A program made the translations under genes and the position numbers. From a bacterium D16-76 (GTDB lineage: Bacteria; Bacillota; Clostridia; Oscillospirales; Acutalibacteraceae), in assembly GCA_009917445.1 (NCBI GenBank), contig QZEE01000022.1:1-61683 (forward strand): a stretch of DNA of 61,683 nt, given 5' to 3'. Positions within the stretch are counted from its first letter, which is position 1. Every line of letters starts with the position of its first letter. Below, piece after piece: positions 1 through 61,683 of this stretch. Below the pieces are notes generated by a model. That model saw only the letters and a list, made by a program, of their open reading frames with translations, did not search any database and was not told the origin of the DNA.

Positions 1-155
1 GGAGCGTTTAAGGACACACAAGAAACCTTTTAAGAAACCGCACAAATCCAGCATTGGCGCGGTTTAAGCGGATTTTAAGAAAATAACAGCAGCCCTTTAA
101 GTGAACGCGCCCAAACGCCGCTTAAAGGGCTTGCTTTTTGCTTTTAAGAGAAATT

Positions 156-180
156 AGCCCGTGCATTTTTTGCACGGGCT
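156..180. repeat. Perfect inverted repeat with dispersed half-copies
   Basis: AGCCCGTGCA, a five-T loop, then TGCACGGGCT form a perfect 10-bp-arm hairpin. The half-site TGCACGGGC recurs at 190-198 and 252-260, the latter again followed by TAC. The role is unknown; it could be a protein-binding cluster or an origin-type structure of the left element. Confidence 0.5.
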
Positions 181-312
181 ACAAAACTATGCACGGGCCT
201 TGAAAACACTAGGTTTTCGGGCACTTTTGCACTCTAAGCGTTCCCCCACTTTGCACGGGCTACCCTCGCTTAGTTTTTACAAAAGTTTCGTCCCTTAAAA
301 GGCTCGGAAAGC

Positions 313-349
313 ATGACAAACCCCGTAAGAATCTTACGCATTTTGTCAT
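313..349. repeat. 37-bp symmetric dyad
   Basis: ATGACAAA and TTTGTCAT arms flank GTAAGA-A-TCTTAC, with four bases between each outer and inner arm, so the whole 37 bp is symmetric about position 331. It could be an operator, a recombinase site or an RNA hairpin. No gene is recognisable beside it. Confidence 0.45.
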
Positions 350-436
350 TTTAGTGATACAATTGAATAAATGACGGCAAACGCTCAAACCCCTTGAAAA
401 TAAAGGCTTTTTCCGTTTGTCGTTATTATACCGTAA

Positions 437-676
437 CGGCATTCCCACGCTTCCCTCTTAATCAGCATGGGAGAAAACCCGCTTTTGATTAAAGAGCGTC
501 TAGGGCATGAGAAGATACAGACCACTTTAGGAACATACGGGCATTTGTACCCTAACAGCAATCTTGAAGTTGCCAATAGATTAACGGGCGTGCTGACATA
601 CACACCCGCTTCACACAGCATTGCAGATTACACAAGCAATCAGCACACCGCAATCTATCACAGAGAGGTTGAATAG
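437..676 (+). pseudogene. Tyrosine recombinase, C-terminal fragment
   Basis: The open frame begins directly after an in-frame TAA (434-436) and reads RHSH followed by ASLLISMGENPLLIKERLGH, then a T-YGHLYPNSN stretch. This is the catalytic end of a phage/ICE-type integrase: the HxxR-box end, the LGH histidine and the presumed tyrosine nucleophile in YGHLYP. The N-terminal and core-binding domains and the first catalytic arginine are absent, so it cannot be active. It differs from the two complete integrases further right (RHSHISLLIDMG and YAHLFP) and faces the opposite way, so it comes from a different element. It ends about 80 bp before the att core. Confidence 0.75.
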
Positions 677-710
677 AAAAATGCAATCGTAATGCAATGA
701 GAAAGAGAAA

Positions 711-748
711 AAGCCGCCAAACCCTAGTGTTTACGGGCTTTGCGGCTT
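711..748. terminator. Hairpin after integrase fragment
   Basis: AAGCCGC (711-717) pairs with GCGGCTT (742-748), with AAACCC against GGGcTTT inside. It sits between the integrase remnant and the att core. Reading to the left (minus) it is followed by a T-containing tract, so it may be bidirectional. Confidence 0.5.
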
Positions 749-756
749 AGCTCCGA

Positions 757-771
757 CTATTCGAACTCGAC
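757..771 (-). other. att core C (left end of element 1), encodes V-E-F-E-stop
   Basis: On the minus strand the core reads GTC GAG TTC GAA TAG, a GuaA-type C-terminus. It aligns without gaps to the cores at 8357-8371 and 16135-16149 (shared A-TC--ACTC-A on the plus strand). This marks the left junction of element 1. The exact crossover point cannot be set from one sequence. Confidence 0.7.
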
Positions 772-868
772 TTTTCCTAACTGTTTTTGTTTAGTAATTA
801 TTTTCTGTCGAGTATGTAAATCTTTTGATTATTTGATATATCCATATTATCCTGCCTATATGAGCTAA

Positions 869-899
869 TGTTATCATTTTGTTATCGCTGTTGATAACA
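869..899. repeat. Arm-type repeats, left end of element 1
   Basis: TGTTATC occurs at 869-875 and 880-886 (11-bp period), with an inverted copy GATAACA at 893-899. The same direct pair recurs near the right end of element 1 (8279-8296). These are likely integrase arm-binding sites, about 100 bp from the core. Confidence 0.55.
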
Positions 900-981
900 C
901 TTGCTCTGCAACTGCGGATAATAGCAATATGTTGTGATTTAGATTATAAGCGATTCTGCTTAGAGAATCAAGATGTATTCT

Positions 982-1155
982 TTAATTTTTCGACAACATC
1001 TTTATAGGCATCACTGCCAAGTCCTTAATCTCAACTAAAGTTTCCTGCTTGCATTTCGGACAGCAAAGAGGGTAATTTTTCAAAACAGTATCTTCTCTTA
1101 TTCTATTGCGGGTTTTATTACCACAAATAGGACAATATAACCATTCAACTCTCAT
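982..1155 (-). CDS. Cysteine-rich KTR protein, 57 aa
   Basis: A small zinc-ribbon-like protein: a CPIC motif at residues 8-11, the GNKTR signature after it, and a CCPKC motif at 31-35. This is the Cys_rich_KTR family, small proteins of unknown function common beside resistance genes on Firmicutes mobile elements. The ATG at 1155 follows a good GGAGGATGAGGG ribosome-binding site. It is the last gene of the element 1 cargo, 21 bp after the alkyltransferase-like gene, and is too short for most gene callers. Metal binding is inferred from the two CxxC-type pairs. Confidence 0.8.
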   Translation of the reverse strand: MRVEWLYCPICGNKTRNRIREDTVLKNYPLCCPKCKQETLVEIKDLAVMPIKMLSKN

Positions 1156-1176
1156 TTTCCCTCATCCTCCATTAAC

Positions 1177-1653
1177 TTACAATGAAAATAATGCGTCTTC
1201 ATAATTCTTCACATAATATCTAATATTCTTCCTTCCTTTCCGAATAATTGTGTGTCCTTCTTTCTCAAGCATTTTCCTCTGTTCTTCAATACCTCCAGGA
1301 TACTTTGCATTTAATTCGCCATTTGCTTTTAGCGTTCTCCAAAATGGCGTTTTATTATCCGCTCGCTGATAACTCGCCCATGCAACAATTGAAACAAATA
1401 TTCCTGCTGTTATCGGCTCTGTAAAATCGGCTCCACTTTGCTTTGCAAAATATTCTCTTATTGTACCTACTGTAAGCAACTCCCCAAATGGCACAAGCCG
1501 CATTACTTTGTCATACTCAATCGGCGGAGCAAAATACATTCTGTCCCCACCATATTTCTCAATACTTTTTTCATCTGTAATGGTCTGAAACTTAGGCATA
1601 TCCTTACTATCGTTCAGCATCGCATTAAAGTCTTTTTTATTTTCATCAGCCAT
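1177..1653 (-). CDS. Alkyltransferase-like protein (MGMT fold, no catalytic cysteine), 158 aa
   Basis: The middle of the protein matches the O6-alkylguanine-DNA alkyltransferase core: V-P-x-G-x-L-T-V-G-T-I, a W-A-S-Y-Q-R helix, then a P-F-W-R box followed by G-x-L and G-G-x4-R-x-L-x4-G. In active enzymes the box is PCHR, with Cys accepting the alkyl group. Here Phe stands at the Cys position, so it should not transfer alkyl groups. Alkyltransferase-like (ATL) proteins, which flag alkylated guanine for excision repair, also lack this Cys but normally carry Trp there. The start at 1653 is chosen for a GGAGGTG site 8 bp upstream; an upstream in-frame ATG at 1704 lacks one. Confidence 0.7.
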   Translation of the reverse strand: MADENKKDFNAMLNDSKDMPKFQTITDEKSIEKYGGDRMYFAPPIEYDKVMRLVPFGELLTVGTIREYFAKQSGADFTEPITAGIFVSIVAWASYQRADNKTPFWRTLKANGELNAKYPGGIEEQRKMLEKEGHTIIRKGRKNIRYYVKNYEDALFSL

Positions 1654-1730
1654 AAATAAGCACCTCCTGCATGAAAGCATAATGCAATGAAAAAATATAT
1701 GCAATGAGACAGTTTGAAAAATTTATGATT

Positions 1731-2285
1731 TTATTCCTTTAACAGCAGTTGTTTCACAGTTCTTACATAATGCTCCGCTACTTGCTCGTCAAACAAAATA
1801 ACTCTCGACCACATTCTCAGCCCCTGATAATAATACAAAATCAAATCAGAAATCTGTTCGGTATCAACTGCCTTAAACTCTTTTGTTTCCATCCCATACT
1901 CCAACAGACTCATCCATCGTTTTTTGGCTCTGTCATTGATATTGGCAAAAAAATTCTCATTTCCCAGATTAGCATATTCATAAATCGCAAGGCTTAAAGA
2001 TAACTCCTTATCCATAATTTCAGCCTTTATTGCCTCAAGCATATCTTCTAATATTGCGCTTGCCTTTTCCTTTTTTTCAATACGGTCTGCTATCACATAT
2101 TCCTCTGAAAGAATTTCCGAAAAAATCTCTTCTGTCCCAGAATAATATCTATAAAGTCCACCTCTGCTTAACCCTGTTTTTTCACAAATATCAGTCATTG
2201 TTACTGCTTTGAAACCTTTTTCTGCAAATAATCGGTATGCCTGCCGACGGATTGCTTCTTTTGTTTTTGCTCCTTTTTTTCCCAT
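1731..2285 (-). CDS. TetR/AcrR family repressor
   Basis: A 184-residue regulator. Residues 1-60 form a TetR helix-turn-helix (AYRLFAEKGFKAVTMTDICE, then TGLSRGGLYRYY). The rest is a helical ligand-binding domain. It starts 1 bp after the GNAT stop codon, and its ribosome-binding site lies inside the GNAT tail, so the two are translationally coupled. An in-frame extension to 2468 runs inside the GNAT gene and is rejected. The operator is probably the large inverted repeat at 2826-2875 upstream of GNAT, so it would repress its own operon. The inducer is unknown. Confidence 0.8.
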   Translation of the reverse strand: MGKKGAKTKEAIRRQAYRLFAEKGFKAVTMTDICEKTGLSRGGLYRYYSGTEEIFSEILSEEYVIADRIEKKEKASAILEDMLEAIKAEIMDKELSLSLAIYEYANLGNENFFANINDRAKKRWMSLLEYGMETKEFKAVDTEQISDLILYYYQGLRMWSRVILFDEQVAEHYVRTVKQLLLKE

Positions 2286-2286
2286 A

Positions 2287-2808
2287 TCAGACAGTAAATT
2301 CCTCCCGCAAAATGGAATACATACAGTAGGAATGAATTTCTCCATTTTTATAAACACCGTTCCGCATTGTACCCTCACAGATAAATCCCACTTTTTCCAA
2401 AACCCTCCTTGAACCAGCATTGTCAGCAAATGGCTCAGCAAATATACGGATAATATCAAACCTTTCAAACGCCTCTTTACAAATTATCTGAACTGCTTTT
2501 GACATGATACCTTTACGCCAATAATCCTCTGAAAGCCAATAGCCAAGTTCCGCAGACTTTTCATATACATCGTCTTTTACAAATATTCCAATACTGCCAA
2601 CAGCCTGTACACCAACCACAATGGCATAATTGATTTGTTTCTTTCCTACATTGGCAATACTATCATTAATATACCAAATTGCAGATTCTAATGTGTATGG
2701 ATTAGGAAATGCATTCCGCAAATTTTTAGCAATATTCAGATTATTAGCAGATTGCGCTAATGATTTTGCATCCTCTGTTTTCCATGCCCTTAACTTAAAC
2801 TCTTTCAT
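2287..2808 (-). CDS. GNAT N-acetyltransferase (RimJ/RimL-like)
   Basis: A 173-residue acetyl-CoA-dependent acetyltransferase: N-terminal LRAWKTEDAKSLAQSANN, the middle strand GSIGIFV, the acetyl-CoA-binding GYWLSEDYWRKGIMSKA, and a C-terminal A-x-N-x-GSRRVLEKVGF. The family acetylates protein N-termini, amines or antibiotics; the substrate cannot be told here. It is first in an operon with the TetR gene, behind a consensus promoter with a palindromic operator, which suggests inducible detoxification. Confidence 0.8.
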   Translation of the reverse strand: MKEFKLRAWKTEDAKSLAQSANNLNIAKNLRNAFPNPYTLESAIWYINDSIANVGKKQINYAIVVGVQAVGSIGIFVKDDVYEKSAELGYWLSEDYWRKGIMSKAVQIICKEAFERFDIIRIFAEPFADNAGSRRVLEKVGFICEGTMRNGVYKNGEIHSYCMYSILREEFTV

Positions 2809-2825
2809 TATTAATTTCTCCTTTC

Positions 2826-2880
2826 AAAAGCGACATCATTGTCTTTTTTGTATTATAGACACTAATGTCGCTTTTGTCAA
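2826..2880 (-). promoter_or_regulatory. Consensus promoter with palindromic operator for GNAT-tetR
   Basis: On the minus strand a -35 TTGACA (2875-2880) and -10 TATAAT (2852-2857) are 17 bp apart, a perfect sigma-A promoter. An inverted repeat brackets the -10: AAAAGCGACATCATTGTC (2826-2843) and its near complement at 2858-2875, matching at 15 of 18 positions. The right arm fills the spacer, so a bound repressor would block polymerase. The TetR protein encoded in the same operon is the obvious candidate. Confidence 0.8.
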
Positions 2881-2904
2881 TGCAAAAATAAATCTATTCC
2901 GTCT

Positions 2905-3285
2905 TTAAAAACTATAAATTATCTCATTTTTCACAATCTCTCGCACACAAGCATGAATATTATTCATATTTTGAACCCATAAAAGCTGATTTTCCTCTTT
3001 TAACCTTTCCGTCACTCCCTGCCTGTTGGCATATTCCTTTACCAGCCGAAAAAACATATCCTCTGCCTGTTCATCTACGCTTGCAAGGTATTCATTCAGC
3101 CTGCCGCTCGTCAACAGATTGAGATAAACGAACTGTTTATGCTCTTTAAGGTACTGCAAATGATGTTGCCCCCATATGCCAATCGGCTTTTCTTCTTCGG
3201 GAGGTAATGCAAGCTCTGGGAGGTAATAGTCGCCTTGCTTTGCATACCAAAGACCGTTATTTTCGTCATAAATCCTGTTTTCCAT
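2905..3285 (-). CDS. tnpV: TnpV-like transposon-encoded protein
   Basis: A 126-residue protein of the TnpV type (residues 1-50: IYDENNGLWYAKQGDYYLPE, then L-PPEEEKPIGIWGQ; a helical second half). TnpV proteins are small accessory proteins of clostridial mobilizable elements; their function is not settled. It starts 9 bp after the relaxase stop and is probably co-transcribed with it. Element 2 has no copy, so it behaves as part of the variable segment. Confidence 0.75.
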   Translation of the reverse strand: MENRIYDENNGLWYAKQGDYYLPELALPPEEEKPIGIWGQHHLQYLKEHKQFVYLNLLTSGRLNEYLASVDEQAEDMFFRLVKEYANRQGVTERLKEENQLLWVQNMNNIHACVREIVKNEIIYSF

Positions 3286-3293
3286 AGTGTTTC

Positions 3294-4451
3294 CTACCTT
3301 TCCTCTTTGTTGTTTTTAAAGTGATTCCCACGCTGTTTTGATTTTTGTGCTACTTTTGCCTGCTCTAAAAGATTGTCTATCTGCTTACTTCCAAATGCCT
3401 TGCGGAGCAGCTTATAACCTTTGTTTTCCGCACGGAGGTATTCATTTTCCCCTGCCAGTTTCTCATTGGTTTTCCTTAACCCCTCATTTTCACGGTGGAG
3501 GTTGCTGTTTGTGACGTTCAGCCGATAGTAGCTGTCCCACGCTTCATAACACCTTATAAGAGCTGTTTTAACAAGCGATTTCAGCTTTTGTACCAAAGGC
3601 TCTGCCACTTTATTTTTATATGATTTTGCAGACATGAACCCCTGCGGCTCTGGCAACTGGTACTCTGGAGAAGTGTCAAGCGCCTGTTCCAGAGTTTTTA
3701 GATTTTCCATACCTTTGTCGTAATTCTCCACCCTGTCCGACAATGCTTGAAATTCCTCTTTTTTCTCCGAAATCTGCCCCTCAAGCTGAACGACCTCTTT
3801 TTCCCTCTCCTGCTTTTTATAATCAAGGACAGACAAATGTTTTTCATGCGTGCCTTTATGCTCCCATTCAATGCCATGCCGCCCCATCACAGCGGCAAGG
3901 TTCTCTTTTTCGGACTGTACCCACTGGCTCCACTCCGTATCGCCACGGGAGCCGCCTTTGAATCCCTGCGCCGCTAACGCCTGTTTTAGAGATACCCTCG
4001 TATCAAGTCCACGCTTGCTGCCAGTCGTGAATGGGACAAAATCAATATGAAGATGTGGCGTTGCCTCATCCATATGGATATGAGCGGAAAATACATAGAG
4101 ATTATGGTTTCGTTCTTGGAATCCATGATAATATTCATCCAAAATCTGCCTTGCAAGCTGTCCGTTTTCACTTCCTGCGCCCATATTTTCCTTATCCCCA
4201 ATCTGCAAAATCAGCTCATGGAACGGCTTTTCCTGCTTTGAGTTCCGTATCTTCTCATAATAATCGGCAATGCGGCGGTCTGCCCTCGTCTGTTTTTCAT
4301 TATATCTTTGCAACGCTTCACCAAATAGCTTATGATACACTTTCTTTATATTCTCATTGCAGTAATCTACATTGAGATGTGACCGTTCTCCGTCAACATT
4401 CTCCGCTTTGAATTTACGGCTGTTATGGTTGACCGAGCCTTTCCCCACCAT
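3294..4451 (-). CDS. MobV-family (Mob_Pre) relaxase of element 1
   Basis: A 385-residue nicking relaxase. The N-terminal half carries HNSRKF (residues 9-14) and the metal-binding histidine cluster H-x-H-M-D-E-A-T-P-H-L-H (124-135), the Mob_Pre signature. From about residue 205 it is a long coiled coil, usual for MobV proteins. It should nick oriT and pilot the strand through a helper conjugation system. The ATG at 4451 is the only standard start; the element 2 homologue begins eight codons earlier at a TTG, where this copy has ATA, so the true start may be non-canonical. Confidence 0.88.
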   Translation of the reverse strand: MVGKGSVNHNSRKFKAENVDGERSHLNVDYCNENIKKVYHKLFGEALQRYNEKQTRADRRIADYYEKIRNSKQEKPFHELILQIGDKENMGAGSENGQLARQILDEYYHGFQERNHNLYVFSAHIHMDEATPHLHIDFVPFTTGSKRGLDTRVSLKQALAAQGFKGGSRGDTEWSQWVQSEKENLAAVMGRHGIEWEHKGTHEKHLSVLDYKKQEREKEVVQLEGQISEKKEEFQALSDRVENYDKGMENLKTLEQALDTSPEYQLPEPQGFMSAKSYKNKVAEPLVQKLKSLVKTALIRCYEAWDSYYRLNVTNSNLHRENEGLRKTNEKLAGENEYLRAENKGYKLLRKAFGSKQIDNLLEQAKVAQKSKQRGNHFKNNKEER

Positions 4452-4507
4452 TGCGCTAATCGTCCGTCTTATAAAATCACGCCCTTTCTTTTCGGCTGGT
4501 AGGCTTT

Positions 4508-4541
4508 GTTACTTTCCCGAAAGTAACGCAAAAGCACTTTT
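4508..4541. other. Candidate oriT inverted repeat of element 1
   Basis: GTTACTTTC, two bases, GAAAGTAAC form a 9-bp-arm palindrome (4508-4527), followed by a C-AAAAGCACTTTTG block that is also partly palindromic. The same arrangement lies at 12078-12111 upstream of the element 2 relaxase, while the DNA around it differs. Conservation, position and structure fit the transfer origin; the nick site is not identified. Confidence 0.5.
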
Positions 4542-4666
4542 GTCGGCTGCGCCAACAAAAATGCAACCCGCAAGCGGGTTTTGCGCTCTCCGAGGGGCAA
4601 GGGCGGCTTTTTGTAAAAAGCCCCCTGCACCCCGCAAAAACTTTATCCGCGACGGTTTGCGTCGGT

Positions 4667-4731
4667 GTGACGGTTATTCCAGTACCGCACCCCGCTCCTA
4701 AAAATACCGTCACACCGTCACATACCGTCAC
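4667..4731. repeat. Iteron-like repeats next to repA of element 1
   Basis: ACCGTCAC occurs at 4706-4713, 4714-4721 and 4724-4731, with an inverted copy GTGACGGT at 4667-4674. The array overlaps the 3' end of the helicase gene. Element 2 has a larger version at the same place. It may be a replication-initiation or helicase-loading site. Confidence 0.55.
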
Positions 4732-5815
4732 GCTCCCCACGGTACAGTTTTATCATCCGTCCCTCATGATACCGCTCCCGCTTATAGAAAATGCCGTATT
4801 CGTTGAGTAAACGTCCCGACAGGACATTCAATCTCCGTGCAAGGCTGTTCGGCTGTAACTCCGTTTTCAGCCAAGCCGCAAGCTCCGTCGCCGTCCCCTG
4901 CCACAAGGGGCAGCCGGCAGTAATTCTTTTGTCTATTTCCTCAAGTAAAGGCTCTGGCGGCTCTTTCCAAAGTTCTGTTTCTGCCTTTTGAAAATCCCAT
5001 AACAATGTTTCGGGATTGCGGAGGAGATAGAGTTTCTGCTCTTGCTGGTCTCTGCCCGACACTTCAAGCGTGGCGGCATTGCCGATGCGTTTTTCTTTCT
5101 GCAACAGGAACGCACCGTCAGCCGCACCGAGCAAGCCAGTAGTCCCCGAAATCATGTCAAACTTATCATCAGAACCCTGCTTTCTGGTATGATGGACAAG
5201 CAGGAGGCAGATACCATAGCTGTCTGCAAACTGTTTCAGCCTTGTAATGATTTCATAGTCGTTTGCGTAACTGTAATTGTCCCCGCCGACTTCCCGCACC
5301 TTTTGGAGCGTGTCAATAATAATCAGTTTTGTATCGGTATGCTGTTTCATAAATTCCTGCAACTGTTCATCCAATCCGTTTCCAAGATTACCCGCCGAAA
5401 CAGAAAAGAATAAACTGTCTGCCCCGTCCGTTCCAAACATACGGTACAGCCTTTCCTGCAGGCGGCAGTAATCATCTTCAAGGGCAAGGTACAAGACCGT
5501 TCCTTTTCGGGCGGGATATTCCCATAGCGGCACACCCATACTGATATGGTAGGCAATCTGCGCCATAAGGAAGCTCTTTCCAAGCTTCGGCGCACCTACG
5601 AATAGATAAGTCCCAGGGTAGAGCAGACCGTCAATCAAGGGCGGCTTGCTCGGATATACAGAATCATACAATTCTGCCATAGAAACAATTTCAAGGACTT
5701 TGCTATTGTTTTTCGGCGGGTAATTGGTTATACTGTTATTGTTTACATTAAGCGGTTGCCCCGTATCTGCGCCAACAGATACATTCGGGACAGCCGTTTC
5801 TTTTTTATTCGCCAT
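4718..5815 (-). CDS. RepA-like hexameric helicase/AAA ATPase of element 1
   Basis: A 365-residue RecA-fold ATPase of the RSF1010 RepA/AAA_25 type: Walker A GAPKLGKS (residues 74-81), a Walker B LIIIDTL around 164-170, a VHHTRKQ motif and a GTTGLLGAADG segment further on. Such proteins unwind plasmid origins and support replication of excised integrative elements. The ATG at 5815 is chosen for its AAAGGAG site; a GTG at 5821 is too close to it. The start overlaps the end of mobC by 11 bp, implying translational coupling. Confidence 0.8.
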   Translation of the reverse strand: MANKKETAVPNVSVGADTGQPLNVNNNSITNYPPKNNSKVLEIVSMAELYDSVYPSKPPLIDGLLYPGTYLFVGAPKLGKSFLMAQIAYHISMGVPLWEYPARKGTVLYLALEDDYCRLQERLYRMFGTDGADSLFFSVSAGNLGNGLDEQLQEFMKQHTDTKLIIIDTLQKVREVGGDNYSYANDYEIITRLKQFADSYGICLLLVHHTRKQGSDDKFDMISGTTGLLGAADGAFLLQKEKRIGNAATLEVSGRDQQEQKLYLLRNPETLLWDFQKAETELWKEPPEPLLEEIDKRITAGCPLWQGTATELAAWLKTELQPNSLARRLNVLSGRLLNEYGIFYKRERYHEGRMIKLYRGERDGM

Positions 5816-6140
5816 CTTCACACTCTCCTTTCAGACCGCCGAGGATAATAGCAATCAATTCGATAGTATCTAATAATTCGTTGTCAACGCTGCCGCCTGT
5901 TTCAATTCTCTGTAATTCTGCAAGGACAGCGGCAAGCTCGTTGCGGAGAGCCTTATACACCCTCGGATTGCCCTGCACGACCACATCTTGGCACAAAAGC
6001 CGCCTTGTGATATAGTCCTGCTTGGTAAGCCCCGAAAGCCGCACCGCTTTGTCAATCCGCTCATTTTCTTCAGGAGATACCCGAAAGGCGACGGTCTTGT
6101 TCCTCCAACGGTTGCAGTTGTCTAAATTCTTTGCCGACAT
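5805..6140 (-). CDS. MobC-like ribbon-helix-helix mobilization protein, element 1
   Basis: A 111-residue protein with N-terminal RNKTVAFRVSPEENERIDKA and GLTKQDYITRRLL, the pattern of the MobC/Arc ribbon-helix-helix accessory proteins that bind oriT beside the relaxase. The C-terminal half is helical. It lies between integrase (1 bp apart) and helicase, and the same order is kept in element 2. Relaxosome function is inferred from family and context. Confidence 0.72.
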   Translation of the reverse strand: MSAKNLDNCNRWRNKTVAFRVSPEENERIDKAVRLSGLTKQDYITRRLLCQDVVVQGNPRVYKALRNELAAVLAELQRIETGGSVDNELLDTIELIAIILGGLKGECEDGE

Positions 6141-6141
6141 A

Positions 6142-7221
6142 TCAAAAATCCCCCTTCCCTAAATCGTCAAGCCTGTCTGCCATCTCTGTCTGCTTTGATG
6201 GAAACAAATGTGCATAGCGGTAAGTGATTTCAATGCTCTCATGCCCCACACGGTCAGCAATCGCCACCGCCGAGAACCCCATGTCAATCAGCAAGCTGAT
6301 GTGGCTGTGGCGTAAATCGTGAATCCGTATGCGTTTCACCCTTGCGGCTTTTGCGCCCCTGTCCATCTCGTGATGGAGATAGCTTTTTGTTACCGTGAAA
6401 ATGCGGTCTTTCTTCTTTAAGCCGTACAACATACCGATATATTCCTGCATTTCCTCACAGAGAAACTTCGGCATTTTAATTGTGCGGTTGCTCTTTTTCG
6501 TTTTCGGAGAAGTAATCACATCTTCGCCATGCAGACGCTGATAGGATTTGTTAATCGTGACTGTTTCCTTATCAAAATTGAAATCAGCGGCGGTCAGGGC
6601 TAATAATTCGCCCTCTCGGATTCCGCACCAGTAAAGCATCTGGAACGCATAATAGGAAACTGGCTTGTCCATCATTTCATCCGCAAACTTCTTATATTCC
6701 TCTTTCGTCCAGAACAGCATTTCCTTGTGTTCCTCGCTCCCCATGTTCCCCGCCTTTGCCGCAGGGTTGGAGCGGAGGTCGTAATACCTCACCGCATGGT
6801 TGAAGATAGCGGAAAGCTGGTTGTGGACGGTTTTCAGATACGTCTGCGAATAGGGATTGCGCTTTTCGTCACGGTAGGCAAGCAGTTCATTCTGCCATGC
6901 GATGATTTCCTTTGTGCCAATCTCACTAATTTTCATTTTCCCAAAGAACGGGAGAATCTTCGTCCGAATGATATGCTCCTTTGTCAGCCAAGTGTTCTCT
7001 TTCAGTCGGTTCTTGACATCATTCGCATAAAGCTCTGTAAAGGCTTCAACATCCATGTCAAGGTCAGCGGAATTTTGTAGCTGGAACTTGCGCTCCCACT
7101 CCTGTGCTTCACGTTTTGTAGCAAACCCACGCTTACACTTCTGCTTACGTTCACCTTTCCAGTTCACATACCGAGCCATCACATACCAAGTGCCGTTGCC
7201 CTCGTTCTTAAATACTGGCAT
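6142..7221 (-). CDS. int: Tyrosine integrase of element 1
   Basis: A 359-residue site-specific recombinase: an N-terminal arm-binding domain (about 1-60), core-binding helices (60-160) and a catalytic domain with R202 (GIREGELLAL), H301/R304 (HDLRHSH), H327 (GHES) and the presumed nucleophile Y336 (YAHLFP). All residues for activity are present. It aligns without gaps to the element 2 integrase over the first 340 residues. The target is the guaA 3' end, judging from the flanking att cores. It is 1 bp upstream of mobC and directly after the xis-like gene, in one operon. Confidence 0.92.
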   Translation of the reverse strand: MPVFKNEGNGTWYVMARYVNWKGERKQKCKRGFATKREAQEWERKFQLQNSADLDMDVEAFTELYANDVKNRLKENTWLTKEHIIRTKILPFFGKMKISEIGTKEIIAWQNELLAYRDEKRNPYSQTYLKTVHNQLSAIFNHAVRYYDLRSNPAAKAGNMGSEEHKEMLFWTKEEYKKFADEMMDKPVSYYAFQMLYWCGIREGELLALTAADFNFDKETVTINKSYQRLHGEDVITSPKTKKSNRTIKMPKFLCEEMQEYIGMLYGLKKKDRIFTVTKSYLHHEMDRGAKAARVKRIRIHDLRHSHISLLIDMGFSAVAIADRVGHESIEITYRYAHLFPSKQTEMADRLDDLGKGDF

Positions 7222-7422
7222 TTACTCCATCTCCTTTCCCTGTTTTTCTTCTGCCCCGTAAAACCTTTCTTGAAAATACTGGCGGTTCACTCTCCCTGCA
7301 ATCGTGATAAACCCCTGCTCCTTCAGCTCGTCATTTAATTTCTTGATGAGCTTATAGGCGTAAGGCTTCGATACGGAAAGCTCCTGCGCCATCTCGTCCA
7401 CACGGATAAATTTGTTGTCCAT
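7222..7422 (-). CDS. Excisionase-like HTH protein of element 1
   Basis: A 66-residue DNA-binding protein with the winged-helix core VDEMAQELSVSKPYAYKLIK, followed by GRVNRQYFQERFYG. Small proteins of this kind before a tyrosine integrase act as excisionases or as activators of int. It is the first gene of the backbone operon and divergent from xre. The homologue in element 2 shares the SKPYAYKL core. Confidence 0.65.
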   Translation of the reverse strand: MDNKFIRVDEMAQELSVSKPYAYKLIKKLNDELKEQGFITIAGRVNRQYFQERFYGAEEKQGKEME

Positions 7423-7440
7423 ATAACTTCTCCTTTCTTG

Positions 7441-7563
7441 TTAAGCGTTTTTGCTTAATCCATAATGCTAAACTTTTTTGCTACTGTCAATAGGTTTGCA
7501 AGAAAATATTAAACTTTTTTGTTTCACTTATTCTTGACTTTCTCTAAGCATATATGCTATACT
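7441..7563. promoter_or_regulatory. Divergent promoters and operators between xis and xre, element 1
   Basis: For xis (minus): -35 TTGACA (7485-7490), 17 bp, -10 CATTAT (7462-7467). For xre (plus): -35 TTGACT (7534-7539), 18 bp, -10 TATACT (7558-7563). Possible operators are TAAACTTTTTTG at 7469-7480 and again at about 7509-7521, an inverted repeat TTAAGC-GTTTTT-GCTTAA (7441-7458), and a GCATATATGC palindrome in the xre spacer. This is the layout of a phage-like lysogeny switch. Confidence 0.65.
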
Positions 7564-7596
7564 CCTTATAAACATACGAACAAGGAGTGAAATACT

Positions 7597-8127
7597 ATGG
7601 CAATTGGCGAAAGAATACATTTTTTCCGCATTATGCGGGGCATGACACAGAAATATCTTGGTATGCTTGTCGGGTTTCCCGAACGGAGCGCAGACGTGCG
7701 TCTGGCACAGTACGAAACTGGCTCACGCAAACCAAAGGCAGACTTAACGGCTGCTCTGGCACAGGCTATGGACGTTATGCCAGAAGCTCTTGACATACCA
7801 GACATTGACAGCTACATCGGGCTTATGCACACCTTATTTGCCCTTGAAGACATTTACGGACTTACTATCAGTGAAGCAGACGGAGAAGTCTGTTTGAAAG
7901 TCAACAAAGACAAAAGTAAGGATGCCGCCGAGTTACTGCAAATGCTTACCGCTTGGCAGGAACAGGCTGTAAAACTCTCTGCCGAGGAAATCAGCAGGGA
8001 AGATTACGACCAGTGGCGGTACAATTACCCGAAGTTTGACACCACGCAGCATTGGGCAAAAGTTCCCTCTAAGGAATTGAGTGATACCTTGGTTGAACAG
8101 TTCAAGGACAAACTAAAAACTGATTAA
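7597..8127 (+). CDS. Xre-family regulator of element 1
   Basis: A 176-residue regulator with an N-terminal HTH_3 domain (IGERIHFFRIMRGMTQKYLG, then AQYETGSRKP). The helical C-terminal half contains EISREDYDQW, which resembles GEITRDEYFEW in the element 2 regulator. Divergent from xis-int, it is the likely repressor keeping the element integrated. An intrinsic terminator follows. Confidence 0.82.
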   Translation: MAIGERIHFFRIMRGMTQKYLGMLVGFPERSADVRLAQYETGSRKPKADLTAALAQAMDVMPEALDIPDIDSYIGLMHTLFALEDIYGLTISEADGEVCLKVNKDKSKDAAELLQMLTAWQEQAVKLSAEEISREDYDQWRYNYPKFDTTQHWAKVPSKELSDTLVEQFKDKLKTD

Positions 8128-8139
8128 CAAGCACAACAA

Positions 8140-8185
8140 AAAACGCCCTTAGCCATGAGTTCCTACCCACAGCTAAGGGCGTTTT
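8140..8185 (+). terminator. Terminator after xre of element 1
   Basis: AAAACGCCCTTAGC (8140-8153) and GCTAAGGGCGTTTT (8172-8185) form a 14-bp perfect stem with A and T flanks, able to stop transcription in both directions. Confidence 0.85.
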
Positions 8186-8278
8186 AAATATGGATTTATG
8201 CCAGTCATCTAAACCGCTTACAAATCATTCCCCCACCAACAAACCACTTGACAGCAAGAATAATCGCACTCAAACGAC

Positions 8279-8296
8279 TGTTATCAATTTGTTATC
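8279..8296. repeat. Arm-type repeats, right end of element 1
   Basis: TGTTATC at 8279-8285 and 8290-8296, an 11-bp period identical to the pair at 869-886. They lie about 60-75 bp from the core at 8357. Confidence 0.55.
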
Positions 8297-8356
8297 AAAA
8301 GACCTTTCTAAAGCCCGCAACCCCGCATAAACACTGGATTTACTAAGCATTTTTGT

Positions 8357-8371
8357 TTATTCCCACTCGAC
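8357..8371 (-). other. att core B (junction of elements 1 and 2), encodes V-E-W-E-stop
   Basis: On the minus strand the core reads GTC GAG TGG GAA TAA. Val-Glu-Trp-Glu is a common GuaA ending in other bacteria, so this half-site may derive from the guaA of an earlier host. It separates the two elements. Confidence 0.7.
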
Positions 8372-8470
8372 AAATTCAAGTATATGAGGAAGTATTTCTC
8401 TTGAATTTACAGGTAAAATATTCGCAAATTTGCTAATATTTTACCTGCTATTTTCGGCTGTCAATTTTCT

Positions 8471-8489
8471 TAGTATCAAAATAGTATCA
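8471..8489. repeat. Arm-type repeats, left end of element 2
   Basis: TAGTATCA occurs at 8471-8478 and 8482-8489, an 11-bp period. AGTATCA recurs as a pair at the right end of element 2 (16058-16076). The sequence differs from the TGTTATC repeats of element 1, but spacing and distance to the core (about 100 bp) are the same. Confidence 0.55.
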
Positions 8490-8561
8490 CAAGAGGCTGG
8501 AAAATGCAACAGAATTATGTGGAGCTCTACATAATTCTGTAACCTTCTTTGCTGTGGTGTA

Positions 8562-10481
8562 TCAAGTAATCTTACTGAACATATGGCGCACCTTGTCCAG
8601 GCGGCTGTTTGGACGGCGGGGCTGGATGACCGGCTCGCCGACAGCGGCCTGATACCCTTTCAGTTCTGTAAGACATACGCTCCGCCCGTTGGTGTAAAAG
8701 GCCAGATCAGTACGGTATGCCTGTATATAGCGGGCGGGAATTTCGCCAGTAAAGACAACTTCATCCTTTTTTACCTGGGCCGTTTCGATAGCGGCACAGT
8801 ATTTTGGCGCATCGTGATAAGCCCTGGAAAGGTATTCCTGGGGCGCATAGAGGGTGAACGAGAGATAAGGTTCCAGCAACTGCGTTCCTGATTTCTTCAA
8901 TGCCTGTTCCAATACAATCGGGGCCAATGAGCGAAAATCCGCCGGCGTGCTGACCGGGCTATAATAAAGCCCGTATTCAAAGCAAATCTTACAGTCCGTT
9001 ACGTTCCAGCCGCACAAGCCTTGTTCCAGCCCGTAACGGATACCATCCATGACAGCGTTTTGAAAACTCTGGTTCAAGTATCCCAGGGAAACCCGGCTCT
9101 CGTATTGTACACCGGAGCCAAGCGGGAGCGGCGTAACAGACAGTCCGATGGATGCCCAAAATGGGTTGGGCGGCACCTCAATATGGATAGTGTGGCTGGC
9201 TGCTTTGAGCGGCCGCTCTAAATAAATGACGGTAGGTTCCTTCACCGCTGTTTCAATCTTGTACTTTTCTGCCAGCAAAGCGGAAACAACCTCCAACTGC
9301 ACCCGGCCCAAAAAAGAAAGAATGATCTCATGGGTGATGGAATCCACCTCGTAGCGCAAAAGCGGGTCAGTATCCGCAATTTGCGTAAGAGCGTCCAGCA
9401 GCCGTTCTCTTTGCGCTGCCGTTTTCGGCGTGATCGTCGTCCGCAGCATGGGGAGGGGGGCATCGCACCACCTTTCACGAGGAAGCCGGGTGTTGTCCCC
9501 TAATACGTCGTTTAATCCCACGCTGTCGCTGGGAAGGATGACAATTTCGCCCTTGTGGGCGGTGTCTGTCCGAACAATCTCCCCTTTGGATGGAATACGC
9601 ATCTCTGTGATTTTCAGCTTTTCTCTCCCGGCCAGGGCCACCGTATCCCGCAGGCGCAGCGTTCCGCTGTATAGCCGCAGATAGATAAGCCGCTGGTCAC
9701 AATCTGTATACTCCACCTTGAAAACGTTGCCGCATAGGGCGGCGCTCCCCTGTTCCCCAATCGGTTGGAACAGCCCTGTCACCGCATCCATCAACGGTTG
9801 AATGCCAAGGCCCTTTTTGGCGCTGCCGTGATAGACCGGGAATAGGGAGGCGTCTTGAACCCGCCGCTGTTCCTCCTGCGCAAGTTCTTCCCGGCTGATT
9901 GGTTCTCCTGCGATATATTTTTCCAATAATTCATCGTTATTTTCGATGACCGCATCCCATGCTTCTATGTCGGTATTTTCATCCAGGACTATTTCCGGGG
10001 ACAGCGACACCGTCTGCTTGATGATAATATCGGCGGAGAGCTTATCCCGAACAGACTGATACACACCCTGCAAATCAACGCCAGCCTGGTCGATTTTGTT
10101 GATAAAGATAACGGTGGGAATGTTCATTTTCCGCAGGGCATAGAACAGAATACGGGTCTGGGCCTGCACACCATCTTTAGCGGAGATCACCAAGATAGCC
10201 CCATCTAAAACGGCCAAAGAGCGGTACACCTCCGCCAAAAAATCCATGTGGCCGGGCGTATCCACTATGTTGACTTTACATCTGCGCCACAGGAAGGAAG
10301 TGACTGCCGCTTGAATGGTAATCCCACGCTGCCGCTCCAACAGCATGGTGTCCGTCCTCGTTGTCCCTTTTTCGACGCTCCCCGGTTCTGAAATGGCTCC
10401 GCTGGCATACAGCAGGCTTTCAGTCAGTGTCGTCTTGCCGGCGTCTACATGGGCAAGAATCCCGATATTGATTATATTCAT
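8562..10481 (-). CDS. tet(W): Tetracycline resistance ribosomal protection protein, Tet(W) type
   Basis: A 639-residue EF-G-like GTPase that removes tetracycline from the 30S A site. GTPase motifs: AHVDAGKTT (residues 10-18), DTPGH (about 74-78), NKID (about 128-131). The sequence follows Tet(W) almost throughout, with scattered substitutions, and ends [13 protein letters not shown]. The length is full and I see no frameshift. The ATG at 10481 has a GGAGGATAGAC site upstream; an in-frame GTG/ATG extension to 10505 has none. Expression is probably controlled by the leader and attenuator upstream. A mosaic with related tet genes cannot be excluded without alignment. Confidence 0.95.
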
Positions 10482-10509
10482 GTCTATCCTCCATACAAGG
10501 CCCAAATGG

Positions 10510-10549
10510 GCGCAAAAATCCCCAGCGGCTAATACTTTTACCGCTGGGG
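10510..10549 (-). terminator. Attenuator hairpin in the tet(W) leader
   Basis: On the minus strand CCCCAGCGG (10541-10549) pairs with CCGCTGGGG (10520-10528), and a GATTTTTG tract follows (10510-10519). It lies between leader peptide and tet start, so readthrough would be needed for full expression. Confidence 0.85.
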
Positions 10550-10698
10550 ATCATGACTTCGGACACACAAAAACACACACGGCTTACATAAGCTGCTGTC
10601 CGTCACGATATTTGCTTAAAAGGCAAAAGTATTCTTAAATTGGGTACAAAAACCAAGCCCCTGCAAGGGGCAAGCATTTTTGCGCCCATTATCAAATT

Positions 10699-10722
10699 TT
10701 ATTTAAGAATACCTTGCCGCAT
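10699..10722 (-). CDS. tet(W) leader peptide MRQGILK
   Basis: A seven-codon ORF with a GAGGAGT ribosome-binding site 8 bp upstream. The coding segment AAGGTATTCTTAAAT is complementary to a later leader segment containing ATTTAAGAATAC (about 10631-10642), so translation or ribosome stalling can change leader folding. Such leaders are known for the tet(M)/tet(O)/tet(W) group. Confidence 0.8.
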   Translation of the reverse strand: MRQGILK

Positions 10723-10754
10723 ATTTGGTAGACTCCTCAAATCAGGATAATAAC

Positions 10755-10783
10755 AGTATATCATAGTGCGCTCTAAAAAACAA
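10755..10783 (-). promoter_or_regulatory. tet(W) promoter
   Basis: On the minus strand -35 TTGTTT (10778-10783), 17 bp, and an extended TGA-TATACT -10 (10755-10760). The leader peptide follows about 33 bp downstream of the -10. Confidence 0.75.
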
Positions 10784-10853
10784 GAAATTATTTTACCCGA
10801 TTCCCCAAATAAAACTGGAGGGCATTCACTGGAACACCCTCCATTTTTGGTGA

Positions 10854-12041
10854 TTATCGCACACCTACCCTTGTTTTTTGCCTTGCGGCCCGTTTCCGTT
10901 CCTTTTCAGCCTGCTCCTGCTGGTAAGCGGCCTCTAATATCCTGTCCGCCTGTTCCGGGCCAATGGCTCGCCTGACCCGCTCGTAGTCCCTGACCTTTCC
11001 CTTTAGACTGTCTCTCTCGGCGCAGACCTCGTAAATCCTTTCTGACAAAGAACTGTTTTTGCTGACCTCCCGGCCATAGTCCGCTTGTAGCCGCTCAAAT
11101 TTGGATTTGAGGTCGAGATAGGCCCGGTAGACCGAGCGCAGCACCTTGACGATCTTTGCCCATAAAGGCTTGGCCTTTTTCTCCCGGTAGGCCCTGGCCG
11201 ATTCCAGCGGCCCCGGCTCTGGTAAGACTTCCTCCGGGTCTGCCGAAAACTCCGCCGCCAACCGCTCCATGTTCTTTACTGCCGGGGCCAATTCCTTCAA
11301 CCGCTGTTCCTGTCCCGCCACCTCTTTTTGCTTCTTGGCCTTTACCTTATCCAGTTGGGCAATCTCCTTGGCCCTCTGCTCCTTTTTGTAGTCCAGCACA
11401 GACAAGTGCTGGTCGTGGGTGCCCTTGTCCTCCCACTCTATCCCGTGACGCTCCATCACGGCGGCAAGCTGCTCCTTTTCAGAGCGTACCCACTGGCTCC
11501 ACTCTGTGTCCCCTCTGGTGCCTCCCTTGAAACCCTGGGCCGCTAGCGCCTGTTTGAGTGATACCCTGGTATCCAGGCCCCGCTTGCTGCCGGTGGTGAA
11601 CGGTACAAAGTCGATGTGCAGATGGGGCGTGGCCTCGTCCATGTGGAGATGAGCCGAGAACACCCGAAGCTGGGGGTTGCGCTCTTGAAAGCCCCTCATA
11701 TACTCGTCCAGCACCGTCGCCGCAAGCTGGCCGTCCTCGCTGTCGGCGCACATGTCGTCCTTATTGCCCACTTGCAGAATGATTTCATGGAACGGCTTCT
11801 CCTGCTTGCTGGAACGTATCTTCTCATAGTAGTTCTCAATCCTGCGGTCTGCCCTGGTCTGCCTGTCGTTGTACCGCTTGAGGGCCTCGTCAAACATCTC
11901 ACGAAAAACTGCCTTGATATTTTCCTGGCAGTAGGTTATATTCAAATGGGAGCGTTCCGGGTCGGTGTTCTTGGCGTTGAACTTCCTGCTGTTGTGGCTT
12001 ACCGAACCTTGCCCCACCATTGCGCTGATCGTTCTTTTCAA
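10854..12041 (-). CDS. MobV-family relaxase of element 2
   Basis: A 395-residue homologue of the element 1 relaxase with the same SAHLHMDEATPHLH metal site and HNSRKF box, and a coiled-coil C-terminal half. I place the start at TTG 12041, eight codons before the internal ATG at 12020, because an AAAGGAG site sits 8 bp upstream and the reading LKRTISAMVG is typical of these proteins. The open frame continues upstream to 12485, but that part is low-complexity translation of the iteron region. The tet(W) promoter lies directly downstream. Confidence 0.88.
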   Translation of the reverse strand: MKRTISAMVGQGSVSHNSRKFNAKNTDPERSHLNITYCQENIKAVFREMFDEALKRYNDRQTRADRRIENYYEKIRSSKQEKPFHEIILQVGNKDDMCADSEDGQLAATVLDEYMRGFQERNPQLRVFSAHLHMDEATPHLHIDFVPFTTGSKRGLDTRVSLKQALAAQGFKGGTRGDTEWSQWVRSEKEQLAAVMERHGIEWEDKGTHDQHLSVLDYKKEQRAKEIAQLDKVKAKKQKEVAGQEQRLKELAPAVKNMERLAAEFSADPEEVLPEPGPLESARAYREKKAKPLWAKIVKVLRSVYRAYLDLKSKFERLQADYGREVSKNSSLSERIYEVCAERDSLKGKVRDYERVRRAIGPEQADRILEAAYQQEQAEKERKRAARQKTRVGVR

Positions 12042-12077
12042 ATCAACACTCCTTTCGCCGCGCCAGCGGCGGCCTTT

Positions 12078-12111
12078 GTTACTTTCTGCGAAAGTAACGT
12101 AAAAGCACTTT
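12078..12111. other. Candidate oriT inverted repeat of element 2
   Basis: GTTACTTTC-TGC-GAAAGTAAC (12078-12098), then GTAAAAGCACTTTTG. It matches the element 1 copy at 4508-4541, although neighbouring DNA is diverged. Confidence 0.5.
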
Positions 12112-12392
12112 TGACACTTCGTATCAAAAGTGCCTTTGCGCCCTACGGGGTGGAATGGGGGCTTTGCCCCCGCCGTCTGCGGACGGCTCCCCCAGCAGGG
12201 CCGCCCTTTGAAAAGGGCACCCTGCACCCCGCCTAAACTTTGCCACTCGCCGTTGGGCAGGTGGGAAAGGCAGAGCCTTTCCCACCACCCGGCAAGTGTT
12301 CTCCGTGGGCCAAAAGTCAAGGGGTACGGGTTGTATTGCCTTGCGGCAATCTCCACCCGCAGGTATGCCCCCTTGACTTTTGACCCCGCTCC

Positions 12393-12486
12393 CCGTGACG
12401 GCCGTGACAACCGTGACGATGTTTCAGACACCGCCCCCGCTCTCAAAAAAGCCGTCACGGCCGTCACGGCTGTCACGGTCGTCACG
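12393..12486. repeat. Iteron array with 9-bp period, element 2
   Basis: CCGTGAC-type units start at 12393, 12402 and 12411. Inverted CCGTCACG-type units start at 12452, 12461, 12470 and 12479, all at 9-bp steps. The two blocks face each other across about 33 bp containing an A-tract. The array overlaps the 3' end of repA. The arrangement resembles a plasmid replication origin. Confidence 0.65.
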
Positions 12487-13636
12487 CCTGGGGCGATTCC
12501 AGCGTCAGGCTGATATTTCTCCCGGCGTGGCTCCTGCTGTTCTCATAGCGGATGTGGTAGTCTGTCAGCAACTTCCCGGCCCGGACATTCAGCCGCATCG
12601 CCAAGGCGTTGGGCTTCATGTCGGTCTGGAGCGCCGCCGCCAACTCCGTGGCAGTACCGCCCCAGGACGGTTTCTCCACCGTCACAAGGGCGGCTATGGC
12701 CTCCAGCACCGGGTCGGGCGGCTCTGTCCATGTCTCTGCTTCTGTCCGTTCCAGCGTCCATGTCAGCCGTTCCCTGTCCTTGGTGAGATAAAACCGTTGG
12801 TCCTGCTGGTCACGCCCAGCCACGTCCAGAATGGCGCTACCGTCTGTCCGCTTCTCCTTTTGAAGAAGAAAGGCTCCGTCTGCCGCCCCCAGCAGGCCGT
12901 TGGTGCCGGAAATCATATCGAACTTATCATCGGCCTGTTGTTTGCGGGTATGATGTACCAGCAGGAGGCAGACGCCGCAATCATCGGCAAGGCGTTTCAG
13001 CTTTCCCACTACCTCGTAATCGTTGGCGTAGCTGTACTTATCCCCGCCAGCCTCCCGTATCTTCTGGAGGGTGTCAATGATAATCAGCTTGGTGTCCGGG
13101 TGTTCCCGGACGAACTTCTTTAGCTGTTCTTCCAGGCCAACGCCAAGCTGCTTTGCGTAGACCGCAAAGAGCAGATTGTCGGTGCCCTCTGTGCCGAACA
13201 TCCGGTATAGCCGCCCCTGCAAGCGGCGGTGGTCGTCCTCCAACGCCAGATAGAGGACAGTCCCCTTGTGGACAGGGTAGCCCCACAGGGGGAGGCCCAT
13301 GCTGACATGGTAGGCAAGCTGGGCCATCAGGAACGACTTGCCCACCTTGGGCGCTCCCGCAAAGAGGTACGTCCCCGGATAGAGCAGACCGTCAATAATA
13401 GGCGGTCTGCTCAGATACACATTCTGGTAAAGGTCATTCATGGAAACCGTATGGAGGTAGGCCGGGTCGCTCATGCGCCGCATATCCCGGAGCATTTCTT
13501 CCAAACTTTCCTCTTGGGGGTTGTTTTCAGCCGTTTCCTCTGCTATACTTTGGGTAGTTGTTTTGGAAATGGGCTGTTCCTCGTCTGCGCCAACAGACGG
13601 AACCGGGACAGTCCTTTTCGTCTCTCTGGAATCCAT
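12482..13636 (-). CDS. RepA-like hexameric helicase/AAA ATPase of element 2
   Basis: A 384-residue homologue of the element 1 protein with Walker A GAPKVGKS, Walker B LIIIDTL, the LLLVHHTRKQ motif and SGTNGLLGAADG. The N-terminal 60 residues are variable between the two. The ATG at 13636 has an AAGGAGG site 8 bp upstream; a TTG one codon earlier is possible. It probably acts at the iteron array inside and after its own 3' end. Confidence 0.8.
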   Translation of the reverse strand: MDSRETKRTVPVPSVGADEEQPISKTTTQSIAEETAENNPQEESLEEMLRDMRRMSDPAYLHTVSMNDLYQNVYLSRPPIIDGLLYPGTYLFAGAPKVGKSFLMAQLAYHVSMGLPLWGYPVHKGTVLYLALEDDHRRLQGRLYRMFGTEGTDNLLFAVYAKQLGVGLEEQLKKFVREHPDTKLIIIDTLQKIREAGGDKYSYANDYEVVGKLKRLADDCGVCLLLVHHTRKQQADDKFDMISGTNGLLGAADGAFLLQKEKRTDGSAILDVAGRDQQDQRFYLTKDRERLTWTLERTEAETWTEPPDPVLEAIAALVTVEKPSWGGTATELAAALQTDMKPNALAMRLNVRAGKLLTDYHIRYENSRSHAGRNISLTLESPQA

Positions 13637-13639
13637 CAA

Positions 13640-13960
13640 TCAATCCTCCTTCATGCCGCCCAGCGTCACCGAGATAAGGTCAATGGTGGCGAGAAGTTCA
13701 TCCCCCACGCCGCCCCTGGCCTCAATGCGCCGCAGTTCCTTCAGAACGGCGGCGAGTTGGTCACGCAGGGCCTTGTAGACCCTGGGATTGCCCTGCACCA
13801 CCACGGCCCGGTCTAAGAGCCGCCGGGTGATGTAGTCCTGCTTGGTCAGCCCGGAGAGGCGGACGGCAATCTCAATCTGTTCGTTCTCCTCCGGGGACAC
13901 CCGGAACGCTATGGTCTTGTTCCTCCATCGGTTGTGGTTGTCAAGATTTTTCGCAGACAT
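13640..13960 (-). CDS. MobC-like ribbon-helix-helix mobilization protein, element 2
   Basis: A 106-residue homologue of the 5805-6140 product, beginning with the same MSAKNLDN and RWRNKT blocks and the RHH segment FRVSPEENEQIEIAVRLSG. It ends 3 bp before the helicase start. The role is oriT binding by family and position. Confidence 0.72.
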   Translation of the reverse strand: MSAKNLDNHNRWRNKTIAFRVSPEENEQIEIAVRLSGLTKQDYITRRLLDRAVVVQGNPRVYKALRDQLAAVLKELRRIEARGGVGDELLATIDLISVTLGGMKED

Positions 13961-13963
13961 GAT

Positions 13964-15040
13964 TTAAGCCCCCTTTCGCTCCATGTCCAGCTTGTCCGCC
14001 ATCTCCGCCTGCCGGGTGGGGAACAGGTGAGCGTAGCGGTAGGTGATGTCGATACTTTCGTGTCCCACCCGGTCAGCGATTGCCAGGGCCGTAAAGCCCA
14101 TGTCAATCAACAGGGAAATGTGGCTGTGCCGGAGGTCATGAATCCTGATTCGTTTGACCCCCGCCGCTTTCGCTCCCCTGTCCATCTCCCGGTGAAGATA
14201 GGATTTCGTCACCGGGAAAATACGGTCTGTCGGCTCTGCGGCATACAGGCTCTTGATGTAGTCCTCCATTTCTTCACAGAGGAAAGCGGGCATTTGAATG
14301 ACCCTGTTGCTCTTGGCAGTCTTGGGGTCGGTGACTACATCCTGGCCCTTGATACGCTGATAGGATTTTGAGATGGAAACCGTCTGCTTTCCAAAGTCAA
14401 AGTCCCCAGGGGTGAGGGCCAGCAATTCCCCCTCCCGGATACCGCACCAGTAGAGCATTTCAAAGGCGTAGTAGGAGAGGGGCTTGTCCATCATAGCGTC
14501 AGCGAATTTCAGATACTCCGCTTTCGTCCAGAACAGCATTTCCCGACCCTTGGCCTTGCCCATATTGCCTACCTGGGCGGCGGGGTTGGCTTTCAGATTG
14601 TAGTGCCTGACAGCATGGTTGAAAACGGCGCTCAACTGATTGTGGAGCGTTTTCAAGTAGACAGGCGAGTAGGGCTTGCCGTTCTTGTCCCGGTAGTTGA
14701 GCATTTCGCTTTGCCATGCCATGACCTCTTTCGAGCCAATCTCGCTCATTTTCCGCTTGCCGAAATAAGGCACCAGCTTCTTGTAGAGGATATGCTCTTT
14801 CGTCCCCCAGGTGTTCTCCTTGATACGGCCTTTCACGTCCGCAGCGTAGAGGGCCACGAAACTCTCAAAGGTCATGTCCAGGTCGGCGGTCTGCTGTTGC
14901 AGGAACGTCCGTTCCCACTCCAGCGCCTCCCGCTTGGTCTTGAAACCCCGTTTCATCTTCTTTTCCTTTTTCCCTGTCCAGTTCTCAAAGTAAAAGGACG
15001 CATACCATGTGCCTTTGGCCTTGTCTTTGTATGCTGGCAT
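13964..15040 (-). CDS. int: Tyrosine integrase of element 2
   Basis: A 358-residue recombinase with catalytic residues at the same positions as in element 1: R202, H301, R304, H327, Y336. Arm-binding and core-binding regions align without gaps but differ in many residues, in keeping with the different arm repeats. It is presumably active on the guaA 3' end. It is followed after 3 bp by mobC. Confidence 0.92.
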   Translation of the reverse strand: MPAYKDKAKGTWYASFYFENWTGKKEKKMKRGFKTKREALEWERTFLQQQTADLDMTFESFVALYAADVKGRIKENTWGTKEHILYKKLVPYFGKRKMSEIGSKEVMAWQSEMLNYRDKNGKPYSPVYLKTLHNQLSAVFNHAVRHYNLKANPAAQVGNMGKAKGREMLFWTKAEYLKFADAMMDKPLSYYAFEMLYWCGIREGELLALTPGDFDFGKQTVSISKSYQRIKGQDVVTDPKTAKSNRVIQMPAFLCEEMEDYIKSLYAAEPTDRIFPVTKSYLHREMDRGAKAAGVKRIRIHDLRHSHISLLIDMGFTALAIADRVGHESIDITYRYAHLFPTRQAEMADKLDMERKGA

Positions 15041-15052
15041 TTTGTTCCCTCC

Positions 15053-15241
15053 TTACTGATTTTCCCGCAGTCCATAGAACTTTTCCTCGAAGTAGTTCCT
15101 GCTCACCCGCCCGGGGATGGTGAGGAAACCCTTCTGCTTCAGTTCCTCGTTCATCTCCCGCACCAGCTTGTAGGCGTAGGGCTTGGATATACCCAGCACC
15201 CCGGCCACTTCCTCGGCCCGTACAAACAGTTCCTTGCTCAT
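15053..15241 (-). CDS. Excisionase-like HTH protein of element 2
   Basis: A 62-residue protein with VLGISKPYAYKLVREMNEEL and GRVSRNYFEEKFYG. The start at 15241 follows AAGGAGG; an in-frame extension to 15337 runs through the promoter and operators and is rejected. It is homologous to 7222-7422. Confidence 0.68.
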   Translation of the reverse strand: MSKELFVRAEEVAGVLGISKPYAYKLVREMNEELKQKGFLTIPGRVSRNYFEEKFYGLRENQ

Positions 15242-15263
15242 GCTTTCACCTCCTTGCTTCTGG

Positions 15264-15383
15264 TTCGCAAAATTGTTAATGCCCACGCTCTTATTATACA
15301 TTCGCATAGTTGTTAATGTCAAGAGCTTATTTCGCAATTTTGTTAATTTTTCTCTTGCATATTTCGCTTATTTGCGCTATACT
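15264..15383. promoter_or_regulatory. Divergent promoters with three direct-repeat operators, element 2
   Basis: TTCGCAwwrTTGTTAAT-type 18-mers occur at 15264-15281, 15301-15318 and 15331-15348. The xis promoter (minus) is TTGACA (15317-15322), 18 bp, TATAAT (15293-15298), so the middle repeat fills its spacer. The xre promoter (plus) is TTGCAT (15355-15360), 17 bp, TATACT (15378-15383). Binding of the Xre protein to the repeats would shut xis-int and could tune its own gene. Confidence 0.72.
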
Positions 15384-15405
15384 ATGTTCAAAGGCGGTGT
15401 AACAT

Positions 15406-15963
15406 ATGACAATAGGGGATAAAATCAAGAAAATCCGCACATTTCGGGGTATGACACAAAAGGAATTAGGCTTGGCTATCGGCTTTGAGGAAAAGGGAGC
15501 GGATAACCGTATCGCCCAGTATGAGACAAACTACCGTGTTCCGAAAAGGGAACTACTGGACAAGATTGCCCAAGCGTTGCGTGTAGACCGACAGAATTTC
15601 TATACCATTCAACCTGGCTGCGCCGAGGACTTCATGCGGACATTCTTCTGGCTGGACGAGGACAGCCCCGGCTCCATCCGCTTGTTTCAGCTTGTCCGCA
15701 ATCCCGGCAAGACGGGGGCCTCCGATGATACCGCCGTCCGATACAACGACACGGACGACTGGCCCGCTCAACCTCCTGTGGGCATTTATTTCAACTATGG
15801 GCTGGTAGATGAGTTCATGCGGGAGTGGCTTTTGCGCCAGCAGGAGCTTCACGCCGGGGAGATCACCAGGGACGAATACTTTGAATGGAAACTCAACTGG
15901 CCATGTACCTGTGACGACAGCAAAAGGTTTGACTACTATGTTCCCTGGAAAAAAGAAAAATAG
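15406..15963 (+). CDS. Xre-family regulator of element 2
   Basis: A 185-residue protein with an HTH_3 domain (IGDKIKKIRTFRGMTQKELG, AQYETNYRVPKRELLDKIAQ). The C-terminal part ends EITRDEYFEWKLNWP followed by a Trp-rich tail. It is the likely repressor of the element's int operon. Confidence 0.82.
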   Translation: MTIGDKIKKIRTFRGMTQKELGLAIGFEEKGADNRIAQYETNYRVPKRELLDKIAQALRVDRQNFYTIQPGCAEDFMRTFFWLDEDSPGSIRLFQLVRNPGKTGASDDTAVRYNDTDDWPAQPPVGIYFNYGLVDEFMREWLLRQQELHAGEITRDEYFEWKLNWPCTCDDSKRFDYYVPWKKEK

Positions 15964-15971
15964 GACAAGCG

Positions 15972-16010
15972 AAGCCGCCCTGCTGAATTTGTCGTTCAGC
16001 AGGGCGGCTT
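15972..16010 (+). terminator. Strong hairpin after xre of element 2
   Basis: AAGCCGCCCTGCTGAA pairs fully with TTCAGCAGGGCGGCTT across a 7-base loop. The T-tract is weak, but the 16-bp stem is the strongest in the mobile region. Confidence 0.75.
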
Positions 16011-16056
16011 GCTTGCCCTTTGCAATCATTCTCTTGTGTGGCCGGGTTGAAACGAA

Positions 16057-16076
16057 TAGTATCAATCCAGTATCAC
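16057..16076. repeat. Arm-type repeats, right end of element 2
   Basis: AGTATCA at 16058-16064 and 16069-16075 (11-bp period), matching the pair at 8471-8489; about 60-75 bp from the att core at 16135. Confidence 0.55.
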
Positions 16077-16134
16077 AAGGCAAAGTGACAGGTCAAAAAC
16101 CCTGTATTCATGCGGGTTTGAGCCGTTTTAACGG

Positions 16135-16149
16135 TCACTCGAACTCAAT
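16135..16149 (-). other. att core A at the guaA 3' end, encodes I-E-F-E-stop
   Basis: On the minus strand ATT GAG TTC GAG TGA is the end of guaA itself. The 3' side of the core, including the stop context, presumably came with element 2. The guaA 3' end is a known integration hotspot for genomic islands. Confidence 0.75.
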
Positions 16150-17667
16150 AGTAGCCGGCGGCTTAGAAGTCACATCATACACAACCCGATTGACCCCCTC
16201 CACCTCATTGATAATACGGTTTGACACCTTTCCCAGCAATTCATACGGCAGGCGGGCCCAGTCGGCCGTCATAAAGTCCGTTGTGGTGACAGCCCGCAGG
16301 GCCACCGTTACGCCGTAGGTGCGGCCGTCGCCCATAACGCCTACGCTACGGTTGGCGGTAAGCACGGCAAAATACTGGTTTACGTCCCGTTCCAGGCCGA
16401 AGTTTGCCACTTCCTCCCGGAAGATGGCGTCGGCTTCCTGCAGAAGCCCTACCTTCTCCTGGGTGATTTCCCCCATAATGCGCACCGCCAGTCCGGGCCC
16501 TGGGAAGGGCTGCCGCCAAACCAGCGCTTCCGGGATGCCCAGCTCTATGCCTACCCGGCGTACCTCGTCTTTGAACAAGTCCCGCAGGGGCTCTACCAGG
16601 CCTTCAAATTCCATATCGTCCGGCAGCCCGCCCACATTGTGGTGGCTCTTGATCACCGCCGCTTCGCCCGTACCGCTTTCCACCACGTCTGGGTAGATGG
16701 TGCCCTGGCACAGTAAATTCATTTTGCCCAGCTTGCGGGATTCCTCCTCAAAGACCCGGATGAACTCCTCGCCAATGGTCTTGCGCTTCTGTTCCGGCTC
16801 GCTAACGCCCTGAAGCTTTGCAAGGAAGCGCTCCCCAGCGTTGACCCGGATGATATTCATGTTAAATTCTTTTTTAAAGACTTCCTCCACCAGATCGCCC
16901 TCGCCCTTGCGCAGAAGGCCGTGGTCCACAAAAATGCAGGTCAAGTTCTGCCCGATTGCCTTGTGCACCAGCATAGCCGCCACCGAGGAATCCACCCCGC
17001 CGGAAAGCCCGCACAACACTTTTTTGTCCCCAATCCGCTTTTTCAGCGCCTCCACGGTTTCCTCCGCAAAAGAGGCCATCTCCCAGTCGCCCTTGCAGCC
17101 GCACACGCTATAGAGGAAGTTTTCAAAGATTTTGTTGCCAAACTCTGTGTGCTCCACCTCAGGGTGGAACTGCACCGCAAAAAGCTTCTCCCCCAGGTTT
17201 TCCATAGCGGCATAGGGGCAGTGGGCGCTGTGGGCCGAGGCCTCAAACCCCTCTGGGGCCTCAGCGATATAGTCGTTGTGGCTCATCCAGCAGACGCTTT
17301 CAGGCACCCCGGCAAATAGGGGGGAGGTGCCCGAGAAAGCGGTCTGGGTCTTGCCAAACTCATGGACGGCACTGGCCTGCACCTTGCCCCCCAGCACATG
17401 GGCCATGACCTGGGCGCCATAGCAGATGCCCAGCACCGGCACCCCCAGCTGGAATACTTGGGGCGGGCACAGGGGTGCCCCTTCCCCGTACACGCTGTTG
17501 GGGCCCCCGGTGAACAGGATGCCTTTATAGCCCCGCAGCTCTTCCGGGTCTGTTTTGTACGAGCGTATCTCGCAGTACACCCGCAGGTCCCGCACCCGCC
17601 GGGCAATCAACTGGGCATACTGCCCACCAAAGTCCAGCACTACCACTTTTTCGTGCGTTTTGCTCAT
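16135..17667 (-). CDS. guaA: GMP synthase (glutamine-hydrolysing)
   Basis: A 510-residue enzyme that makes GMP from XMP, ATP and glutamine. Residues 1-195 are the class I glutamine amidotransferase with C82 in GICYGAQ and the [10 protein letters not shown] motif. The ATP-pyrophosphatase P-loop GLSGGVDSS is near 218, and the C-terminal dimerisation domain ends [17 protein letters not shown]. Length is normal, so the insertion has not damaged it. The ATG is preceded by GGAAGGATGGG. It is the last gene of a purine-oriented minus-strand block. Confidence 0.97.
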
Positions 17668-17712
17668 GCTTTACCCATCCTTCCTTTTGTTGAGGCTCTG
17701 CCTCAAACTCCG

Positions 17713-17765
17713 CTTAGGGAAACTTTTTTAGGAAAAAGTTTCTCTAAGAACCCTTCAAAAACCTT
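17713..17765 (-). repeat. Hairpin plus box upstream of guaA
   Basis: CTTAG-GGAAACTTTTTT pairs with the complementary arm ending CTAAG (17713-17748), next to AACCCTTCAAAAACCTT (17749-17765). A similar box-plus-hairpin lies upstream of purA (21756-21803). It could be a dispersed intergenic repeat or a processing/termination element. Confidence 0.55.
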
Positions 17766-17777
17766 CCTGTCTGCCGG

Positions 17778-18359
17778 TCAGTATCCCATATCGTGCCGGA
17801 CTGCCCCCGCCTTTTCAGCCCCTATGAGCATTTCCAGCAGGGCAAAGGCTACGTCCGCCGCTGTCTCCGGGCAATAGGAGGTGATGATGTTTCCGTCTAC
17901 CACGATGCGCTGGTCTTTTACGACCTCTACGCCAAATTCTGCAAGCTGCTTTTGCCTGTGCCCGCCCCGCAGATGGTAGGTCGTGGCCTTGCGCCCTTGC
18001 AGGATGCCGCTTTTGCCCAGAGCCAGCGCTGCCACGCAGATAGAGGCGATGGGCTTTCCCATCCGGTCAAAATCCCGTACAAGGCTTAAGAACCGCTCAT
18101 CATAAGCTTCTTCGTAAAAACCGAATTCCTCAAAGCCCCCGGGCACGGCCAGCGCGTCATAGTCCGCCGCGTCCACCTGGTCAATGCGCACATCTGCCGT
18201 AACAGGCACCCCGAAGGCACTCACTACCGTCTCCCTATAGCCGCAGGTCACTACCTCTACGTCGTACCCATAGTCGTTTTGGGCCCAGCCCATCACGTCA
18301 ATAAAAGGGGCAAACTCCATGGTTTCAAAGCCTTTTGCGCAGAATAAAAGTATTTTCAT
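17778..18359 (-). CDS. DJ-1/PfpI family protein
   Basis: A 193-residue protein of the DJ-1 superfamily: N-terminal KILLFCAKGFETMEF, VPGGFEEFGFYEEAY, and the nucleophile elbow SICVAALALGKSG with a conserved Cys, then TTYHLRGGHRQKQL. Relatives are glyoxalase III/deglycase-like enzymes or chaperones; the exact reaction is uncertain. It sits between glmS and guaA on the same strand with an AAGGAGG site. Confidence 0.82.
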   Translation of the reverse strand: MKILLFCAKGFETMEFAPFIDVMGWAQNDYGYDVEVVTCGYRETVVSAFGVPVTADVRIDQVDAADYDALAVPGGFEEFGFYEEAYDERFLSLVRDFDRMGKPIASICVAALALGKSGILQGRKATTYHLRGGHRQKQLAEFGVEVVKDQRIVVDGNIITSYCPETAADVAFALLEMLIGAEKAGAVRHDMGY

Positions 18360-18432
18360 CGTGGCCTCCTTGTTTCCGTATGGCTTTTTTATAGCTTCCC
18401 TCTTTAGGCGTTTTGGATGCTGCCTGGCGCTG

Positions 18433-20262
18433 CTATTCCACCGTCACCGACTTCGCCAAATTCCGGGGCTTGTCGATGTCGCACCCCTTCATAGAAGCCA
18501 CATAGTACGCGAACAGCTGCAACGGTATGATGGACAGCGATGGCAGCATAAAGTCCGTGATTTTTGGGATGCAGAATTGGTAGTCCGTCTGCTGCCGCAG
18601 GGTTTCTTCCTTGTCTCGGGTGGTGATGCCCAACACCACCGCGCCCCGGGCCTTTACCTCTCGTACATTGGACATCATCTTGTCAAACAGCCGCCCATAG
18701 GTGCAAATGGCAATGACCAACGTGCCGTCTTCCAGCAAAGAAATGGGCCCGTGCTTCAATTCGCCCCCCGTGTACGCCTCTGAGTGGATGTAGGAGATTT
18801 CCTTCAATTTCAGCGACGCTTCCAGCGAGGCGGCATAGTCCACGTTCCGGCCGATAAAGTACATGTCCCGGGCGTTGAAATATTTAGAGGCAAAATATTG
18901 TATGGTTTCCTTATCCATCAGGCACGCCGCCGCCAGGTCGGGCAGCCGCTGCAGGTCTTCCAGATAAGCGGCCATTTCCCCGGCCGGGGTATGGCCAAGT
19001 TCTTGGGCCATGTACAACACCACCAGGTAGATCACCGCCAGTTGGGTGCTGTACGCCTTTGTGGAAGCTACCGCGATTTCCGGCCCGGCCCAGGTGTATA
19101 GCACGTCGTCCGATTCATTGGCAATGGTGCTGCCCACCACGTTGACAATGGAGAGCACCCGGGCCCCCCTCTTTTTGGCTTCCCGCAGGGCGGCTAAGGT
19201 ATCGGCGGTCTCACCGCTTTGGCTGATGATAATGACCAGCGTGTTTTCGTCCAAAATCGGCTCCCGGTACCGGAACTCCGACGCCACGTCTACCTCCATG
19301 GGAACTTTTAACAATTTTTCAAAGGCGTATTTGGCCACTACGCCCACGTGGTAAGACGTGCCGCAGGCCACAATAAACACCTTGTTTATCTGCTTGATTT
19401 GCTCCGCCGTCAGCTTCATATCGTCCAGCACGATCTTTCCCTCCCGTATGCGTGGGGAGATCGTCTTGCGCAGGGCTTCCGGCTGTTCGCAGATTTCCTT
19501 CATCATAAAGTGCTCATACCCGCCTTTTTCGGCGGCGGCCACGTCCCACTGCACGGTTTCCACCGGCTTTTCCAGGGGCTCCATGTCCTCGCCCCAAAAT
19601 TTTACCCCGTCCTTTTCCAGCACGGCGATTTCTTTGTCCCGCAGGCGGCAGATATCCCTTGTCTTCGAGAGGATAGCCGGGATATCCGAAGCAATGAAGT
19701 TTTCCCCCTGCCCCAGCCCGATAATGAGGGGGCTGTCCTTGCGCACGGCAAAGACCTTTTCCGGGCAGTCCGCGCAGATGATGCCTAGGGCATAGCTGCC
19801 CTCCACCCGCTGTATGACCCGGCCGATAGCTTCCAGCACATCTCCCCGGTAGTAGTACTCCAGCATTTGGGCCACCACCTCGGTGTCGGTGTCTGAGACA
19901 AATTCGACCCCCCGGCGCAGCAGGTGGTTTTTCAGCTCCAGGTAGTTTTCGATAATGCCGTTATGCACCACGGCAAACTTGCCCCCGTCGCTTACCTGGG
20001 GGTGGGAGTTCACGTCGGAAGGCGCCCCATGGGTAGCCCACCGGGTGTGCCCAATGCCTACCACGCCAGGCAGTGTACGGCCCCCTTCCAGGATGCCGTC
20101 CAGCACGCTGAGCCTCCCTTTTGATTTTACTACGTGGAGCCCTGTGCCGTTATAAACCGCTACGCCGGCCGAGTCATAGCCCCGGTATTCCAGCTTTTGC
20201 AGGCCATTTAACAGAAACGGCGCGGCCTGTTCCTCCCCTACATACCCTACGATACCACACAT
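18433..20262 (-). CDS. glmS: Glutamine--fructose-6-phosphate aminotransferase (isomerizing)
   Basis: A 609-residue enzyme making glucosamine-6-phosphate, the first step to UDP-GlcNAc and peptidoglycan. The N-terminal Ntn glutaminase starts MCGIVGYVG with catalytic C2. Two SIS domains follow (ACGTSYHVG, SQSGETADTL, STKAYSTQL), ending DKPRNLAKSVTVE. No glmS ribozyme-like core is apparent upstream. Confidence 0.97.
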   Translation of the reverse strand: MCGIVGYVGEEQAAPFLLNGLQKLEYRGYDSAGVAVYNGTGLHVVKSKGRLSVLDGILEGGRTLPGVVGIGHTRWATHGAPSDVNSHPQVSDGGKFAVVHNGIIENYLELKNHLLRRGVEFVSDTDTEVVAQMLEYYYRGDVLEAIGRVIQRVEGSYALGIICADCPEKVFAVRKDSPLIIGLGQGENFIASDIPAILSKTRDICRLRDKEIAVLEKDGVKFWGEDMEPLEKPVETVQWDVAAAEKGGYEHFMMKEICEQPEALRKTISPRIREGKIVLDDMKLTAEQIKQINKVFIVACGTSYHVGVVAKYAFEKLLKVPMEVDVASEFRYREPILDENTLVIIISQSGETADTLAALREAKKRGARVLSIVNVVGSTIANESDDVLYTWAGPEIAVASTKAYSTQLAVIYLVVLYMAQELGHTPAGEMAAYLEDLQRLPDLAAACLMDKETIQYFASKYFNARDMYFIGRNVDYAASLEASLKLKEISYIHSEAYTGGELKHGPISLLEDGTLVIAICTYGRLFDKMMSNVREVKARGAVVLGITTRDKEETLRQQTDYQFCIPKITDFMLPSLSIIPLQLFAYYVASMKGCDIDKPRNLAKSVTVE

Positions 20263-20394
20263 AACGCATCTCTCCTTTCATGGGCTTTGCCTCCGGCGGC
20301 TTAAGGGGGCCGCCCCCTTAAGGATCCCGCACTTCGCTTCCCGCGTTTTTATGCCGGTTGAAGGGGGGGAGGGGGCTTCCGAGCCGGGGGCTGC

Positions 20395-20444
20395 AAAATA
20401 AAGAGGGGCGGGGGCGGCCATGGACGCAGGCCATTCCCCCGCCC
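20395..20444 (-). terminator. Terminator after purA
   Basis: GGGCGGGGG/CCCCCGCCC plus GGCC/GGCC form a long GC stem (20406-20444), followed on the minus strand by CTCTTTATTTTG. Confidence 0.82.
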
Positions 20445-20452
20445 GGTAAAGC

Positions 20453-21739
20453 TTATGCCTTACGGTACATGATGTCTTCGCGGGAGGGGCCGTTGGATAC
20501 CATAGTGAAGGGTACCCCAATGTGCTTTTCCGCGAACTCCACATACCGGCGGGCGTTCTCCGGCAGGTCTTCATACTTTTTGATGCCCCGGATGTCGCAA
20601 TGCCAGCCGGGCAGCACCTCTAAAATAGGCTTGCAGTGCTTTAGCTGGGCCGTAGGCGGGAAAGAATCGATGCGCTTGCCGTTAAGCTCATAGGCCACGC
20701 ATACCGGTATCTCTTCCAGGTAGCCCAGGGCGTCCAGCACGGTAAAGGCTACGTCGGTAGCGCCCTGTACCATGCAGCCATAGCGGGCCGCCACCAGGTC
20801 CAGCCAGCCTACTTGCCGGGGGCGGCCCGTGGTGGCGCCGTACTCGCCCTTGTCGCCGCCATGGCGCCGCAGCTCCTCGGCCTCGTCGCCAAAGATTTCC
20901 GCCACAAATTCCCCCGCGCCTACTGCGCTGGAATAGGCCTTCACCACCGTGTATACCTTTTCAATGGCATAGGGCGGGATGCCCCCCGCGCCTACTGCGC
21001 CGTAGCCAGCCAAAGGCGAGGAGGAAGTCGTCATGGGGTAAATGCCCATGTCCGGGTCCCGCAGAGAGCCCAGCTGCCCTTCTAGAAGGACAGTCTTGCC
21101 GTCCTTTACGGCGTTGTGCAGCAGTGTGACCGTGTCGGTTACATAAGGGGCCAAAATTTCCTTATATTCCATCAGCTTGCTGTAGATTTCGTCCCGGTCC
21201 AGGGGCTTTTGATGGTAAAGCTGGGTGTACAGCACGTTTTTCAGGCCCAGCACATGGTCAATGCGCTCGTAAAGGGCCTCCTTGCTGTCAAACAAGTCGC
21301 TGATCTGGAACCCGATCTTGGCATATTTGTCCGAATAGAAGGGCGCAATGCCCGATTTGGTAGAACCAAAAGCCTTATCGGCCAGCCGGGCTTCTTCTAG
21401 GCTGTCCAGCTCCTTGTGGTAAGGCATGAGCACCTGGCACCGGTCCGAGATGGCGATCTTGGGCTCCGGCACGCCGCCGTCCCGGATGTACTTCATCTCG
21501 TCCACAAAATTCTCTACCGAAAAAGCAACTCCGTTGCCAATGATGTTTAAAATGTTCTGCCGGAATACCCCCGACGGCAGCTGGTGCAGGGCAAAGCGCC
21601 CGTATTCGTTGATGATGGTGTGCCCCGCGTTGGAGCCCCCCTGGAACCGCACCACAATGTCGGAATTTTCCGCCAGTACATCGGTGATCTTGCCCTTGCC
21701 CTCGTCGCCCCAGCAGGCGCCTACGATTGCCTTAACCAT
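20453..21739 (-). CDS. purA: Adenylosuccinate synthetase
   Basis: A 428-residue enzyme converting IMP plus aspartate to adenylosuccinate with GTP. The P-loop-like GACWGDEGKGKITD is at the N-terminus; GSNAGHT, the IMP loop and TTGRPRQVGWLD are further on. The ATG at 21739 is chosen for AAGGAAAGG upstream; a TTG at 21748 overlaps that site. Confidence 0.96.
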   Translation of the reverse strand: MVKAIVGACWGDEGKGKITDVLAENSDIVVRFQGGSNAGHTIINEYGRFALHQLPSGVFRQNILNIIGNGVAFSVENFVDEMKYIRDGGVPEPKIAISDRCQVLMPYHKELDSLEEARLADKAFGSTKSGIAPFYSDKYAKIGFQISDLFDSKEALYERIDHVLGLKNVLYTQLYHQKPLDRDEIYSKLMEYKEILAPYVTDTVTLLHNAVKDGKTVLLEGQLGSLRDPDMGIYPMTTSSSPLAGYGAVGAGGIPPYAIEKVYTVVKAYSSAVGAGEFVAEIFGDEAEELRRHGGDKGEYGATTGRPRQVGWLDLVAARYGCMVQGATDVAFTVLDALGYLEEIPVCVAYELNGKRIDSFPPTAQLKHCKPILEVLPGWHCDIRGIKKYEDLPENARRYVEFAEKHIGVPFTMVSNGPSREDIMYRKA

Positions 21740-21755
21740 TTTTCTCAACCTTTCC

Positions 21756-21803
21756 TTAGGGGGCCTTTAAGAAAATCCCCCTAAAACCCTTCAAAAACTT
21801 TTA
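21756..21803 (-). repeat. Hairpin plus box upstream of purA
   Basis: TTAGGGGG (21756-21763) pairs with CCCCCTAA (21777-21784), next to AACCCTTCAAAAACTTTT. It has the same architecture as 17713-17765 upstream of guaA and lies directly after the GNAT stop. Confidence 0.5.
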
Positions 21804-22307
21804 CCTGTCACGTTGCAGATGCAAATATAGCAAGCCGCCCTCTTCCTTGACGATTTGGAAGCCGGCAGCTGTGTGGATCTTCAGCGCGGCCTCACGGGTG
21901 CGCTCGAAGCAGTTGGTAACCTCCCTGGCCCCCAGCTTCCCAAACGCGTACTCCAGCAGCAGGCGCATTCCCTCCTGGGAATGCCCGCGCCCGCGCCAGG
22001 CGCTGTGCAGCACAATGCCCAGCTCGTACACGCCGGGGCCGCCGGTCCCATGCAGGCTGACCTCGCCCAGGAACTCCCCGCTCCCTGTATCTTTCAGGTA
22101 GGCGTAGAACCGCGCGGGTTCCTTGTTCACCCACCGGGCATACCAGCCGTCCCAGTCCTCCCGGGGAAAGTCTATGCAGCCGGTGTCGTTATGATACCCG
22201 GGAAAGCTCAGCCCATAGCCCTTATTATAGCGCATGGTCGCAGGGTCGGAGAGCAGCCTTTGACGGAAGCCCAGCTCGGAGAGCCTTGGGATATAGAATC
22301 CTATCAA
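21801..22307 (-). CDS. GNAT N-acetyltransferase
   Basis: A 168-residue acetyltransferase with the acetyl-CoA site VLHSAWRGRGHSQEGMRLLL and a C-terminal ALKIHTAAGFQIV. It starts at TTG overlapping the purB stop by 4 bp (TTGA), with GGAGG upstream, so it is coupled to purB. The substrate is unknown. Confidence 0.8.
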   Translation of the reverse strand: MIGFYIPRLSELGFRQRLLSDPATMRYNKGYGLSFPGYHNDTGCIDFPREDWDGWYARWVNKEPARFYAYLKDTGSGEFLGEVSLHGTGGPGVYELGIVLHSAWRGRGHSQEGMRLLLEYAFGKLGAREVTNCFERTREAALKIHTAAGFQIVKEEGGLLYLHLQRDR

Positions 22308-23737
22308 ACCATTACCTCCGCTTTTTCGGTCTCCACATCTTTATATTTTTCCAGCACAGGGTCCACGGCCCCCGCCAAAAATTCTTCCGTTTGGCGCGGT
22401 GCGCGGCCCACATATTTTTCTGGCTGCAAAATGGCCCGCAGCTCTTCCAAAGTCACGCCAAAGACAGGGTCCCCCGCAATGCGCTGCAGCAGGTCGTTTT
22501 CGCCGCCCTGCTCCTTCACCACCCGGGCCGCCTCCATAGAGTGTACCCGTATCCGCTCGTGAAGCTCCTGCCGGTTGCCGCCCCGCTTTACCGCGTCCAT
22601 CATGATGTTTTCCGTAGCCATAAAGGGCAGCTCCCGCATCATGTGCTGCTCAATGACCTTGGGGTACACCACCAGCCCGTCGGCCACGTTGCCGTACAGG
22701 TCCAGTATGCCGTCCACCGCTAAAAAAGCCTCCGGCACGCTGATGCGCTTGTTGGCCGAGTCGTCCAGTGTGCGTTCAAACCATTGGGTGGCCATGGTCA
22801 TGGCAGGGTTCAAAGCGTCGGCCATCACATACCGGGCCAAAGACGCTATGCGTTCGCTGCGCATGGGGTTGCGCTTGTACGCCATGGCGCTGGAGCCGAT
22901 CTGCCCCTTTTCAAAGGGCTCCTCCACCTCTTTCAAATGCTGCAGCAGGCGGATGTCGTTAGAGAACTTGGCGGCACTTTGGGCAATGCCGCTTAAAATA
23001 GAAAGCATCTGGCTGTCCAGCTTGCGGGAGTAGGTCTGGCCGGACACCGCGAAGCACGTGGGGTACCCCAGCTTTTTTGCGATCCTTTCGTCCAGCTCCT
23101 TTACCTTTTCGTGGTCCCCCTCAAAAAGCTCCAAGAAGCTGGCCTGGGTGCCCGTGGTGCCCTTTGACCCCAAAAGCTTCGCCTTGGAAAGCTGGTATTC
23201 CACGTCCTCCAAATCCATCAAAAGGTCCTGCATCCACAGCGTAGCCCGCTTGCCCACCGTAGTGGGCTGGGCCGGCTGGAAGTGCGTAAAGGCCAGCGTA
23301 GGCAGGCTTTTATATTCCTCCGCAAAGGCTGCCAGCACCCGCAAAACGTTTACCAGCTTGTTCCGCACCAGTTCCAGGGCCTTTGTCATGATGATGATAT
23401 CCGTGTTGTCCCCCACATAGCAGGAGGTAGCCCCCAGATGGATGATGCCCGCCGCCTTGGGGCACTGCTGCCCATAGGCGTACACATGGCTCATCACATC
23501 GTGGCGCACCACCTTTTCCCGCTCCTGGGCCACCTCATAGTTGATGTCCGAGGCGTGGGCTTTCAGCTCCTCCACCTGCTCCTCGGTGACCGGCAGGCCC
23601 AATTCCATTTCCGCTTCGGCCAGGGCGATCCACAGCCTGCGCCACGTACAGAATTTCATATCCGGGGAAAACAGGTATTGCATCTCCCTGCTGGCATACC
23701 GGGCCGACAAGGGGGATTCGTATACGTCCTTTGCCAT
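22304..23737 (-). CDS. purB: Adenylosuccinate lyase
   Basis: A 477-residue fumarase-superfamily lyase acting twice in purine synthesis (SAICAR and adenylosuccinate cleavage). It shows TSCYVGDN, FTHFQPAQPTTVGKRA, and the signature GSSAMAYKRNPMRSE. It lies between purC and the GNAT gene in one transcription unit. Confidence 0.96.
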   Translation of the reverse strand: MAKDVYESPLSARYASREMQYLFSPDMKFCTWRRLWIALAEAEMELGLPVTEEQVEELKAHASDINYEVAQEREKVVRHDVMSHVYAYGQQCPKAAGIIHLGATSCYVGDNTDIIIMTKALELVRNKLVNVLRVLAAFAEEYKSLPTLAFTHFQPAQPTTVGKRATLWMQDLLMDLEDVEYQLSKAKLLGSKGTTGTQASFLELFEGDHEKVKELDERIAKKLGYPTCFAVSGQTYSRKLDSQMLSILSGIAQSAAKFSNDIRLLQHLKEVEEPFEKGQIGSSAMAYKRNPMRSERIASLARYVMADALNPAMTMATQWFERTLDDSANKRISVPEAFLAVDGILDLYGNVADGLVVYPKVIEQHMMRELPFMATENIMMDAVKRGGNRQELHERIRVHSMEAARVVKEQGGENDLLQRIAGDPVFGVTLEELRAILQPEKYVGRAPRQTEEFLAGAVDPVLEKYKDVETEKAEVMV

Positions 23738-23769
23738 TTTTCTCCTATCCTTTCTAAAAACAATAGGGG

Positions 23770-24477
23770 TTACAGACCCAGGCGCTTCATCATTTCGGCG
23801 TAGGCTTCCTCCACTCCGCCCATGTCCCGGCGGAAACGGTCCTTGTCCAGCTTTTCGCCGGTATCCGCGTCCCAGAAACGGCAGGTGTCCGGGGAGATCT
23901 CGTCCGCCAGGATGATATCGCCCTCCAGCGTCTTGCCAAATTCCAGCTTAAAGTCGATCAGGTCCACCTTGACAGACTTAAAGAATTCGACCATCAGCTG
24001 GTTTATTTTCAAGCTCATGGCAGCAATCTGGTCTAACTCCTCCCGGGTGGCCAGGCCCATAGCCAAGATGTGATAATCGTTTACCATCGGGTCGCCCAGG
24101 TCGTCGTTTTTATAGCTGAATTCCAGCACCGGGCACCGCATGGCCGTGCCCTCCTCCAACCCTAGGCGCTTAGAAAGGCTGCCCGCCGCCTTATTGCGGA
24201 CAATGACCTCCAAGGGCACAATGGTAACGCGCTTGACCGCTGTCTCCCGCTCGCTGAGCTCCTCCACAAAATGGGTGGGGATGCCCTGCTTTTCCAGCAG
24301 CCGGAACATGAAATTGGACATCTGGTTGTTTACGACGCCCTTGCCCACGATGGTGCCTTTTTTCAGGCCGTTAAAGGCGGTGGCGTCGTCCTTATAGGAG
24401 ACGATGTAGACCCCAGGGTCCTCGGTATTGTAGACCTTTTTTGCCTTGCCTTCGTAAAGCAGCTCTTTCTTTTGCAT
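23770..24477 (-). CDS. purC: SAICAR synthetase
   Basis: A 235-residue enzyme joining CAIR and aspartate with ATP. It opens [20 protein letters not shown] and carries the [11 protein letters not shown] and [14 protein letters not shown] motifs. The ATG at 24477 is favoured by GGAAAGGGG upstream over an in-frame start at 24501. It is the first gene of the purine operon behind a strong promoter. Confidence 0.96.
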
Positions 24478-24563
24478 GTTTTTGCCCCTTTCCTTGTGCA
24501 CAACGGCTTTGGGTTTTCGTTGGTTTCCAGGCAGAGGGCGCGCCCGCGCACCTCTCCCCGCTT

Positions 24564-24592
24564 ATTTTATTACATGGGGCGTCTGCTGTCAA
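24564..24592 (-). promoter_or_regulatory. purC operon promoter
   Basis: -35 TTGACA (24587-24592), 17 bp, -10 TAAAAT (24564-24569) on the minus strand, 87 bp upstream of purC. Confidence 0.8.
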
Positions 24593-24748
24593 TCTTTTCT
24601 CCATTTTTCTGCTTTTCGCCATGGGCCGCCGCAATCCCCGCCCCTGCGCGCCGCCGGGAGAGCCGCCCCCGCCTGGGTGGAAACCCTACATTTTCCCCGG
24701 GGGATGGGGGGCCGCAGGGGGGCAAATCGCCAAAAGAACACTTTTTCC

Positions 24749-24777
24749 TTGAATTCGAAGCCTTTTTGCAGTATACT
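24749..24777 (+). promoter_or_regulatory. Promoter for gtrA-LCP unit
   Basis: -35 TTGAAT (24749-24754), 17 bp, -10 TATACT (24772-24777). The GC-rich 24593-24748 stretch between the two divergent promoters holds no recognisable gene. Confidence 0.72.
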
Positions 24778-24827
24778 AAACTATAAACCTAATTTGGGAC
24801 CCATTGTCAGGAAGGAGGGGCTGGCCT

Positions 24828-25253
24828 TTGGCTGCGCTCTATAAAAAGTATCGGGAAGTTATATTGTATGGTTTTTTTGGGGTGCTCACCACGTTGGTAA
24901 ACTGGGGCGCCTACTGGATTTTGGCAGACGTAGCCCGCGTGCCCTACCTGGCGTCCACGGTAATCGCCCAGGTGCTGGCCATCCTGTTCGCTTATGTGAC
25001 AAACCGCAAGTGGGTCTTTGAAAGCAAGGCCCAGGGCCCCAAGGCTATTGGGGCCGAGATGCTCCGGTTTTTCGGCGCCAGGGGCGCGGCCCTGCTGCTG
25101 GATTTAGGCTGCATGTACGTGGGCGTAGACCTGCTGCACATCAACGACAAGCTGATGAAGCTTTTAGCCAATGTGGTGGTGGTCATCACCAATTATTCCC
25201 TTAGCAAGCTCTTTGTGTTCAAGGCGGCCCAGGCCGGCAAGGACGCCAAATAA
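24828..25253 (+). CDS. GtrA-like membrane protein
   Basis: A 141-residue protein with four predicted membrane segments, including VILYGFFGVLTTLVNWGAYW and the TNRKWVFES signature, plus NYSLSKLFVFK at the end. GtrA proteins are linked to flipping or transfer of lipid-linked sugars for envelope polysaccharides. The TTG start at 24828 lies 7 bp after GGAGGGG. Position before LCP genes fits cell-wall glycopolymer work. Confidence 0.8.
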   Translation: MAALYKKYREVILYGFFGVLTTLVNWGAYWILADVARVPYLASTVIAQVLAILFAYVTNRKWVFESKAQGPKAIGAEMLRFFGARGAALLLDLGCMYVGVDLLHINDKLMKLLANVVVVITNYSLSKLFVFKAAQAGKDAK

Positions 25254-25276
25254 ACCAGCGGCGGAAAGGAGTCACC

Positions 25277-26539
25277 ATGTCATTACGGTCAAGACGGGAA
25301 GCGGAAAAGGCTTTTGAGGATATGTCCAGCTATTCATCCTCAAAGGAATATAAAAGCCGGAGGAAAAACCGGCCGGGGCGTACCGTAGCCAAAAGCATCT
25401 TTGGGGTGCTGTGCGTACTGATGATCTTAGCGGGCACCGGGGCCATGTACGTCTCTACCGACCTTATCGGCGACCTAAGCACCGTCGCCATCACCAAAGA
25501 TAAAGACGAGCTGGGCATCCAGCCCGACGCGATTTTGGACGACAGCATCAAGAATATAGCCCTCTTTGGCCTGGACACCCGCAGCAGCTCTTTTGAAGGG
25601 AACTCCGACGTAATCATGATTCTGTCGGTAGATAACCGCCACCACGCTATCAAAATGACTTCGATTATGCGGGACACCCGGGTGCTCATTGAGGGCGAAG
25701 GGTATAACGAATATATCAGCGGCTGGGACACCAAGATCAACGCCGCCTACGGCTTTGGGGGGCCGCAGCTGGCCCTGCGCACCCTGAACCAGCATTTCGG
25801 CCTGCGCATTGAGGAGTTCGTCACCATCAACTTTGTGAACATGGCGGCTATTGTAGACGCCTTCGGCGGGGTGGAAATGGACATCACTGGGCCGGAAAAA
25901 GCGCAGATTAACGCTAACCTCTGGGACCTGCGCAACGAGGCCGAGCGCCAGAAGGAGCTGGACCAGGAGCTGGGCGTATATAACGAGCTGAACTACCCGG
26001 AAATCTTGAACAGCGACTTTTTCTTAGACAACAAGGGCAGTGTGGACTGGGACACCGACCAGTATTTTGAGGATGGCCATTACCTTTTAAACGGCAACCA
26101 GGCTGTGGCCTATGGGCGAATCCGCTACCTGGGCAACGGCGATTACGATCGGGTCGGGCGCCAGCAGAAGGTGCTGCGGCAGCTGGTAGGCCGGTTAAAG
26201 GACATCAGCCTTACCGAGTACCCGGGGCTTATCAAGCAGCTGATGCCCTACTGCCAGACGAACCTTTCTTTAGATGATATAGTGGGCATGGCGCCGATCC
26301 TGACCAGCTCCTTTGAGATCGAGTCCATCACCGTGCCGGATGTCAACTACGAAACCGACCTGTTCGACGGGCCGGTAATAGAAGATGGCCAAGAAGTGTA
26401 CTACCTGATCTACGACGTGACAGCCGCAGCCGAACGCATCAGCGCTTTTGTATACGAAGAGGATTCCCCCTATTGGGAGGATTACGGCAACACCGCTAAA
26501 GAGCCCGTTCAGGAAGAAAGCGGCAGCCCCCAGGCATAG
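25277..26539 (+). CDS. LCP (LytR-CpsA-Psr) family ligase 1
   Basis: A 420-residue protein with a cytosolic basic N-terminus, one membrane segment (about 38-60) and an extracellular LCP domain: NIALFGLDTR, DVIMILSVD, the Arg-containing TSIMRDTRVLI, AYGFGGPQLALRTLNQHFGL and RIRYLGNGDYDRVGRQQKVL. LCP enzymes attach glycopolymers from undecaprenyl carriers to peptidoglycan. It is tandem with a paralogue 40 bp downstream. Confidence 0.92.
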   Translation: MSLRSRREAEKAFEDMSSYSSSKEYKSRRKNRPGRTVAKSIFGVLCVLMILAGTGAMYVSTDLIGDLSTVAITKDKDELGIQPDAILDDSIKNIALFGLDTRSSSFEGNSDVIMILSVDNRHHAIKMTSIMRDTRVLIEGEGYNEYISGWDTKINAAYGFGGPQLALRTLNQHFGLRIEEFVTINFVNMAAIVDAFGGVEMDITGPEKAQINANLWDLRNEAERQKELDQELGVYNELNYPEILNSDFFLDNKGSVDWDTDQYFEDGHYLLNGNQAVAYGRIRYLGNGDYDRVGRQQKVLRQLVGRLKDISLTEYPGLIKQLMPYCQTNLSLDDIVGMAPILTSSFEIESITVPDVNYETDLFDGPVIEDGQEVYYLIYDVTAAAERISAFVYEEDSPYWEDYGNTAKEPVQEESGSPQA

Positions 26540-26578
26540 GGTCGGGGCCATGGATGGGAAAAGGGAAGTGAATAGAAA

Positions 26579-27910
26579 ATGGATGAACGGAACCCCCGGC
26601 GGCGGTATGGCCCCGATGGGGGCAGGCACAGCAGCCCGCCTCGTCGCCCCGCGCCCAAAAGGGGCCAGCCGCCCCCCCGGCGCAGGCGCGAGCCCCTGCA
26701 GGACAACTATTATTATGAAGAGCCCCCCCGGGCCAAAGGCGGCCGCAGCCAGCCGCCGGAAAGCTTTGAGGATATTTCCAGCTACTCTTCTCCGGGCAGG
26801 CGGCGGGCAGACCAGATGCGCCCGGCCCGCAGGCCCAAACGCCCGGGCGGGGGCAGGCGTACCGTCAAGGCCGTGCTGCTGCTGTTTGTGCTGGCGGTGG
26901 TGGGCGGCGGCATTTATGTGTTTGGGTTTATGCTCAGTGGGCTGAAGATGGTAAACCTCACCAAAGACAAATCTGCCCTGGGCATCGGCGGGGATGTGTA
27001 CTTGGACCCAGAGGTAAAAAACATCGCCATGTTTGGCCTGGACGCCCGGGACGGGGAAAACGTAGGGCGGTCTGACGCGCTGATGGTATTGACTATTGAC
27101 AAAAAGCACCACAAGCTGAAGCTCACCTCGATTTTACGGGACTCCCAAGTGTACATAGACGGGTACGGGTACGATAAAATCACCCACGCGTACGCTTACG
27201 GGGGCCCTGAACTGGCCATAAAGACCCTAAACCAGAATTACCACCTTGATATCCAGGACTATGTAACGGTGAATTTCACCAAGATGGCCCAGATCGTAGA
27301 CGCCTTTGGCGGGGTAGAAATGGACCTTACCGGCGCGGAAAAGGGGCAGATCAACCAAAACCTGTGGGATCTGTCTATGGAAGCCCAGCGCCAGAAGGAC
27401 GAGGACATGGCCAACGGCGCCTACAAAGAAGGGGGCTACCCCGAGATACAGAACAGCGACTTCCTGCTCAACGCCGGGGGCACGGTAGACTGGGCCAACG
27501 GGGAATACTTTGAAGACGGGCGGCATCTGCTCAACGGCAACCAGGCCGTGGCCTTTGCCCGCATACGTTACCTAGAGGGCGGCGACGACGTCCGGGCCGG
27601 GCGGCAGCAGCTGGTGCTGCAGGGCCTCATCACCCAGCTGAAAGGGAAAAGCAAGCTGATGTATCCTGCCCTGGTGCACGACGTGGTGCCTATGTGCGAA
27701 ACCTCCCTGGACTACTTGGGCATGATGGGCCTGGTGCCCTTTGTGCTGACAGACTTTACCATGGAAACGCTGACCATACCCGGGGCGGAGGAAAACGCTT
27801 ATGGGGATTATAACGACAGCGGCGCATGGGTATATATGTATGATGTAGAGGCGGCAGCTGGGCATATCAGCCGGTTTATTTACGAAGAGGCTTCGCCTTA
27901 CGCCTGGTAG
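26579..27910 (+). CDS. LCP (LytR-CpsA-Psr) family ligase 2
   Basis: A 443-residue paralogue of the previous gene. The N-terminal 95 residues are Arg/Pro-rich and cytosolic, then one membrane helix, then the LCP domain (NIAMFGLDARDG, TSILRDSQVYI, AYGGPELAIKTLNQNYHLDI, ARIRYLEGGDDVRAGRQQL). The motif E-D-I/M-S-S-Y-S-S occurs in both N-terminal tails, suggesting recent duplication. Confidence 0.92.
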   Translation: MDERNPRRRYGPDGGRHSSPPRRPAPKRGQPPPRRRREPLQDNYYYEEPPRAKGGRSQPPESFEDISSYSSPGRRRADQMRPARRPKRPGGGRRTVKAVLLLFVLAVVGGGIYVFGFMLSGLKMVNLTKDKSALGIGGDVYLDPEVKNIAMFGLDARDGENVGRSDALMVLTIDKKHHKLKLTSILRDSQVYIDGYGYDKITHAYAYGGPELAIKTLNQNYHLDIQDYVTVNFTKMAQIVDAFGGVEMDLTGAEKGQINQNLWDLSMEAQRQKDEDMANGAYKEGGYPEIQNSDFLLNAGGTVDWANGEYFEDGRHLLNGNQAVAFARIRYLEGGDDVRAGRQQLVLQGLITQLKGKSKLMYPALVHDVVPMCETSLDYLGMMGLVPFVLTDFTMETLTIPGAEENAYGDYNDSGAWVYMYDVEAAAGHISRFIYEEASPYAW

Positions 27911-27941
27911 CGGGCCGATCAAAACAGAAAGGAAGGATCAT

Positions 27942-28859
27942 ATGTGTGAACCAGTATTGGTGGTAATGGCGGCAGGCATGGGCAGCCGGTACGGCGGCTT
28001 AAAGCAGATCGCGCCGGTAGGGGCCTGCGGGGAGAAGATCATCGATTACTCTATTTTTGACGCCAGGCGCGCCGGGTTTAAAAAAGCGGTCTTCATCATT
28101 AAGGAAGAGCTGCGGGAGGATTTTGAGGAAGCGGTCTTCCAAAAGATGCGCAAATATATGGACATCCAGGTGGTTTTCCAAAAGCAGGGGGACATCCCTG
28201 AGGGCTTTTCCGTCCCAGAAGGCCGGGTAAAGCCCTGGGGCACGGGCCACGCGGCCCTTACCGCCGCCCGGGTGCTGGGGGACGCCCCCTACGCCGTCAT
28301 CAACGCCGACGACTTTTATGGGCAGGAAGCCTTTGAGAAAATCTATACCTTCTTAAAAAACGCCCAGGACGGGGAAAAGCTGGATTTCGCCATGGTGGGC
28401 TACCAGCTGGGCAACACGGTGACAGACAACGGCTACGTGTCCCGGGGCGTGTGCGAAACCCAAGGGGGCCTGCTGAAAAACATTGTAGAGCGCACCCACA
28501 TCGAAAAGCGGGAAGGCGGCATCGCTTATACCGAGGACGGCGAGGCCTGGCACAGCCTGCCCGCGGACGCCGTGGTCTCTATGAACGTATGGGGCTTTAC
28601 CCCCGGCTTCACCCCGGCTTTAGAAGAGGATTTCAAGCGGTTTTTCCGGGAGGACGTGCCGAAAAACCCGGAAAAAGCGGAAATCTACCTGCCCTTTGTG
28701 GTCAATTCCCTGCTGGAAAGCGGCAGGGCCCAGGTGCGGGTGCTGTCCTCCCAGGACAAATGGTATGGGGTCACCTACCAGGAGGACCGCCAGACTGTAG
28801 TAGACGCGCTGGCCGCCATGACAGAAGCGGGCCAGTACCCGTCGCCCTTGTGGCAATAA
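27942..28859 (+). CDS. Sugar-phosphate nucleotidyltransferase-like protein
   Basis: A 305-residue protein with the nucleotide-binding N-terminus LVVMAAGMGSRYGGLKQIAP and the metal-binding INADDFYG around residue 125. This is a GT-A-fold nucleotidyltransferase of the LicC/GalU-like group. The substrate is not certain; supply of an activated sugar or choline-type precursor for the LCP pathway is an inference from position. GAAAGGAAGG precedes the ATG. Confidence 0.82.
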   Translation: MCEPVLVVMAAGMGSRYGGLKQIAPVGACGEKIIDYSIFDARRAGFKKAVFIIKEELREDFEEAVFQKMRKYMDIQVVFQKQGDIPEGFSVPEGRVKPWGTGHAALTAARVLGDAPYAVINADDFYGQEAFEKIYTFLKNAQDGEKLDFAMVGYQLGNTVTDNGYVSRGVCETQGGLLKNIVERTHIEKREGGIAYTEDGEAWHSLPADAVVSMNVWGFTPGFTPALEEDFKRFFREDVPKNPEKAEIYLPFVVNSLLESGRAQVRVLSSQDKWYGVTYQEDRQTVVDALAAMTEAGQYPSPLWQ

Positions 28860-28867
28860 GGAAGCAT

Positions 28868-28910
28868 ACGGAAAGGCCGGGGCTGCCCGGTTTTTCCGTT
28901 TATTTTTTGT
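28868..28910 (+). terminator. Terminator after nucleotidyltransferase
   Basis: ACGGAAA-GG-CCGGG pairs with CCCGG-TT-TTTCCGT, followed by TTATTTTTTG. Confidence 0.85.
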
Positions 28911-29008
28911 TAAGAAAGGGTTTACAGAATATTCAAAATTTCGCCGGGCCATTGGATTATACTGGAAACATTGTGGACTTTGCTGTGATATTCCCATAAA
29001 GAGGAGAG

Positions 29009-32000
29009 ATGGATTTGTTTTCCCGATTCAGCGTAAAAAAGCCGCTTACCGTGCTGGTAGGGGTGGTCATAGCCGTGGTGTTGGGGGCCGTGTCCTTTTC
29101 CCGCATGACGCCGGACCTGCTGCCCAATATCAACATGCCCTACGCCGTCATTGTCACCGCATACCCCGGGGCAACGCCAGAGGAGGTAGAGCAGGAGGTC
29201 ACCAAGCCCATTGAGCAGGCCATGGCCACCCTGGACCACCTGGATGGCCTCACGTCCATTTCCCGGGAAAACGCCTCCCAGGTGATGCTGGCCCTTACCG
29301 ACAGCGCGAATATGGACACGCTGACCTCGGAAATACGGGAGAAGCTCAACGCCGTTTCCGGCGCATGGGGCGATGGGGTGGGTACGCCCTACATCATGAA
29401 AATAAACCCCAATATGCTGCCTGTGGCTGTGTGCGCTGTAGAAATGGAGGGCCTGGACAATAAAGGCTTGACAAACCTGCTGGACGGGGAACTGCTGGTA
29501 AAGCTGGAAGGCGTGGAAGGCGTGGCAAGCGTCAGTGTCAGCGGCAATGTGACGGAAAATGTCCAGGTAGAGCTGCGGCAGGAGAAAATCGATGAAGTAA
29601 ACCGCCGCATACGGGAAAAGCTGGAAGGCACCTTTGCAGACGCGGAAGCCGAGCTCACGGAAAAAAGCAGCGAGGTAGAAAGCGGCCTGGCCGAAAGCGA
29701 AGAACAGTCCGCCCTGCTGGACCAGCAGCAGGCCCAGCTGCAGGCTGGACAAGACCAGCTGGCCCAGCAGGGCGGACAGGCCCAGGGGCAGCTGCTGTCG
29801 AAAAAGGTGGAGATCGAAACCGCCAAGGCCCAGCTGCAAGCCCAGCTAACGACGTTAGGGGAGTCGGAAAAGGCCCTGCTGGAAACCCAAACCCAGCTGC
29901 AGGGCTTGGCGGCGACCCTTTCAGGGCTTGCGGGGCAAGTGCAGGCCTTAGAGGAAGCCATTGCCGGGCTGGAACAGGCCGCAGCCGGGTATGAGGTACT
30001 GGCCCAGCAGAAGGCAGCCTTAGAAGGGCAGCTGGCCCAGGCCGTGCCCGGCAGCCCAGAGGCCGAGGAGCTGCGGCAGCAGCTCACCCAGGTAGAGGGG
30101 CAGATAGCCCAGGCCGAAGCCATCTTAGCGGGTTTTGGGGTAACCATCGACGGGGCGCCCGCCAAAATCGCCGAGCTGCGGGAGGCCCGGGAAGCCGCCG
30201 CCCAGGCTTTAGAGGAGGCCCGGGCCGCCATTGCCGCCACAGGGGTAGACCCGGACTCCCTGGACAGCTCTTTGGCGGAGGTAAACGAGAACCTGGCCAA
30301 AGTCCAGGCCGGCAAGGCCGCAATGCAGCAGACCCTTTCCCAGCTGGAAGCCGGGGGCATTACCGTAGACCAGGCCCTGGCCGAGCTCTCGCGGCAGCAG
30401 ACCAGCGGCCTTTTGCAGATCAGCGCCGGCCTTTCCCAGATCATGGCGGGCAAGTCGGCTATTGCGTCAGCCCAAAGCCAGCTTACCGCAGCCAAAGAGC
30501 AGATACAGTCGGCCACCGAGGATTTTGAAGAGCAGAAAAAGGCCGCCTTTGCAGGGGCAAAGCTGGACATCACCATGGACATGGTATCCACCATCTTGTC
30601 GGCCCAGCACTTTTCCATGCCCGCCGGGTATATAGAGGAGGACGGCGTGCAGACCCTGGTGCGGGTGGGCAATAAGCTGGAAGATCTGGAAGAGCTCAAG
30701 GCCCTTGTCCTGTTCGACACCGGCGAGGACGCCATTGGGCCCGTCACCCTGGCCGATGTAGCCGAAGTCACCCTGGAAAGCAACGCCGGCGACGTATACG
30801 CCAAGGTCAACGGTCAAGACGCCGTGGCCCTGTCCTTTACCAAGCAGTCGGCCTACTCCACGGCCCAGGTGTCCAAAAATATACAAGAGCGCTTCGGGCA
30901 GCTTTCCGAGCAGTACCAGGGCCTCCATTTCACCATGCTCTCCGACCAGGGCGACTACATATACATTGTGGTAGACACCGTGCTGCAAAACTTAGTGCTG
31001 GGCGCAGGGCTGGCCGTGCTCATCCTGCTGTTGTTTTTAAAAGACCTGCGACCCACTCTGGCTGTGGCCTGTTCCATCCCCATTTCGCTGCTGGTAGCCA
31101 TTGTGCTTATGTACTTTTCCGGGGTGACCCTCAACGTCATCTCCCTTTCCGGCCTGGCAGTAGGCGTGGGCATGCTGGTAGACAACTCGGTGGTAGTCAT
31201 CGAAAACATCTTCCGCCTGCGGGCCGAGGGCGTACCGGCGGCAAAGGCGTCGGTGCAGGGGGCCGTACAGGTGACCGGGGCCATCATCGCCTCCACCTTG
31301 ACGACCATCTGCGTGTTTTTGCCCATTGTCTTTGTAGAAGGGGTGACCCGCGAGCTCTTCACAGACATGGCTCTAACCATCGGCTATTCGCTGCTGGCCA
31401 GCCTGTTTGTGGCCATTACCCTGGTGCCCGCCATGACCTCCGCCACGCTGCGGGGCGGGAAGATCAAAGGCAGCCGGTTTTTTGACAGCCTGCTGGCTGG
31501 CTACGGCCGCGTAGCCACCGTGTCCCTTAACCACAAGTGGGTGGCTCTCACCCTTTCAGTGGTGCTGCTGGCGGCAAGCGTATGGCTGGCCCTGGGGCGC
31601 GGCTTCCTCTTCATGCCGTCTATGAGTGGTACACAGCTAAGCGTTTCCCTTGTGCCCGAGGACGAAGCCCTAAGCTTTGCTGAAAAAACCCAGCTTTACG
31701 ACCAAGCGGCTCAACGTATTTTAGAGCTTGAAGGAATTGAGACCGTAGGGGCCCTTTCCTCCGGCAGCGATGGCGGGGGTATGCTGGCCATGATGGGCGG
31801 CAGCGGAGGGGAAATCTCCATGTACGCCCTGCTGGATCAGGACGCCGGGGTAAAAGACAGCGAGCTGGCCAAACAAATAAAGGAAGCCTGTAGCGGCCTG
31901 CCCTGCGAGGTCTCGGCCCAGGGGGCTATGGATATGTCTTCAGCCATGTCCTCTATCAGCGGCGCCGGGGTAGAGGTAAAGCTTTATGGCGAGGACATGG

Positions 32001-33070
32001 ACGCCCTGTTGGAAGCCGCTGACAGCCTAGGCGAAGAGCTGTCGGCCTTAGAGGGCATCCAGTCTGCAGAGACAGGGTTGGAAGAAGAAGCCGAACCAGA
32101 GCTGCGCATTGTGGTGGACAAAAACAAGGCCATGGCCGAGGGCCTCACCGTGGCGCAGGTGTACCAAAGCGTGCGTGCGGCGGTGACAGGCTCGGCCACG
32201 GCGGCCTCAATGGACGTGGGCGGCGTAGCCGAAGACGTGTTGGTGCTGCACCCCAAGACAGGGGAAATGACAGCCTCCTACCTAAAAGGCCTGGTGCTTA
32301 CGGCAACAGACCGCAAGACTGGGGAAACCCGCGACGTACCCCTGGTGCGCGTGGCAAGCTTTGAAGAACGGCAGAGCCTTACCAGCATCCGCCGGGAAAA
32401 CCAGAAGCGGGTGCTTACCTTAACGGCCCAGGTAGCCGAGGGCCACAACGTCTCCCTGGCAGCACAAGAGGTGGAGCGCACCCTAAAAGACTACCAGCTC
32501 CCAGAAGGCATCACCCTGGAGATCACCGGCGAAAACGAGGCGATCATGGAAGCCATGGAGCAGCTTGTGTACATGGCGGCGCTGGCAATCCTGATCATAT
32601 ACCTGATCATGGTTATCCAGTTCCAGTCGCTGCTGCTGCCCTTTATCGTCATGTTTACCATACCCCTTGCCTTTACAGGGGGATTCGCCGCCCTGTACCT
32701 TTGCGGCATGGAGGTAAGCGTGGTGTCCATGATCGGCTTCATCATGCTGTCCGGCATCATCGTCAACAACGGTATCGTGCTCATCGACTACATTAACCAG
32801 CTCCGTGCCCTGGGCATCCCCCGCCGCGAGGCCATCGTGCAGGCCGGGCGCACCAGGCTGCGGCCCATCCTGATGACCGTGCTCACCACGGTGTTAGGCC
32901 TGGTGTTCATGGCCGTAGGCACCGGCACCGGGGCTGAAATGATGCAGCCCATTGCTGTAGTGTGCATAGGCGGCCTGCTGTATGCTACCTTGATGACACT
33001 GTTTGTAGTGCCGGCTATGTACGAGCTGTTAAGCCCCCGAGAAATGCGCCACGTTGACTTAGGCGAATAG
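29009..33070 (+). CDS. RND-family efflux permease with long coiled-coil insertion
   Basis: A 1353-residue permease; HAE1/AcrB-type RND proteins are usually about 1,050. Residues 1-195: first membrane helix and porter subdomain (SRMTPDLLPNINMPYAVIVT). Residues about 195-517 are an Ala/Gln/Glu-rich helical coiled coil, inserted just before the segment TMDMVSTILSAQHFSMPAGY. The rest is a normal RND body with GVGMLVDNSVVVIENIF in the proton-relay helix and a second repeat (MIGFIMLSGIIVNNGIVLID). No MFP adaptor or outer-membrane factor gene is adjacent. The start may be TTG 29015, better spaced from GAGGAG. Confidence 0.9.
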   Translation: MDLFSRFSVKKPLTVLVGVVIAVVLGAVSFSRMTPDLLPNINMPYAVIVTAYPGATPEEVEQEVTKPIEQAMATLDHLDGLTSISRENASQVMLALTDSANMDTLTSEIREKLNAVSGAWGDGVGTPYIMKINPNMLPVAVCAVEMEGLDNKGLTNLLDGELLVKLEGVEGVASVSVSGNVTENVQVELRQEKIDEVNRRIREKLEGTFADAEAELTEKSSEVESGLAESEEQSALLDQQQAQLQAGQDQLAQQGGQAQGQLLSKKVEIETAKAQLQAQLTTLGESEKALLETQTQLQGLAATLSGLAGQVQALEEAIAGLEQAAAGYEVLAQQKAALEGQLAQAVPGSPEAEELRQQLTQVEGQIAQAEAILAGFGVTIDGAPAKIAELREAREAAAQALEEARAAIAATGVDPDSLDSSLAEVNENLAKVQAGKAAMQQTLSQLEAGGITVDQALAELSRQQTSGLLQISAGLSQIMAGKSAIASAQSQLTAAKEQIQSATEDFEEQKKAAFAGAKLDITMDMVSTILSAQHFSMPAGYIEEDGVQTLVRVGNKLEDLEELKALVLFDTGEDAIGPVTLADVAEVTLESNAGDVYAKVNGQDAVALSFTKQSAYSTAQVSKNIQERFGQLSEQYQGLHFTMLSDQGDYIYIVVDTVLQNLVLGAGLAVLILLLFLKDLRPTLAVACSIPISLLVAIVLMYFSGVTLNVISLSGLAVGVGMLVDNSVVVIENIFRLRAEGVPAAKASVQGAVQVTGAIIASTLTTICVFLPIVFVEGVTRELFTDMALTIGYSLLASLFVAITLVPAMTSATLRGGKIKGSRFFDSLLAGYGRVATVSLNHKWVALTLSVVLLAASVWLALGRGFLFMPSMSGTQLSVSLVPEDEALSFAEKTQLYDQAAQRILELEGIETVGALSSGSDGGGMLAMMGGSGGEISMYALLDQDAGVKDSELAKQIKEACSGLPCEVSAQGAMDMSSAMSSISGAGVEVKLYGEDMDALLEAADSLGEELSALEGIQSAETGLEEEAEPELRIVVDKNKAMAEGLTVAQVYQSVRAAVTGSATAASMDVGGVAEDVLVLHPKTGEMTASYLKGLVLTATDRKTGETRDVPLVRVASFEERQSLTSIRRENQKRVLTLTAQVAEGHNVSLAAQEVERTLKDYQLPEGITLEITGENEAIMEAMEQLVYMAALAILIIYLIMVIQFQSLLLPFIVMFTIPLAFTGGFAALYLCGMEVSVVSMIGFIMLSGIIVNNGIVLIDYINQLRALGIPRREAIVQAGRTRLRPILMTVLTTVLGLVFMAVGTGTGAEMMQPIAVVCIGGLLYATLMTLFVVPAMYELLSPREMRHVDLGE

Positions 33071-33078
33071 AGAAAAAG

Positions 33079-33118
33079 AAAAGAGCCGCTGCGGGTACAA
33101 AGCCCCGGCGGCTCTTTT
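33079..33118 (+). terminator. Terminator after RND gene
   Basis: AAAAGAGCCGC and GCGGCTCTTTT form the stem; the A and T flanks make it usable from both sides, serving also the convergent SLOG gene. Confidence 0.88.
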
Positions 33119-33155
33119 AACATATTTCGGCAAAACGATAGGGGAAGGGGCAAGG

Positions 33156-33698
33156 TCACAACACCCCTGGCGGCCCCTGGGTGAACAGGGAAACCTGGCT
33201 TTCCTCTAAATCCCACCCCGCCAGGTTTATGACCTGCAGGCCCTGCTGCCTTGCGTAACGCACCGTGTAAGCCGTACCGCCCCGTGCCGTGTCCCGCAGG
33301 TAGCACAGGCAATAGGCGCTGTGGTCTACCAGGTAGCGGTTGCGCTGGAACATGCAGCCCCTTTGGTATACCTCTGCCGTATACAGGATTTCATCAGCCT
33401 GCCGCAGCAAGGTGCGGTACACAGCGGCCTCCCGCTGGGGCCAGCGGGACTCCTGCCCCATGCAGGGCAGCACCAGCACCAGCCGCAGCCCGGGGATTTC
33501 CTCCCGGGCCGCCACCACCTCTTGGGCAGCAAGGGTGTCAAATCCGACCGCGCCCCCGGCCAGGAAATCCCGCACCCCTTCATCCCCAGCCAGCCGGGCA
33601 ATCTCCCGGCGCAGCCGCTGCCGTACCGCCGGGATGCCCTGGGCAGGCACACGGCGGTGGCCAGTAAAACAGCAGCAGTACCCCCGTCCGGCCCCCAC
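33156..33698 (-). CDS. SLOG-domain protein (DUF1273/YpsA-like)
   Basis: A 180-residue Rossmann-like protein: CCFTGHRRVP at the N-terminus, LAGGAVGFDTLAAQEV, LVLVLPCMGQ, RNRYLVDHSAYCLCYL and GGTAYTVRYA. SLOG proteins bind nucleotide-derived ligands; no enzymatic role is established for this branch. The GTG at 33698 is chosen because GGAAGGGG precedes it and the GHR motif starts close to it; an open frame to 33863 runs through a terminator hairpin. Confidence 0.78.
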   Translation of the reverse strand: MGAGRGYCCCFTGHRRVPAQGIPAVRQRLRREIARLAGDEGVRDFLAGGAVGFDTLAAQEVVAAREEIPGLRLVLVLPCMGQESRWPQREAAVYRTLLRQADEILYTAEVYQRGCMFQRNRYLVDHSAYCLCYLRDTARGGTAYTVRYARQQGLQVINLAGWDLEESQVSLFTQGPPGVL

Positions 33699-33718
33699 AA
33701 GCGCCCCCCCTTCCGCAA

Positions 33719-33741
33719 ATAAAAAAGGGCTCCAAAGCCCC
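33719..33741 (-). terminator. Hairpin with T-tract just upstream of the SLOG gene
   Basis: On the minus strand GGGGCT-TTGG-AGCCC is followed by TTTTTTATT, ending 21 bp before the SLOG start. It could end the preceding transcript or attenuate SLOG expression. Confidence 0.7.
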
Positions 33742-33780
33742 TTCCGCAACAAAAAATAAAACAGCCCGCCCGACCGTAAT

Positions 33781-34015
33781 GTGCATCTCAATAACCTGCT
33801 ACAGAAAAAGCAGGTGGGTGCCCTCCCGCGTGGTTCTCGCTCCCTTCGTCCAGCGCCGGGCAAAGCCGGGCCGGGAGGTCTGCAGTCCGCAGGCGGAGCG
33901 GGGCTCCCAATATGAGGAGTGTAGGGTTATATGTGCACAGTCCGCGAATCGGGCAGGCTGCCGTTAACCGTAACAACCTGCCGCCGCGCCGGCCCCCAGG
34001 ACGGCACAGCGTTTT
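33781..34015. ncRNA. Candidate structured RNA between DUF1292 and SLOG genes
   Basis: No ORF is supported. Nested, co-linear complementary segments occur: GTGCA (33781-33785) with TGCAC (33934-33938), ATAACC (33791-33796) with GGTTAT (33925-33930), CTACA (33799-33803) with TGTAG (33920-33924). A second hairpin is GGCAGG (33952-33957) with CCTGCC (33977-33982). On the plus strand a T-rich tract (34011-34020) follows; on the minus strand T-rich tracts follow near 33750-33765. The strand and class are undecided. I found no match to RNase P, tmRNA or SRP core motifs. Confidence 0.4.
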
Positions 34016-34020
34016 ATTTT

Positions 34021-34320
34021 TTATTCCTCAGGCTCGTCAAAATAAGCCTCGTTAAAGCGTTCTTCAAAGATTTCCGCCAGCTTATCCAGCAGCTCGTCAT
34101 CGTCCACTTCCTGCAGCTGTTCCTCCCCATCTTCCTCAATCACCTCGAAGATGTAGTAGGTCTCTGCCTCTGAGGAAATATCCTCAGGATCCTGCTGGGT
34201 GGGCACCAGGGCCATATAGTGGCCATCGTCGTTGTCCAGCTCGTCAATAATCTCAAATTCGTGCTCCTGCCCCTCGTCATCCACCAGGGTGATCAGGTCG
34301 GCTTCAAAACTGTTATCCAT
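34021..34320 (-). CDS. DUF1292 acidic protein
   Basis: A 99-residue, very acidic protein (LITLVDDEGQEHEFEIIDEL, then TYYIFEVIEEDGEEQLQEVDDDELLDKLAEIFEERFN). DUF1292 proteins are conserved in Firmicutes; function unknown. It has its own promoter at 34371-34399. Confidence 0.88.
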   Translation of the reverse strand: MDNSFEADLITLVDDEGQEHEFEIIDELDNDDGHYMALVPTQQDPEDISSEAETYYIFEVIEEDGEEQLQEVDDDELLDKLAEIFEERFNEAYFDEPEE

Positions 34321-34370
34321 AAGCAGCCTGCGCTCCTTTCCGAAAGCACGGTGGGCTTTCTCTGAAACAC

Positions 34371-34399
34371 ATTGTACATAAAATTCATCGTAAAGTCAA
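34371..34399 (-). promoter_or_regulatory. Promoter of the DUF1292 gene
   Basis: -35 TTGACT (34394-34399), 17 bp, -10 TACAAT (34371-34376) on the minus strand. Confidence 0.72.
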
Positions 34400-34562
34400 G
34401 AGTGAACCGGCAAAAACTACGGGACAGCTGCTTTTTTCTGAAACAGGGGGCGCCTCGCCCTTTTATCCTGCCCATTTGCCGCCGTTTCATGCCCGCAAGG
34501 CAAGCATATGCGGAGGACTTGTAAAAAATGCAAAATTTTTTCAAAAAAGTGTAAAAAACCTA

Positions 34563-34591
34563 TTGACAACCACAGCGTAGGGTGTTATAAT
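34563..34591 (+). promoter_or_regulatory. Perfect sigma-A promoter of the large RNA
   Basis: -35 TTGACA (34563-34568) and -10 TATAAT (34586-34591), exactly 17 bp apart. An A/T-rich run upstream resembles an UP element. No start codon with a coding frame follows. Confidence 0.88.
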
Positions 34592-34597
34592 ACAACC

Positions 34598-35375
34598 AGA
34601 GACAAGGAGATAAGAAAAACAAAGTCTCAACAGCGTATCCGCAAACCGGAAGTAGGTAAGGCGAAAGCCAAGCATGAAAACGGTGGGGAGTGAAAGAGAA
34701 AAGCTGCAAACCTGTTTAGCAAAAGCAAAGAAGTTATAAGCAACCAAAGTGTGCTGAACAGGAAGGGAAAGTAACTGCAAAAAGGCGGCGAAGGAGTTCC
34801 CAGAAAGACGGCTGAAAAAGGAAAATTGCGGGACGCAAAAATCATGAATGAAAGGCGGGTGAGTCCAATGGAGAGTGTAGAAGCACAACAGCATATCTGT
34901 GGGCTCGCGGCCCGCAGATAACTATAAAATCGGGAGAAAAGAGAAACGTGAAAGAGGGGAGCCCCTTTGGAACATTCTCAAAAAAGCAACAAGCCAATGA
35001 AGCACGGGACTGCTTGATAACGTCTGGTTACACGCTTCTTTAAAAGCGAAAAATTCACATATACAGAATAGACGGTAAAATTTAAGCGGCATAGATGTGC
35101 TGGAAAAAGAAAGAGGTACACGTCCAGTGTACAGTCTAAAAAATTGGCAGATTTAGCTGAATGGAAATCCATAAGCGGGAAGACTTGATAATGCAAGGAA
35201 AACAGCTAAATCAAGTAGAAAGCATAGGATAAAAGCAGCTAAATCAATCGCATGGGAAACTACAAACAGCAAACTCAATTGATATACATAGGCAATTAGT
35301 TCTGAATAGTTTCATGCAAGTATTAATCTCTCGTAATAAAGGGGACTTTCAAGGTGTACTTGGAAGCCCCCTTTT
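34598..35375 (+). ncRNA. Candidate large structured noncoding RNA, about 0.78 kb
   Basis: The locus runs from a consensus promoter to an intrinsic terminator with no credible ORF on either strand. The sense strand is purine- and A-rich, unlike the GC-rich neighbours. Predicted helices: GAGAC/GTCTC (34599-34603 with 34624-34628), GGC-GAAA-GCC, an 11-bp helix CCTGTTTAGCA/TGCTGAACAGG (34711-34721 with 34752-34762, one G-U pair), TTGCG-GGA-CGCAA, another 11-bp helix 34894-34904 with 34910-34920 (one G-T), and GTACAC/GTGTAC (35116-35132). A-rich loops and a GNRA tetraloop suggest tertiary contacts. Size and style resemble the large ornate RNAs (ROOL, GOLLD, OLE); I cannot assign it to one. Confidence 0.7.
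35338..35375 (+). terminator. Terminator of the large RNA
   Basis: AAAGGGG-CTT-CAAG pairs with CTTG-AAG-CCCCCTTT and runs into TTTTT. It is a textbook intrinsic terminator. Confidence 0.92.
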
Positions 35376-35403
35376 TGATGTGCTTTTTCTATATTTTGCC
35401 GCC

Positions 35404-35432
35404 TTGCGCTTGCAAAAAGAATGTGGTATAAT
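35404..35432 (+). promoter_or_regulatory. Promoter upstream of the HD-domain gene
   Basis: -35 TTGCGC (35404-35409), 17 bp, -10 TATAAT (35427-35432). A hairpin CGCATG/CATGCG (35446-35468) lies in the leader. Confidence 0.7.
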
Positions 35433-35563
35433 AATTTTGCCTAAACGCATGGGGAGCCCCCTCATGCGCGGGACACCAAGCCCCCCAGCCAGTTGAAGCA
35501 TAATACATGTATACCTGTACATAAAAAAGATTATAAATCCCCCATAAGAAAGGAAGCGGCCTC

Positions 35564-36118
35564 TTGCATAAGAATAACCCTGTACGATGCCAACGCTTTG
35601 ATACCTCCCTGTTCTGCCGCTATTACGAGCAGCTTTCCCGCTGCTCTGGCCTCACCCAAATGGCCCAATACCCCCAGCACGGGAACACCTCCCGCCTGCT
35701 GCACAGCGTAGCCGTGGCCTACTATAGCTACCGCTTGGCTGCCGCCACCCCGGCCAGCTTCCATATGCACGAAATGGTGCGGGGAGCGCTGTTCCACGAT
35801 TATTTTTTCTACGATGCCCAAGACGGCGACCCCGCCCACAAGGGCCACTGGACCCGCCACCCCTCCATTGCCCTGGAAAACGCCCAGAAAGAGCTGCGGC
35901 TTACAGGCATCGAACGGGACATCATCCGCAGCCACATGTTCCCACTCACCCCGCGCCCGCCCCAATTCCGGGAAGCCGCGCTGGTCTCGCTCATGGATAA
36001 AGCCTGCTCTGTCTACGAGTTTTTCCGCCGCAAAGACCCCTACCGTACCTTGCGGGCCTTGCTGGAAGATTTACCCGTGCACCCCGTCCTGCAGCCCCAG
36101 GCCCCAGAAGCCCTGTAG
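35564..36118 (+). CDS. HD-domain phosphohydrolase-like protein
   Basis: A 184-residue protein. Metal-binding elements of an HD domain are visible: H in RLLHSVAVAYY, HD in GALFHDYFFYD, a HKGHWTRHPSIALENA histidine cluster and a late MDKACSVYEFF aspartate. HD proteins hydrolyse nucleotides or cyclic nucleotides; the substrate is unknown. The TTG start is preceded by AGAAAGGAAG. Confidence 0.78.
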   Translation: MHKNNPVRCQRFDTSLFCRYYEQLSRCSGLTQMAQYPQHGNTSRLLHSVAVAYYSYRLAAATPASFHMHEMVRGALFHDYFFYDAQDGDPAHKGHWTRHPSIALENAQKELRLTGIERDIIRSHMFPLTPRPPQFREAALVSLMDKACSVYEFFRRKDPYRTLRALLEDLPVHPVLQPQAPEAL

Positions 36119-36125
36119 AGGTACC

Positions 36126-36162
36126 CCCAGCCCCCATCCCAGAATGGCGGGGCCTTTTTGTT
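36126..36162 (+). terminator. Terminator after the HD gene
   Basis: GCCCCC-AT and TGG-CGGGGC pair across a short loop, followed by CTTTTTGTTTT. Confidence 0.75.
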
Positions 36163-36236
36163 TTAAGCCCGCAAAAGCTTTGGGGCTTCGCCCCGCCCAA
36201 GCCGCCATAAGAAAAAACGCCCACCCCCGATAGCTA

Positions 36237-36265
36237 TTGACAGGAAGCGCACTACGTGGTAAACT
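36237..36265 (+). promoter_or_regulatory. Promoter of the GPH transporter
   Basis: -35 TTGACA (36237-36242), 17 bp, -10 TAAACT (36260-36265), about 45 bp before the start codon. Confidence 0.72.
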
Positions 36266-36310
36266 GGCCCTGCTTGCATTTTTTGCCTATATTTAGGGAA
36301 GGGGATTTTT

Positions 36311-37666
36311 ATGGAGGACAAAAAAACACCGGCAGGGGAGAAGCTTTCTTTCCGGGAAACCGCCTGCTATGGCCTGGGGGACTTGGCCTGCAGCATGGTC
36401 TTTAATTTTATGGCTTCTTACCTGCTCTATTTTTACACCGACGTAGCCGGGGTAGGCGTGGCAGCGGCCGGGGCCACCATGAGCGCCGCCCGGCTGATCG
36501 ACGCCTTTGCCAACCCCGTAGTGGGGGTGCTCAGCGACAAAACCCATACCCGCTGGGGCAAGCTGCGGCCTTACCTGCTGTTTTCCGCCATACCCTTGGC
36601 CACCTCGGTGCTGTTGATGTTCCTGTGCTCTTGGGTGCCCGGCCCAGGCAAGACCCTGTACGCCTTAGCCACCTATACGCTGTTCTGCCTGCTTTACACC
36701 ATCTGCAACGTGCCCTACACCGCCATGATGCCCAACCTCTCCGAAGACCCGGCCCAGCGGGCGCGGCTGAACCTGTCTAAATTTATCTGCGTTTCCATCG
36801 GCACCTTTTTGTCTATGGGCCTGGCGCTGCCGCTCATCAACCTTTTTGGCCGGGGCAGCGAGCAGCGGGGCTTTGTAGGCATCTCGCTGTTTTTCTCGGT
36901 AATCATCATCGTACTGGTGCTGGTTTGCTTTGCCAATACCCGCGAGCGCATCCAGCCGCCCCCAGTCGCCTTTTCTTTGCAGACGCTGCTGGCCACCGTG
37001 AAAAAAAGCCGCCCCTGGGTGATCTGCTGCGGGGCCCAGCTTTTCTTTTACCTGGCCACCGTCACCCGCAATTCCACCGCCCTATATTACGCCAAATACT
37101 GCCTGGGGGACGCGGGCTTTGCCAGCCTCCTGCTGGCCGTAGGGTCTTTTACCACCTTTGCCACCTGCTTCCTGGTGCCAGTGGCCACGGCCCGCATGAA
37201 AAAGCGCACCTTTACCCTGATAGGCTATAGCCTGTTTATAGCAGGCAGCCTGCTGGTCTACTTTGCAGGCGGCAACCTTACGGCTGTTTTCCTGTGCAAC
37301 ATCCTGGCCAACCTGGGGGCCAGCATGTCTAATGGCGTTTCCTTCTTGATTTTAGGGGAAGCCATCGACCACTCCGAGTACACCACCGGTACCCGGCAGC
37401 AAGGGCTTCTTACCTCCATGTCCATGTTTATGGTGAAGATCGGCGTGGTGCTTTCCAGTGTAGTGTCAGCAGCCATACTGGGCTTGGGTGGCTATGTGCC
37501 CGACCAGCCCCAGGCCGCCTCCGCCCTGGCCGCCATCCACGTGAACTTCATCTTCCTGCCCTGCATAGCAGCCCTGGCCTGCGCGGCGCTGTACCTGTTC
37601 TATAAGCTGGACGACCAGTACCCCGCCATCAACGCAGCCTTGCGGGAAAAGCACCGCCAAGGCTAA
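36311..37666 (+). CDS. GPH-family sugar:cation symporter
   Basis: A 451-residue membrane protein with about 12 helices. The N-terminal FRETACYGLGDLACSMVFNF and AARLIDAFANPVVGVLSDKT with TRWGKLRPYLL are hallmarks of glycoside-pentoside-hexuronide symporters (MelB type). It imports an unidentified sugar or glycoside with Na+ or H+. It is monocistronic, with its own promoter and terminator; no glycosidase is adjacent. Confidence 0.9.
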   Translation: MEDKKTPAGEKLSFRETACYGLGDLACSMVFNFMASYLLYFYTDVAGVGVAAAGATMSAARLIDAFANPVVGVLSDKTHTRWGKLRPYLLFSAIPLATSVLLMFLCSWVPGPGKTLYALATYTLFCLLYTICNVPYTAMMPNLSEDPAQRARLNLSKFICVSIGTFLSMGLALPLINLFGRGSEQRGFVGISLFFSVIIIVLVLVCFANTRERIQPPPVAFSLQTLLATVKKSRPWVICCGAQLFFYLATVTRNSTALYYAKYCLGDAGFASLLLAVGSFTTFATCFLVPVATARMKKRTFTLIGYSLFIAGSLLVYFAGGNLTAVFLCNILANLGASMSNGVSFLILGEAIDHSEYTTGTRQQGLLTSMSMFMVKIGVVLSSVVSAAILGLGGYVPDQPQAASALAAIHVNFIFLPCIAALACAALYLFYKLDDQYPAINAALREKHRQG

Positions 37667-37708
37667 ACGGTCCCAAAGGATCATCCAATGACAGCGCCCC
37701 ACAAAAAT

Positions 37709-37743
37709 AGCAGCCCTGCCGGCATCTGGCAGGGCTGCTGCTT
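37709..37743. terminator. Terminator between GPH and chemoreceptor genes
   Basis: AGCAGCCCTGCC pairs with GGCAGGGCTGCT, with T-rich sequence following on the plus strand; it lies between two convergent genes. Confidence 0.85.
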
Positions 37744-37760
37744 TTCTGTTTTAACCCAAT

Positions 37761-39707
37761 TTATTTCAACTGGAAACGTCCGACCAATTCATTCATCAAG
37801 CGGGACTGTTCCGACAAAGCCTGGGAAGTAGCCGCGCTTTCCTCCGACGTGGCAGAGGTGTTCTGCACCACAACCGAGATTTGCTCAATGCCCTCGGTAA
37901 CCTGGGAGATAGCCGCCGTCTGGCCCTCTACCTCTTCCACTACGCTGTTCATTTTAATGGTTACGTTCCCTGCCAGTTCGCCGGTTTTGTCCAAAGAGCT
38001 GGTGACCATGTCCACCACGCGTCCGCCCTGGGAAATGGCCTGTATAGAGTTTTCAATCAGTTCCTTTGTAGCTTTGGCGGCTTCGTCCGATTTAGAAGCG
38101 AGGCTGCGCACCTCATCCGCCACCACCGCAAACCCTTTCCCGGCAACGCCGGCCCGGGCGGCCTCCACCGAAGCGTTCAAAGCCAAGATGTTTGTCTGGA
38201 AAGCAATGTTCTCAATGGTCTCAATAATCTTCCCAATTTCCTCAGAGGATTTGTGCATAGCCTCTGTAGCCGCGTTCAACTCTTTTACATAACCAATGCT
38301 AACATTTAACTGCGCGCCAGCCTGGTTGACAAACTGCCCCGCCTCCTCAGCCGCAGCCAAGGTGCGCTTGGCGTTTTCCGCAATATCCGCCGCCGTAACA
38401 GACAATTCCTGGACAGCGCTGGCCTGTTCGGTAGCCCCTTGGCTAAGGGACTGGGACCCATCCGCCACCTGCCCGGCGCTGTAAGCCACCGTACCCGCCG
38501 ACTGGCTGATCTTAAACAAGGTATCCTGCAAAGCGCTGTGTATGGCCCGTATCGACTGTTCAATAGCCGCAAAGTCCCCCCAATAGGTGCGGCTCAGCTC
38601 TTCCCGGAAATCCCCCTCTGCCATTTTCCCCAGATGGTGGGAAACATCCTGCACCACATCATGGAGCCGGGTGCGGGTAGTGTCCAGGGCCCGGGTGAGC
38701 TCGGCTGTCTCGTCCCGGGTGCTCACTACAGGGGATGGGGTCTTCAAGTCCCCGTCAGCCAGCCCTTCCAGCCGCGCAACACAGGCCCGGATGGGCTTGG
38801 AGATCGAACGCCCCACCTTAACCGCCACCGGGAAGGAAGCCACCACCACCAGCACCACCACCAGTATAGTCAGCAGGATGCTCTGGTCTAATGTAGATTT
38901 AAACTCCCGCTGGCTGGCTTCAATGGCAATGCTCCAGTTTTGGTCCCCGCCAATAGGGGCAAACCCCACAAACTTGTTGTCCCCGTAAAAATTGTAAGAG
39001 CCAAAGCCGGTTTCCCCCTGTATCATCCGTTGGTTCACCGCGGCCACATCCGCCACGCTGGGGTCAGACTTGGCCGCCTCGATCATATTAGAGCCCTCTT
39101 CTACCACAGAGCGCTCCCGGTGGCCAATAATATCCCCCTTCTTGTCCATCACATAGGCTACGCCGTCTGTACCTATGGCCAGGTTCACCACAATGTCAGA
39201 CAAAAAGTCTGCGTTAATGCCGCCATACACCACGCCGTCAAAGCGGCCGTCGGTGATAATAGGTACCTCCATCAAGAAGATCATCTGGCTGCCATCGTTC
39301 ATAATGTCAGAGATATAGGGCTTCATAGTGGCTTTGCACTGCTGGAAATATTCCTGGCCCCCATAATCCTCACCTGTAGAGGACAACCCCTCCGCGTCGA
39401 TCTTCCCCGTATAAAGGAACCCGTTGCGCTCCGCTAAGCCCTCGCGCACAGGCACCAGCTCTTCCGCGTCCGGGGTCGATTCCCGGAATATATCCGAAGC
39501 CGCGGCTTCCCCCAGGGCTGTCCAATATGTATCCATCTGCCACTCCACGGCGTCCGCCGCCATTTGGGTGGCAGGGCCCAGCGTCTTTTCCATCAGGGCG
39601 TCGATACCCTGGGCGTTAAGCAGGGCGGTGACTATGCCGATCAGGATAGAACCGGCCAGCACCACAGCAAGCATGCTGGCCTGGATTTTTGATTTGATCG
39701 ACTTCAT
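37761..39707 (-). CDS. Methyl-accepting chemotaxis protein
   Basis: A 648-residue receptor: an N-terminal membrane helix, an extracellular double-Cache-like domain (YTGKIDAEGLSSTGEDYGGQ, FDGVVYGGINADFLSDIV), a second helix (ILLTILVVVLVVVASFPVAV), HAMP, and a signalling domain with the hairpin tip ENIAFQTNILALNASVEAAR and GFAVVADEVRSLA. The ligand is unknown. The ATG at 39707 follows AGGAAGATG; an upstream frame to 39764 is rejected. No flagellar or che genes are in the window. Confidence 0.93.
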   Translation of the reverse strand: MKSIKSKIQASMLAVVLAGSILIGIVTALLNAQGIDALMEKTLGPATQMAADAVEWQMDTYWTALGEAAASDIFRESTPDAEELVPVREGLAERNGFLYTGKIDAEGLSSTGEDYGGQEYFQQCKATMKPYISDIMNDGSQMIFLMEVPIITDGRFDGVVYGGINADFLSDIVVNLAIGTDGVAYVMDKKGDIIGHRERSVVEEGSNMIEAAKSDPSVADVAAVNQRMIQGETGFGSYNFYGDNKFVGFAPIGGDQNWSIAIEASQREFKSTLDQSILLTILVVVLVVVASFPVAVKVGRSISKPIRACVARLEGLADGDLKTPSPVVSTRDETAELTRALDTTRTRLHDVVQDVSHHLGKMAEGDFREELSRTYWGDFAAIEQSIRAIHSALQDTLFKISQSAGTVAYSAGQVADGSQSLSQGATEQASAVQELSVTAADIAENAKRTLAAAEEAGQFVNQAGAQLNVSIGYVKELNAATEAMHKSSEEIGKIIETIENIAFQTNILALNASVEAARAGVAGKGFAVVADEVRSLASKSDEAAKATKELIENSIQAISQGGRVVDMVTSSLDKTGELAGNVTIKMNSVVEEVEGQTAAISQVTEGIEQISVVVQNTSATSEESAATSQALSEQSRLMNELVGRFQLK

Positions 39708-39903
39708 TTGGCATCTTCCTTCCACAATTATTTTAAAAATTTGAAAAGGGAAAAGCTGCCACAAGTGCAGCTTTTAACAGGGGTACCTGTCTTTCAAAAT
39801 ATTATACCACGATAGGGTATTTCCTGCAATACGAAAAAATTATAGAATGGATGCTAAAGGCTGAATCTGCCGGCCGGCACAAAACCCTTATAAGCCCCAT
39901 CGC

Positions 39904-40563
39904 CTACAAATGCAGCCGCCGCACCGCGTCGTCCTTCAACTCCCGCCCCTTAAACAAAAGCAGCCCAGCCAGGGCCACCAGGCTAACGCCCACGCAGATA
40001 ACCGTAGGGTGAAGGGTTCCCAGCATACCGCACAGCAGCGGGATCAGCGGAAGGAAACCGGCCAAGATGCAAAAAGTCATGCAGAACAGGTATTCCGCCG
40101 GACGCAGGCATAAAGCCACCACCACAATAAAAGCGGCCAACTGGACGCAGGGGATAAAGATCGGCAGGACAAAATCCAGGGACCACCCCGCAAACCCGGT
40201 GCATAAATCCCACAAAAGGGTGATAACCGATATGGCGCTCAGCTGCCAGACAATAGCTTTCATAGGGCTGCCCCGCTTGTGGACCGTAACCCCTAACACC
40301 AGCCAGGTACTGGCCAGGGCTGCCATGACAATAACACTCCACCAGCCGGTTTCAGGCAGGCTGAAGTTTACAGCGGAGCAGATGACCGCAACCACAATAG
40401 TAGCCAAAGCAGCCAGCCGCAGGAGCAGCCGCATGGTTTTTTTGGCAGGCAAAAGGGTGGGGTAGACGTTTTCCTCCGGCTGGCCGGTAAGGGGGCTTTG
40501 GCAAAGGGGGCAGCGGTGGAGGCCCCCCCGCACATGCACCCGGCATTGTTCACAAAACAGCAT
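39904..40563 (-). CDS. Zinc-ribbon membrane protein (DUF6320-like)
   Basis: A 219-residue protein: residues 1-22 form a zinc ribbon (FCEQCRVHV, then HRCPLCQSPL), followed by about six hydrophobic helices. It overlaps the acyltransferase gene by 14 bp and is the last of a three-gene operon. Function unknown; a scaffold or sensor role with the acyltransferase is an inference. Confidence 0.7.
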   Translation of the reverse strand: MLFCEQCRVHVRGGLHRCPLCQSPLTGQPEENVYPTLLPAKKTMRLLLRLAALATIVVAVICSAVNFSLPETGWWSVIVMAALASTWLVLGVTVHKRGSPMKAIVWQLSAISVITLLWDLCTGFAGWSLDFVLPIFIPCVQLAAFIVVVALCLRPAEYLFCMTFCILAGFLPLIPLLCGMLGTLHPTVICVGVSLVALAGLLLFKGRELKDDAVRRLHL

Positions 40564-41836
40564 GTTGTTCCACCTCCTCTTCCATATTGGTAGCCAAGGT
40601 CACATCCAGCCCCAGCCGGGAAAGCTCTTGGAAGAAGACCCGTTCTGTTTCCCGGGACCGGTACGGGCTGGCAAAGGTGATGACAAAGCTGTCCCCAAAA
40701 GAAACCGAGCAGGCCTGCAAGCATCCCGCGCAGGTGAGGACGCCAAACTGCCGGATATACTTTTCCGAGCCTTCCGGCATAGAGAGTTTCCCCACGTTGG
40801 AAAAAGAGACCGTAGCAGCCCGGGCGGCAAGGCGGTTGGCGTACCGGAGCACGACATCCTTCAAGGGCAGCGGCGCGATCCGCGCGAAGAAATTATGCTC
40901 CAAAGCGCACAGGCTGTCCACATGGGCTTTCAGCTTTTCCATGGCCAGCTTTTCTTGAAAGCTGCGTTTCACGTGGGCCAGCACCGTTTCCAGGTCCGTG
41001 CCGTTTTTGCTGAAATCATAACCCACGTGGATAATAGCAAAAAAGTTCCGGGAAGAAAACGAAGGGAAGTAATTCCGCAGGTTCACCGGGATGGTAACAA
41101 CTACCGGCCTTTTCCGCCTGCGCACCGGCATGCCCTCATAGATGGAGCGCAGCAGCGCAGCCGTCAGCAGCTCGGTAATCGTAGCGCCCTGGGCGCGTGC
41201 ACAGGCCAGCAGCCCCTTGACAGAAACCCGCCCCTCCAGTATAGCCAGCTGGTTTTTAGGCAGGCGGTCCCCGGGCATCTGATAAGCGGAAGGGGAAAGG
41301 CCCACCCGCCGGGCCGGCTTCTCATAGTATTTCTGGAAGCTGTCCGCCTCCCTCTGCTGGTCAGATATGCCCAACACCGGTACGCCGCTGGGGGAGAGGG
41401 CGCCCTCTGGATGCCGGGTATAAAGGTATTCATAGACCAGGGCCCGCAAAAAGTCCAGGGCCCCGGCCCCATCCGACAAAACATGGTACACTTCCAGGCT
41501 GATGCGCCGCCGGTAATAGAGCACGCGGAACAGCAGGCTCCGCCGGGGGGAGGGGTAGACCGGGAAACAGGGGGGCAGCTGTTCCGGGCACGCCTGGGCA
41601 GGCAGGGGGCTTTCTTCCAGGTAATACCAGAACCAGCCCCGCCTAAGTACACAGCGGTAAATAGGGAACCGCTCCATGGTCTTGTCCAGGGCGGCCTGCA
41701 GGGCGGCAGGTTCTACCTCCTCCGCCAGCTCGCAGAAGAACCGGAACACCTTGGAGTCGTGGGCAGAGCTGGTGGAGGGGAATATCTTCGCCGCGTTGTC
41801 CAGCCGCCACCAGGGCAGATAATTCCTATCGCTCAT
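40550..41836 (-). CDS. Condensation/alcohol acetyltransferase-like protein
   Basis: A 428-residue protein of the CoA-dependent acyltransferase fold. The active-site motif appears as H-V-L-S-D-G (in LEVYHVLSDGAGALDFLRAL), an HxxxD variant. Further conserved parts are VVTIPVNLRNYFPS and ATVSFSNVGKL, as in wax-ester/AATase-like and condensation enzymes. It may acylate an alcohol or sugar. It overlaps the esterase gene by 11 bp, so the two are coupled and may act on the same ester. Confidence 0.78.
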   Translation of the reverse strand: MSDRNYLPWWRLDNAAKIFPSTSSAHDSKVFRFFCELAEEVEPAALQAALDKTMERFPIYRCVLRRGWFWYYLEESPLPAQACPEQLPPCFPVYPSPRRSLLFRVLYYRRRISLEVYHVLSDGAGALDFLRALVYEYLYTRHPEGALSPSGVPVLGISDQQREADSFQKYYEKPARRVGLSPSAYQMPGDRLPKNQLAILEGRVSVKGLLACARAQGATITELLTAALLRSIYEGMPVRRRKRPVVVTIPVNLRNYFPSFSSRNFFAIIHVGYDFSKNGTDLETVLAHVKRSFQEKLAMEKLKAHVDSLCALEHNFFARIAPLPLKDVVLRYANRLAARAATVSFSNVGKLSMPEGSEKYIRQFGVLTCAGCLQACSVSFGDSFVITFASPYRSRETERVFFQELSRLGLDVTLATNMEEEVEQHAVL

Positions 41837-42761
41837 AATGTCCCTCCAAAAAAGGATTTAGGATGGCATACGTTTTTTTAACATGTTTAAACCACACCGG
41901 CAAAGAGAAATAGCCGTGCAGGGCGTCCGGCATCCGGTAAGACTCCACATAGTTCCCGGCCCCCCGCAGCCTTTCCCCATAGGCTTCGCCCTCGTCCCGC
42001 AGGGGGCAGAATTCCGCGGTGATAATCAAGGTATCCGGCTGGTCTGCAAAGGACTTAGCAGTCAACGGCGCAAAATAAGGGTTTTCCAGGTCCGATTCGC
42101 AGCCACGGTACAAGGCAAAAAACTCCCGCACACGCTTGGCGGTAAGCAGGTAGCCCGTCCCGTTCTCCCGCACAGAAGGGAAGGGCGAGCCCTCCGAATG
42201 GTCGTTCCCCACCGCAGGGTAAATCAAAACCTGCCGCCTGGGCCGGAACTCCCCCCGGTCCCGGGCCATAAGGGACACAGCGGCGGCCAAATTGCCCCCG
42301 GCGCTGTCCCCTATAAGCACCACCTGTTCAGGGGGGACCCCCAGCAAGCCGCTGTGCAGAAAAACCTCCCTGGCCGCTGCGTAGCAGTCCTCCACCGCCG
42401 CAGGGAACCGGTGTTCCGGGGCCAGCCGGTAGTCAACCGAAGCCACAACACAGCCGGTCTGGGCGGCCATGTCGCCGCATATGCCGTCGTAAGAATCAAT
42501 AGAGCCCAATACCCAGCCGCCGCCATGAAAAAACAACAGGACACAGTCCCTTTTCTGCTGCTTAGGGGTAAAAATGCGCATAGGCACATCATGCCCGCCA
42601 GAGGGTACCGCGTGCTCCCATATCCGGTAAAGCCAGGGCTTCCTGGCCCGGCGGGCGGTCAGCTTTTGCAGCCTGCGCTGCACCAGGTATGTCTTTTCTA
42701 CGTCCAGATCTGGGTAGGACAACAGGCTAAGTGCTGCCAGCATAGCTTTATGGATGGGCAT
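41826..42761 (-). CDS. Alpha/beta-hydrolase, HSL-type esterase
   Basis: A 311-residue serine esterase: oxyanion hole FFHGGGWVLGS, VASVDYRLAPEHRFPAA, nucleophile IGDSAGGNLAAA, the acid Asp near ADQPDTLIITAEFCPLRDEG and His in DALHGYFSLP. It hydrolyses small acyl or acetyl esters. It is first in the operon with an acyltransferase and a zinc-ribbon membrane protein. Confidence 0.9.
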   Translation of the reverse strand: MPIHKAMLAALSLLSYPDLDVEKTYLVQRRLQKLTARRARKPWLYRIWEHAVPSGGHDVPMRIFTPKQQKRDCVLLFFHGGGWVLGSIDSYDGICGDMAAQTGCVVASVDYRLAPEHRFPAAVEDCYAAAREVFLHSGLLGVPPEQVVLIGDSAGGNLAAAVSLMARDRGEFRPRRQVLIYPAVGNDHSEGSPFPSVRENGTGYLLTAKRVREFFALYRGCESDLENPYFAPLTAKSFADQPDTLIITAEFCPLRDEGEAYGERLRGAGNYVESYRMPDALHGYFSLPVWFKHVKKTYAILNPFLEGHYER

Positions 42762-42844
42762 ATCGGCTCCTTTTTTCTAAGCGGTTTCGTAAGCAAAGCA
42801 GGGCGTTGAGCCCCCACAGGAATAACATATTTAATATTATTTTA

Positions 42845-42873
42845 AGTATACTTCCATAGGTTTAGTTTGTCAA
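42845..42873 (-). promoter_or_regulatory. Promoter of the esterase operon
   Basis: -35 TTGACA (42868-42873), 17 bp, -10 TATACT (42845-42850) on the minus strand. Confidence 0.78.
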
Positions 42874-42989
42874 ACCGTATGTTGCATATGCCCCCATAAA
42901 CACGCGCCCACGAGACTGCATATGCGCAGCCGCCCGGGTGCCGCCAAAAGCCCCTCTTCAAGCGTGATCCCGCCCCCATTCATTGCAGC

Positions 42990-43018
42990 TTGACTAAAAC
43001 TATAGGAAAGAATATAAT
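42990..43018 (+). promoter_or_regulatory. Promoter of the oxidoreductase-Nudix-nfo operon
   Basis: -35 TTGACT (42990-42995), 17 bp, -10 TATAAT (43013-43018). Between the two divergent promoters GCATATGC occurs twice (about 42885 and 42918), a possible operator pair. Confidence 0.75.
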
Positions 43019-43101
43019 AAACATACATATAAGAGGAAATGCCCCCATTGTGCAGGCGTCCCCCAAGTGGGCGCGGGGCCAAAAAAGAAAGGATGGTCAA
43101 C

Positions 43102-44100
43102 ATGCTGCGATTTGCTACCATTGGTTCCGGGTGGATCACCGACGAATATATACACGGGGCCAAAGACAGCGGCCTATGGGAGCTGTCGGCGGTATACTCC
43201 CGGGACAGGGCGCGGGGCGAGGCCTACGCCCAAAAGCACGGGGCCAAGCTGGTCTTTACCGATATAGAAGGCCTGGCCGCCTGTAAAGAGGTAGACGCCG
43301 TCTACATTGCCAGCCCCAACGCCGCCCACTATAGCCAGTGCAAGGCGCTTTTGCAGGCGGGCAAGCACGTTATCTGCGAAAAGCCCCTGTGCGCCCAGGC
43401 CCAAAAGGTACGGGAGCTGGTAACCCTGGCCGAAGAAAAAAACCTGGTGTTTTTAGAGGCCATCATGTTCATGCACCTGCCCCAGCGGGCGGTGCTGGAA
43501 GAGGCCCTTCAAAAGATCGGGCAGCTCTCCCTGGCCAAGATCGATTTTTGCCAGCGCTCCTCCAAGCTGGACAGCTTCTTAGAAGGCCAGGTGCCAAACA
43601 TTTTTAACCCCCAGCTGGAAACCGGCTCCCTCATGGACCTGGGCGTGTACTGCGTCTACCCGGCCCTGCACCTGTTTGGCAAGCCGGAAAGCTTTACCGC
43701 GGACGCTATCAAGCTGAATACCGGGGCCGACGGCAACGGCATCATCACCATGAAATACCCGGACAAGCTGGTAACGCTTACCTACTCCAAGCTGGGCCAG
43801 GCCGGGGCCAATACAGATTTCCAAGGCAATGAAGGCACCGTATACGTCGAGTCGATTTCCCGCCTCGCCAACATCTCCCTGTGGCACAAGGACGGCTCTA
43901 CCGAAAAAATATACGGCGAGGACGAAAAATATAAGCTCATGGGCTGGGAGGCCAAGGACTTCCACCGCTATATCACCGAGCCCGAAAAGAGCCGGGAGGA
44001 GTACGCCCATTGCAAAGAGCTGAGCATCTGGGTGGCTGAATTCCTAGAGGAAGCCCGCCGGCATCTGGGCATACGGTTTGAAAGCGACGGGGGGGCGTGA
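43102..44100 (+). CDS. Gfo/Idh/MocA-family oxidoreductase
   Basis: A 332-residue NAD(P)-dependent dehydrogenase: Rossmann start LRFATIGSGWITDEYIHGAK, the conserved ICEKPLCAQAQK lysine motif and a C-terminal substrate domain with TGSLMDLGVYCVYPAL. The substrate is probably a sugar or polyol derivative. The ATG at 43102 has GAAAGGATGG upstream. It is first in a five-gene plus-strand operon. Confidence 0.9.
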   Translation: MLRFATIGSGWITDEYIHGAKDSGLWELSAVYSRDRARGEAYAQKHGAKLVFTDIEGLAACKEVDAVYIASPNAAHYSQCKALLQAGKHVICEKPLCAQAQKVRELVTLAEEKNLVFLEAIMFMHLPQRAVLEEALQKIGQLSLAKIDFCQRSSKLDSFLEGQVPNIFNPQLETGSLMDLGVYCVYPALHLFGKPESFTADAIKLNTGADGNGIITMKYPDKLVTLTYSKLGQAGANTDFQGNEGTVYVESISRLANISLWHKDGSTEKIYGEDEKYKLMGWEAKDFHRYITEPEKSREEYAHCKELSIWVAEFLEEARRHLGIRFESDGGA

Positions 44101-44104
44101 ACGA

Positions 44105-44626
44105 ATGGGATGGACCGAATTGACATTTGACTTAAAGAACTACGACCCAGATGGAAAATTGGATAAACGTATAGCGGCCCGGGGCATCGCCCGCAGAGAC
44201 GGCAAGTACCTGATGGTAACGGGAAACAACGGCGCCCTACGGTTCCCTGGCGGCGGTGTAGAAGACGGGGAATCCCTGGCAGACGCCATGTGCCGGGAAG
44301 TAAAGGAAGAAAGCGGCTACTCCGTAAGGCCAGAGACAGCGCGGGAATGGGCGGTGGTCCGGGAAAGGCGCAAGGGGCTGATTGCGGACATCCTGGAAAT
44401 GGACTCCTACTATTTCTTGTGCGAAATCAGCGGGGACGCCGGCGAACAACAGCTGGACACAGGCGAAGCAGAAGACGGCCTGCGCCCGGTATGGATGGAT
44501 TTAGAAGAAGCCCTGGCCTCAAACCGCCGCCTGGAAGAAAGCGGCGTCACAGCGCCGTGGCCTGCCCGGCTTCTCCGGGAAATCAAAGTGATGGAACGGC
44601 TCCTGCAAGAAGGAAAGGCCATATAA
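44105..44626 (+). CDS. Nudix hydrolase (tandem copy 1)
   Basis: A 173-residue protein. The Nudix box is GGGVEDGESLADAMCREVKE followed by ESGY. The N-terminal FDLKNYDPDGKLDKRIAARG and RERRKG-ADI segments are shared with the next gene, so the two are paralogues. It hydrolyses a nucleoside diphosphate linked to X; the substrate is unknown. It starts 5 bp after the oxidoreductase stop. Confidence 0.85.
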   Translation: MGWTELTFDLKNYDPDGKLDKRIAARGIARRDGKYLMVTGNNGALRFPGGGVEDGESLADAMCREVKEESGYSVRPETAREWAVVRERRKGLIADILEMDSYYFLCEISGDAGEQQLDTGEAEDGLRPVWMDLEEALASNRRLEESGVTAPWPARLLREIKVMERLLQEGKAI

Positions 44627-44635
44627 GGAGGAAGC

Positions 44636-45166
44636 ATGACGGAATTTACCGTAGACCTGCACAACTACCCCGAGGGCGGCTCGGTTTTCCGGCGTACCGC
44701 CGTGCGGGGCATCATAGAGCGTGACGGCAAGTACCTGCTGGTAGCGGGGAAATACGGCGACTGCAAATTCCCCGGCGGCGGCACAGAGCCTGGGGAGACG
44801 CTGGAAGAAACCCTCCTGCGGGAAGTGCAGGAGGAAACCGGCTATACCGTAAAGGAAGGTTCCCTAAAAAAGTGGGGCGTGGTGACCGAGCGCCGCAAAG
44901 GCATAGAGGCGGATATCATGGTAATGGAATCCCACTACTTTTTCTGCCAGATAGAGGGCCCCGCCGGTGGGCAGGATTTAGACGAATACGAAGAAGAATA
45001 CCAGTTCCTCCCGGTCTGGGTGGCCTTGGGGGAAGCTTTAGAGAAGAACCGGCAGGCCGAAGCGGAAGAGCTGGCCCGCCAAAGCCAGGGGGAAAGTGTT
45101 ATCCCCTGGGTAACGCGGGATCGGCAGGTAATCGAACGCCTTATAAAAGACGGTGCCCGCCCATGA
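44636..45166 (+). CDS. Nudix hydrolase (tandem copy 2)
   Basis: A 176-residue paralogue with box GGGTEPGETLEETLLREVQE followed by ETGY and the same VTERRKGIEADIMVMESHYF block. AAGGAGGAAGC precedes the ATG. It overlaps the YjbR gene by 4 bp (ATGA). Confidence 0.86.
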   Translation: MTEFTVDLHNYPEGGSVFRRTAVRGIIERDGKYLLVAGKYGDCKFPGGGTEPGETLEETLLREVQEETGYTVKEGSLKKWGVVTERRKGIEADIMVMESHYFFCQIEGPAGGQDLDEYEEEYQFLPVWVALGEALEKNRQAEAEELARQSQGESVIPWVTRDRQVIERLIKDGARP

Positions 45167-45516
45167 CCACCCGGCAGGAGGTCATCGATTTCTGCCTGGA
45201 ATGGCAGGACGCCTATCCAGACGCCCCCTTCCGGGACGATAACTGGACCGTGCTGCGGCACAAATCCAACAAAAAAAGCTTTGCCTTTGTGTACGAGCAG
45301 GAGGGCCAGATGCGGGTAAACGTCAAGTGCGCCCCAGCAGACGCCTCTTTTTGGCGGGATGCCTACCCCGGCGCCGTGCTGCCCGGCTACCACATGAACA
45401 AGACCCATTGGAACACAATCGTGCTGGCGCAGGTGCCGGAGGACGACGTAAAAAATATGATCGCCGAAAGCTACCGGCTCACCAGCCCAGCCGTAAAGGA
45501 GGGAAGAGGATGTTAA
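45163..45516 (+). CDS. MmcQ/YjbR family protein
   Basis: A 117-residue protein ([52 protein letters not shown]), matching the YjbR/CyaY-like fold family. Function is uncertain; some members bind DNA. It is coupled by overlaps to both neighbours. Confidence 0.85.
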
Positions 45517-46346
45517 AAATCGGATGCCACCTGTCCAGCGCCAAAGGCTTTTTGGCCATGGGGCGGGAGGCCGTAAAGATAGGGGCCAATACCTTCCAGT
45601 TTTTCACCCGCAACCCCCGGGGCGCCAAAGCCAAGCCCCTGGACCTAGCAGACGTAGCCGCCTACCGGGCCTTTGCAGAGGGGCAGGGGTTCTTCCCCAT
45701 CCTGGCCCACGCCCCTTATACGTTAAACGCCTGCGCCGCCGACGAGGGCCTGCGCACCTTTGCCAGAGAAACCATGCTGGACGACCTGCAAAGGTTAGAG
45801 CATATCCCCGGAAGCCTATATAACTTCCACCCCGGCAGCCACGTGAAGCAGGGTGCCGAAGCAGGCATCGAGCTCATTGCCGCCCATCTCAATAAAATCT
45901 TATGGCCAGAGCAGTCCACCACCGTGCTGCTGGAAACCATGGCAGGCAAAGGCTCAGAGGTAGGGCGCACTTTTGAAGAGCTGCGGGCCATCCTGGACCG
46001 GGTAAAGCAGGCAGACAAGCTGGGCGTATGCCTGGACACCTGCCATGTCTTTGACGGCGGGTATGACATCGCCCAAAACCTGGACGGGGTGCTGGAGCAG
46101 TTCGATAAAATAATCGGCCTAAACCGCCTGCGGGCCATCCATCTGAACGACAGCATGAACCCCCTGGGCAGCCACAAAGACAGGCACCAGAAGCTGGGGG
46201 AGGGGGAGATCGGCCTAAAAGCCTTGGAGCAGGTGATAAACCACCCGGCCCTGTGCCGCCTGCCCTTCTATTTAGAGACCCCCAACGACCTGGAAGGGTA
46301 CGGGCGGGAGATCGCCCAAATGAAAAGCCTTTACCGCGGCGCGTGA
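45510..46346 (+). CDS. nfo: Endonuclease IV (deoxyribonuclease IV)
   Basis: A 278-residue AP endonuclease of base-excision repair with a TIM-barrel and trinuclear zinc site: [66 protein letters not shown] and the final LETPND. The start at 45510 overlaps yjbR by 7 bp. Together with the Nudix genes it suggests a nucleotide and DNA damage unit. Confidence 0.95.
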
Positions 46347-46360
46347 AGAAAAACCAAAAA

Positions 46361-46397
46361 ACAGGCCCCCAGTACCGTCTTAGGGGCCTGTTTTTTT
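46361..46397. terminator. Terminator between nfo and the P-type ATPase
   Basis: AACAGGCCCC-AG pairs with GGGGCCTGTT and is followed by TTTTTTATT; it serves convergent genes. Confidence 0.85.
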
Positions 46398-49017
46398 ATT
46401 TCTTTTTCCCCCAGCCCAAAAGAAGCTTTTCCCCTTCTACCGCTACCAGCGGGAACAAGGACAGCCCTGCCACAAGCAGCCACTGGAAGCCCGTAAGGGC
46501 CGTTGTGCGGAAAATAGCCATAAGCGGCGGGAACAGTACCACGCTCACCATCAGGAACCCGCAGAACAGGGCGGCGGCCACCAGCTTGCGGTTGCTGAAA
46601 ATCCCCAGCCGCAGCACAGAGTGCTCAGACCGCATGTTAAAGCTGTGTACCAGCTGAGAGAGGCTCAAGACCGCAAAAGCCATAGTGCGGCCAACCAAGG
46701 GCTCGGCAGGGTTTATGTCGAACCAGGCCCGGCCCATGGTATAGGCCAGCAACGCCAGGGCCCCCACCAGGCAGCCTTCCACGGCCACCGAAAAGCCCAT
46801 GCCCCCCGAAAACACCCCTTCCCCCCTGGGGTGGGGTGGGTCTGCCATCACATCCCGGTCCACAGGGTCGGCGCCCAGGGCCAGGGCGGGCAGGGAGTCC
46901 GTAACCAAGTTAACCCATAATAATTGTATTGCCAGCAGGGGTGCCGGGGCTCCCAGCAAGAAAGCCGCAAACACCACCAGAATCTCGCCGATGTTGCAGG
47001 AAAGCAGGAAATGGATGGTCTTGCGTATGTTCCGGTAGATACCCCGGCCCTCCTGCACAGCCGCCACAATCGTAGAGAAATTGTCGTCCGTAAGCACCAT
47101 GTCAGCGGCCGACTTAGCCACCTCCGTACCGTTTTTGCCCATAGCACAGCCGATATCTGCCGCCTTTAAGGAGGGCGCATCGTTGACGCCGTCCCCAGTC
47201 ATAGCCACCACAAATCCCCGCCGCTGAAAGGCCTTGACCAGCTTTACCTTATGCTGGGGCGATACCCGGGCAAAAACCTTATACTCCATGACCCGTGTGC
47301 AAAGCTCCCCTTCGGTTAACCGGTCCAATTCCAGGCCGGTAAGGGCCCGGTCGCCTTCCGCGGCGATGCCCACCCGCTTGGCAATAGCCAGGGCCGTAGC
47401 GGCGTGGTCGCCGGTAATCATAACAGGCAGGATACCCGCCCGCTTGCACTGGGAGACCGCTGCCTTTACCCCCTTGCGGGGCGGGTCCTCCATACCGATC
47501 AGCCCGCAGAAGATCAAGCCGCTCTCCGTCTCCCGGTCGTCCGACGGCAGCTGGTTCACGTCCTTATACGCCACCGCCAGCACCCGCAGGGCCCCCGCAG
47601 CCAGCTTGTCGTTGTCCGATAGGATACGCGCCTTTTCCCCCGGCCCCAAAGGGGTGGCGCTGTGGCCCCGCAGCATCCGGGTGCACCGGGCAATCAAGAC
47701 ATCCGGCGCGCCCTTGGCAATAATGCGCACACCCCCGTCTATACGGTGGGCCGTGGTCATCATCTTGCGGGCCGAAGAAAAAGGGATCTCCCCTATACGG
47801 GGGTTCTCCCGGTCCAACTCGCCCTTCCCTCGGCGGCAGGCCCGCAGGAAGGCGGCCTCGGTAGGGTCGCCGGTAAGCTTGCCGTTTTCCTCTTCGCAGT
47901 CGTTGCATAGGGTGCACAGCTCCAAGGCAAACTGGGCATCCGCGCCGTCCAGGGGCTCAGGTCCATACGCGCCGGAAAAAGCCGTGACCGTCATCTTGTT
48001 CTGGGTCAGGGTGCCGGTTTTGTCAGAGCAAATCACCTGGGTGCTGCCCAAGGTCTCCACAGCCGGCATGTGCCGCACAATAGCCCGTTTCTGCGCCATG
48101 CGCTTCATGCCCATAGCCAGCACAATGGTGACCACTGCCGTCAGCCCCTCGGGTATAGCCGCAACCCCCAGGCTAATCGCGATCATAAACATCTCCAACG
48201 GCGGGGTGTGCTGCAAAAGGCCCATGGCAAAAATCACCCCGCAGATAGCCATCGCCCCCAGACCCAGCACCCGGCCCGTCTGTTTAAGCTTTTCCTGCAA
48301 GGGGGTCTGAGGGGCAGCCTCCTGTTCCAGCATATGGGCAATATGCCCCACCGCCGTGCCCATGCCCGTAGCGGTGACCAACCCGGCCCCCGCCCCCCCG
48401 GCAATGCCGGTAGAGGCAAAAACCATGTTCCGCCGTTCCGCAAGGGGGCAATCCTCCGGGCAAAGGGCCTTGGCGTCCTTCTCCACAGGGGCCGATTCCC
48501 CCGTCAAAGCGGATTCCTCTGCCCGCAGCTCTACGCTTTTGATCAGCCGCAGGTCAGCCGGCACCAAATCCCCCGCTTTCAGCAGGACCAAATCCCCAGG
48601 CACCAGCTCGCTGCTGTCCACCGTCTGGCGGTGGCCCCCCCGCACCACCCGGGCCTGGGGGGAGGAAAGCCTCTTTAGGGCGTCAATGGCCTTGTCGGCC
48701 CGCAGCTCCTGCACGGTGCCGATAGCGGCGTTTATCACCACAATAGCCAGTATGATGATCGAGTCAATAAACTCCCCATCCCCCCGCAGCCAAGAGACCC
48801 CAAAGGACACCGCCGCAGACAGCAGGAGGATGAGCACCATCAAATCCTTAAATTGCCCCAAAAACCGGGCAATGATCCCCTGCCCCCGGCCCTCCTGCAG
48901 CTGGTTTTTCCCATATTTTGCCTGGCGCTTGCGGACTTCAGCCAGGGGCAGGCCCTTCTGCGGGTCTGTCCCCAGCCGTTCCGCCGCCTCCTGCCAGGGT
49001 GTGTGATGCAGCTCCAT
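46396..49017 (-). CDS. Cation-translocating P-type ATPase, Ca2+ (type II) group
   Basis: An 873-residue pump: actuator ALTGESAPVEKD, membrane motif GVAAIPEGLTAVV, phosphorylation site SDKTGTLTQNKMTV, nucleotide-binding KGAPD, hinge MTGDGVNDAPSLKAADIGCA and a C-terminal transport domain (LLWVNLVTDSLPALALG). The type IIA features (IPEGL, NLVTD) point to Ca2+ export. It stands alone, divergent from the PAP2 gene. Confidence 0.93.
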   Translation of the reverse strand: MELHHTPWQEAAERLGTDPQKGLPLAEVRKRQAKYGKNQLQEGRGQGIIARFLGQFKDLMVLILLLSAAVSFGVSWLRGDGEFIDSIIILAIVVINAAIGTVQELRADKAIDALKRLSSPQARVVRGGHRQTVDSSELVPGDLVLLKAGDLVPADLRLIKSVELRAEESALTGESAPVEKDAKALCPEDCPLAERRNMVFASTGIAGGAGAGLVTATGMGTAVGHIAHMLEQEAAPQTPLQEKLKQTGRVLGLGAMAICGVIFAMGLLQHTPPLEMFMIAISLGVAAIPEGLTAVVTIVLAMGMKRMAQKRAIVRHMPAVETLGSTQVICSDKTGTLTQNKMTVTAFSGAYGPEPLDGADAQFALELCTLCNDCEEENGKLTGDPTEAAFLRACRRGKGELDRENPRIGEIPFSSARKMMTTAHRIDGGVRIIAKGAPDVLIARCTRMLRGHSATPLGPGEKARILSDNDKLAAGALRVLAVAYKDVNQLPSDDRETESGLIFCGLIGMEDPPRKGVKAAVSQCKRAGILPVMITGDHAATALAIAKRVGIAAEGDRALTGLELDRLTEGELCTRVMEYKVFARVSPQHKVKLVKAFQRRGFVVAMTGDGVNDAPSLKAADIGCAMGKNGTEVAKSAADMVLTDDNFSTIVAAVQEGRGIYRNIRKTIHFLLSCNIGEILVVFAAFLLGAPAPLLAIQLLWVNLVTDSLPALALGADPVDRDVMADPPHPRGEGVFSGGMGFSVAVEGCLVGALALLAYTMGRAWFDINPAEPLVGRTMAFAVLSLSQLVHSFNMRSEHSVLRLGIFSNRKLVAAALFCGFLMVSVVLFPPLMAIFRTTALTGFQWLLVAGLSLFPLVAVEGEKLLLGWGKKK

Positions 49018-49196
49018 TTTGCTTCCTCCTTATGCGCCGCGATTTGGCACGCTTGGCCTTTCCCTAATTCCTATGTGGTTTCTTACAAGTTTATGAAGCT
49101 TTTCGAAAACACTGGCAAAACCCCCTTCTAATTGATAAAATGATATCTATATAGCCGCGGCTGCCTGCCGCAAATCTCCCCGCAGAAGGAGGCCCC

Positions 49197-49763
49197 ATGG
49201 AATTTTTCCTCCCCTTTGACATCCCCATCCTGTCTTTTGTCCAGCATCACCTGCATAACCCCTTCACGGATTTCCTTTTCCCCCTGGCCACCTACCTGGG
49301 CGAACTGGGCGCCTGCTGGGTGTTTATCAGCCTGGTATTGCTGTTTATGAAAAAATACCGGCGCGCCGGCATACTGATGCTGGCCGCCATGCTGCTGGGT
49401 ACCCTGCTGGGGGAGGTACTGCTGAAAAACATCATCTGCCGCCCCCGCCCCTTTACCTATGCCAGCCTGCTCCCCCCAGGGGCCAGCCTGCTCATTTCCC
49501 CGCCCAGCGGCTATTCGTTCCCCTCAGGGCACACCTGCGCGTCCTTTACGGCGGCCACGGCGCTGTTTACCCAGCACAAAAAAGAAGGCCTCCTAGCCTA
49601 CGGCCTGGCCATCCTGATCGCCTTTTCCCGCATATTCCTGCTGGTGCACTTCCCCAGCGACGTGTTGGCCGGGGCCCTGCTGGGCGCCTCACTGGGTGTG
49701 CTGGTCCCGTGGGCCTGTAAAAAATGGCTGCCGCCCCTCCAAAGCCCCCTGGAAACCCCCTAA
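49197..49763 (+). CDS. PAP2-family phosphatase
   Basis: A 188-residue membrane phosphatase with motifs KNIICRPRPF, PSGHTCASF and RIFLLVHFPSDVLAG, the three conserved parts of PAP2 enzymes. It probably dephosphorylates undecaprenyl pyrophosphate or phosphatidic-acid-type lipids. GAAGGAGG precedes the ATG. Confidence 0.9.
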   Translation: MEFFLPFDIPILSFVQHHLHNPFTDFLFPLATYLGELGACWVFISLVLLFMKKYRRAGILMLAAMLLGTLLGEVLLKNIICRPRPFTYASLLPPGASLLISPPSGYSFPSGHTCASFTAATALFTQHKKEGLLAYGLAILIAFSRIFLLVHFPSDVLAGALLGASLGVLVPWACKKWLPPLQSPLETP

Positions 49764-49770
49764 GCCAAAG

Positions 49771-49804
49771 AAAAACTCCCCCGCCGCCAGCAGGGGAGTT
49801 TTTT
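49771..49804. terminator. Terminator between PAP2 and spoIIIAH
   Basis: AAAAACTCCCC pairs with GGGGAGTTTTT; usable from both convergent sides. Confidence 0.88.
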
Positions 49805-49812
49805 CCATCCAT

Positions 49813-50364
49813 TCATTTTGTGCCAATGATTTTAATGCGGTCCGCCGTCAGCCCCGTCTGTTCTATGACAATCTCCTGCACAATGAGCATGTCACTGTCT
49901 TGCAAATCCCCGGCCACCACCACGCTGCATTCCTCAGCGGTAATGTAAGCTACGCTTTCCGCGTAGCCCTTGGCTTTCAGCAGGTTTTCTACGTTGGTCT
50001 CTTTTAAGATGTTTTGAGCCATAGCAGAGGCCTCCTCCACAGCGGCTTTCTTGGCGTCGCTGTCTGCCTCCACGTCTGCCAGCACGCCGTCCAAAAGCTC
50101 CAAGGCCTCGTCCCGGGAGTTCTGCCGGCTGAGCCGGGCCTCGGCAAACATGTCTGTGGTGTTGGCCTTAGCCTGCAAGTCGTCCGATACGGTCTCCACA
50201 TAAGCGTTGTTCACCAGCTGGGCGGCCCCCAGTTGGCTGCTGGCGTCTTCCGATTCGCCCACAGGCAGCTTGTTGGTACCGGCAAACTGCCAGTTTAAGT
50301 AGACCGCCGCGCCCAAAGCCAGTACCAGGGACGCTAAAACCAGTTGCTTTCTGCCGAACTTCAT
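49813..50364 (-). CDS. spoIIIAH: Stage III sporulation protein AH
   Basis: A 183-residue protein with an N-terminal membrane anchor (LVLASLVLALGAAVYLNWQF) and a ring-forming C-terminal domain (EECSVVVAGDLQDSDMLIVQ, EQTGLTADRIKIIGTK). It forms the forespore channel with SpoIIQ. It is last of the eight-gene operon. Confidence 0.93.
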   Translation of the reverse strand: MKFGRKQLVLASLVLALGAAVYLNWQFAGTNKLPVGESEDASSQLGAAQLVNNAYVETVSDDLQAKANTTDMFAEARLSRQNSRDEALELLDGVLADVEADSDAKKAAVEEASAMAQNILKETNVENLLKAKGYAESVAYITAEECSVVVAGDLQDSDMLIVQEIVIEQTGLTADRIKIIGTK

Positions 50365-50411
50365 GATGATACCTCCAATATGTATATTTTTCTATGTAAA
50401 TGCTTTCGCTT

Positions 50412-50951
50412 TTACCCCCCGCTGGTAACGCACACCCGGGAAGAAGGGATGCCCAAAACCGTTTTAGCGGCGTTCACCAGCTTTTCCCGGGTGGCCGGGT
50501 CCTGGGCCCGGGCGCTAACAATCACCACACCCTGGATCTTTGGCTGTACCTGGGTCACCGTCAAAGGCCGCTGGGCGCCCTCCCTGTCCTCCAAAACCAC
50601 GTGTGCCGATTCCTTTTCCCCGCCTCCTTCCCCGCCCGGCTGGGTAGATTCCCGCTGGTCAGCCGCGTAGACATGGCGTCCGTTATTTTCCAAGGTCACC
50701 ATAACAGCCGGGTCCCGTTCCCCCGTAATGGCCGACACAATGCGGGCCAGGTCCTGCTCCAGTGCCTGGGCATAAGCCGTGTCGGACGCCGCCTCCTCGG
50801 TGCGGGGCTCAGGCCCCTCCTCCTTAGAAAAATCAAAAGAGGAAAGGGCCAGCAGCGCTATGCCGCAAATGCCCAGCACCACTACCAGCCGCAGGGTGTT
50901 TTCCTTTTTCAGCGCGGCCTGTATCCATTCTCCTGCTTTTTTAAGCTCCAT
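50412..50951 (-). CDS. spoIIIAG: Stage III sporulation protein AG
   Basis: A 179-residue protein with one membrane helix (LRLVVVLGICGIALLALSSF) and the domain YAQALEQDLARIVSAITGER through QPKIQGVVIVSARAQDPATR. A ring component of the SpoIIIA-SpoIIQ channel. It overlaps spoIIIAF by 11 bp. Confidence 0.92.
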   Translation of the reverse strand: MELKKAGEWIQAALKKENTLRLVVVLGICGIALLALSSFDFSKEEGPEPRTEEAASDTAYAQALEQDLARIVSAITGERDPAVMVTLENNGRHVYAADQRESTQPGGEGGGEKESAHVVLEDREGAQRPLTVTQVQPKIQGVVIVSARAQDPATREKLVNAAKTVLGIPSSRVCVTSGG

Positions 50952-51411
50952 CTGTTGTTACCTCTACGACGACATCTTCCCCCAGCACATTTTGCAGCAG
51001 CGCTCGGGCCCGTTCCCCCTCGGCGGGGTAGGCAAAGGCCGCGCCTACCTTGGCTAATACTATGCCGGAATCCTCAAAACTATATATCAACACGTCAATT
51101 TTTTTTGCCCGCAGCCCAGCCGCCGCCAAAAGGCCCTCAATAGAACGCACCGCTTCTTCCTCTGTAGCGCTCACATACTGGCTGTTCAAAAACGCCTCCA
51201 GCCCTCCCGCCTCCGCTTGGGCCGGGGTTTCCGGCAAGTCAAAATCCCACCGGGCATGAAGTAGGGACGCCGCCCCAGAAGCCAGCAGCGCCAGCACCAT
51301 AAGGGACTGCACAAACTGCACCATCTTGTCCTTGGGCGCCACCTGCCCCAAAGCCCCCAGGGCAATCAGCGCCGTGCACAGCCCCGAAGCCCACTCTAAA
51401 ACCTGCGCCAT
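50941..51411 (-). CDS. spoIIIAF: Stage III sporulation protein AF
   Basis: A 156-residue protein with two N-terminal helices (WASGLCTALIALGALGQVAP, FVQSLMVLALLASGAASLL) and a soluble domain ending in a ring-building-like fold. Identified by position and these features. Confidence 0.88.
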   Translation of the reverse strand: MAQVLEWASGLCTALIALGALGQVAPKDKMVQFVQSLMVLALLASGAASLLHARWDFDLPETPAQAEAGGLEAFLNSQYVSATEEEAVRSIEGLLAAAGLRAKKIDVLIYSFEDSGIVLAKVGAAFAYPAEGERARALLQNVLGEDVVVEVTTDGA

Positions 51412-51414
51412 AAC

Positions 51415-52524
51415 CTACCCCCCTTTTGCAAACAACACGACCCCCGTGCAGGTCAGGCACACCACACACAGGCTGGCCAGCGCAGCCAGTACCAGCTTGG
51501 CGCTGTTGGCGCACGCGCCCAATAGGGGAGAGGCCGGTACGCCGCACAGGTCCGCCGTCAGCTGCCCTACCGTACATACCCCGGCCCATAGGGAAGCTTC
51601 TATCATAGCCGGGGCAAACAGGCACAAGGCCGCCAGCATGCCAAAGGCCCCCGCCCCCGACCGCACCACGTGTACGCTGCCCTGTATGGCCCCCATAGCA
51701 TCCCCCAGGGCCCCGCCCACAATAGGTATGGCCGACGAAGCCACCAGCTTCACAGCCTTGCTGCCCGCGGCGTCCAGCTGGGTGTTTAAGATGGTCTGTA
51801 CAGAAAGCACGCCAGAAAAGAGGGTGACCGCCAAAAGCAGCAGCCACTTTACAAAGCTGTAAAGGCTCGCCGCCAATTTCTGCACCGCCAGCCCCGAAAC
51901 GCACCCCGCCGCCGACAAGGCCAAAAAAATCCGCAGCAAAGGCAGCAGCAGCCCCGATGTCAAAACCGGCAGCAGGTTCCCCACGCCCAAGGTAAGGAAG
52001 CTGTAACCGCCCCCCGCCGCCGGGCTGCCCGAAGCCGTCAACAGGGCGGTGTAGGCCGGCACGCTCGCCAGCAAGAAAGCCGAGGCACTCTCCGCCGTAG
52101 CCGTGCACAGGGACAGCAGCCCCAGCATATGGGGCGCCGCCACCACCCCGCAGGCCGCCGCCCCTATGACCCCCACCGCCTGGCCCGGCTCCCCCTGGCC
52201 CATGGCGCTTGCCAGGCGGCACAGGAGCAAAATCCCCAAAAGCGCCCCGCAGGCTTTCAAAGGCCCGGTCAGCTTCTCCCGCACCAGGCGGCATATAGAT
52301 TCAAAAACCCGCCCCCCGTCAAGCCCCCCTTTCCCCAGCCCGTCCACTCCCCATTGGTCGAGCATGGCCCTTGTGCCCTTGTCCAAGCTTTCTATAGCCT
52401 TTGTCATGCCGCTTTTTTCCGCAATCTGTTCTTCCAAACCCGGCTCAGCCGCAAAAGCCTCCCCAGGGCTTGCCGCCCACAGCAGCAGGCAGAGCAGGGC
52501 AAAAATCCATTTACGTGCCCGCAT
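51415..52524 (-). CDS. spoIIIAE: Stage III sporulation protein AE
   Basis: A 369-residue polytopic protein with signal peptide (WIFALLCLLLWAASPGEAFA) and about seven helices. The start at 52524 has AGAGAGG upstream; the open frame to 52557 overlaps the spoIIIAD end. It is thought to be a membrane core of the channel. Confidence 0.92.
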   Translation of the reverse strand: MRARKWIFALLCLLLWAASPGEAFAAEPGLEEQIAEKSGMTKAIESLDKGTRAMLDQWGVDGLGKGGLDGGRVFESICRLVREKLTGPLKACGALLGILLLCRLASAMGQGEPGQAVGVIGAAACGVVAAPHMLGLLSLCTATAESASAFLLASVPAYTALLTASGSPAAGGGYSFLTLGVGNLLPVLTSGLLLPLLRIFLALSAAGCVSGLAVQKLAASLYSFVKWLLLLAVTLFSGVLSVQTILNTQLDAAGSKAVKLVASSAIPIVGGALGDAMGAIQGSVHVVRSGAGAFGMLAALCLFAPAMIEASLWAGVCTVGQLTADLCGVPASPLLGACANSAKLVLAALASLCVVCLTCTGVVLFAKGG

Positions 52525-52553
52525 AATGTTCCTCTCTTTTATCCGATTTCCTT

Positions 52554-52931
52554 TCACCCGCCTAAAATCTCCCCCAGATACCCCAGCAGCTCCATCAAGA
52601 TCGGGAACGCCGCCGCCAAGATTGCCGCCTTAGCCGCCAATTCTACCGTAAAAGCCAGGGCCGATTCCCCCGCGTCCTTGCAGGCATGGCTGGTAAACTG
52701 CCCCACCAGGGCCAGGCCCGCGGTTTTCAGCATCACCTTCCAGTAACGCCCCGGCAGCCCGGCCACAGCCGTTTCCAGCTGGAAGAACAAGGGCCCCAGC
52801 CCCTCCAAGGCCGAAAGGAGCAAAAGCGCCGCCGCCCCTGCCGTAAGCAGGAGGGACACCTCTCGGTTGCTTTTTTTCAACAGGGCCCCAAAGGCCGCCG
52901 CACACAGGGCGCAGACCGCAGTCCCCGTCAT
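52554..52931 (-). CDS. spoIIIAD: Stage III sporulation protein AD
   Basis: A 125-residue membrane protein with about four helices; it overlaps spoIIIAC by 4 bp. Family and order leave little doubt. Confidence 0.9.
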   Translation of the reverse strand: MTGTAVCALCAAAFGALLKKSNREVSLLLTAGAAALLLLSALEGLGPLFFQLETAVAGLPGRYWKVMLKTAGLALVGQFTSHACKDAGESALAFTVELAAKAAILAAAFPILMELLGYLGEILGG

Positions 52932-53122
52932 AGGTCAAAAATAGCCTTGACGGCTTGGAACAAGGCGTTTATTTCGTTTATAATCATCATCAGCACCACA
53001 ATCAGCCCGGCTAAAGTGGTCATCATGGCCTGCTCCTCCCGCCCCGAGCGGATAAGAAGCTGGTTCAGCACCGCCACAATAATGCCAATGGCCGCAATCT
53101 TAAAAATCAGGTCTACTTCCAC
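52928..53122 (-). CDS. spoIIIAC: Stage III sporulation protein AC
   Basis: A 64-residue, two-helix membrane protein (IFKIAAIGIIVAVLNQLLIR, MTTLAGLIVVLMMIINEINA), the usual length for SpoIIIAC. Confidence 0.93.
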   Translation of the reverse strand: MEVDLIFKIAAIGIIVAVLNQLLIRSGREEQAMMTTLAGLIVVLMMIINEINALFQAVKAIFDL

Positions 53123-53145
53123 GTTCCGGCTCCTTCCTTTTCCCG

Positions 53146-53622
53146 CTATAACAGCAGCAGGCAGACTGTAAGGCCCCCAAAAAGCCCCAGGCAGACGTAC
53201 AGCCTGCCCAGCTTGCCTCGCTCTTCCCGGGCTTCCCCCAATGCCTGCTCCACCAGCCCGGCATACAGTCCCATGTGCTGCAGCTGCCCCTGGACGTCGC
53301 TTACCCCTAGTCCCGCCACAAACCCCTGGTACAGCGCCCGGTCAGATGTGCGCGTCAATAGCTCTTCTCCGGCCTGGGCCAGCGCCGCCCGGGGGTCCTG
53401 TGAAAAACAGGGCCGCCCCACTGCCGCCCGGCAAAAAGGGGAGTCCTCCTTTTCCACTAGCTCCCCCAAAGGCCGGGCCCAGCAGCGGACGCTGGTCTGC
53501 AGGTTCTGCAAAAGGCGCTGCCATTCCCGCAGCAGGCGTTCCCGCCGCCAAAGCTCCCGGGACTTGGCCGCCCCCCACAAAAGGCCGCTAAGCAGCAGCA
53601 ACAGGCTGCCCAAAACCTTCAC
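53146..53622 (-). CDS. spoIIIAB: Stage III sporulation protein AB
   Basis: A 158-residue protein with N-terminal and C-terminal hydrophobic helices around a helical domain, similar in type to type II secretion F-domain relatives. It starts at GTG 53622 overlapping the spoIIIAA stop by 4 bp (GTGA). Confidence 0.88.
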   Translation of the reverse strand: MKVLGSLLLLLSGLLWGAAKSRELWRRERLLREWQRLLQNLQTSVRCWARPLGELVEKEDSPFCRAAVGRPCFSQDPRAALAQAGEELLTRTSDRALYQGFVAGLGVSDVQGQLQHMGLYAGLVEQALGEAREERGKLGRLYVCLGLFGGLTVCLLLL

Positions 53623-54551
53623 AGCCCCGCCCCCCCAGGGCACAGGGCCTCCCCAGCCTTTTGCACCTTGGCAATTTCCCCTGGCCGCCCCCGCCCCGCC
53701 AAAGACGCCACTACCGAAAAAGCCCCCGTGCCCAGCAGCCTCCGGCAGAGCGGCCGCTTGGCCAGCTCACCCGGTGGCGCGTGGACAGAGGCAACCAGCT
53801 GCACCCCGGCAAAAGCGGCGTCCCGCAAAGGGGCAAAATCGCTGGGGGAAAGCTCGTCGCAGACAATGACCTCCGGGGAAAGCATGCGCAGGGCAATGTC
53901 CAGCCCCTGGGCTTTGGGATAGCCCAAAAGCACGTCGGTGCAGGGGCCCAAATCCCATGGGCCCGCGATCTCCCCCCGTTGGTCCAGCACAGCCACCCGT
54001 TTGCTGGGGGCAAACTTGCCCATAGAAAGGGAACGGGCAATATCCCGCAAAAGGGTGGTCTTGCCGCTGGAAGGCTCCCCAGCCACCAGCACGCCTCCGG
54101 TAAGGCTGCCAGCCTCTAAAAACAGCCTGTCCCCGCAGCCAGGGCACGCCCGGGGGATGCGGAAAACCAGGGTCGTAATATCCCGCAAGGACTGTATGCG
54201 CCCGTTTTCCAGTACCGCCGTACCGCATACCCCGGCCCGGCACCCGCCCCCAAAATTCACATAGCCCTCCCGTATCTCCTCCTGGTGGCTGAATACAGAA
54301 TGGCCGCACACTTGCAAAAATAAAGATTCCATCTCTTCCGCCGTGGTGGCGGGCAGCCCTTCGGTAAGGGCCCGGGTGGCCCCAGAGCCTGTCAAGAAAA
54401 ACGTGCCCTGGGCCCCGCACACCGCTACCGGCTGGCCCACACAAAAACGGATGTCAAACGCCTGGGACTTAATGGCGCTGTCCAGCGCCAACAGCCTGTC
54501 CCTGTATTCGGGCAGCTCCCTGGCTACCCTGTCAAAGCCGATGGTGTCCAT
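53619..54551 (-). CDS. spoIIIAA: Stage III sporulation protein AA (ATPase)
   Basis: A 310-residue secretion-type ATPase: Walker A VAGEPSSGKTTLLRDIARSL, RVAVLDQRGEIAG, Walker B region EVIVCDELSP, and VASVHAP. First gene of the mother-cell operon; the sigma-E promoter expected upstream (54552-54620) is not clear to me. Confidence 0.94.
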   Translation of the reverse strand: MDTIGFDRVARELPEYRDRLLALDSAIKSQAFDIRFCVGQPVAVCGAQGTFFLTGSGATRALTEGLPATTAEEMESLFLQVCGHSVFSHQEEIREGYVNFGGGCRAGVCGTAVLENGRIQSLRDITTLVFRIPRACPGCGDRLFLEAGSLTGGVLVAGEPSSGKTTLLRDIARSLSMGKFAPSKRVAVLDQRGEIAGPWDLGPCTDVLLGYPKAQGLDIALRMLSPEVIVCDELSPSDFAPLRDAAFAGVQLVASVHAPPGELAKRPLCRRLLGTGAFSVVASLAGRGRPGEIAKVQKAGEALCPGGAGL

Positions 54552-54621
54552 GCCGCGGCCCCCTTCCTTTTGTCTATATCTATGGGACAGGCAGCCCCAT
54601 TAGAACCGAGGGTCAGGGCAC

Positions 54622-54650
54622 AAAAAATACCCCGCGCACCAAGCGCGGGG
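54622..54650 (-). terminator. Terminator after the Nudix gene
   Basis: CCCCGCGC pairs with GCGCGGGG; on the minus strand TATTTTTTG follows. Confidence 0.88.
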
Positions 54651-54661
54651 CAAAGGCTATC

Positions 54662-55084
54662 TTATTTGACAGGGGGCTGGCCCTCCCACCAGCGCAGGAA
54701 AGCCCGCAGGGTCTCCCGGTCGTTTTCATAGGTGACTGTGGAAAGGGCCTGCTGGGGCGGTTCCCACTGGATGCCCGTCACCTCTTCCACCTGGGCCTTT
54801 TGGTCCCCGCCGGAAAGCCTGCCGGCAAAATAGACCACATCCTTCAAAACCCCAGGCTTAGGGCTGTAAGCCACCACATGGCGGAAAGAAGTGTCCAGCT
54901 TAACCTTCAAGCCGGTCTCCTCCTTGATTTCCCGCAAAGCCGTCTCCTCCTCGTTTTCCCCCTTTTCCACGTGGCCTTTGGGGAATGCCCAATGGCCGCC
55001 GTTTTTATGGCAGATGAGCAGCACCTCCACCCAGCTGTCGCGCTGGCGGTAAACAATAGCGCCGCAGGACTTTTCTTTCTTCAT
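54662..55084 (-). CDS. Nudix hydrolase (Ap4A-hydrolase type)
   Basis: A 140-residue protein with SCGAIVYR at the start and Nudix box GHVEKGENEEETALREIKEE followed by TG. The HWAFPKGHVEKGE form is typical of bis(5'-nucleosyl)-tetraphosphatases. The ATG at 55084 follows AAAGGAG. Confidence 0.85.
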   Translation of the reverse strand: MKKEKSCGAIVYRQRDSWVEVLLICHKNGGHWAFPKGHVEKGENEEETALREIKEETGLKVKLDTSFRHVVAYSPKPGVLKDVVYFAGRLSGGDQKAQVEEVTGIQWEPPQQALSTVTYENDRETLRAFLRWWEGQPPVK

Positions 55085-55103
55085 AGCCGGCTCCTTTCCC
55101 AAT

Positions 55104-55475
55104 TTATTCTATGCGCACCTCAGCCCCGCGCACCTTCACAAAGACCCGCAAGGCTTCGTCCCCGCTGTTTTCCAGGTTCACCCCCACCTTGTACCACTTG
55201 CCCTTTTCCACCTTCACCGCCACCGGCATGCCGGGGGTAAGGTAAACGGGCTGGACCGGCGGGGTGTCGTCTACGGGCAGCAGTACGGCTTCCGTGTCCC
55301 CCAGCCCTTCGCCGCAGGAAAGCTCGATTTTGCCGCTGCCCGCCACCTCCTCATGGGAATACACAAACCCCTGGCTGCCCGGGGGCGCTTCTATAGAAAC
55401 AGCGACCTCCTTCCCTCCGCAGCCCGCCAGCAGCAGGGCCAGCCATAAACATATGGCCCATAATCCGCGTTTCAC
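55104..55475 (-). CDS. Small lipoprotein of unknown function
   Basis: A 123-residue protein with a lipobox LLLAGC (Cys19 from the chosen GTG start, 8 bp after AAGGAGG). The rest is beta-rich (VAVKVEKGKWYKVGVNLENS). It is not recognised. It lies 19 bp upstream of the Nudix gene. Confidence 0.7.
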   Translation of the reverse strand: MKRGLWAICLWLALLLAGCGGKEVAVSIEAPPGSQGFVYSHEEVAGSGKIELSCGEGLGDTEAVLLPVDDTPPVQPVYLTPGMPVAVKVEKGKWYKVGVNLENSGDEALRVFVKVRGAEVRIE

Positions 55476-55544
55476 CGCACACACCTCCTTGTAGAAAAAA
55501 CCAGGCCGCCCCGGCTTGCGCCCAGACGGCCCGGCATACGCTAT

Positions 55545-56591
55545 TTACCGTGTAGAAAACCGGAACGTAGTTTTGGTGGTAAAAGGCTTGCCGGCCTCTA
55601 AAACCGCAGAGGGGAAGCCAGGCTGGTTCGGGGAATCCGGGTAGAACTGGGTCTCCAGACAGAAAGCCGTGTGGGGCTGCATGGGCAGGCCGTCCTTGCC
55701 CACCAGGGGCTGGGGCACCTTGTTAAAGGTGTACAGCTGCACCCCCGGCATATCCGACCAGACCTCCATCACCCGGCCGCTGCCTGGCTCATAAGCCTGG
55801 GCGCACAGGCGGAAGCCCTGGCCCCGGACACAGAAGTTGTGGTCGTAGCCGCCGCAGACCCCCATAAGGTGGTCGGCTGCGAACATATCCTGCCCTAAAG
55901 CCTTCGGGGCCGTAAAATCCAAGTGCCCGCCCGCTACAGGCTGCAATTCCCCCGTAGGGATCAAATCATCCGCCACCGCCGTAACCGCGTCCGCGTTGAT
56001 TTGCAGCATCGTATCCAAAACCTTCTTCTGGTGGTCCCCAGAAAGGTTAAAGAAAGAGTGGTTCGTCAAATTGAACAGGGTAGCCTTGTCCGACACCCCC
56101 GTGTATTCCACCGTAAGGCTGCCATCCTCCCCCAGCGTATAGGTAACCTTCATCTCCAAAGTACCGGGGTACCCTTCGTCGCCATCCGGGCTCACATGGG
56201 TAAAGACGACGCAGGGGCAGGGCCCATCCTGGGCCTCAGCCTGCCACAGCACCTGATGGTACCCCGTAGGCCCGCCGTGAAGATGGTTTTCCCCATCGTT
56301 TGGGGCCAGGGGGTAATCCTTCCCATCCAGGCAAAACGAGGCTTTCCCAATACGGTTAGCGTACCGGCCCACCAGGGCCCCCTGGTAATTGTCCCCAAAA
56401 TACTCGGGCAGGGTGCGGTGGCCCAACACCACGTCCCCCAGCTGGCCGGATTTGTCCGCCGCCCACAGCCGGTGGATGCGGCAGCCGTAGTCCGTCACCT
56501 CCAAAACCGTGCTGCCCTGGTTTTGCAGGGTATAAAGGGTGGCTTCCCGTCCGTCCGGCAGGGCGCCAAAGGGCTTTTTTGAAATTGCCAT
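55545..56591 (-). CDS. galM: Aldose 1-epimerase (galactose mutarotase)
   Basis: A 348-residue enzyme interconverting sugar anomers: YQGALVGRYANRIGKASF, NHLHGGPTGYHQVLW, NLTNHSFFNLSG, GGYDHNFCV and the late FCLETQFYPDSPNQPGFPS glutamate. It is 17 bp downstream of the ROK kinase gene, so mutarotation and phosphorylation are probably co-expressed. Confidence 0.94.
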   Translation of the reverse strand: MAISKKPFGALPDGREATLYTLQNQGSTVLEVTDYGCRIHRLWAADKSGQLGDVVLGHRTLPEYFGDNYQGALVGRYANRIGKASFCLDGKDYPLAPNDGENHLHGGPTGYHQVLWQAEAQDGPCPCVVFTHVSPDGDEGYPGTLEMKVTYTLGEDGSLTVEYTGVSDKATLFNLTNHSFFNLSGDHQKKVLDTMLQINADAVTAVADDLIPTGELQPVAGGHLDFTAPKALGQDMFAADHLMGVCGGYDHNFCVRGQGFRLCAQAYEPGSGRVMEVWSDMPGVQLYTFNKVPQPLVGKDGLPMQPHTAFCLETQFYPDSPNQPGFPSAVLEAGKPFTTKTTFRFSTR

Positions 56592-56608
56592 AGCGTGCCC
56601 TTTTCCCC

Positions 56609-57568
56609 TTAATCTTCCATCTTGCCCAGCAGCGCTGCGCCAATAATGCCTGCGTCGTTGCCCAGTTTAGCCCGGCAGATGGTGGTCTTCTTGGTGGAGT
56701 TCATAGCGTACTGTTCCTTGTCCACATACTCCCGCACAGGGGCCAGCAGGGTTTCGCCCTCGTTGCTGATGCCGCCGCCCACACAGAGGATGTCCGGCTG
56801 GAAGATGTTGATCATGTCGATCAGGCCCACGCTGAAATACTTAATGTACTCGTCCACGATCTCCTTGCCCACCGGGTCGCCCTGGCGCATAGCGTCAAAA
56901 GCGGTGCGGCCGTTGACGTTGTCCATGTTGCCCTCGGCAATCGTCCACAGGGGAGAGTCCTTCGGGGCGTCGGCCATGTGCTCCTTGGTGGTCTTGATCA
57001 GGCCGGTAGCAGAGGCGTAAGCCTCCCAGCAGCCCTGCCGCCCGCAGGAGCAGGGGCGGCCGTCTACAACAATGACGGTATGGCCCAGCTCGGCCCCGGC
57101 AAAGTTGCTGCCGGAATAGATCTTGTGGTTAATAATGATGCCGCCGCCAACGCCAGTGCCCAAGGTAATAGCAATCGCGTTGTCCGAGCCCTTCAAAGCG
57201 CCGGCCATGTACTCGCCAAAAGCCGCAGCGTTGGCGTCGTTCTCCATAAGCACCTGCTTGCCGTCCAGCCGCTGGGAAAGCATCTCCTGCATGGGGGTGT
57301 TCTTAAAGGGCAGGTTGTTGGCAAACTCAATAATGCCGGTAGACTTGTTGATAGTCCCAGGAGAGCCCACGCCAATCCAAGGCACGTCAGCCAGGGTAAG
57401 CCCCGCACTCTGCAGCGCCTGGCGGGCCGTCTCTGCCATAGCGTCGGCCACCTGTTCGGCGTTTTCCGTCTGGGTCTTGCTGTTGGCCCGAGCAATGATT
57501 TTATTTTCCTCGTCCACAATGCCCACGGCGATGTTGGTGCCGCCAAGGTCGATACCAAGATAATGCAT
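56609..57568 (-). CDS. ROK-family glucokinase
   Basis: A 319-residue sugar kinase: ATP loop YLGIDLGGTNIAVGIVD, ENDANAAAFGEY with the catalytic Asp, ITLGTGVGGGIIIN, the zinc motif CSCGRQGCWEAYAS with its GH partner in AELGHTVIV. Start at 57568 chosen for GAAGGAG upstream. Likely glucose; other hexoses are possible. Confidence 0.92.
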   Translation of the reverse strand: MHYLGIDLGGTNIAVGIVDEENKIIARANSKTQTENAEQVADAMAETARQALQSAGLTLADVPWIGVGSPGTINKSTGIIEFANNLPFKNTPMQEMLSQRLDGKQVLMENDANAAAFGEYMAGALKGSDNAIAITLGTGVGGGIIINHKIYSGSNFAGAELGHTVIVVDGRPCSCGRQGCWEAYASATGLIKTTKEHMADAPKDSPLWTIAEGNMDNVNGRTAFDAMRQGDPVGKEIVDEYIKYFSVGLIDMINIFQPDILCVGGGISNEGETLLAPVREYVDKEQYAMNSTKKTTICRAKLGNDAGIIGAALLGKMED

Positions 57569-57745
57569 AAAACATAGCTCCTTCGCAAAAGAATTTTTGG
57601 GGGTCTGTCCCACTGACATGATTATACTATATCTTGGGGTGCAAAGCAAACCTTTTTTGTGAAATTTCCGCCCAGATTCCCGCCTAAAAATTTCCCAATC
57701 CCTCTTGATTTTGCCGCCGCACTATGGTAAACTAACTTTAAACAT

Positions 57746-57832
57746 GCCGCTGTGGTGGAATAGGCAGACACAAGGGACTTAAAATCCCTCGGTAGCGATA
57801 CCGTACCGGTTCAAGTCCGGTCAGCGGCACCA
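57746..57832 (+). tRNA. tRNA-Leu (anticodon UAA)
   Basis: The acceptor GCCGCTG pairs with CAGCGGC; the anticodon loop CTTAAAA holds TAA; a long variable arm (class II) follows; T-arm CCGG-TTCAAGT-CCGG; encoded CCA. It marks the right limit of clear chromosomal DNA. Confidence 0.95.
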
Positions 57833-57878
57833 TGTTAGGACGTCACGTTTGATACAAAAATTTATCTGCCGTGACGTA

Positions 57879-57909
57879 GAGAAAACCCCTAGAAATTAGG
57901 GGTTTTCTC
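57879..57909 (+). terminator. Terminator after tRNA-Leu
   Basis: AGAGAAAACCCCTA pairs with TAGGGGTTTTCTC across four to five bases. Confidence 0.85.
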
Positions 57910-57929
57910 GTATTTTAAAGTAAAAATGA

Positions 57930-57975
57930 AGCGCCAGAGTAGGCTAGACTAAGGCTCACTCTGGCGCTCTTTTTG
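57930..57975 (+). terminator. Second hairpin after tRNA-Leu
   Basis: AGCGCCAGAGT pairs with ACTCTGGCGCT, followed by CTTTTTG. Two terminators in a row suggest that the second came with inserted DNA. Confidence 0.8.
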
Positions 57976-58065
57976 TTAGCGCTATGAGGCAATTTTACAC
58001 GATTGTAGGCATTTGCACCCGTTTGCACCAAGGGGTATCTTGCTATGCCCAAATCTTACTTTATG

Positions 58066-59556
58066 CTATTCCTTCTCTCTAGGTTTGCCTCGAGATCCGG
58101 GCCGGACGCTGCTTGGTCGTTCGTTCGGCAGGATTATACCACTTTCTGTCACCGTCCCACCGCTGACCGTAAATGGTTTAACTCCGCCGGATATTGTCCC
58201 ATCCGGGTTCGTAACAAAGATGGAATCTTTAGCAGATTGTGATGGGGTAGAAGCCGAAGCAGGTGCTGGTGCAGAGCTCTCACGAGGGATTGGAATGCTT
58301 CCAGAATCTCCATCTCCCGCGCCACTAACAGGCTGAGTAACTTCGATAGTCGGTTGTCCTGCTGCCGCTAGAATGTGATTAAGTGCAGCAGCTTTCTCAG
58401 CGTTCGTTACATGCCCGCCAGATAGTGCATCATGCGCCATAGACACAAGCTGGGTCTGCTCAGCAGAACTCATAGTGTTCTGTTCGATACTCTCCGCCAT
58501 ACGGTTCAGAGCGCCAGCATTGGTTCCACCGATAGTCTGGGCGGAGTTGCCCTTGATGACCATACTCTGTAGCTGCTCTGCAACCTTAGGCTTCATGTGG
58601 ATATTAGCGTTACCCAATGCATCTCCGGCTGTAGCCACAATTTGACTGCGCTGCATAGCGGAATGCTCACTCAAGGTAACACCATTCTTTTCCAGCGCCG
58701 CCATGCCATCCAACGTATTGCTGATACCTTGTAGAGCGCCTTCATCCGCTTCAGGTAAGGTCTGCGCCGTATAACTCGTCATACCAGCCTGATCATAGTA
58801 ATTGGAACGAGCCGTGCCATTTTGATCGGAGATCCCGTACTGCATACCATCGCTGGACTGGCCAAACGCCTTGCCGAAGTCCTTATTGGTAAAGTCGTTG
58901 ATCATCGCGAATGTGCCACGGTTAGTCTTCTTGTACTGTCCGCCATATGTAGACGAGAGATGCCGGGCTGCTTGACTGAGGGCGGAATCCTGTGTTTTGG
59001 CAGCGGCGCTGGAGTAGAAATCGCGGTGATTGTTCAGTACCCGGTTCATCTGGCTTTGGACTTGGCCACGGCCTTCATCTGTCTCGCTTAGAATATCCTG
59101 CAAGGCACGGACATTTACCAAGGCATTGCGGTCGGTGGGGTTAGCGTGGAGCTGCTCGAGGGCTCTGCCATATTCCGCACCCATCACGGCGGCGTTACCG
59201 GTGTTCATGCTGGACTCATATACGCTGCGGCGGGCTTTGGTGTCATCGCTTAATTGGGCGTTAGCGGTATTAGCCTGCGCGGCTTCATAGGCCGGTGTGC
59301 CTGGGGCTAGTAATTCTTGTCCACCACCAGCGCGAATATCTTCTGCCGCAGCGCGGTTATATGCCGATGTGTGCAGGAATAGTCGCCGAGCAGCATTACC
59401 TTTAAACGTTTTGCCAGCCGCAAGTCTAGAATTCTTTTTATTGTTGAGTTTTTCTGCTGCCCTAAGATCATAGCTCATTTGTCGTTGGCGCTGGAAATTC
59501 TTACAGGTATTACGAGGACGGCCCGTCTTTTTTATGTTGCTTGCACGCGAGCTCAA
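58066..59556 (-). CDS. Unrecognised 496-aa protein of probable mobile origin
   Basis: I do not recognise this gene. The N-terminus is strongly basic (KKTGRPRNTCKNFQRQRQ, then KLNNKKNSRLAAGK). Residues about 60-400 are Ala/Ser/Asn/Gln-rich and helical, without membrane segments. The C-terminal 90 residues are Pro/Ser/Gly-rich. Only a TTG start (59556) with no clear ribosome-binding site is available, and the frame remains open for 21 more codons, so the 5' end may be missing. Base composition is more balanced than in the flanks. It resembles cytosolic tails of conjugation or phage proteins in style only. Confidence 0.5.
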   Translation of the reverse strand: MSSRASNIKKTGRPRNTCKNFQRQRQMSYDLRAAEKLNNKKNSRLAAGKTFKGNAARRLFLHTSAYNRAAAEDIRAGGGQELLAPGTPAYEAAQANTANAQLSDDTKARRSVYESSMNTGNAAVMGAEYGRALEQLHANPTDRNALVNVRALQDILSETDEGRGQVQSQMNRVLNNHRDFYSSAAAKTQDSALSQAARHLSSTYGGQYKKTNRGTFAMINDFTNKDFGKAFGQSSDGMQYGISDQNGTARSNYYDQAGMTSYTAQTLPEADEGALQGISNTLDGMAALEKNGVTLSEHSAMQRSQIVATAGDALGNANIHMKPKVAEQLQSMVIKGNSAQTIGGTNAGALNRMAESIEQNTMSSAEQTQLVSMAHDALSGGHVTNAEKAAALNHILAAAGQPTIEVTQPVSGAGDGDSGSIPIPRESSAPAPASASTPSQSAKDSIFVTNPDGTISGGVKPFTVSGGTVTESGIILPNERPSSVRPGSRGKPREKE

Positions 59557-60058
59557 AATAGTTTGGCGGTTGTGGCCTATACAGAAGGTGCCGATTCAGT
59601 CAAAAACACCGCATTGTCAAATAACTGGTTTTCTGAAAATGAGATCACTATTCTCTAAGACAATGAGTCCAGAAATTTTGAACAGTTCTAAAGAGGGATG
59701 AGTTTTCACCTTTCCGATTACCCAATCGCTGGTTTCTTTTTGCTTGCCGCATCCAGGAAGCGTTGTATTTATTTATCATTATTTCTTTTATATGCTACAA
59801 TCCGGCTAGCATCTTTTCAACCTGCCGCAAGCGGGCGCAGAATGATGTAAAGCAGGAAACTGCTTATCCGTGTAGATACCGTGTAGCCTTTGGTGCATCG
59901 AGATAGATTTGTATCTTTCGTGACGTCCCACCACATGTCGAGTGTTCATAACGCAACTGAACGCTCGTATGTAAAGGAACAGTCGAAAGGCTGTTCCTTT
60001 GCTATTTCTTTGGGGCGGTCTGCCCCGGTGGAGCGGCTTTCGGGCCGCTCCCTTTTCT
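59557..60058. other. Intergenic region without recognisable gene
   Basis: AT-rich at 59557-59800. It contains hairpins AAAGGAACAG/CTGTTCCTTT (59973-60000) and GGAGCGG/CCGCTCC (60030-60051) with CTTTTCTTT after it, both terminator-like on the plus strand. I see no gene. Confidence 0.5.
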
Positions 60059-61190
60059 TTACCCGGCTTTGCCGACAAGATACTCAATCGCCACACCCTG
60101 GCGGCTGTCCAGCACCACGTTCTCCGGGTATTCCTCTACCTCCGGCAAATCCAGGACGCCGATGAAGTTATAGTGGATCACGATGCGCTGCGTCCTGTTC
60201 TTTCCCCGGCCCTGGGTCTGGTACACGTCGATACGCTCCACAAGCTCATGGAGGATAGTCGGCGTCAGCGTTTTCATCTCCATAAACTTCCGCACCGCTT
60301 TCAAAAACTGCTCCTTACAGAAAGCACGGTCGTTTTCCCTGTCACACTGGCGCTGCAATTCCTCAATGTCCTTTTTGAGCTGCTGCTGTTCCGCATCATA
60401 CCGCTGGGACATTTTCATAAAGCGTTCATCCGTCAGCTTACCCGCCACATTGTCCTCATAGATACGCTCAAACAGCCGGTCAACCTCTTTATTCCTGGCA
60501 ATCAATTCCTGAAGGTGCTGCCGCCTGTTTTGGCTCTCCCGCTCATAGTCCTTGGTGGTTTTCCGAGCCAGCAGCTCGGCAAATTCCTCGGCGTGGTTTT
60601 TTAGGTAGCTGACCATGCGGTTGAGTTCCAGCAATACCACCTGCTCCAACGAGTCGGCCCGGATATAGTGGGTTTCGTTGCAGGTGCCCCGGTTGCCCCG
60701 GTAATTGGAACAGTTGAAATACTCAATGGAGCTGTTGGGATGGTTGATGTTGTAATGCAGCTTATGGCCGCAATCGGCGCAGTACAGCAGACCGGCGAAC
60801 ATATTCTTTTCGGTGTTCTTGGGCTTCCGGCGCTTCGTCCCCTCCCGGAGTTTTTGCACCTGTTCCCATGTGGTCTTGTCAATGATAGCCTCATGGTGGT
60901 TTTCAAACCTTGACCAGCACCCGGTCGATCTTGCCCTTCCGGCAGTCGGCCAGAAGACGGTTGAAGTCCTCCCGCTTGTCCGTTTTCGTGCCGCTGGCCG
61001 CCTCATCGGCGTAAATGTCCACCAGCTCCCAGCCCTCATGCTGGCTGATCAGCTCGGTGTAGCTGCGGATCTGGGAGGCGTAAGACGATGCCTGCTCATC
61101 GAGGTCCGTGCTGACACGGCAGTACGCCGCCACCCGAAGAACATCGGGCCTGCCCTCGCTGGGCGGGATGATGGTGATGTTTTTGCTCAT
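60059..61190 (-). pseudogene. Large serine recombinase with internal deletion
   Basis: The 5' part (61190-60903) encodes the resolvase N-terminus (VLRVAAYCRVSTDLDEQASS, catalytic Ser in YCRVST; DEAASGTKTDKREDFNRLL) and stops after KIDRVLVKV. The 3' part, in another frame from about 60907, resumes at FENHHEAIIDKTTWEQVQKL, then a zinc ribbon (LYCADCGHKLHYN, FNCSNYRGNRGTCNETHYI) and coiled coil to the end. The rest of the catalytic domain and the start of the recombinase domain, roughly 200-250 residues, are missing, so it cannot recombine. The deletion is clean, without other decay. Confidence 0.85.
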
Positions 61191-61226
61191 CTGGCGCGGC
61201 CTCCTTTCCTCTGGGTACCGACAACA

Positions 61227-61604
61227 CTACCACACCTTGGCGGGATTGTAGACAGTGCGGGTCGTCACCTCCATTCGTTTTGCAATTTCCCCGTCCGGCA
61301 AAGCTCCCCAGAAGTCAAAGAGTAAGACTTTGCGCTGCTTGTCCGGCAGGGAGCGGAGTGCTTTATATAAGGTTTCGCTATAGACCACGCAGGATAGCTC
61401 GTCCGCATAAAGCACAAAATAGTCGGACGGATACCTGTCGTCGTGGCTTAAAGTTTCCAGAAAATAGTCTACCGGCTCGTCGGAGTAATGCTTCTCCGCG
61501 TTGGCCTTTGCCCGTTTGAGATTTCTGCTGAAATTCCGGGCCACTGTCTTGGTAAAGGAATCCACCATGGCAATGATCCGTTTTTCGTCAGAGGGAGACA
61601 TCAT
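61227..61604 (-). pseudogene. Sigma-70-like factor, C-terminally truncated
   Basis: A 125-residue product with a sigma region 4-like core (LYKALRSLPDKQRKVLLFDF, DGEIAKRMEVTTRTVYN) as in small sigma-like proteins of Firmicutes ICEs. Normal relatives continue after TVYN with a basic recognition helix; here it ends PAKVW-stop, so the DNA-binding end is lost. The ATG at 61604 follows AGGTGGG. It sits just upstream of the recombinase fragment. Confidence 0.65.
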
Positions 61605-61683
61605 GCCGCATCCCACCTGTTACAATATATTTGCCCCATATATGTGGCAGCCAGCCACAGGCTTGGGACATCTCATGCCAAAG

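Follow-up and report, generated by a model that had tools for sequence, protein, structure and literature searches.

A large structured RNA gene beside 6S RNA in Oscillospirales, with a putative translation initiation site at its conserved core

What is made from a stretch of chromosome that has a consensus promoter and a strong terminator and seems to hold no gene? The question is raised by positions 34598 to 35375 on the forward strand of the window, by which we mean the whole 61,683-nucleotide stretch of contig QZEE01000022.1 from bacterium D16-76 (Acutalibacteraceae, Oscillospirales) that was analyzed here. A preliminary description of this DNA had read the locus as an ORF-free candidate gene for a large structured RNA on the chromosome, either of a known class in a new context or of a new class. 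Comparison with relatives supports a large structured chromosomal RNA gene, through synteny, the promoter and terminator, and covarying helices, and it places a short ORF within the best-conserved part of the RNA.

The transcription unit and its chromosomal setting

The promoter, TTGACA-17-TATAAT at 34563 to 34591 on the forward strand, is as perfect as had been claimed, with 12 of 12 consensus matches and a TG ahead of the −10 element, and relatives have a near-consensus promoter at the equivalent position. An intrinsic terminator of the textbook kind, a hairpin followed by a T run, lies at 35341 to 35376 on the same strand and closes the unit of about 0.78 kb already described. In the 16 members of the genus that were measured, the span from promoter to terminator is 428 to 1069 nt, and an automatic scan of 52 named loci gave transcripts of 425 to 2119 nt for 48 of them, the longest of which may have missed the terminator. 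The purine-rich composition was likewise borne out: the purine fraction of the RNA is 0.648, against 0.476 and 0.469 in the flanks, and among 610 segments of the same size, scored for purine or pyrimidine, only one reaches 0.648, and that one, with its start at 34501, lies partly on the RNA itself. The predicted fold has a minimum free energy of −210.8 kcal/mol (z = −6.09), and 0 of 20 shuffled sequences folded as well. The local helices reported earlier are present, namely a hairpin with a GNRA loop (GGCGAAAGCC) and two 11-bp helices with one G-U pair each, 34711-34721 with 34752-34762 and 34894-34904 with 34910-34920. The first of these, a predicted hairpin spanning 34711 to 34762 (forward strand, one U-G pair), has no aligned counterpart in the shorter relatives of the genus alignment. 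A predicted helix at the 5′ end (GAGAC...GUCUC, 34598 to 34628, forward strand) has a similar element in part of that alignment.

The setting between a DUF1292 gene and an HD-domain gene also stands. The DUF1292 gene (PF06949, 1.8e-16) runs divergently at 34021 to 34320 on the reverse strand, and the HD gene (PF01966, 1.6e-4, just over the cut-off) is the next gene on the same strand as the RNA. On the far side of DUF1292 lies a gene that the preliminary description omitted, that for 6S RNA (RF00013, 57.5 bits; 33759 to 33962, reverse strand). DUF1292 and 6S RNA are conserved neighbours. In 15 of 17 fetched loci, DUF1292 is divergent and adjacent with 6S RNA on its far side; the two exceptions are a locus whose contig ends first (L045) and one that matched in the promoter area only and was dropped (L049). 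Rfam placed 6S RNA over its cut-off in 19 of 20 homologous loci, and among 52 examined named loci with the RNA it was detected alongside, within the locus, in 51. Downstream of the RNA, an HD homologue is present in 13 of the 17 fetched loci (16 of which come from the genus) but in only 9 of the 52 named loci. In the latter set the first ORF of 120 codons or more past the RNA differs from locus to locus in size and strand, and we found no conserved gene downstream of the RNA. The six neighbouring proteins examined belong to ordinary chromosomal families. In the window, the 6S RNA gene, directly downstream of DUF1292, overlaps the upstream end of a YpsA-like ORF frame (33156-33863).

A blastn search of 28 other genomes of the genus found the RNA sequence in 16, and a single short match came from outside the genus. 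R1, a covariance model built on the central block, added two more members of the genus (G019 and G021) and reached other genera and one further family of the order; outside the order, the hits of a class-wide search were all weak, the best having an E value of 7.5e-6. Because weak R1 hits, where inspected, mostly resembled ordinary gene starts, only loci with a DUF1292 ORF were used. Such an ORF is present in 73 of the 128 loci examined with R1, the other 55 having none in the available stretch, and the motif was recognized by pattern in 68 distinct loci of the 73, including two whose ORFs have only 4 and 2 codons (L147 and L151). One locus to which a wrong upstream site had been assigned (L159) was kept in later sets.

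An independent set consisted of 80 named DUF1292 loci fetched by the protein alone, 78 of which were testable, two being too short upstream. Promoter and core motif were found in 54 of the 78; in the other 24, one of them from Acutalibacter, the RNA was not found by these patterns. Among the loci without the RNA, L181 is cut short by the contig edge, and in several the position is taken up by long ORFs. Three loci whose DUF1292 proteins are 78-84% identical to that of the window (L184, L188 and L189) have long ORFs where the RNA would be expected, which suggests that it has been lost or has moved in some close relatives. On these comparisons, two families of the order have kept the putative RNA gene next to DUF1292 and 6S RNA. 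The statistics given here ignore kinship among the sequences, except for the pairs used for peptide substitutions and the collapsed minigene counts.

The conserved core of the transcript

The claim that the unit holds no credible ORF did not survive. Within the best-conserved block of the RNA, a stretch resembling GAAAGG(N)GGUGAGUCC precedes a start codon (AUG, GUG or UUG) that opens a short ORF. The window's version has an extended Shine-Dalgarno sequence that we call site 1, GAAAGGCGGGUGAGUCC (34850 to 34866, forward strand), with gapped complementarity to the 16S 3′ tail GGAUCACCUCCUUUCU, and an ORF of 17 codons, MESVEAQQHICGLAARR-stop (34868 to 34921, forward strand), whose start, frame, position and length are conserved in relatives and whose peptide is conserved weakly.

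The sequence of the free tail was taken from the organism's own genome and from those of relatives. Duplexes of site 1 with the tail have a mean of −19.3 kcal/mol (range, −22.0 to −15.3) over 52 sites. The 52 named loci concerned, from which the counts of 6S RNA, HD homologues and UGAGUCC copies also come, were restricted to ORFs of 15 to 33 residues with E or Q at residues 2 to 8. For comparison, 252 control ORF starts have a median of −9.65 kcal/mol, and none of them reaches the site-1 median, the two best being −19.1 and −19.0; these controls are ORFs of at least 200 codons from both strands of the window and of 26 of the 52 loci, each scored by the best of up to six starts, and not all of them are real genes. 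Beyond site 1, the 52 transcripts are no more complementary to 16S than shuffled sequence. Sites at −16 kcal/mol number 67, against 17 to 25 after shuffling, and the 52 site-1 sites make up most of the 67. The idea that the motif copies are antisense to 16S is supported for site 1 and was rejected for the remaining copies.

The length of the ORF is kept more closely than its product. Among 54 named loci, in which site 1 starts with ATG, GTG or TTG, and with no filter on length, a frame-0 stop falls at 15 to 33 codons in 52, versus 22 and 18 for the other two frames; the exceptions are L196, with two codons, and L237, with no stop before the contig ends. In 33 pairs drawn from sequences with ORFs of 10 to 40 residues, each sequence being used once, the ORF has 67 synonymous and 134 nonsynonymous substitutions, against 45.4 and 155.6 expected from a calculation without correction for transition bias. 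Substitutions per site amount to 0.129 in the ORF and 0.169 in the stretch downstream. Gaps that are not multiples of three account for 63 of 74 in the ORF and 225 of 288 in the downstream control, a like pattern, so that there is no excess of in-frame gaps in the ORF. An E-x-Q recurs near the N terminus of the peptides in the sets to which no residue filter was applied. Constraint on the peptide appears to be weak.

The start region has a potential partner inside the ORF. In the window, GUGAGUCCA (34859-34867) can pair with UGGGCUCGC (34900-34908), the two together spanning 34859 to 34908 on the forward strand, and an 11-bp hairpin with the loop UCGCG occupies the 3′ end of the ORF (34894 to 34920, forward strand). 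The partner segment overlaps the upper stem of the hairpin, so that the two would compete or form a shorter pseudoknot. The hairpin covaries in the genus alignment, and its stems are of quite different sequence among relatives. Considered together in that alignment, three helices (the start-region pairing, a start hairpin and the ORF hairpin) have 90.5% of their cells paired and show 8 two-sided changes; their covariation score was reached by none of 500 shuffles, and slid controls dropped to 24-42% paired.

In a wider set of 85 sequences with ORFs of 10 to 40 residues, pairing of the start region (−9 to +3) with the segment +12 to +72 beat shuffles at p ≤ 0.05 in 53, with examples such as GUGAGUCC/GGACUCAC, GCGAGUCC/GGGCUCGC, UGCAGUCC/GGGCUGCG and GGUCCGAUG/UGUCGGACC. 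When the partner was sought only in the loop of the best hairpin, this level was reached in 17 of the 85, indicating that in many sequences the partner is something other than a simple loop. The base at −1 changes with its partner: with A at −1 the partner is U in 31 of 57 sequences, versus 1 of 19 with G, and with G at −1 it is C in 12 of 19, versus 14 of 57 with A, patterns that were picked after the sequences had been seen and that carry no correction for related sequences. The same contrast at base −1 separates similar sequences, L208 and L237 from L223 and L235. Since docking of a 30S subunit at site 1 and the closed fold would both use GUGAGUCC, each should exclude the other, and we infer that the start-region pairing acts as a gate on the 30S site.

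Very short ORFs and further elements

In the window, a second site (site 2; 35102 to 35156, forward strand) consists of a GA-rich, Shine-Dalgarno-like stretch, a CC-A-GUG start and an ORF of nine codons. In 13 of the 19 genus members examined, an AUG at the equivalent site begins an ORF of no more than four codons. The window's own copy has no such AUG minigene, and a near relative (L175) has a GUG start like the window's, with 10 codons. The minigene feature being absent from this copy, the reading of the window rests on site 1.

We scanned 82 distinct transcripts (74,703 bases, site 1 excluded) for minigenes of the form SD-CCN-ATG. There are 95 such sites; 20 dinucleotide shuffles gave 17.2 on average (maximum, 26), and the antisense strand has 13. 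Of the 95, 70 open ORFs of at most four codons, for which the shuffles gave 3.45 (maximum, 8) and the antisense strand none. In 51 of the 95 sites codon 3 (offset +6) is the stop; offsets +7 and +8 have 0 and 5 stops, and out of frame no offset up to +24 has more than the 16 counted at +1. These two-codon sites have 13 different second codons (UAC 20, CAG 6, AGA 6 and others) and use all three stops, which argues that it is the stop that is kept and not a fixed RNA sequence. After similar sites had been collapsed, 41 of 76 were two-codon sites. ORFs of no more than four codons occur in 47 of the 82 transcripts and two-codon ORFs in 36; L229 has the most of the former, five. A minigene of this form with at most four codons is missing from 35 of the 82. 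When sites were defined by UCC before the start, 49 of 65 stopped within four codons, versus 91 of 456 other Shine-Dalgarno sites. The Shine-Dalgarno sequences of the minigenes average −11.1 kcal/mol and are not exceptional. In the distant locus L196, read as the reverse complement of its first 5000 bases, a series of SD-UCC-AUG minigenes (AUG-AGA-UGA, AUG-AUC-AUG-UAA and AUG-AAC-UGA) follows a TTGACA...TATAAT promoter, and the first site opens two codons, not about 18.

Other parts of the RNA are structured or repeated. Domain A, CCGGAAGUAG ... GAAAACGGUGGGGAG (34646 to 34690, forward strand), is near-invariant in the genus alignment and has an internal loop, CCGGAAGUAG / GAAAACGG, which we take to resemble the loop-E type. 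Its string GGAAGUA was found in the genus loci and in one other (L074) among 68 scanned. Domain C (35002 to 35100, forward strand) combines a long-range GCAC...GUGC helix, an inner CGUCU/AGACG helix and a CGCUU/AAGCG hairpin. In an alignment of 12 of the 17 genus sequences, the outer helix is 100% paired with 3 two-sided pairs and the inner helix has 60% of its cells paired. The covariation score of the domain was reached by 0 of 500 shuffles, its number of two-sided pairs by 93 of 500 and its pair types by 446 of 500, so that two of the five measures are no better than shuffles.

The sequence UGAGUCC with Shine-Dalgarno-like purines ahead of it occurs in 54 further copies in 32 of the 52 named transcripts (L193-L249), with a consensus near UGAGUCCAAAGUACA and a repeated motif form AAAGGNNUGAGUCCAAAGUACA. 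Eleven of these copies have an AUG, and 43 have no start codon (AAG in 20, AAA in 21 and others in 2). Ribosome binding does not explain the copies without a start; the repeats could be a protein-binding element or a degenerate minigene element.

Proposed role and alternatives

We propose that the locus represents a new class of large structured RNA whose conserved core is a translation initiation site, and that the RNA captures initiating ribosomes, a reading to which we give an even chance of being right. A sigma-70-type promoter would give rise to a transcript of 0.43-1.07 kb, as measured in 16 members of the genus, and to a longer one in some relatives. The extended Shine-Dalgarno sequence would pair with most of the free 16S 3′ tail and so recruit a 30S subunit to the start codon, and this start would open an ORF of about 16 to 32 codons. 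Alternatively, the start region would pair with the segment inside the ORF, and docking and the closed fold, being mutually exclusive, would make the site a gated one. At the extra Shine-Dalgarno sites of 47 of the 82 transcripts, a ribosome would start on an ORF of four codons or fewer and reach its stop almost immediately. By capturing initiating ribosomes in these ways, the RNA may be a sink that takes up free 30S subunits or a sensor that responds to them. Comparison of the relatives establishes the conservation, the synteny, the position and length of the ORF, the complementarity, the covariation and the stop at codon 3, and from these we infer transcription, 30S binding, gating and a ribosome-capture function. 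The features that are kept are those of ribosome recruitment and the products would be tiny or nil, which suggests that initiation itself is what the RNA is made for.

6S RNA is a non-coding RNA that sequesters RNA polymerase. The position beside its gene suggests a matching role for ribosomes; by Rfam the large RNA shows no sequence kinship to its neighbour, and its target would be the ribosome. A more specific form of the proposal, which we advance only tentatively, is that the RNA is the translational counterpart of 6S RNA. It would mimic initiation regions, much as 6S RNA mimics a promoter; the gated 30S site, on being opened through strand invasion by the 16S tail, would read the level of free 30S subunits, the minigenes would cycle initiating ribosomes and yield no product, and the whole would buffer or sense ribosome availability.

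In a rather unlikely alternative, the fold or a bound protein does the work, as in OLE and ROOL, and ribosomes only coat the RNA against nucleases and Rho. The folding z of −6.1, the covarying long-range helix of domain C, the conserved domain A and the 43 of 54 UGAGUCC copies without a start codon all suit it, and the available part of PMC8708949 has one case in which Shine-Dalgarno binding ahead of a mini-ORF stabilizes a transcript. The GGAAGUA of domain A, however, is confined to the genus and L074 among the 68 loci, whereas the initiation site is present in all of them by the way they were selected, and compensatory pairing of the start region would not be needed for pure protection. If instead the product mattered, the locus would encode a dual-function RNA or a small-protein mRNA with a peptide of 16-32 residues, and one would look for the conserved start codon, frame and ORF length, the recurrent E-x-Q and the mild synonymous excess that are seen. 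We nevertheless think this improbable, given the weak constraint on amino acids, the many pairs with indels that shift the frame, and the two-codon ORFs of 36 of the 82 transcripts, which are too short for a protein. A cis-acting leader of the HD gene, with the ORF as leader peptide, would fit the window, where HD comes next on the same strand, and the 13 of 17 loci with an HD homologue; upstream ORFs in structured leaders are described in the available parts of PMC8632094 and PMC11109978. Against it are the strong terminator after the RNA, the variable next ORF and the small number of named loci with an HD homologue (9 of 52); having found no conserved gene downstream, we rejected this very improbable reading.

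Size, promoter, terminator and an elaborate predicted fold would also be shared by a divergent member of a known large class (ROOL, GOLLD, OLE or raiA) or by tmRNA, which we find scarcely credible. A search of 4227 Rfam families gave no family over its cut-off in the RNA region, and 20 homologous loci gave only 6S RNA. At E ≤ 10 the region has four matches far below their cut-offs (RT-6, TUG1_2, Betaproteobacteria-1 and BTnc005; E 0.92-9.6), and at E ≤ 5 five homologue loci have, beside 6S RNA, nine sub-cut-off matches (E 0.0033-2.8), none of them to a large RNA class; all of these were set aside as chance. tmRNA (RF00023) is not among the matches of the region even at E ≤ 10, and raiA/ModT (RF03072) is over the gathering cut-off in 0 of 29 genus genomes, 20 of which give weak matches up to E 10. 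The kinship to ROOL, GOLLD, OLE or raiA raised in the preliminary description thus found no match in the region or its homologues: a new class is supported, a known one in a new context is not. The far-below-cut-off match to BTnc005 was seen twice, in the window at 34816-34924 and in L194 at 3728-3830, probably by chance.

ROOL and GOLLD are often associated with phages or prophages. Here the neighbours are chromosomal, and 50,697 phage records gave no match to the RNA. Like ROOL, GOLLD, OLE and raiA/ModT, the RNA appears to be long, structured, transcribed on its own and free of long ORFs; unlike them, it has a putative translation initiation core and a chromosomal site beside 6S RNA. ROOL, GOLLD and OLE are homo-oligomers according to the available part of PMC12286853, and raiA/ModT is treated in that of PMC11706538.

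The bar genes of lambda are two-codon minigenes, and relatives of the window share with such genes a Shine-Dalgarno sequence followed by AUG-X-stop (51 of 95 sites and 36 of 82 transcripts, the window's copy not among them). RNAIII is a dual-function RNA, structured, about 0.5 kb or more long and with a short ORF inside; the RNA here differs from this type in its weakly conserved peptide and in the several mini-ORFs of many relatives. Entrapment by S15 is one case in which a pseudoknot governs 30S access. Another is given in the available part of PMC11228461, where a pseudoknot decides 30S use of the structured ribosome-binding site of the timP and tisB mRNAs. The likeness lies in an RNA pairing that may decide 30S access, here proposed from sequence comparison; in timP and tisB, however, the pairing lies upstream and serves the ORF of a functional protein, whereas here it includes the start region and the ORF is tiny and weakly conserved. 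As far as the available part of PMC8708949 goes, two-codon minigenes such as axe-txe mg2 and that of the LEE1 leader sit in leaders of, or within, protein genes, unlike the present ones, which would lie in a stand-alone terminated RNA with a longer, presumably gated ORF. In the open-licence literature we found no class with a gated extended Shine-Dalgarno sequence and repeated two-codon ORFs in a natural, independently transcribed RNA, nor any relevant account of this RNA or of RNAs that capture ribosomes, and "Ruminococc" and "Oscillospir" occur 0 times in the available parts of the bacterial structured-RNA surveys PMC8632094 and PMC11109978.

Should the RNA capture ribosomes, translation capacity would have one more regulator, encoded next to a regulator of transcription capacity, 6S RNA, in a group of gut bacteria many of which are known only from metagenome assemblies. 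When transcripts are called "non-coding" from the length of their ORFs, RNAs whose purpose may lie in initiation itself can be overlooked. The carriers include the strain-named Neglectibacter timonensis, Caproiciproducens galactitolivorans and Anaeromassilibacillus senegalensis, which makes direct testing possible.
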